A DNA stretch of 21,544 nt, taken from a virus. Below the pieces are notes generated by a model, which was given only the letters and a program-made list of their open reading frames with translations, did not search any database and was not told the origin of the DNA. The stretch lies in the IMG/VR virus record IMGVR_UViG_3300020171_000141, positions 1 through 21,544 of that record; one strand, given 5' to 3'. The translations under genes and the position numbers were made by a program. Shown one piece after another: positions 1 through 21,544 of the stretch; the first letter of the stretch is position 1, and the number at the start of each line of letters is the position of its first letter.

Positions 1-1
1 A

Positions 2-127
2 ATATCTAATAGCAATGACGTGATTGACCAGATACAGAAAGAAAGCGGGATGCCGGAGGTGCGGTTGGCACGGGTATTGAGGGAATTTCGAGAGGTGATA
101 GTTAGTGGAAACGGTCACAAAGTCTAG
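2..127 (+). CDS. C-terminal end of an upstream phage protein (partial)
   Basis: An open frame enters from the left edge and ends at TAG 125-127, giving the last 41 residues of a protein whose start lies outside the window. The visible part is charged and probably helical, with the segment RLARVLREFREVIVSG. No domain can be recognised. It overlaps the next gene by 23 bases, which is typical of a phage operon. Because head morphogenesis genes follow, the upstream gene could be the portal or a protein just after it. That is a guess from gene order only, not from these residues. Confidence 0.55.
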   Translation: MSNSNDVIDQIQKESGMPEVRLARVLREFREVIVSGNGHKV

Positions 128-353
128 GTGCTCAAAATGCCGTGGACTAGGCTATATTGAATTGGAGCATGGCCTAGTCAGGCTCCGATGCGAGTCTTGT
201 AAAGGCAAAGGTGAAATAGAAATTGATGGATGCCAAAACACACAACCGGAATCAGGTGCTGATGGAGCTAGACAGTCTGATAGCCGTTCTCGAAGCCAAG
301 ATACCGGCCAGCCCCGCACAAAACGAAAATATCGAAAAAGGGCTAGAGCGTGA
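105..353 (+). CDS. Small DnaJ-type zinc-finger protein
   Basis: The gene starts with GTG 105, preceded by an AGAGGTGA-type ribosome binding site, and encodes 82 residues. Residues 9-36 contain two CxxCxGxG motifs (CSKCRGLG and CESCKGKG), the repeat that binds zinc in DnaJ/Hsp40 cysteine-rich domains. A single pair would bind one zinc. The J domain is absent, so this is not a full co-chaperone. The C-terminal half is low in complexity, rich in Ser and Arg, and ends in a very basic tail (RTKRKYRKRARA) that might bind nucleic acid. About 130 bases of the 3' half overlap the next gene in another frame, so the tail may be overprinted or the true coding part may be short. Confidence 0.6.
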   Translation: METVTKSRCSKCRGLGYIELEHGLVRLRCESCKGKGEIEIDGCQNTQPESGADGARQSDSRSRSQDTGQPRTKRKYRKRARA

Positions 354-444
354 TATGGCTGACTATTTCAGGCGGCTGGACATGGCGCTTGATTGGAACG
401 CTATCGAGGCATTATACTATAGGCACGTAAAACAGGAGGCATAA
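226..444 (+). CDS. Small helical phage protein of unknown function
   Basis: This ORF encodes 72 residues from ATG 226, or 73 from TTG 223. An AGGTGA at about 208-213 is better spaced for the TTG. The protein is acidic to neutral and mostly helical, with a C-terminal segment DMADYFRRLDMALDWNAIEA that resembles small proteins found near portal and head genes in other phages. The stop TAA (442-444) lies just before the ATG of the next gene, and the AGGAGG for that gene is inside this ORF, so the two are probably coupled. It overlaps the zinc-finger gene by about 130 bases in another frame. No function can be assigned. Confidence 0.6.
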   Translation: MDAKTHNRNQVLMELDSLIAVLEAKIPASPAQNENIEKGLERDMADYFRRLDMALDWNAIEALYYRHVKQEA

Positions 445-445
445 C

Positions 446-1135
446 ATGGTAGATACAACTTTCCGCACAGTCCTACCGCCACTCAAGGCAGTAGACAATC
501 AGGATACCCCTCAGACTTTTTCGATGGCATTCTCCTGGTATCCAATCAAAACTATAGAGACAGAGTTAAAGGCGCTCACTGAAGTTGCCGCCGATGTGCA
601 GAGCTTATCAAGCATATTGGACGTATCGGCAAAACGGAGAGTAACTATCCTGATTGACCACGCCAAAGACAATGCCTTAGCATCTGTCGGGCAAGGCACA
701 GAATATGTTGTGCAAGTCAGTGAGAAGGCCACGGGCAATGATACCTGGCGAAGCCTGGCAGCTTTCACGGCTGCCATCACCGTTCCGACGGCTATGGTGA
801 GTGATAATCCAGAGGCAATCGGGGCAACCGTAATTGAATGCGGTGCCGTGGTTCCGGCAATAGGCGATATTGTCTTTTTCAAAAATGCCACCCTTGCTCT
901 CTCAGAGTGGGCTAATGTCGTAGCCAGAAATATCGGCGGGGGCACTGAATCGGTTACGCTTGAGAGCGGCCTGACCAATGCCCAGGCAGCCGGTACTTAC
1001 TACACTCAGGGTGAGCATTTCGTTTTGACTATTGACGTGGAGGCTCTGACCAGGCTGAGGGTAGTCTGCAACAACCAAAAAGGGACTACCAACAGAGCGA
1101 TTGTTTATCGTGTGGCTGCAATAACGTCCAAATAA
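446..1135 (+). CDS. Probable virion-associated protein, unknown function
   Basis: ATG 446 follows AGGAGGCATAAC, a strong ribosome binding site. The product has 229 residues, is acidic and looks rich in beta strands (for example RRVTILIDHA and EYVVQVSEKA). There is no signal peptide, membrane segment or catalytic motif. The even composition and the position in the structural operon suggest a surface or accessory virion protein. The following gene encodes a lectin-like LamG protein, so both could be exposed on the particle. No family is recognised; only the coding status and general character are well supported. Confidence 0.8.
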   Translation: MVDTTFRTVLPPLKAVDNQDTPQTFSMAFSWYPIKTIETELKALTEVAADVQSLSSILDVSAKRRVTILIDHAKDNALASVGQGTEYVVQVSEKATGNDTWRSLAAFTAAITVPTAMVSDNPEAIGATVIECGAVVPAIGDIVFFKNATLALSEWANVVARNIGGGTESVTLESGLTNAQAAGTYYTQGEHFVLTIDVEALTRLRVVCNNQKGTTNRAIVYRVAAITSK

Positions 1136-1145
1136 GGGAGACAAG

Positions 1146-1940
1146 GTGAAATACAGCTCAATAGTTACGCCATCCACAGACAGGCTAGAAGTATCGCATA
1201 GCCATGCTCTCGGTGTGGCTGATTATGACCTTGACGAACTGAATTCACCTGATACTGGCCTCTGGAAAGCAAAGGTGCTGGATTTCGGGTCAGTAAAGTA
1301 TTCGCCCAATAAACTCTACTGGTTAGACCGGAGCCGATATTGTAATCACGGCACAATAACTGGCGCTATCTGGCAACAGTTGCCTTCGGGCGTGTGGGCA
1401 ATAAAATGCGATGGCAGCGATGATGTGGTTTCAGTAGCCGATGCGCCCAGTTTGAACTTTGGCACTGGCGATTTCACCGTCATGCTGTGGGTGCGGACTC
1501 TACAATTAGCGGTGGATTATCCAATTTATATTTCAAAAGATAATGAGGTAGCACCCCGGAGTGGGTTTACCTTTTATCAGGCAACGGGTAGTAATTTTGT
1601 AGTGGGTGCTGTGCTCAGTGGTGGAGCTGAAAACTCTGTAGCTACGGGTATTGCAATAAACGATGGGGTATTCCATCTCATAGCCCTACGGAAGACCGCT
1701 ACCCAGATATGGGTCTACATCGGGTCAAGAACCACCCCTATGGTTGAATATGGGCCGACAGGACATGCCTTGGGCAGCACCGATAAAGTTCAAGCCCTGG
1801 GCATCGGCAACAATCCTGTTGCTGCGCCAGGAACTAGGGCATCTAGTGGGCAATTTAGTAAAGCCCTGATATGTGCCCGTTCTTTAACTCCTGGCGAACT
1901 GGAGAGAATACGGCTTAATACGTGCTGGAGGTATAAGTAA
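1146..1940 (+). CDS. LamG/concanavalin-A-like virion protein
   Basis: GTG 1146 is preceded by GGGAGA with good spacing and gives 264 residues. From about residue 45 the sequence follows the LamG (laminin G, concanavalin-A-like sandwich) pattern seen in phage and bacterial surface proteins. SRYCNHGTI comes first, then a CDGSDDVVSV strand, then FGTGDFTVMLWVRT, and it ends with a LTPGELERIR helix typical of these domains. Such domains bind sugars or proteins, so a role in attaching virions to host surfaces or mucus is plausible. It sits in an unusual place, between the upstream genes and the head morphogenesis gene rather than with the tail fibres. A second LamG domain occurs in the tail hub at 13421-15478. 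Confidence 0.8.
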   Translation: MKYSSIVTPSTDRLEVSHSHALGVADYDLDELNSPDTGLWKAKVLDFGSVKYSPNKLYWLDRSRYCNHGTITGAIWQQLPSGVWAIKCDGSDDVVSVADAPSLNFGTGDFTVMLWVRTLQLAVDYPIYISKDNEVAPRSGFTFYQATGSNFVVGAVLSGGAENSVATGIAINDGVFHLIALRKTATQIWVYIGSRTTPMVEYGPTGHALGSTDKVQALGIGNNPVAAPGTRASSGQFSKALICARSLTPGELERIRLNTCWRYK

Positions 1941-1941
1941 A

Positions 1942-2154
1942 ATGGCACTTCTTCGAATATATCTCGATATGGCTTTTCCGGTACCCTTGTCTCCTGAACT
2001 AGCAAGCAAGGTGGATGAGGTAAAAGCTGGTATCCGATGGCTCAAAGCTAGAGCTTATCCTTTGCCAGCAGAAAATACCCCCAGGGCAAAATACCATATT
2101 TGCCACCATGACGAGATTCCCCCTAAACCGTGCGAGCCGGAGAAGGATATATAA
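1942..2154 (+). CDS. Small phage protein, unknown function
   Basis: ATG 1942 follows a GGAGGT site located inside the end of the previous gene. The product has 70 residues and no recognisable domain. The C-terminal part carries histidines, cysteines and prolines (YHICHHDEIPPKPCEPEKD), which could bind a metal, but this is speculative. Its stop TAA overlaps the ATG of the head morphogenesis gene (TAATG), implying translational coupling. The GGAGAAGGA ribosome site for that next gene lies in its last codons. Confidence 0.65.
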   Translation: MALLRIYLDMAFPVPLSPELASKVDEVKAGIRWLKARAYPLPAENTPRAKYHICHHDEIPPKPCEPEKDI

Positions 2155-2762
2155 TGTCAGACTTGAAAGTAGACCTTGACGACATGCTTGACCCGATACT
2201 GGGGGCATTCCGTGACACACTCCAGGCAAAGCTCACGGCTAGGGCGGTGATAGCATATCTGAAAGGGAGCGCCCAGATGATAAGCTGGGGCCGCACGAAA
2301 CTGACTGATAGGCCGATATTCTTTGAGGGTCCGCCGATCCGACAGGCAATTGCCTATGCCAACAAGCATGCTGCCCGGCTGGTGACTAAGATGGACGCAG
2401 AGACAAAGGACAGGTTGGCGAAGGTTATCGGCGATGCCATCAAAGAGAAACGGGGGATACCTGGGTTGGCGCGGGACATACGGAAAGAGTTTGATGACAT
2501 GACTAAATATCGGTCTCAGGTTATTGCACAAACTGAAACCAATGATGCTTTATCGGCAGCTAGCCTTGACCGCATGAAGGATATGGAGGTGAACGGGAAG
2601 GAATGGGTAACTGTCGGTGATGATAGGGTGAGTGAAATCTGTATGGAAAACGAAGCGGCGGGAATCATACCAGTTGACCAACCCTTCCCTAGTGGGCATA
2701 TGAGACCACCTGGACATGTTTCTTGTCGTTGCGCCCTAGCTCCTGTTTTGATTGCCTTGTGA
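2154..2762 (+). CDS. Phage head morphogenesis protein (Mu gpF / SPP1 gp7-like)
   Basis: I place the start at ATG 2154, behind GGAGAAGGA and overlapping the previous stop, rather than at an in-frame upstream ATG; this gives 202 residues. The N-terminal two thirds are helical. The C-terminal part has the Mu-F signature: TETNDAL, then VGDDRVSEICMENE with an Asp and a Cys, a gap, and HMRPPGHVSCRCALAP with the typical P.H..CRC ending. Members are minor head proteins made next to the portal and packaged in small numbers, helping procapsid assembly or DNA entry. The family often follows the portal gene, which fits a portal upstream of this window. It is at the short end for the family. Confidence 0.88.
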   Translation: MSDLKVDLDDMLDPILGAFRDTLQAKLTARAVIAYLKGSAQMISWGRTKLTDRPIFFEGPPIRQAIAYANKHAARLVTKMDAETKDRLAKVIGDAIKEKRGIPGLARDIRKEFDDMTKYRSQVIAQTETNDALSAASLDRMKDMEVNGKEWVTVGDDRVSEICMENEAAGIIPVDQPFPSGHMRPPGHVSCRCALAPVLIAL

Positions 2763-2785
2763 TTTGGGAAGATGAATTAATAAAT

Positions 2786-2863
2786 ATGCCTAAACTGATT
2801 GCTAAACTAAAGAGGTTTGAGAATACGTGCGCCATTGCTCCGGTGATGTTGGCGGTGAAATGA
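2786..2863 (+). CDS. Tiny ORF, doubtful
   Basis: An ATG at 2786 opens a 25-residue frame ending at TGA 2861-2863, whose stop overlaps an ATG at 2860 (ATGA). The ribosome binding site is poor: GGGAAGA lies about 16 bases upstream. The last residues (CAIAPVMLAV) resemble the end of the preceding head protein (CALAPVLIAL), so this could be a small duplicated scrap of that gene. It is listed because it fills the gap, but it may not be translated. Confidence 0.25.
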   Translation: MPKLIAKLKRFENTCAIAPVMLAVK

Positions 2864-2865
2864 GT

Positions 2866-3012
2866 ATGCCAGAGCCAAAAGAGGATGCCGAACTCAAGCA
2901 GGAACTTGACAAGGTGGCTTGGGAGAAGTATCTTACATATGGGAGCGTGAGGGTGCAGGTTAGAGGCGGCAAGAAAACCCTGACGGCTATTGAGAGGACT
3001 TATCCGGACTAG
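2866..3012 (+). CDS. Small charged protein, unknown function
   Basis: I choose ATG 2866 because GGTGA at 2854-2858 is spaced 7 bases from it. GTG 2827 and ATG 2860 are in-frame alternatives. The product is 48 residues, strongly charged, with a helical first half (EDAELKQELDKVAWEKY) and a short strand-like second half (GSVRVQVRGGKKTLTAIERT). No family is recognised. It is the last ORF before the intrinsic terminator at 3042-3076. Confidence 0.5.
   Translation: MPEPKEDAELKQELDKVAWEKYLTYGSVRVQVRGGKKTLTAIERTYPD
2906..2934 (+). promoter_or_regulatory. Candidate sigma70-type promoter inside a small gene
   Basis: TTGACA at 2906-2911 is followed after exactly 17 bases by TATCTT at 2929-2934, a perfect -35 and a 4/6 match to the -10. 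Transcription would start near 2941 and run into the terminator about 100 bases further on. The hexamer lies in coding sequence (codons CTT GAC AAG), so it may be chance. Confidence 0.25.
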
Positions 3013-3041
3013 ATAGACAACTAAATAAGCAAGCCCAAAGG

Positions 3042-3076
3042 AAGAACCTGGAGGCAAAAGTTTCCAGGTTCTTTTT
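3042..3076 (+). terminator. Rho-independent terminator between head genes
   Basis: A perfect 11-bp stem (AAGAACCTGGA 3042-3052 paired with TCCAGGTTCTT 3063-3073) with a 10-base loop is followed by T residues (TTTTTGTTT). This is a textbook intrinsic terminator on the plus strand. It sits in the middle of the head operon, directly before the strong AGGAGGTGA site of the protease/scaffold gene. It could reduce downstream transcription, separate two transcripts, or be bypassed by antitermination. Confidence 0.8.
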
Positions 3077-3092
3077 GTTTCAGGAGGTGACC

Positions 3093-4784
3093 ATGCCATA
3101 CCCGACACTAGATAGCTTGCCAGACTGGGTTAAGGAAATGCCCAAACATGCTCAAGAAATATATCAGGCAGCATGGAAAACGGCGTTTGAACAATACAAA
3201 GACGAAGGTAAGGCAGCGGCGACGGCGATTACTGCCGTGAAAGGCAAGTATGAAAAAAACACAAAGGGAGAGTGGGTAGTCAAGGAATCCCAGGAGGGCA
3301 AGATGTCAAAGGAATCCTTACAGGCCAAATATGCCGAGATAATCCAAGAAGCCGGAAGGCGAGGCAAGGTCAATGACCCCAGAGTTCAGAAAGTGGTAGC
3401 TGAGGGGGACAAGGCCGAGCCTGATGAACTATCTTCAGTGCTTATCTGGCTCAAAGAGCAGGCGACCATGAAAACTGAGGGCGGTGTGCAATTCCCAGCG
3501 TCTGCCTTCGCCTATGTGCCCGATGCTGAGAAACCTTCTGAGTGGAAGTTACGGCTATGGGAAGACCCTGAGAAGAAAGTTACCAAGGCGCAGTTGGGGC
3601 GGGCGGCGGCTGCTCTGAGTCCTGGTGGATTCCGTGGTCAGAAGGTGGAGATACCGCAAGCGGATATGGCGGCAGTCAAGCGGAAGATTCGGGCAGCTTA
3701 CCGGAGTCTGGACGTGGTCGACGAGGACATTCCCCGGTGGGTCAAAGAGGCCGAACATCGGAGTATGCTTTTCAACCATACCTCGCTTTCTGAAGCCACT
3801 ATCGGCACTCAGGGGATCGCCAAAGTTGTGATAATCAAGCCAGGATTTGGCAATCCAGTGGACAACAATTACTACCCCAAAGAGACACTTGCACGAGACT
3901 TCGGGCTGTTTGAGGGCGTGAAAATGTATGCTGACCACCAGACACAAGAGGAGGAAAAGAAGAGGCCGGAGGGTTCGATCCGGCAGTGGGTTGCCAGTCT
4001 GAAGAATGTCCGGTTTGAGGAAGGGGTTGGCATAGTTGGCGATGCAATTATCATTGAGCCGTGGCTCCAGGCCAAACTTGCTACTCTACGGGATAAGAGC
4101 TTACTCAGCGAAATGGGGATATCCATTCGGGCGGCGGGCATAGGTACAAAGGGCAAGGCGGAGGGTAAGGATGCAAATATAGTCGAACGTATAACCCGTG
4201 TGCGTTCTGCCGATTTTGTTACTGAGGCTGGGGCTGGGGGCATGGTGCAGATGTACGAGGCTGGAAATCCTGAAAACGATATTGATATTATCAGCCTCGA
4301 TATATTGAGGGAACGGCGTCCTGACTTGGTCAAAACTATTGAGACTGAGGTCAAAGCCGTAATAATGAGGGAGGTAAAAAAGACAGTGGAATTACAAGAA
4401 ACCGTAGACAAGTTGACCGGGGATATTGCAACTCTGACCAAAGAACGGGACGACCTCAAGGTGAAAATCACCGAGGCAGAGAAGGCGCAGAGGATAGCCG
4501 AAGCCAAGTCCCAGATAGACGAAGCCATAAGCAAATCCGAACTGCCGGAGGCCGCCAAGGTGAGGATTGCCGAGAGGTTCAAGGGAGCCGAGAAAGCCGA
4601 AGGCATTGTCGAGGCAATCAAGGCAGAGACCGATTACATCGCCGCCCTGAAAGAATCGGGGAAGGTCAAGGGCATGGGGGGAACACAGCTGGATGTGGAA
4701 GCTGACCGAAAGGCGCTCAAAGAGTCGTTCAAACGGCTAGGGCTGGACGACAAAGGCGCAGAAATTGCTGTTGCTGGGAGGTAA
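3093..4784 (+). CDS. ChaB-domain / prohead protease / scaffold fusion protein
   Basis: ATG 3093 is chosen because AGGAGGTGA lies directly before it; the frame extends upstream only to a TTG inside the terminator. The 563-residue product has four regions. Residues 8-65 match the ChaB family (LPDWVKEMPKHAQEIYQAAW and onward). Residues 130-205 form a phage domain with FPASAFAYVPDAEKPSEW and GGFRGQKVEI. Residues 225-390 look like a prohead protease of the herpesvirus-assemblin-like group, with His282 in YADHQT and Ser339/Ser344 in LLSEMGIS as candidate catalytic residues. Residues 410-560 are a charged coiled coil typical of a scaffold. The protein would guide capsid assembly and then cut itself and the capsid proteins. 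Protease-scaffold fusions just before the capsid gene are common; a ChaB head on one is less so. The catalytic residues are inferred. Confidence 0.82.
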   Translation: MPYPTLDSLPDWVKEMPKHAQEIYQAAWKTAFEQYKDEGKAAATAITAVKGKYEKNTKGEWVVKESQEGKMSKESLQAKYAEIIQEAGRRGKVNDPRVQKVVAEGDKAEPDELSSVLIWLKEQATMKTEGGVQFPASAFAYVPDAEKPSEWKLRLWEDPEKKVTKAQLGRAAAALSPGGFRGQKVEIPQADMAAVKRKIRAAYRSLDVVDEDIPRWVKEAEHRSMLFNHTSLSEATIGTQGIAKVVIIKPGFGNPVDNNYYPKETLARDFGLFEGVKMYADHQTQEEEKKRPEGSIRQWVASLKNVRFEEGVGIVGDAIIIEPWLQAKLATLRDKSLLSEMGISIRAAGIGTKGKAEGKDANIVERITRVRSADFVTEAGAGGMVQMYEAGNPENDIDIISLDILRERRPDLVKTIETEVKAVIMREVKKTVELQETVDKLTGDIATLTKERDDLKVKITEAEKAQRIAEAKSQIDEAISKSELPEAAKVRIAERFKGAEKAEGIVEAIKAETDYIAALKESGKVKGMGGTQLDVEADRKALKESFKRLGLDDKGAEIAVAGR

Positions 4785-4787
4785 TCC

Positions 4788-4946
4788 ATGAAAATTGATT
4801 CTAGGCAGTTGCGATTCTGCAAGACCATTGGCTGTGAGCAGTTGAAGGGAGCGGACTGTCTAGTGCAGGAGTGTCTACATTCCGACATGGCGAAGGCAAT
4901 AGAGGAACTGCGGGCGCAGTTGAAGGCGGTGAAAGATGCCAAATGA
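4788..4946 (+). CDS. Small four-cysteine protein
   Basis: ATG 4788 follows GGGAGGTAATCC, a strong ribosome site at the end of the protease gene. The 52-residue product has four cysteines at 11, 16, 24 and 29 (CxxxxC, 7 residues, CxxxxC), followed by a charged helix (MAKAIEELRAQLKAVKDAK). The cysteines could bind zinc. Its 3' end overlaps the start of the next gene by 11 bases, and the GGCGGTGA for that gene lies within it. No family is recognised. Confidence 0.6.
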   Translation: MKIDSRQLRFCKTIGCEQLKGADCLVQECLHSDMAKAIEELRAQLKAVKDAK

Positions 4947-5403
4947 CATCACCAATCCATATTATGACCCTCACAGGGTAGCAGGCGAGGAAGTATCCTC
5001 TACTGGAGCAGGGCGGCATATTCTGTGCAAGGAAAACAATATCGGGGCCTATCCTGTTCACGCTGGTGGTCATGTCTGGAAGGGTGACCCTGTGGCGCTG
5101 TTTGATGCTGTGGGCGTGGCGCTAAAAACAGGGACGAGCCCCACCTTTGATGAGGTCATCCCGATTGATACCGAGGGCATCTGGCGGCTACAGGTGACCA
5201 ACACTGGATTGAACAATTTTGGCGCGATAATACCTGGTCAGGTGTTGTTCATTGATTTCAACGGGGTGATAACAGACCACTGGGTGGGTGCCTTCGCCAT
5301 ATTTGGCTTTGCACTCCAGCCGATTGACAGCGTGCGGACGGAAGTCATAGCCGTCAAGGTCCACTGGATGTACCCATACTGGTTCTACGACCCAGTAACA
5401 TAA
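4936..5403 (+). CDS. DUF2190-like capsid decoration protein (first copy)
   Basis: ATG 4936 is preceded by GGCGGTGAAAG and overlaps the previous gene. The product of 155 residues is rich in beta strands and contains the pattern VWKGDPVALFDAVGVALKTG, then IPIDTEGIWRLQV, seen in DUF2190 phage proteins, which decorate or stabilise capsids. The next gene encodes a paralogue with the same landmarks (AGxEVSST, GRH, KGDPV, GVA, IxxEGIW), so this is an old tandem duplication. The place just before the capsid gene supports a role on the head. This copy has only the single domain. Confidence 0.72.
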   Translation: MPNDITNPYYDPHRVAGEEVSSTGAGRHILCKENNIGAYPVHAGGHVWKGDPVALFDAVGVALKTGTSPTFDEVIPIDTEGIWRLQVTNTGLNNFGAIIPGQVLFIDFNGVITDHWVGAFAIFGFALQPIDSVRTEVIAVKVHWMYPYWFYDPVT

Positions 5404-5432
5404 AAAACTAAAATTTAGGAGGTAACAAATAA

Positions 5433-6362
5433 ATGTGTCCATATGGAGTTTATACACCGGGAATTGCGGGGGATGAAGTATCCTCCACCTATGAAGGAAG
5501 GCACCTGTCCTTCAGCGAGAGCCAAATAACGCACCCTTCGCACACCGATAACTTAGTAGATAAGGGTGACCCCGTTCGAGTGGGAGACAAGATTGTCGGC
5601 GTGGCATTCACAAGTGCCGTGCTTAACACAGACCTTATTGCCATCGACGCCGAGGGTATTTGGCAGTTGTCAGTGGTAGCGACCGATGATGCCGGTGCCA
5701 GTGCGGTCGCGGTTGGTGATGAGATTTTCATCAACAAGACGACTTGCGTTCTGAGCAAGATACGAAGCATCGCGACACAGATACCGTTCGGCTACGCCCT
5801 GTACCCCATAGCGGCGGGGACGGATGTTATCCCGGTTAAGGTGCACTTTGACCCGACAGTGGACTCCCAACTTGCTATGTTCAACGCTGTTGTAGTCAGT
5901 GGCGGATATGGCAAATCCATGAAGGCTACTCTCAACGGAGGTGCGTCTGAGGGTCTTAGCGGCTACCATGAGGGGCATATCAATGCCAACACGACTGGCC
6001 ATCTTTACAACTTCGGCTCGTGGATAAATGTGGATGCTCAGAATATCCTGAAGGCTGGCCATATCATCGTCCCCTTTGAAGGCGGTGTGTATGCCGGTCA
6101 AACCCAAACAGATGCCAGGGTAGTGTTTGCTGGGCAGCATCAGGCCATACTTGCGGGGCCACCTGCATCCATGCACGCGTGGAGACTCAATGTTGCTCAG
6201 GTTGCCGGTAACATCACGGCACTTATCGCGGCAGCCAATCCTGAATCGGTCGGGTATGTGACCAGCGGCGCTACGGCAAGCACTAAGGTTGGCAGCATCC
6301 CGATAGCGGATATTGTCAGCAAGGGCATCGTCTGGGTGCGTTGCTACGATTCAGCAGTTTAG
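5433..6362 (+). CDS. DUF2190-like decoration protein with an extra C-terminal domain
   Basis: ATG 5433 follows AGGAGGTAAC with about 10 bases of spacing. The product has 309 residues. Residues 1-145 are paralogous to the previous protein (IAGDEVSST, KGDPVRVGDKIVGVAFT, AIDAEGIWQLSV). Residues 150-309 form a second domain, also rich in beta strands, with landmarks SGGYGKSMKATLNGG, LYNFGSWINV, ALIAAANPESVGYV and a final GIVWVRCYDS. I believe this second module recurs in phage head proteins next to capsid genes, but no fold can be named with certainty. Probable role: an outer capsid decoration carrying a protruding domain. Confidence 0.72.
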   Translation: MCPYGVYTPGIAGDEVSSTYEGRHLSFSESQITHPSHTDNLVDKGDPVRVGDKIVGVAFTSAVLNTDLIAIDAEGIWQLSVVATDDAGASAVAVGDEIFINKTTCVLSKIRSIATQIPFGYALYPIAAGTDVIPVKVHFDPTVDSQLAMFNAVVVSGGYGKSMKATLNGGASEGLSGYHEGHINANTTGHLYNFGSWINVDAQNILKAGHIIVPFEGGVYAGQTQTDARVVFAGQHQAILAGPPASMHAWRLNVAQVAGNITALIAAANPESVGYVTSGATASTKVGSIPIADIVSKGIVWVRCYDSAV

Positions 6363-6384
6363 GTAGGGCGAAAAAGGAGAGAAA

Positions 6385-6606
6385 GTGATAAATAGGGTAA
6401 TACTTGAAGCACAGTTAGGACAGTACAAAAAAGGCAAAGAGTTGGCTGTGATAGCTTTCAACAAAGCTCAGGCCGACTTGTATATGTTCGACGGTGCGAT
6501 AGAGGCTTGCAACGCTTTCCTGGCAATAGAAAAGGCAATGGAAGACTACGAGGATAAAAAGAAGGCGGCTGAGGAAGCCGCAATAAAGGCTAAAGAAAAT
6601 CAATAG
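6385..6606 (+). CDS. Small helical protein before the capsid gene
   Basis: GTG 6385 is preceded by AAGGAGAG. The 73-residue product is almost entirely helical and highly charged, ending in a Lys/Glu/Ala-rich segment (DKKKAAEEAAIKAKENQ) that should form a coiled coil. It might act as an accessory scaffold or chaperone for the capsid protein that follows 13 bases later. The function is inferred only from size, composition and position. Confidence 0.65.
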   Translation: MINRVILEAQLGQYKKGKELAVIAFNKAQADLYMFDGAIEACNAFLAIEKAMEDYEDKKKAAEEAAIKAKENQ

Positions 6607-6619
6607 GAGGTAAAACCAA

Positions 6620-7756
6620 ATGGCTGAGTTATTGAAACTGATGGAAAGCTGGGAGGGTTTTATCACCCTCTCAGAAGTAAAGAGACCCGAAGGTTATGAG
6701 AAACGCCTGAGGGAGACCATTGACCTGCTTACCAACGCCCGGGGCTTCGCACCTCACAAGCATGAGTTTATGCTCCGTGAGGCACTGACTACGTCGGACT
6801 TTCCCCATCTGTTTGGCGACGTGCTGGACAGGCAGGTACTGGCGAGCTATAAAGCGGTTGACCCGGTGTGGAAGGCGTTCACTAAGGCGGGCACAGTGCC
6901 GAGAATCTACCCCCAGATAGGCGGCTATCGCTTCGCCATGACGGGCGGAGACCAGCACCTTGAGGAAGTGCCAGAGAAGGGCGAATACCACGCCTCTGAA
7001 AGAGATGAAACCCGCTATCCTGTATATGTCAGGAAATATGGGCGACAGTTCGACATCTCCTGGGAGGCCATGATAAACGATGACATCGGTGCACTTCAGG
7101 ATACACCCACACGTTTCGCCCGTGCTGCCGTAAGGACTGAACACAGATTAGTGACCGGCGTTTACATGGGAGATTGTCTTGCTGGCACTGGTTTGTATAC
7201 TGCTGCTCAAGGCAACGTGGGTGCGCTTTCCTTGACCATTGCCAACCTGGAAAACACCTGTGAGGCAATGGCAGCCTTCACCGATGCCAACGGCGAGCCG
7301 ATAATGAATAGGGCTAAATACCTCGTTGTTGGCCCAGGACTTGAGTTCACCGCTCGCCAAATTCTGACCTCAGCAACCAAGATGTGGTTAACAGGTACGG
7401 CACAGGCTGCCCTTGCGCCTTCTGCAGCACTTCCGATGACTAATGTCATCCCCCAGTACGGATTGCAGCTTATCGTTGACCCGTACATACCTATATTCGC
7501 AGGAGGTAGCAATCTCAGTTGGTTCTTATTTGCTGACCCGGCGGACATTGCAGCTCTGGAGTGCGATTACCTAGTCGGCCATGAAAGGCCAGAGATTTGC
7601 ATGAAGGCCAGCGATAAGGTCAACATCGGCGGCGGTCCGATAGGGCCAATGGAGGGCGACTTCGCTACCGACAACGTTTTCTACCGCGTGAGGGATGTGT
7701 TTGGCTGCAACCGGCTCGACTGGAGAGCCACCTATGGGCAACTTAGTGCCGTGTAG
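6620..7756 (+). CDS. Major capsid protein (HK97 fold)
   Basis: ATG 6620 follows AGGAGGTAAAACCAA. The product has 378 residues, a usual size for an HK97-fold capsid protein. Supporting landmarks are the E-loop-like stretch YRFAMTGGDQHLEEVPE, then KYGRQFDISWEAMINDDIGA, which resembles the spine region of Mu gpT-type capsid proteins, and later domain segments (YLVVGPGLEFTARQIL, PQYGLQLIVDPYIP). The start (MAELLKLMESWEGF) may be a short delta-like segment; the protease encoded at 3093-4784 could trim it. Placement after protease/scaffold and decoration genes and before the connector genes is the classical order. It is followed by a strong hairpin at 7775-7808. Confidence 0.9.
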   Translation: MAELLKLMESWEGFITLSEVKRPEGYEKRLRETIDLLTNARGFAPHKHEFMLREALTTSDFPHLFGDVLDRQVLASYKAVDPVWKAFTKAGTVPRIYPQIGGYRFAMTGGDQHLEEVPEKGEYHASERDETRYPVYVRKYGRQFDISWEAMINDDIGALQDTPTRFARAAVRTEHRLVTGVYMGDCLAGTGLYTAAQGNVGALSLTIANLENTCEAMAAFTDANGEPIMNRAKYLVVGPGLEFTARQILTSATKMWLTGTAQAALAPSAALPMTNVIPQYGLQLIVDPYIPIFAGGSNLSWFLFADPADIAALECDYLVGHERPEICMKASDKVNIGGGPIGPMEGDFATDNVFYRVRDVFGCNRLDWRATYGQLSAV

Positions 7757-7774
7757 GACAATCTGATAGCTGAG

Positions 7775-7808
7775 GGGTGGGAGAGCTTACCCCTTTCCTC
7801 TCCCACCC
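7775..7808 (+). other. Strong hairpin after the capsid gene
   Basis: GGGTGGGAGAG (7775-7785) and CTCTCCCACCC (7798-7808) form a perfect, GC-rich 11-bp stem with a 12-base loop in the 68-base gap after the capsid gene. No T tract follows, so it is not a standard terminator. It may stabilise the abundant capsid mRNA or act as a partial attenuator. Confidence 0.6.
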
Positions 7809-7824
7809 GTAGGCTGGAGTAAAT

Positions 7825-8139
7825 ATGAGTGATATTGACCAAGTCCGGCTCTTGATAGCGGATACGACAGTGCCGTATCACTATACCGATGCGCAGATTC
7901 AGGCGTTCTTGACTCTGGGTGGTTCGGTATTGATGGCAGCCGCTTATGCTCTCAAAGCGTGGGCGGCGGCACTCTCAGGGGCAATAGACAGCGAGAAGAT
8001 AGGGGATTACGCCTATACGAAGAAACAAGTAACCAACATGCTGTCCCTGGCGGCTAACTATGAGGAGCAGGCGGCCTCACAGCCAGCGTTTGAGATAAGC
8101 CAAATGGATTTGCTTGGCACAGGAGATATTGACGCATGA
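7825..8139 (+). CDS. Head-tail connector protein (HK97 gp6-like)
   Basis: ATG 7825 follows CTGGAGTAAAT. The 104-residue helical product starts with DIDQVRLLIADTTVPYHYTD, then AQIQAFLTLGGSVLMAAAYA and a LSLAANYEEQA helix, matching the pattern of short phage connector proteins (Phage_Gp6 type) that form a ring under the portal. Its stop overlaps the next ATG (ATGA 8136-8139). Gene order (capsid, connector, stopper, gp10-like, tail terminator) supports the call. Confidence 0.78.
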   Translation: MSDIDQVRLLIADTTVPYHYTDAQIQAFLTLGGSVLMAAAYALKAWAAALSGAIDSEKIGDYAYTKKQVTNMLSLAANYEEQAASQPAFEISQMDLLGTGDIDA

Positions 8140-8462
8140 CATACGCATCTCTCCTGATTAACACATGCACAACACAGCGATTTGCAGCGGGGGCTGCCGA
8201 TGCCTATGGAACGCCTGTCAAGACGTGGAATAATTATCTGGTGGATGAACCATGCCGATGGTCAACGCCTACAAATAGAGAGGTGAAAATTGGCGCTGAG
8301 GTGGTATTGGCAGACCTGGTACTATTTCTTGGGGAGGTGGATATAACGGAACAGGACAGGGTGACAATCGGGACGGTGCTCTATGAGATTCTATCGGTTA
8401 TTCCGAGGCAGGATAGTGTGACCGGACATCACAGGGAAGTTCTTCTGAGGACTGTAAAGTGA
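8136..8462 (+). CDS. Head closure / stopper protein
   Basis: The start overlaps the previous stop as ATGA. The product has 108 residues, rich in beta strands, with the pattern expected for stopper proteins of the SPP1 gp16 / HK97 gp7 type: TQRFAAGAADAYGTPVKTW near the start, a middle ADLVLFLGEVDITEQDRVTI, and a final strand pair VLYEILSVIPRQDSVTGHHR. These proteins close the connector and provide the docking surface for the tail. The stop overlaps the next start (GTGA). The identification rests on pattern, length and position. Confidence 0.72.
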   Translation: MTYASLLINTCTTQRFAAGAADAYGTPVKTWNNYLVDEPCRWSTPTNREVKIGAEVVLADLVLFLGEVDITEQDRVTIGTVLYEILSVIPRQDSVTGHHREVLLRTVK

Positions 8463-8815
8463 AAATAGAAGCATCTGTCACCTTGACGCTCTATGACAAA
8501 GAGGTTAAAGAGGCTGTCCAGAATGCAGCTAAACTTGCCATGCGGGATACGGTAGTAGCGATAGGTAATGATGCCATTCGGGATAGCCCCAAAAAGACGG
8601 GCAACAATATGAGGTCAATAAAATACGAGACGGGACCGGGTGGTGAGATTGCAACAAAAGCCTTAGAAGGGGCTGTCTACAGCACTTCAGGCTATGGTGG
8701 CTATCTGGAGGTAGGCACCTCCCGTATGCCTGCAAGAAGTTACTTCCGTCCTGCCTTAGACCGCAATTTTACACAAGAAAAGTTCGGCCAGAAGATTAAG
8801 GAACACTTGAAATGA
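8459..8815 (+). CDS. HK97 gp10-like head-tail joining protein
   Basis: GTG 8459 overlaps the previous stop (GTGA). The 118-residue product has the two hallmarks of the HK97 gp10 family: SPKKTGNNMRSI at about 43-54 and GYGGYLEVGTSRMPARSYFR at about 78-97, close to the consensus Y...E.GT..MPA.PF.RPAL. The family acts in head-tail joining or tail completion. The stop overlaps the following ATG (ATGA at 8812), so translation of this block is tightly linked. Confidence 0.88.
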   Translation: MKIEASVTLTLYDKEVKEAVQNAAKLAMRDTVVAIGNDAIRDSPKKTGNNMRSIKYETGPGGEIATKALEGAVYSTSGYGGYLEVGTSRMPARSYFRPALDRNFTQEKFGQKIKEHLK

Positions 8816-9222
8816 TAGATACCAATGCCATTCTCAGGACTTATCTGGCCTCCGGCGGCGGGGCAACGGCAGCGCTTGTGGCACTGGTGGGCACTCGTAT
8901 TTACTGCCCCAGGCTGCCAGAGAATTGCATATGGCCTGCAGGTCAAGGCGCACTAGGGTTTTTCACCCGTGGGGGCACGGTCAATCCCCATATTCCCGAC
9001 TTGCCTTCCCCCAGTGTCCAATTTGACTGCTGGGCATCCACTCCGATAGTGGCTAGGCAGGTCTATAGAGCTTTGTATGATGCTTTTCAAATACAAGAGG
9101 TGGCTGTAGGAGCAAACAGGATTGCATGCGCTATTGAGGAGGTGCAAGGACAGGATTTAGAAGATGCGGACATACCGAAATACTTTAGAGTAATAGCCTT
9201 TTTCCAAATCACACTAAGCTAA
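8812..9222 (+). CDS. Tail terminator / tail completion protein (DUF3168-like)
   Basis: ATG 8812 overlaps the previous stop. The product has 136 residues. It starts with a helix (DTNAILRTYLAS), followed by VGTRIYCPRLPE, then PSVQFDCWASTPIVARQVYR, EEVQGQDLEDADIPKYFRVI and FFQITLS. This order of helix, strand, the 'qfd.ws......a' helix and a final strand matches tail terminator proteins that cap the tail end facing the head. Position after the gp10-like gene supports it. The exact family is uncertain. Confidence 0.72.
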   Translation: MIDTNAILRTYLASGGGATAALVALVGTRIYCPRLPENCIWPAGQGALGFFTRGGTVNPHIPDLPSPSVQFDCWASTPIVARQVYRALYDAFQIQEVAVGANRIACAIEEVQGQDLEDADIPKYFRVIAFFQITLS

Positions 9223-9232
9223 GGAGGCAATT

Positions 9233-9613
9233 ATGGCATGGCAACTGTTGACAGTAATTGAGGCAACAAAGGCGGGACCGGCAGCATTGCTGGATTTGGT
9301 AACAGCAGCAGTGTCATGGGACAATGTTACCTATGCGGACGGGGTTGAATTTGCTAATGATGGAAAAACGGTTTTGATTGTTAGCAATGTAGACGCTGTC
9401 AAGACCTCAACGCAAACTTTCCAAGCCGTCCTAGATGAAGATGGACGAACTGAGACTCTTGCTCCAGTGGTAGCTGCACTAAAAACTGGTCTTATGGGGC
9501 CGTTTCTACCTACACTCTGGAATACGAGTGATGGCAGAATTAGATTTATTCCAAGTCAGGCAGCCGAAGTCGATATCAAATTCGTGGCCGTAAGAGTAGA
9601 TAAACCGAGTTAA
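9233..9613 (+). CDS. Small beta-rich virion protein (tandem copy 1)
   Basis: ATG 9233 follows AGGAGGCAATT. The 126-residue product shares clear landmarks with the product of the next gene: FANDGKTVLIV, DGRTETLAPV, GPFLPTLWNTSDGRIRF and a final VAVRV. The layout recalls a widespread family of small phage proteins with an immunoglobulin-like sandwich (NDG+T, GPF...N) found near tail or capsid genes and thought to decorate virions. No enzymatic residues are visible. The two genes are 11 bases apart and both have strong ribosome sites, which implies high output. Confidence 0.68.
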   Translation: MAWQLLTVIEATKAGPAALLDLVTAAVSWDNVTYADGVEFANDGKTVLIVSNVDAVKTSTQTFQAVLDEDGRTETLAPVVAALKTGLMGPFLPTLWNTSDGRIRFIPSQAAEVDIKFVAVRVDKPS

Positions 9614-9624
9614 GGAGGTAAATT

Positions 9625-9987
9625 ATGGCTGACCAGGTTATGACGGTAGTAAATGCAGTCAAAACGGGTATCCTGGACGTTGCTGGTAATGCTGCTGCAA
9701 AGGCCGGAACCGCCGCAGGTGCAGACCAGTTCCTTATGCCGAATGATGGCAAGACAGTTTTGGCGGTTGTAGGAGGTGCTGCCCCGGCTGCTCTCACGTT
9801 CACGGCGGTTGCAAATAAATATGGCAGAACTGAAACGCTTGTAGTAACGCCAGGAACCAATAAAACATCAATCATCGGGCCCTTCAAGCCTCACCTATGG
9901 AACAATTCCGCTGGTCAGGTCGAGTTTGACCCGGCAGGTGGTGGGCAGGCTGATGACTTTTATCTGGCAGTTAGAGTATCGCAATAG
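9625..9987 (+). CDS. Small beta-rich virion protein (tandem copy 2)
   Basis: ATG 9625 follows AAGGAGGTAAATT. The 120-residue product is a diverged paralogue of the preceding one: MPNDGKTVLAVV, YGRTETLVVTP, IIGPFKPHLWNNSAGQVEF and LAVRVSQ line up in order. An Ala/Gly-rich N-terminal loop (AGNAAAKAGTAAGAD) differs from copy 1. Likely a structural, possibly decorating, protein. It precedes the tail tube gene by 11 bases. Which part of the virion it sits on cannot be told from the sequence. Confidence 0.68.
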   Translation: MADQVMTVVNAVKTGILDVAGNAAAKAGTAAGADQFLMPNDGKTVLAVVGGAAPAALTFTAVANKYGRTETLVVTPGTNKTSIIGPFKPHLWNNSAGQVEFDPAGGGQADDFYLAVRVSQ

Positions 9988-9998
9988 GAGGATAAAAC

Positions 9999-10502
9999 AT
10001 GGCGACAGTTGTAGCAAATGTTCTTGTGGGGACAGGCACGCTCTTTTATCACACCACACCAGGCACGGCCCCGGCTAGTGTCACAACCGAGTTTGGCTAT
10101 ACCGAAGATGGCGTGACCCTTGAGTATAGTGCTGATATTTCCGATATCGAAGTCGAGGAGGAAACGTTTCCCATCAACCGGGCAATCACCAAAGAGACAT
10201 TTCAGGTGACCTGTAACCTGGCAGAGAATCTTCTAGCCAATCTTGAGAATGCAATGGCCGGTGCTCTGACAGGTGGCGCTGGGATTGTAGACCTCGGTGC
10301 TGGTGCAATCAGGGATATGGCGCTCAGATTCTATGGTGTCTCCCCGGCTGGGTTACACCGCACGGTTTATATCCCTTATGCTCACCCAGTTGGCACAGTG
10401 GGCATGGCCTACAAAAAGGGGAGCAAGACAATCATCCCGGTGGCTTTCAAAGCCTATCAGGGTGTGTCCGGTGCCGATGTGGTCGTAATTACCGATGCCT
10501 AA
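9999..10502 (+). CDS. Major tail tube protein
   Basis: ATG 9999 follows AGGAGGATAAAAC. The 167-residue product is rich in beta strands and has the features of siphovirus tail tube proteins: an N-terminal strand (VLVGTGTLFYHTTPGTAP), FGYTEDGVTLEYSADISDIE followed by VEEETFPINRAITKETFQVT, and a C-terminal strand pair (YIPYAHPVGTVGMAYKKG, IIPVAFKAYQ). The segment 'v.ve....pi....t.e...v...l.E' is typical of tube proteins. It lies directly before the tail assembly chaperones and the tape measure, the expected place. No sheath gene is near, so the tail is probably non-contractile. Confidence 0.85.
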   Translation: MATVVANVLVGTGTLFYHTTPGTAPASVTTEFGYTEDGVTLEYSADISDIEVEEETFPINRAITKETFQVTCNLAENLLANLENAMAGALTGGAGIVDLGAGAIRDMALRFYGVSPAGLHRTVYIPYAHPVGTVGMAYKKGSKTIIPVAFKAYQGVSGADVVVITDA

Positions 10503-10523
10503 ACGAGAAAGGTAGACAATGAG

Positions 10524-10907
10524 ATGAGAACTGAGGAACAGAAGATAACCCAGGAGCCGCTTGTGCTTATCTTGGGTGGCAAGGAATATGAGGCGAAGCC
10601 CCTGGTGATAAGAGACTCGCGGGTATGGCGGCATAAACTGGCTACTATGCTGGGGATGCTGCCCCAGTATGTTAACATCACAACGGATACGCCGGACAAA
10701 TTTGAGGGTGCGCTAAATGCCCTGCTGCAAGCCATGCCTGACCAGGTGCTAGACCTGGTGTTTCTCTATGCCAAAGCCCTGGATAGGGAGACAATAGAAG
10801 GGGAGGCCACAGAAGCTGAAATAGCCAAAGCCTTTGAGCAGATATTGGAGGTGGCCTTCCCTTTGGCACGAAGCATGGCGGGGGCAATGAAAAGGCTGTC
10901 ACGATAG
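10524..10907 (+). CDS. Tail assembly chaperone (gpG-like)
   Basis: ATG 10524 lies 17 bases downstream of AAAGGTAG, a rather distant ribosome site. The 127-residue product has an N-terminal strand pair (PLVLILGGKEYEAKPLVI) and then helices, as in tail assembly chaperones that coat the tape measure while the tail forms. It sits between the tail tube and tape measure genes, where lambda has gene G. The frame ends at TAG 10905-10907 while a -1 frame stays open for another 230 bases, so this is the short product of a probable frameshift pair. Confidence 0.78.
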   Translation: MRTEEQKITQEPLVLILGGKEYEAKPLVIRDSRVWRHKLATMLGMLPQYVNITTDTPDKFEGALNALLQAMPDQVLDLVFLYAKALDRETIEGEATEAEIAKAFEQILEVAFPLARSMAGAMKRLSR

Positions 10908-11143
10908 GCGAAGCTTTTGAGTTTCTGTTAGTCGAGTGGCACCTGCCCCCAGACCACATTGTAAATAATTGGAGTGACGAATTATTTAACTTGATGGTGG
11001 AAAAACTTGTAGAACGCAAGGAGCGGGAGGTGGAGGCAATCAAGGAAGCAAGGTCGGAATCTCCAAGCCCACCTAACAACATGGTTCCTGACCTAGTGTT
11101 ATTTCGCAAAGCTGGCATAAAGGTGAACAAGATTGGCAATTAA
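10524..11143 (+). CDS. Tail assembly chaperone, frameshifted long product (gpGT-like)
   Basis: The -1 frame relative to the preceding ORF is open from 10838 to TAA 11141-11143 and has no convincing start of its own. It encodes a sensible protein stretch (GEAFEFLLVEWHLPPDHIVN, then a charged helix VEKLVERKEREVEAIKEA). In most long-tailed phages the gene between tube and tape measure is read this way, giving G and GT proteins in a fixed ratio. Here the direction is -1, as in lambda. Candidate slip sites are C CCT TTG at 10859-10865 and the five G at 10880-10884. The join would add about 80 residues. The 3' end overlaps the tape measure start. Confidence 0.7.
10859..10884 (+). other. Candidate -1 ribosomal slippery region
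   Basis: The heptamer C CCT TTG (10859-10865) fits X XXY YYZ in the zero frame. The run of five G at 10880-10884 (GCG GGG GCA) would also let a glycine tRNA slip back one base. Both lie upstream of the zero-frame stop at 10905 and inside the open -1 frame that begins at 10838. Which one is used cannot be decided from the sequence. Confidence 0.5.
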
Positions 11144-13421
11144 AATCGGTGATGCTTTACTCAAGCTCGGAGTAGATTCTACCGAGCTTGATGCTGGCAT
11201 GAAGAAGGCCACTGATAATATCAAGGCGCAGATGAAGGTCGCTGGCACTGCCATGACGGCCTTCGGTGCTGCTACTATGGCCGCTCTAGGACTAGCTACC
11301 AAATCAGCCATAGAGCAGGAAGTCGGGATACAGCGCCTTGCTAATACCCTCAAAAATGTCGGCGTGAACTATGCCGATGTGCGGGCGGAACTGGAAGCTA
11401 ACATAACTACCATGCAACGCAAAACCAACTACGCCGATGAGGAGCAGCGGGATGCGCTGAATCAACTAATCTCTATCACTGGAGAATATCAAGGTTCTCT
11501 GGAATTGCTACAACTTGCAACAGATATGGCAACCGCTAAACAGATGGATTTATCCTCGGCAGCTTTACTAGTAGGCAGAGCAGCCCTCGGTGACACACAA
11601 TTGCTCAAACGATATGGAATTATTGTGGCAGAGGGTGCTACGGCTACCCAAATCCTAGCTACTATGCAAGAGCGATTCGGGGGAGCGGCGGCGGCGGCGG
11701 TCAATCCGGTGACGCAACTGAAGAATCTAATGAGTGATTTTATGGAGGACATAGGCACTCTTGCGCTACCTATACTCCAGGGGCTTATTGATAGCCTAAA
11801 GAGCGTGATAGAAGATGTGCGGGCGTGGATAAAGGAAAATCCCGAGCTTGCCAGGCAGATTGTAATCCTTACGGCTGTGCTAGGGGGGATGGCTGCCGTA
11901 TTAGGCCCTATTCTCCTCATGCTACCAATGATTCTAACGGCTATGGCTGCAATCGGCGGTCCTATCGCGCTATTGATTGCCGGCATAAGTTTGCTCACGG
12001 CTGGCCTTGTTGCAATGGTGATAGAATCGAAAATTGCCGATACCACTATCACCAAAGGGGCACAAGACACCACTACCGCCCTGAAGGCTGAAAATAAGAA
12101 ACGCTTAAATGATAGGCTAGAATCCATAGATAAGGAACGTGTTGCACTCAAAAAAGCCCATGAAGAAGAAATCGCCCGAATCAAAGAAGAATATGGGATG
12201 GATGACCAGCAACGTCAGTCTAAGATGGCCTTTGCCAAGCAGACCTATGACTATTACAAAGGCGAGAATGACAAGAAAATTGATGATGCTAAAATCGCCC
12301 ATGACAAGCAGTTAGATTATATTTATGAACTCTATGGTGCCGATAGAGATGCAACCAAATCAATGGCGCAGTTAGCCAGGGATAGGACTTCAGCAGCGAC
12401 GGATTCTCTAAATGAGGAAATGCAGGCGACTAGAGCTGCTTACAATGAAAAAATAGATTTGCTAGATAAGGAATACAGGGCAAAAGTAAAAATTCTTGAT
12501 GCTGGCACTCAGAAAGTGATTGCTAAATACCAGGCTGAAATAGATGCCATTGACAAACGCACAAAGGCGGAAGACATAGCACTCCGTGAAATAGAATGGG
12601 CAAAGAGGACGACAGAACTAGAGACAGCCGTTGAGGAGGCCAAGGGCTATAAAGCGCATAAAGAGGCGCAGGAGAAATTAACAGAATTCCTAGCAGGTAT
12701 TATCCGTCAGAGATTGCTTGATACCAGGGCGGTGGAAAAGGAAGGGCTACAGGCAAAAATCACCACCACAAGAGAATCGGCAAATGCAGAAAAGGATTCC
12801 TTACAGGAGGCACTTGAAGCTACCAAACAAGCCGAGGCAGCCAAACGAAAAGTAGCAGAACAGGCAACTAAAGACAAGAAAACCGCTCTTGACCTGGCTT
12901 TGACTGAGGAACTTACACGTATCAAAACGCTCCAAGATGCTGATATTGACGCAGCGAATGCTGCGTGGACGGCTTTAGAGACTAGACTCACCAGTGAAAG
13001 TACAGCCCTTGATACCGCTCTGACAGACGATTTAGCCCGTATTGCTAGCGACCGTGATGCGTTTATAGAGGCTGAGAATGCCAAACTCGCCGCCACCTTA
13101 CGACGGTTGGCAGGTGAGCAGGCTACAATCTCTGAGACGGGCATAGTAACCACTCCCTCGCCTTATGTCTCACGGCTTTCCCCTAGGCTTGAGGAGTGGC
13201 AACATGGCGGCATGATAACCGAGCCGACACTGCTCTATGGTTTGAGGTCCAAGCAGCCTTATGCCATTGCTGGTGAGGCCGGGCCGGAACGTGTTGGTGG
13301 TGGTGGAATCAGCATAACCATTACAGGCAATGATTTTAATGTCCGCCGTGACTCAGATATAAACCAAATTGCTCAGGCACTTGTGGACAAAATCAGACTT
13401 AAAACGGGAGTTCGCATCTAG
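11133..13421 (+). CDS. Tail tape measure protein
   Basis: TTG 11133 is used as start because AAAGGTGA lies 8 bases before it. The 762-residue product begins as many tape measures do (KIGDALLKLGVDSTELDAGM). It has a short hydrophobic helix at about 34-55, a long hydrophobic block at about 238-299 with several potential membrane segments, a charged coiled coil at about 315-645, and a C-terminal YAIAGEAGPERVGGGG, matching the GEAGPE motif found near the ends of many tape measures. At about 0.15 nm per residue the tail would be near 115 nm. It would fill the tail tube and help DNA enter the cell. No lytic domain is visible. Confidence 0.9.
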   Translation: MAIKIGDALLKLGVDSTELDAGMKKATDNIKAQMKVAGTAMTAFGAATMAALGLATKSAIEQEVGIQRLANTLKNVGVNYADVRAELEANITTMQRKTNYADEEQRDALNQLISITGEYQGSLELLQLATDMATAKQMDLSSAALLVGRAALGDTQLLKRYGIIVAEGATATQILATMQERFGGAAAAAVNPVTQLKNLMSDFMEDIGTLALPILQGLIDSLKSVIEDVRAWIKENPELARQIVILTAVLGGMAAVLGPILLMLPMILTAMAAIGGPIALLIAGISLLTAGLVAMVIESKIADTTITKGAQDTTTALKAENKKRLNDRLESIDKERVALKKAHEEEIARIKEEYGMDDQQRQSKMAFAKQTYDYYKGENDKKIDDAKIAHDKQLDYIYELYGADRDATKSMAQLARDRTSAATDSLNEEMQATRAAYNEKIDLLDKEYRAKVKILDAGTQKVIAKYQAEIDAIDKRTKAEDIALREIEWAKRTTELETAVEEAKGYKAHKEAQEKLTEFLAGIIRQRLLDTRAVEKEGLQAKITTTRESANAEKDSLQEALEATKQAEAAKRKVAEQATKDKKTALDLALTEELTRIKTLQDADIDAANAAWTALETRLTSESTALDTALTDDLARIASDRDAFIEAENAKLAATLRRLAGEQATISETGIVTTPSPYVSRLSPRLEEWQHGGMITEPTLLYGLRSKQPYAIAGEAGPERVGGGGISITITGNDFNVRRDSDINQIAQALVDKIRLKTGVRI
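12882..13088 (+). repeat. Internal repeat of 120 bases in the tape measure gene
   Basis: Two segments starting at 12882 and 13002 encode TALDLALTEELTRI and TALDTALTDDLARI, each followed by a DA.I.A.NA pattern. The offset is exactly 120 bases (40 residues), suggesting a diverged tandem duplication in the coiled coil. Confidence 0.5.
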
Positions 13422-15478
13422 TGGTAATCAGAACTTACATTGGTGGCGTTGATGTTGAAACCCAGAGGGGAAGTTTCAGCATTGAAGAACGCATTGAGGA
13501 ACGCAGCACAGCTTCATTTGTCATCGTGGATGAGGCGGGCATTTTGCCTAGTCTCATATTGGGCTGGCGCTGTGACGAAGGCGGGGGAACAATTCTATAT
13601 GATTGGGATGGTGGTAATGACCTAACGCTCTACAATGCTCCCACTTGGGAAGCAGGTATGCGTAACGATGCAATCCGACTGAATGGAACAACGCAATACG
13701 GGCGAAAAGTGTTGGCTAGCCGTCTGCCGACAACCACTATGACAATTTGTGGGTGGATAAACCCCGATGCGCTGACAGACTGGCCTGGGATATTAGCACA
13801 TAAGACATTTCAAGCTGGGGGTTGGATTTTATTCTTTGATTCGGCGGGCATACTTTATTTCCGAGTCTATACTGGTGGCGTGGGCTTTCAGCAAGCCGTT
13901 AAAACTGGCATAGTGGCAGGGGCCTGGAATTTTGTGGCAGCGACCTATGATGGTGCCGAAATCACAGCATGGGTGAATGCCGTACCGGGTGCTGCCGTTG
14001 CCTGCACACAGGCGCTTGATAGCATTGGAGACCTATATTTTGGTGTTGATGATGTGCTCACCCCAGCATTGTATTTTGACGGACTGCTGGACGAAATGCT
14101 TTTGGCTCATTCCGCTTTCACTCAGAGACAGCTGGAGTTAGTTCGTGACTTTCGTTTTTGCCAAACTACTCTCCCTAGAGGCAAGCCCCTTGATATTTTC
14201 GAGGGTATAGCAGTTCCACCATTTATCCATCCTCTTTTTGGTGGATTCATTGACACGCCTGGGACTAGCAGGATTGCACCAAAAGAACCGTTACTGCGGC
14301 ATGATATTACCTGTATGGACAATCACTATCTAGCCGATAAGCGCAGAGTGGTGAAAAGTTACGCTAACCAGACATTGGGTTTTATAGTAACCGATATTTT
14401 CAATGATTACCTAACCGCCGAAGGGATTACCATCGGGGCAATCCAAACAGGCCCAACGATTGAATCTGCAATCTTCAATTACGTTCGGGTGTCCGAAGCT
14501 TTCGACGCTCTGAAGGAACTATCAGGTTTTACCTGGTTCATTGACGAAGGTTTGAGGCTGTTTTTCATTGACCGAGCCACCTATGCAGCACCCTGGAATC
14601 TGGACATGCTGACACATCGGCCTATCAAGGGAAGTATGCACGTCAGCACGGGCAACTCGATGTATCGCAATCGCCAGTGGATTAAAGGCGGGCTGGGGGT
14701 GACATCTCTTCAGACACAACATTTCACCGGGGATGCTGTAGTCAAGAGCTTTGCTCTAGGCTATCCTGTGGCTTTAGTGCCAGTAATAACTCTAACTCCT
14801 GGCGGTGTGCAGACCATAGGAATTAAGGGAATAGATACAGGTATGGCTTACTACTGGAGTAAGGGGGATAATACTATTGTTGCAACGGCGGCCCCGGGTG
14901 CTGGTGTTGATGTCCAAGTGGACTACTATGGGCAATATCCCGTGATTGCGTTGGTTAGCGACTCCGCAGAAGTGATACTACGGCAAGATATTGAGGGGGG
15001 AACTGGTATTGTGGAGGATGTAGCAACGGAGGCGCAACTAGAATCGGGAGATGCCGCAGTTGAATCGGCAAAGGCAAAACTGGCTACCTATTGCCAGGAG
15101 GCTGAGAAACTTACCTATCAGACTCAGGATTGGGGGTTACATCCGGGCCAGTTGCAGCAAGTATCGTTCACTCCCTTTGGCCTTGCTGCCCATGAAATGC
15201 TGATAGAATCCGTTACCGTTACTGCCGATGGGGAAGATATTATCTATGATATATCGTGCATTACTGGGCCCGCGATGGGAAGTTGGGCAAAATTTTTCAG
15301 CAATATTCTTACACGGCAAGATAAGACTATCAAGATTGGAGATAGTCTTCTGCTGGTATTGCTCCAGCAAGCAGAAATTTTGGAGTTAGCAGAGGTAGCT
15401 GCTAGGTCAGAACACACTACAGAGGATTATCATTGGGACTTGGCAGAATCAAGATGGGATTTCGCAACTTATGCCTGA
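13421..15478 (+). CDS. Tail hub / tip protein with a nested LamG domain
   Basis: GTG 13421 overlaps the tape measure stop (TAGTG). The 685-residue product begins with IGGVDVETQ and EERSTASFVIVDEAG, the first half of a tail-hub N-terminal domain. At about residues 45-245 a complete LamG domain follows (CDEGGGTILYDWDGGNDLTL, AIRLNGTTQYG, MTICGWINPD, WNFVAATYDGAEITAWVN, FTQRQLELVRDF). The hub domain then resumes with GKPLDIFEG and PLFGGFIDTP, continuing through LSGFTWFIDEGLRLFFIDR to about residue 610. The hub would sit at the tail tip, and the LamG insert could bind host-surface sugars. The end is helical (LLLVLLQQAEILELAEVAA). The following ORF is in the same frame beyond a single TGA. Confidence 0.8.
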   Translation: MVIRTYIGGVDVETQRGSFSIEERIEERSTASFVIVDEAGILPSLILGWRCDEGGGTILYDWDGGNDLTLYNAPTWEAGMRNDAIRLNGTTQYGRKVLASRLPTTTMTICGWINPDALTDWPGILAHKTFQAGGWILFFDSAGILYFRVYTGGVGFQQAVKTGIVAGAWNFVAATYDGAEITAWVNAVPGAAVACTQALDSIGDLYFGVDDVLTPALYFDGLLDEMLLAHSAFTQRQLELVRDFRFCQTTLPRGKPLDIFEGIAVPPFIHPLFGGFIDTPGTSRIAPKEPLLRHDITCMDNHYLADKRRVVKSYANQTLGFIVTDIFNDYLTAEGITIGAIQTGPTIESAIFNYVRVSEAFDALKELSGFTWFIDEGLRLFFIDRATYAAPWNLDMLTHRPIKGSMHVSTGNSMYRNRQWIKGGLGVTSLQTQHFTGDAVVKSFALGYPVALVPVITLTPGGVQTIGIKGIDTGMAYYWSKGDNTIVATAAPGAGVDVQVDYYGQYPVIALVSDSAEVILRQDIEGGTGIVEDVATEAQLESGDAAVESAKAKLATYCQEAEKLTYQTQDWGLHPGQLQQVSFTPFGLAAHEMLIESVTVTADGEDIIYDISCITGPAMGSWAKFFSNILTRQDKTIKIGDSLLLVLLQQAEILELAEVAARSEHTTEDYHWDLAESRWDFATYA

Positions 15479-15493
15479 ACAAAGATATCGATT

Positions 15494-16027
15494 TTGGATA
15501 ATACGGTGGATAAATTGTTGATAGCATCGTCATTGCTGAATCGAATACCCTGCCAGACTGAATATCTCAAAGTCAAAGGGCATTGGCGCTTGACTGCTAG
15601 GCATATCGTGACCGATGAAACCATCATCCAAGAGGGTCATAATCTCATAGTCACAGTGGGCTTGACTTGGCTCTTGCATTACCTGATAAATGATGGTGGC
15701 TATACCAACGGCTTTACCTATTGCGCTTTGGGCAATGACAATACCGCTCCGGTAATCGGGGATACGGTCCTTGGCTCGGAGCAATCACGCAAGGCCATCA
15801 CACTCAAAGGGCCGGTCAATGTGGGCGATACTGATGTCATACTTTCTACCTTCTTCACGGCAGCGCAAAGCACTTTTTACCTCAAAGAGGCTGGCATATT
15901 TGGCCATGATGCTGGCGCCGGTGCTGATAGCGGTACTCTTTGGTCAAGATGGATTACTGATTTTGATAATAGTCTGGGGGCATACGATATCACGATTGAT
16001 TATACCCTCAGCCTGTCAACCCCATAG
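15494..16027 (+). CDS. Tail fibre or baseplate-like protein
   Basis: The listed start is TTG 15494; GTG 15506 is an alternative. Neither has a visible ribosome site, unlike nearly all other genes here. The 177-residue product contains GHWRLTARHIVTDETIIQEG, then HNLIVTVGLTWLLHYLIN, a pattern seen in phage tail proteins that begin with a strand-rich domain followed by a short helix. The rest is rich in beta strands (STFYLKEAGIFGHDAGA, WITDFDNSLGAYDITIDYTL). It is in the same frame as the hub gene and separated from it by TGA plus five codons, so readthrough or re-initiation is possible. A role at the tail tip is likely from position. Confidence 0.68.
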   Translation: MDNTVDKLLIASSLLNRIPCQTEYLKVKGHWRLTARHIVTDETIIQEGHNLIVTVGLTWLLHYLINDGGYTNGFTYCALGNDNTAPVIGDTVLGSEQSRKAITLKGPVNVGDTDVILSTFFTAAQSTFYLKEAGIFGHDAGAGADSGTLWSRWITDFDNSLGAYDITIDYTLSLSTP

Positions 16028-16036
16028 GAGGGATGC

Positions 16037-16726
16037 ATGGCTATTGCAACAGGTGACCAGATACTGGCGGCAGATGTAAATGCCGTTGCTATGTTGCCGG
16101 AAAGCCGACTGGATATCTCTGATGATTTTATCACCGGCTCTCTGACAACCGGAACGGTGGGTGCACTTTCCTGGCAATTTGTGGGGATAAGCGCAACACA
16201 ATACCCCAGTTTTGCCAACCACCCAGGAATATTTGGCATATCAACGACAGCTGTTCCAAATAATAGGGCATATCTTTTCCATGGGGCTACCAATAAAGAC
16301 TTGCTTCGCGCTGCTGATTTGTGGGAGAAGACGTTCATTATCTATGCCCCCCTTGTAACAGCTGTCAAGTTTTTCTTCGGTGCCATAGATGACATTTCTG
16401 CCGCAACAACTAACCAACATAAAGCTGGTTTCGAGTTTAACTCTGCAACAGATGCTTTCTGGATGATGTGCACTGGTTCTGGGGCTGCTGAGACACGGAC
16501 GGCAACGAATATAGCACCAGTTCTTATGACTTTCTACAAACTCAAAATCAAACGAATAGCAGGTGGTTTCGAGTTCTACATAGATGATGTGCTCAAAGGA
16601 ACCGTCACGCTTACCCTCCCCGCTAATGCTTTGACGTTCGGCATTCAGACAGAAACCCTTGATGCAGCTTCAAAAGAGATACGAGTGGATTTCTTTCACC
16701 TGAAACTCCCTGGGATAACGAGGTAA
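16037..16726 (+). CDS. Putative tail fibre / receptor-binding protein (concanavalin-like)
   Basis: ATG 16037 follows AGGAGGGATGC. The 229-residue product starts with ATGDQILAADVNAV, a short motif at the N-terminus of many phage tail fibre proteins (the 'G..i.a.d.N' anchor). The remainder looks like a beta sandwich: KTFIIYAPLV, FFFGAIDDISAATTNQHKAG, TFYKLKIKRIAGGFEFYIDD and a final strand set. The 'k..G...fYiDg' step is typical of lectin-like folds. It probably binds the host surface. The stop overlaps the next ATG (TAATG). Confidence 0.72.
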   Translation: MAIATGDQILAADVNAVAMLPESRLDISDDFITGSLTTGTVGALSWQFVGISATQYPSFANHPGIFGISTTAVPNNRAYLFHGATNKDLLRAADLWEKTFIIYAPLVTAVKFFFGAIDDISAATTNQHKAGFEFNSATDAFWMMCTGSGAAETRTATNIAPVLMTFYKLKIKRIAGGFEFYIDDVLKGTVTLTLPANALTFGIQTETLDAASKEIRVDFFHLKLPGITR

Positions 16727-16839
16727 TGACCGTGAAGTGCTGCCAGCGATGTGATCGGCTTGTGGCTCTGGGCACTAAACGATGCCCAGCCTGTTTTTGT
16801 GCTGCCTTTGACCTGGTAGAATTGAGAGGTGAAACATGA
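16726..16839 (+). CDS. Tiny zinc-ribbon protein
   Basis: The ATG overlaps the previous stop (TAATG at 16724-16728) and the stop overlaps the next ATG (ATGA). The 37-residue product has CCQRC and, 13 residues later, CPACFC, the two knuckles of a small zinc ribbon. It may be structural or bind nucleic acid. There is no other information. The AGAGGTGA for the next gene lies within it. Confidence 0.6.
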   Translation: MTVKCCQRCDRLVALGTKRCPACFCAAFDLVELRGET

Positions 16840-16946
16840 CAGAAGACAAAATCTACGAAGCCCTTCTCGAAAAAGCACTTTTGGCTGCGGCGGATACACT
16901 CCCAAAACTCAAAGCCTTTTTAGCCAAACGGCTAGGATTGGAGTAG
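16836..16946 (+). CDS. Tiny helical protein
   Basis: ATG 16836 is preceded by GAGAGGTGAAAC and overlaps the previous stop. The 36-residue product is a single amphipathic helix pair (IYEALLEKALLAAADTLPKL, then KAFLAKRLGLE). No family is recognised. It is the link between the zinc-ribbon ORF and the holin-like gene. Confidence 0.5.
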   Translation: MTEDKIYEALLEKALLAAADTLPKLKAFLAKRLGLE

Positions 16947-16950
16947 AGAA

Positions 16951-17133
16951 ATGTTAAAAAGTATACTAAACGGTGAAACAAGGCTCCTGTTGATAGAATT
17001 TGTGCTGCCAGCTATCTTACTGCTAGGCTGTCTAGGGCTATTATTCAGCGGCATAGACGGCGAAGTCAAAGCCATTTTAGCTGTAGCTGCTGGTTGGCTC
17101 TTTCATTCGGCAGCAACCACAAAGGGGAAATAA
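16951..17133 (+). CDS. Small two-helix membrane protein, holin-like
   Basis: ATG 16951 follows GGAGTAGAGAA. The 60-residue product has two hydrophobic segments, at about 12-33 (LLLIEFVLPAILLLGCLGLL) and about 38-55 (VKAILAVAAGWLFHSAA), joined by a charged turn (GIDGEV), and it ends in a short basic tail (TTKGK). Small size, two membrane helices and position after the tail fibre genes fit a class II holin, which makes holes in the host membrane at lysis. Other small phage membrane proteins look similar. The stop overlaps the next ATG (TAATG). Confidence 0.55.
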   Translation: MLKSILNGETRLLLIEFVLPAILLLGCLGLLFSGIDGEVKAILAVAAGWLFHSAATTKGK

Positions 17134-17789
17134 TGAACTGGCTACAGAATGTCTTTGCAGAACTAGCAGGGTATCGGCGTCAAATCCAGCTTCGGGACAC
17201 AATGATTACTGGGTTACAAGGCACCATTGATAGCTTAAAAGAAGCCCTCAAAGTGGCTAATACCACCATCTCAGAGCTTCAAGAGCCAGATACTTTTACC
17301 CCTCCTGAAAAGCTGGTGCAAATCCTAGCGGGTATAGAACCATCGGCTGAGGCCTGGTATGAGCTTGCCTCTATTATCAGCGATTATATGAAAGTGAGGG
17401 CAGTCCAGACTATTACCGTCTCTGCGGTTGAAATAAATGCCAGGCTGCGTATCTTATTCCCTGTGGCTACAATGCATCGCATGCGGGATGATACCTATTT
17501 CCTGCCAACAAAGGCTAAAGCATTTGAGATAGTTCAACGGGATTGGAGTAACCTATTATCCTATATCGCCCAACAGCGGGACTGTGACAAGTTCTCGACA
17601 ATCTTCAAGGCTCACCTTTCACTTCACTATGGCTTGAATTGCGCAGTCGAAGCCTGGTCACAGACTCATAGTTTTATCCTGTTGCTCTGTTCCGATGGGG
17701 AAGTGTTATTGGAGCCTCAGACGGACTTGACTTTCAAGGTCGCCGATATTCCCAGTCAGACCTATTTTGTTAACGAGGTCTTCGCCTGA
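17133..17789 (+). CDS. Coiled-coil protein with a cysteine-peptidase/transglutaminase-like C-terminal domain
   Basis: ATG 17133 is chosen because AAAGGGGAAATA precedes it and it overlaps the holin-like stop; the upstream part of the frame lies inside that gene. The 218-residue product has an N-terminal coiled coil (about 10-52) and a C-terminal domain from about residue 100. There, DCDKF (Cys151), SQTHSF (His179) and LEPQTD (Glu194/Asp198) follow the order Cys, His, acid of transglutaminase-like and papain-like folds. The 'EPQTD' ending recurs in a phage family annotated as lectin-like or agglutinin-like. It could act in lysis or on the cell wall because it follows the holin-like gene. The catalytic role is inferred; no signal peptide is present. 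Confidence 0.6.
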   Translation: MNWLQNVFAELAGYRRQIQLRDTMITGLQGTIDSLKEALKVANTTISELQEPDTFTPPEKLVQILAGIEPSAEAWYELASIISDYMKVRAVQTITVSAVEINARLRILFPVATMHRMRDDTYFLPTKAKAFEIVQRDWSNLLSYIAQQRDCDKFSTIFKAHLSLHYGLNCAVEAWSQTHSFILLLCSDGEVLLEPQTDLTFKVADIPSQTYFVNEVFA

Positions 17790-18241
17790 ACAGATGGTTT
17801 GACTCTCCCAAGCGCCCCCTCTGGCTCTTGATAGCCCTGCTACTAGCGGCTGCTGTAGCCGGAGCAGTCATAGGCTTTAATTTTGGCAGAGTAGCCCATG
17901 CCGAGGACATGGCACCCGCTACAGTTCAAGAGGCTAGTGACTGGTTAGCGATTGATATGTGCTTGCACCTGTTTGCAGCACAATATCCTGATAAATTCCC
18001 TGGGATAGCGGTGGGGAGTAAAGAGTGGAACCTGATGTGGTTCCAGAGATTCGCAGACATTCGCAATCTTTTCACCCCCACAGAAGGGGCACGTCCTGTA
18101 ACCGTAGCGACTGCTAAACTCTGGATTTCCGAGGCCAGGTCTAGTCACTATCCGGGCAATAAAACCCCCGATAGCCCACTCTGGATTTATCGTTATTCCC
18201 GTATCCTCTTACTCCTGGACTTTATGCAGGAGAAGGATTGA
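17786..18241 (+). CDS. Membrane-anchored or secreted small protein
   Basis: The first conventional start in the frame is TTG 17828, but it has no ribosome site and would cut off the basic N-terminus. CTG 17786 has GAGG at 17775-17778, 7 bases upstream, and overlaps the previous stop (CTGA), so I prefer it; it gives 151 residues. The N-terminus (NRWFDSPKRPLWLL, then ALLLAAAVAGAVIG) is a strong signal peptide or anchor, with a possible cleavage site at AHA-ED around residue 40. The mature part is globular, with helices such as SKEWNLMWFQRFADIRNLF. No family is recognised. A role in lysis or superinfection control is possible from position. It is the last gene of the plus-strand run. Confidence 0.62.
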   Translation: MNRWFDSPKRPLWLLIALLLAAAVAGAVIGFNFGRVAHAEDMAPATVQEASDWLAIDMCLHLFAAQYPDKFPGIAVGSKEWNLMWFQRFADIRNLFTPTEGARPVTVATAKLWISEARSSHYPGNKTPDSPLWIYRYSRILLLLDFMQEKD

Positions 18242-18253
18242 CAATTCCTGCAT
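18224..18253 (+). other. Inverted repeat at the end of the plus-strand operon
   Basis: ATGCAGGA (18224-18231) and TCCTGCAT (18246-18253) form a perfect 8-bp stem with a 14-base loop spanning the stop codon of the last plus-strand gene. No T tract follows on either strand, so termination would be weak or Rho-dependent. The two converging operons meet just after it. Confidence 0.4.
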
Positions 18254-18286
18254 GGAGTGATAGAATACCTTTATCATCCTAAGACC

Positions 18287-18394
18287 TTAAATAGATAACC
18301 TTTTTGCTGACTCCTCGCCCCCAGGGGATTGCGAACAGATAGAGGAAAATATAGCCTCCTGACTGCGCAACGAACTGGGGGCAACTTCTTTCAT
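18287..18394 (-). CDS. Tiny ORF at the end of the minus-strand operon, doubtful
   Basis: ATG at 18394 (minus strand) follows GGGGGA and opens a 35-residue frame, rich in Ser, ending at TAA 18287-18289. Between it and the zinc-ribbon gene is a 10-codon frame (18391-18423) linked on both sides by ATGA overlaps, which gives a chain of coupled starts. The sequence resembles no family and may be chance. The remaining gap 18242-18286 holds only the inverted repeat. Confidence 0.25.
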   Translation of the reverse strand: MKEVAPSSLRSQEAIFSSICSQSPGGEESAKRLSI

Positions 18395-18419
18395 TCCCCC
18401 TCACTTTCGCTTTGCTCTA

Positions 18420-18623
18420 TCATTTGCATTCCTCCTGTTTATGGTTCTTTTCAACCCTGTGCCCCCAGAGGTAGCCATGCTGCTGCTCCCTATCTATTCT
18501 CTTGTCAAAGCAAACTGAGCACAGCCCGTTGCCCAGGAGAGCCTGTTCATGGCACCCTAGGCACTCCCCCTCTGTCTCGGCCACTTCTTCTATCTTGATG
18601 GTATGGGAATATGCGTTAGGCAT
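18420..18623 (-). CDS. Small zinc-ribbon protein
   Basis: The 67-residue product has CLGC (21-24) and CSVC (35-38), the two knuckles of a zinc ribbon, after a short N-terminal strand region. Its start at 18623 overlaps the end of the membrane protein gene, so the two are coupled. An AGGAGG lies near its 3' end and could serve a tiny ORF beyond. Such proteins in phages can bind DNA or RNA or act as adaptors; no specific role is evident. Confidence 0.68.
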   Translation of the reverse strand: MPNAYSHTIKIEEVAETEGECLGCHEQALLGNGLCSVCFDKRIDREQQHGYLWGHRVEKNHKQEECK

Positions 18624-18810
18624 TATTAAACCATCCTATCCCTATTAAGGCAATGCCACAGGCGATTCGAATCAATCTAATCGCATGGTCTTTTCGCCAA
18701 CTTTGTTTTTCGCCAGGACGGAAACTAGGACTGTTTAGGTAAAGTGCTATGGAATAAAGTCCGTCACTCAGAATCCACACTCCAATAAGCCCTGTTATGT
18801 AAATTAGCAT
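18616..18810 (-). CDS. Small two-helix membrane protein
   Basis: I choose ATG 18810, one base after the methyltransferase stop and preceded by GGGGGT, rather than the in-frame ATG at 18840 inside the methyltransferase gene. The 64-residue product has hydrophobic segments at about 2-22 (YITGLIGVWILSDGLYSIAL) and 46-60 (RIACGIALIGIGWF), joined by a basic loop (FRPGEKQSWRKDHAIRLI). This layout recurs in small phage or prophage membrane proteins of unknown function. It could be a holin-like or superinfection protein, but nothing specific shows this. Confidence 0.68.
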   Translation of the reverse strand: MLIYITGLIGVWILSDGLYSIALYLNSPSFRPGEKQSWRKDHAIRLIRIACGIALIGIGWFNNA

Positions 18811-18811
18811 C

Positions 18812-20335
18812 CTATACCCCCATCGGCAAGCTGACTTCACTCACCCGCTTCACGCCGATAGCACAATAATCCTCTGATAATTCTATCCCAATTGACCGCC
18901 TGCCTAGCGACTTGGCTACAACGCAGGTTGTAAAGCTGCCGGCGAAGGGGTCAAGGACAACGGCGGGCACGGGCTTCTCCCCACATTGACACGTAGGACG
19001 CCAAGAGAGGGTTTTAGTCTCCGCAGGTTCAACCATAGTTCCCGAGCTCATTATCCTGATACCTGATTCAGCAGCGTGGTTGCTACGGTCTATGACCATG
19101 TTCTTGTGCTCAATCACCCTTGCCCACGGTGCGCCGCACTTTGGGCAGCAGCCCTTCTCGGAAGTGCTGGCCAGGATGCACTTGGTTGGCAGCTCCTTTG
19201 GAAATGTGGCGAAGTGGCTCACCCACACAGACTCCCCACAGAGGCAAATCTTCACTTTCGCCTGGGGCAATGTCTCAAACTCAACCGCCGTGTATATCGC
19301 TCCGCATAGTTGGCATTGCTGCCCTTCCTCAGAGATATCCATGTCGCTACCGCATACCTCAGCCTCGCCTTCAATCTGGATAGGCTGCCAATCGGGGGTG
19401 TAGTCCTTATTGCCCTCAGCGCAACGGCACTTGCGGCTATCAGCGCGGGAACCGAGGCGGGCGAACTGACGGCGGTTGTAGATGTGCTTGCAGGACTGGC
19501 ACATCTCCAGGTCAAAACCTTGCGTGGGGAACGTCCACACAGAGCGAAGATTGCGACCAGCAGGATTAAGTTTAACGATATTAGCAGGCATCCCATATTC
19601 CATAGATTTAACACCAGTGTTACTTTGACGGCGGTTCTCATACTCAGCACGTGCAAGAGAAATATCCGTATGTGCCACTCTCACGTCCTCCCCGTCCCCG
19701 TAGTAGCTGGCGCTCTTGGTGAGCATGATGATGTATTCGTGGCTCTCGGTCGGTCTCCAGCTTCCCTTGCGCAGCACCAGGCCGTCATGGGGGGCACAGC
19801 GCAGGCAGCCAGGGCAATCCTGCCAAATTGCAGGGTCAACCGATTGTCCCCCATTTCTATCTTGCACTCCTAACTCTATCTCTCTGAGACTCTTACCTTT
19901 ACCCCTAGCTTTCACCTTCACCCTATGCTTCTCCCACCGCCAGCCGCTTACCGACTCAGGCATGGGATTGGGCTTATTCCACACGACAATAGACCTCACC
20001 CACCAGCCGTCCACCTGCGCCGCCATCGCCACTCGCTGCGGTATGAGGCAGAGGTCGAGGGGCTTGAGACCATCTTGAGGAAAAGATGTCGGCGGCCTCT
20101 GATTAGTGCCTGCTCTTTTAGCCTTACCTTCCAAATCGTGAGACATAGTGCCCCAACTACCTGCATAGGAGTCTGAAATGTTCCACCACACGACCCCTGT
20201 GGGCTTCAGCACCCGCCTGATAGCCCGCAGAAAACTTACCGAATGACATACATAACACTGTCCGCAAGCCTTTGGACGGAAATACCTTCTCAAGTGCTCT
20301 GGAATTTTATCCGTAGATATGCTATAATGAGTCAT
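18812..20335 (-). CDS. DNA methyltransferase, C-terminal fragment (motif I half)
   Basis: The 507-residue frame is the larger part of a phage N4-cytosine or N6-adenine DNA methyltransferase. CYVCHSVSFLRAIRRVLKPT and WWNISDSYAG match the region that follows the SPPY motif in these enzymes. DCPGCLRC, LRKGSWRPTESHEYI and HFATFPKELPTKCILASTSE are family landmarks, and VVLDPFAGSFTT (about 460-470) plus IGIELSEDY form the S-adenosylmethionine site (motif I). The SPPY motif is missing here and lies in the fragment at 20950-21387, so the gene is split. A Cys-rich insert of about 100 residues (274-373) separates VWTFPTQGF from the HFATFP motif. The ATG at 20335 is two bases from the start of the opposing HNH gene; its ribosome site is weak (AGGTT). 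Confidence 0.85.
   Translation of the reverse strand: MTHYSISTDKIPEHLRRYFRPKACGQCYVCHSVSFLRAIRRVLKPTGVVWWNISDSYAGSWGTMSHDLEGKAKRAGTNQRPPTSFPQDGLKPLDLCLIPQRVAMAAQVDGWWVRSIVVWNKPNPMPESVSGWRWEKHRVKVKARGKGKSLREIELGVQDRNGGQSVDPAIWQDCPGCLRCAPHDGLVLRKGSWRPTESHEYIIMLTKSASYYGDGEDVRVAHTDISLARAEYENRRQSNTGVKSMEYGMPANIVKLNPAGRNLRSVWTFPTQGFDLEMCQSCKHIYNRRQFARLGSRADSRKCRCAEGNKDYTPDWQPIQIEGEAEVCGSDMDISEEGQQCQLCGAIYTAVEFETLPQAKVKICLCGESVWVSHFATFPKELPTKCILASTSEKGCCPKCGAPWARVIEHKNMVIDRSNHAAESGIRIMSSGTMVEPAETKTLSWRPTCQCGEKPVPAVVLDPFAGSFTTCVVAKSLGRRSIGIELSEDYCAIGVKRVSEVSLPMGV
20319..20328 (+). promoter_or_regulatory. Extended -10 promoter for the HNH gene
   Basis: TGCTATAAT (20320-20328) is a perfect extended -10 element, only 8 bases before the ATG at 20337. 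No good -35 hexamer is seen, but extended -10 promoters need none. Transcription would begin at about 20335-20337, giving a leaderless mRNA; no ribosome site lies before the ATG. Confidence 0.5.
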
Positions 20336-20336
20336 A

Positions 20337-21020
20337 ATGAGAACCTGTGAGTGCTGCGGCGCAAAGATTTGTATTGATTGTGGTAAAGCTATCTGGCCGA
20401 TTGGGTCGGATAGATGTCAAGGTTGCGCAAGTAAAGTTAGGTGGAGGGATTATCAGGCTCACCTTTGGAAGTGTATCTCCTGTGGCAAACCCATTAGTAA
20501 AGGGCAAAGCCATTGCCGCAGTTGTGCGCAAAAAGAAGGACGTAAAAAGCGGGGCACTACGGAACGCCAACGATTGAATGTCACGAAGGAATACCGAAAC
20601 TTTATCAAGTCTATCCAAGAACGAGAAAAATACCGTTGTCAGGATTGCGGTATAACTAATGGTATGGGGCATTCTATTACCTTCCATGTCCACCATATCA
20701 AATCTTGGACTGAATTTCCAGAACTTCGTTACATTCCTAGTAATGTCCTTTTGCTTTGTGCCAAATGTCATAAGCGCCGCCATCAAGGTCAACCACGCCC
20801 TCAAGGTATCCTGATACCAACACCTCGGAAATGTCACATCTGCGGTCAATCTTATTTTGCCAAATTTAGAACAAGATTTTGTGATTCTTGCCGCAAAACT
20901 TTCGCATGTCCTATTTGTGGGTCTAGCTGCTGTCGTCATGCTGCTCGCCCTAAAGCAGACCAAGCCGCTCTAATTCTGAAAGGACATAATGCCTCTCTGC
21001 CAATGTCAAATCCTCCCTAA
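20337..21020 (+). CDS. Cysteine-rich HNH endonuclease (probable homing endonuclease)
   Basis: The 227-residue product has 23 cysteines. Zinc-ribbon-like Cys pairs fill residues 4-63. The HNH nuclease core spans about 100-150: YRCQDCG, then HVHHIKSW (His117/119/120), NVLL (Asn136), CAKCHKRRH. Two further ribbons follow at 166-199 (CHICG, CDSC, CPICG). Such proteins nick or cut DNA at a target and spread their own gene. It lies between two fragments of a methyltransferase gene, on the opposite strand. The start has no ribosome site but follows an extended -10 element. The last 24 residues are antisense to the N-terminal methyltransferase fragment and may be an extension. To my eye its codon use is more AT-rich than its neighbours, suggesting separate origin. 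Confidence 0.85.
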   Translation: MRTCECCGAKICIDCGKAIWPIGSDRCQGCASKVRWRDYQAHLWKCISCGKPISKGQSHCRSCAQKEGRKKRGTTERQRLNVTKEYRNFIKSIQEREKYRCQDCGITNGMGHSITFHVHHIKSWTEFPELRYIPSNVLLLCAKCHKRRHQGQPRPQGILIPTPRKCHICGQSYFAKFRTRFCDSCRKTFACPICGSSCCRHAARPKADQAALILKGHNASLPMSNPP

Positions 21021-21387
21021 GAACAGATTCCTTACTAGCCGCATTTCCGCAATCCGGCGTGGGCTCGAGGCCGTACGCACCGCGCCAGGCATGACAACGC
21101 TGGCAGAATTGACCTTGAGAAGCGGTAAACTTCTGGAAATTATCTGTCCCGTGAGTATGCACTTTCTTGCTTGCCGTTCCCCCAGAAGCTACTAAGATTT
21201 GTTCCTCCCCCCACACATGCTCACAACCTTCGGCAGCGTCCCACACTAAGTCCTGGGAGCCGCTATACTTTCTGAGGCCCCAGTATGGAGGGCTAGTGCA
21301 AACTAGGTCCACGCTCTCCATTGGCATTTGCGCCAGCACGTCGAGCGCATTGCCCTGGTGGATGGCGGCCCAGCCATCGCTATACAT
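20950..21387 (-). CDS. DNA methyltransferase, N-terminal fragment (SPPY half)
   Basis: I prefer ATG 21387, whose A overlaps the stop of the upstream ORF (TAATG); ATG 21399 is an in-frame alternative. The fragment of about 145 residues begins YSDGWAAIHQGNALDVLAQM and carries DLVCTSPPYWGLRKY, the catalytic motif IV of N4/N6 amino-methyltransferases, then CEHVW and FCQRCHAWRGAYGLEPTP, a zinc-binding segment normally followed by a YV.H.V..F...RRVL region. That continuation is found instead in the fragment at 18812-20335. After PTPDCG the frame runs on for about 30 residues (SKESVLREDLTLAERHYVL and onward) and stops at TAG. It could pair with the C-terminal fragment as a two-chain enzyme or be a remnant. 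Confidence 0.82.
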   Translation of the reverse strand: MYSDGWAAIHQGNALDVLAQMPMESVDLVCTSPPYWGLRKYSGSQDLVWDAAEGCEHVWGEEQILVASGGTASKKVHTHGTDNFQKFTASQGQFCQRCHAWRGAYGLEPTPDCGNAASKESVLREDLTLAERHYVLSELERLGLL

Positions 21388-21542
21388 TACCTTCCCCATT
21401 CTGCAAAGACTTGGGCGATTACCGCCTGCCTGCCCTGCATATCGTCCACCAGCGCCACCAGCCCAGGCGTGAGCACCGAGACCTCACATAGCATGGCCAG
21501 GGCGTAGAGAGTGAGGATAAGGGCTTTCACTTGCCACCGCCG
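21387..21542 (-). CDS. Partial small protein upstream of the methyltransferase
   Basis: A minus-strand frame enters at the right edge and ends at TAA 21387-21389, giving 51 residues. It has a hydrophobic first half (VKALILTLYALAMLCEVSVL) and an acidic-to-neutral second half (LVALVDDMQGRQAVIAQVFA). The stop overlaps the methyltransferase ATG at 21387 (TAATG), so the two are probably coupled in one operon whose promoter is outside the window. No family is recognised; the start is not visible. Confidence 0.5.
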   Translation of the reverse strand, partial: RRWQVKALILTLYALAMLCEVSVLTPGLVALVDDMQGRQAVIAQVFAEWGR

Positions 21543-21544
21543 GA

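Follow-up and report, generated by a model that had tools for sequence, protein, structure and literature searches.

The window analysed here, by which we mean the whole 21,544-base stretch of viral DNA, a virus record from IMG/VR, carries on its plus strand a gene (13421..15478, +) whose product is predicted to be a baseplate hub of the gp27/Mu-gp44 type with a LamG domain nested in it, the hub assignment being based on fold matches and on weak PHROG baseplate hub hits. The gene is a single uninterrupted frame of 685 amino acids with a GTG start, and its first base is also the last of the stop codon of the tape-measure gene directly 5' of it (11133..13421, +; PHROG 28, tail length tape measure, 1.8e-15). 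Directly 3' of the hub lies a conserved ORF (15494..16027, +; phrog_5417, 6.9e-10), and by eye a similar ORF follows the hub in two related loci, L060 and L110. The next ORF (16037..16726, +) encodes a second tail-tip candidate, in which a short N-terminus is followed by an SO2946-like_C domain (Pfam PF22237, 1.1e-06); by eye its N-terminus and that of L060 ORF 6013-6369 are nearly alike and the two products then diverge, as if one anchor carried exchangeable heads. Far from the tail genes, and just upstream of the genes for a Mu F-like minor head protein and a prohead protease, ORF 1146-1940 (+) encodes a free-standing LamG protein (Laminin_G_3, 5.5e-09) that possibly decorates the capsid. 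Two pairs of neighbouring genes, 9233-9613 with 9625-9987 and 4936-5403 with 5433-6362, look like paralogues by eye, and neither Rfam families nor tRNA genes were found in the 21,544-base window.

Three stretches can be told apart in the hub gene. The first part of barrel 1, strands β1-β4 (aa 1-41; 13421..13543, +), lies ahead of the insert and is placed by a hub profile at aa 3-41 and by the strands of an AlphaFold2 model; it is followed in the β4-β5 loop by the nested LamG/ConA-like module (about aa 42-249; 13544..14167, +), which is defined by Pfam PF13385 and by the gap in the hub-profile match, with edges good to a few codons either way; and the hub then resumes from β5 onward with its remaining subdomains (aa 250-684; 14168..15475, +), again placed by the hub profile (45-481) and by the predicted strands. 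Within the module, the Laminin_G_3 profile core (aa 100-237; 13718..14131, +) covers nearly the full length of the profile (positions 12-149 of 151) with E 3.8e-20, and as its score of 73 bits compares with a cut-off of 27.6 the match is not due to chance. When the piece 13544-14167 was searched alone against Pfam, Laminin_G_3 was matched with E 3.4e-21.

The boundaries of the insert follow from the split matches of two hub profiles. The profile built from four insert-free relatives (A2), whose coordinates on the window hub are open-frame numbers minus 6, aligns hub positions 5-43 with aa 3-41 and positions 45-481 with aa 250-684, so that at most about one hub position is left unmatched, and in a second profile of 38 rows hub 4-39 aligns with aa 5-40 and hub 46-447 with aa 254-661. 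The insert is thus about aa 42-249, slightly longer than the residues 45-245 given in an earlier note on this DNA. That note had placed a LamG domain within the N-terminal domain of the hub and had stated that the hub resumes without loss, and both statements are confirmed: a LamG domain is nested in the hub, and the hub sequence is intact on both sides of it. Laminin_G_3 is the sole Pfam family matched by the window hub up to E 1, where no Pfam hub family appears; against PHROGs there are weak hub and tail matches at aa 285-385 (baseplate hub, E 0.0034), and a PDB sequence search with the hub profile gave no match.

AlphaFold2 was run on the window hub with 39 sequences, in an alignment without any homologue of the insert. 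Block means of pLDDT are 85-93 at aa 1-40 and 77-97 at aa 251-620, and the predicted strands are 3-7, 10-12, 19-24 and 30-37, then 256-261, 270-284 and 292-300. In the model of an insert-free hub, L015, the strands are 3-6, 9-11, 18-23, 29-36, 48-53, 62-76 and 83-91; the order is identical in the two models, the connection from β4 to β5 being aa 38-255 in the window and 37-47 in L015. The earlier note had proposed predicting the hub trimer with and without the insert, and had named as refuting a structure in which residues 1-45 and 246-290 fail to form one domain; in these single-chain models no such break is seen. In the insert region of the window model pLDDT is mostly under 50, and since the insert was modelled at low confidence its LamG fold rests on the Pfam profile. 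Using VIA-align, the window model superimposes on the HFTV1 hub (9h4p_BD) with Z 24.0 and rmsd 3.4 over 338 aligned residues, and the L015 model with Z 27.7 and rmsd 3.4 over 340; for the window model the corresponding values are Z 20.6, rmsd 3.8 and 301 aligned against 1wru, and Z 18.1, rmsd 4.0 and 305 aligned against 1k28_D. Foldseek also ranked hubs first. As the structural alignments start at residue 1 of the model, the N-terminal strands belong to the hub fold. The models thus place aa 1-41 and aa 250 onward in one predicted hub fold, and identify the core of the protein as a baseplate hub of the gp27/Mu-gp44 type.

Relatives of this hub mostly lack the insert. A hub-based scan gave 10 viral contigs and a scan with alignment A1 gave 47 loci, including some of the same contigs, and among genome contigs one relative was confirmed from 34 pattern-matching stretches, namely L060, titled Dehalococcoidales bacterium, in which contamination of the bin is possible. 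Named-phage relatives are vir515, with its host written as Methanosarcinales, and Thermoanaerobacterium phage THSA-485A. The spacing between the EERS and C-x-D motifs is 52-61 residues in 40 of the 44 entries that could be parsed by motif, a set in which several entries repeat a single contig and which leaves out 17 other loci that did not fit the motif. The spacing is longer in the window and its own copy, at 268, and in L009/L052, which are one contig, at 408. The closest of the aligned hubs by identity, L015 (64%), has no insert, and shares with the window hub a short extension in the following loop. The flanks of the insert had been described as normally adjacent, and this stands in so far as they are near neighbours in the relatives, but not strictly, the loop of L015 having about 11 residues (aa 37-47). 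In another relative, L006, an in-frame stop codon (3136-3138), either real or an assembly error, falls in the same β4-β5 loop of the hub gene.

In a tree calculated without the insert columns the partner of the window is L015 (support 0.81), the two falling in a clade that also includes L060 and L044 (0.93), and L009 pairs with L017 (0.80), whereas in a larger tree the support for window and L015 is 0.67 and that for L009 with L001 only 0.09. Parsimony on these trees, with their moderate support, favours gain of the module in the window lineage. Its source was sought within the virus and beyond. A recent copy of another LamG gene of the same virus was rejected on the lack of a match to ORFs 1146-1940 or 16037-16726, and no foreign base composition was found, the GC content of the insert being 0.498, where hub and tape measure have 0.479-0.483, and its codon distance ranking 50 of 91 pieces. 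Target-site repeats were also discarded, as the seams share only a 7-base match and 43% of random pairs give as much. A phmmer search of the insert against open frames of at least 80 aa in the family loci (66 sequences with the window) returned only itself at E 0.01; the sole tblastn match in the family loci is 36% identical over 50 residues (E 0.48), and no relative was confirmed in viral contigs (12 pattern-matching stretches), named phages or PDB sequences. The exact insertion is present in one contig only. Domain capture, which the earlier note had suggested, is supported as the origin by the insert-free relatives, by different modules in other loops and by copies at hub N-termini.

Further scans brought together 145 loci with a hub, which collapsed to 71 clusters by shared 40-mers, and a large internal module is present in 9 of them. 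A search for related hubs with a different domain at the same point, as once proposed, recovered hubs without the insert and hubs with other domains, the latter in other loops. The barrel-1 loops (hub 25-75) are spanned by 63 of the 71 clusters, and a large module occurs there in two, the window and L009. The L009 module lies at hub ~55, in the next loop after that of the window, and matches LamG at 7.1e-7 and DUF2341 at 2.7e-4 (below cut-off). Elsewhere in the hub, nested modules are found at hub 122-127 in L114 (210 aa; LamG 1.6e-4, below the Pfam cut-off), at hub 225-275 in L071/L072 (242 aa; CBM_4_9 6.5e-5 for L071, below cut-off) and at hub 354 in L115/L118 (185 aa; CBM_4_9 2.3e-3 for L115, below cut-off), the L071 hub itself being distant from the profile (62 and 46 bits). 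The modules of L115/L118, L071/L072 and L125/L126 are each seen in two records.

The longest insertions are nested at hub ~125, inside subdomain 2. The clusters L124, L127, L128 and L130 had been candidates for long N-terminal extensions, a reading rejected when both hub parts were found in 5 of the 5 records searched (one match, in G005, crosses a TAG stop). In the long hubs L159-L162, from the records of L125, L127, L128 and L132, both parts lie in one open frame in all four stretches, with frames of 1,404, 1,406, 1,406 and 1,703 aa and nested regions of 942, 948, 963 and 966 residues; the nested region of L124 and L127 matches 3keto-disac_hyd, and the hub of L133 is cut at its 5' end. In L105, L108 and L069 the insertion near hub 125 is smaller, at 17-20 residues. 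In L110 the hub is split at hub ~126 into ORFs 847-1254 and 2465-3565 (+), with two complete ORFs between them, one of 189 aa that is virion-protein-like and one of 162 aa that is weakly Ig-like; the split falls at the same site as the nested modules of L114 and L159-L162, and L112, of which the first part was read, has the same short first hub part with the second part at the same distance. Counted on the trees, nested modules are spread over at least six branches: the window, L009 (placed with support of 0.09), L114, L115, L071 and the L159-L162 clade.

Modules are also joined to the ends of hubs. N-terminal modules of more than 150 aa are found in L040, L053, L035, L069, L003 and L092, and L022 has a LamG-like end that is cut by the contig (E 0.11). 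In L003/L004 about 275 residues, by eye largely a hydrophobic repeat with a unit of about 24 residues, are fused in frame before the hub. The nested module of L009 shares 43% identity with the N-terminal module of L053, 40% with that of L040 and 39% with that of L059, and by these sequence matches a predicted DUF2341-LamG module occurs both nested and fused to hub N-termini in one family. The hubs of L035 and L059 share 89% DNA identity over 1,300 bp and have N-terminal regions with no BLASTP match to each other, that of L035 giving only weak F5/8-type and fn3 matches (E 0.046 and 0.061); the difference is probably a recent module swap.

At 1e-3, the Pfam families matched in 69 hub ORFs are Laminin_G_3 (5), 3keto-disac_hyd (3), DUF2341 (2), CBM_4_9 (1) and Baculo_p26 (1), together with the hub families Phage_GPD (4) and YQBQ (2); these ORFs comprise 65 of the 71 clusters (with only the first hub ORF of L110), three full long-hub frames and L059. 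No peptidoglycan-lysin family is among the seven. By profile, most of the modules are of sugar-binding kinds. A PHROG labelled phosphodiesterase is matched by the L069 and L115 modules, however, and with this label and the hydrolase-named 3keto-disac_hyd not all cargo is plainly of the binding type. According to published descriptions, the division/cell-wall gene cluster has been lost in the Dehalococcoidales, and the wall of D. mccartyi is S-layer-like and free of peptidoglycan (PMC10608941). Taken with L060, this suggests that lectins may here replace the lysins of phages on peptidoglycan-bearing hosts, so that lectins would go with hosts lacking peptidoglycan (Dehalococcoidales and other S-layer cells) and lysins or endoglucanases with others, a link behind which stands one MAG contig. 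Thermoanaerobacterium is a walled bacterium, and the hub of its phage THSA-485A has no Pfam match at 0.1, which counts against the idea. The presence in one hub family of loops that accept cargo is well supported. The wider proposal, that the hub is an open chassis offering five or more internal ports (β4-β5 and β5-β6 in barrel 1, ~125 in subdomain 2, 225-275 in the middle and ~354 in barrel 4) as well as the N-terminus, at which lectin-type cargo is repeatedly captured and swapped, its kind following the envelope of the host, we put forward tentatively, as a possibility that we would not yet favour.

We propose, as the probable reading of the window hub, that it is a gp27/Mu-gp44-type hub with a LamG domain taken into its β4-β5 loop, where it would act as an accessory glycan-binding anti-receptor. 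The hub would still fold and trimerise as usual, displaying three LamG domains around the tail tip, and these could bind a host surface glycan, an S-layer sugar or similar, reversibly and with low affinity. Such binding may supplement that of the main receptor-binding proteins, in the way published for the CBMs of evolved Dit/Tal. The hub would serve the family as a chassis into which whole domains can be built at a few tolerant loops, and by taking them in the tail tip seems to acquire new means of host-cell contact. Sugar binding and adhesion by the window LamG are inferred.

LamG/ConA-like sandwiches also serve protein contacts or structure, and not all LamG domains bind sugar. The nested domain might therefore be a structural or docking element, in contact with a baseplate or fibre protein such as the 16037-16726 product or stabilising the hub ring, and have no contact with the host. 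Fibres of HFTV1 are reported to join the N-terminus of its hub (PMC12494034), and domains near barrel 1 could likewise serve fibre attachment. However, 40 of the 44 parsed hub entries do without the domain, and the different folds in different loops of the family are a better fit to exchangeable, outward-facing modules, so that we regard a purely structural role as unlikely. It is less likely still, and in our view improbable, that the domain is a passenger which arrived by illegitimate recombination and is tolerated in its loop with no selected role: no relative of the insert was detected in other hubs and the hub loops of the family tolerate many insertions, but the domain keeps its reading frame and an intact Laminin_G_3 profile (73 bits), and LamG-type cargo recurs in 5 of 69 hub ORFs. 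That the assembler of the metagenomic contig spliced the domain into the hub, as its presence in one contig with no second copy found in viral contigs might suggest, is very improbable, given that the reading frame runs through both seams and the hub has lost no segment, that GC content and codon distance are unremarkable and that analogous nested modules occur in other contigs, three of them in two records each.

The accessory anti-receptor reading, with LamG domains displayed on the hub, has several counterparts among known systems. Evolved Dits, and less often evolved Tals, are described as carrying CBMs, the latter in the gp27-like domain (PMC7291167), and the CBM insertions of Dit/Tal as binding host cells (PMC7291167, PMC9437275); CBM insertions are also reported for the Dits of P335 phages (PMC9692632), and the Tal of Vinitor162 is reported to be CBM-rich with CBM_1 at its N-terminus (PMC8540738). 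The view in the earlier note that hubs are usually dedicated to assembly is thus overstated, as published Tal and hub proteins carry CBMs or lysins within or behind the gp27-like domain (PMC7291167, PMC9437275) or enzymes (PMC10966104). As in the window hub, a binding-type module is nested in a conserved tail-tip domain of which unmodified relatives exist (PMC7291167, PMC9437275, PMC9692632), and the window hub has the layout of an evolved Tal, with its module nested in a loop, the hub core intact and insert-free relatives. It differs from evolved Tal/Dit in its carrier, a hub directly after the tape measure, in its cargo, Laminin_G_3, in the site, the β4-β5 loop of barrel 1, and in belonging to uncultivated viruses.

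Another gp27-type hub with extra domains is gp15 of cyanophage A-1(L) (PDB 8kea), in which they are reported to start at Ser56, with a lysozyme at 56-265 and an endoglucanase at 266-430 (PMC10966104). The window model aligns with 8kea with Z 20.2 and rmsd 4.5 over 303 residues (chain residues 4-714), and A-1(L) residues up to 47 align with the hub up to β4, weakly (hhalign E 0.035, negative hmmsearch score); the A-1(L) enzymes possibly sit in the same loop as the window LamG. However, the cargo of A-1(L) is enzymatic and its sequence similarity negligible, whereas Laminin_G_3 is all that Pfam finds in the window hub. In the Tal of streptococcal phages TP-778L/SW13, unlike the window hub, two lysin modules are carried on long linkers between subdomains 3 and 4, the position given for Tal lysin modules (PMC9437275). 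T4 gp27, Mu gp44 and the MuSo2 43-kDa hub share the fold of the window hub (Z 18.1, 20.6 and 22.1), and to our knowledge none has a LamG domain. The highest-ranked fold match, HFTV1 gp44 (PDB 9h4p), carries a predicted carbohydrate-binding domain as the window hub does, although in HFTV1 this is at the C-terminal end (PMC12494034) and in the window the LamG is nested in barrel 1.

Domain nesting in tail-tip proteins is therefore already known. A literature search for LamG, Laminin_G_3 or concanavalin A-like domains nested in phage hubs found none among the papers listed, which does not prove their absence from print, and as far as such searches go the LamG variant is new. What the present data add is that one hub family carries modules at several sites, and that the same module type occurs both nested and terminal. 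Together with insert-free sister sequences, these data document repeated gain of whole domains at defined hub loops in uncultivated viruses, and the tolerant loops are an obvious starting point for asking how tail tips change host contact. The idea of the evolved Dit/Tal is thereby extended from siphophages of Gram-positive bacteria to this hub family, with its cellular links to one Dehalococcoidales MAG contig and, more distantly, to a Methanosarcinales-listed virus and a Thermoanaerobacterium phage.
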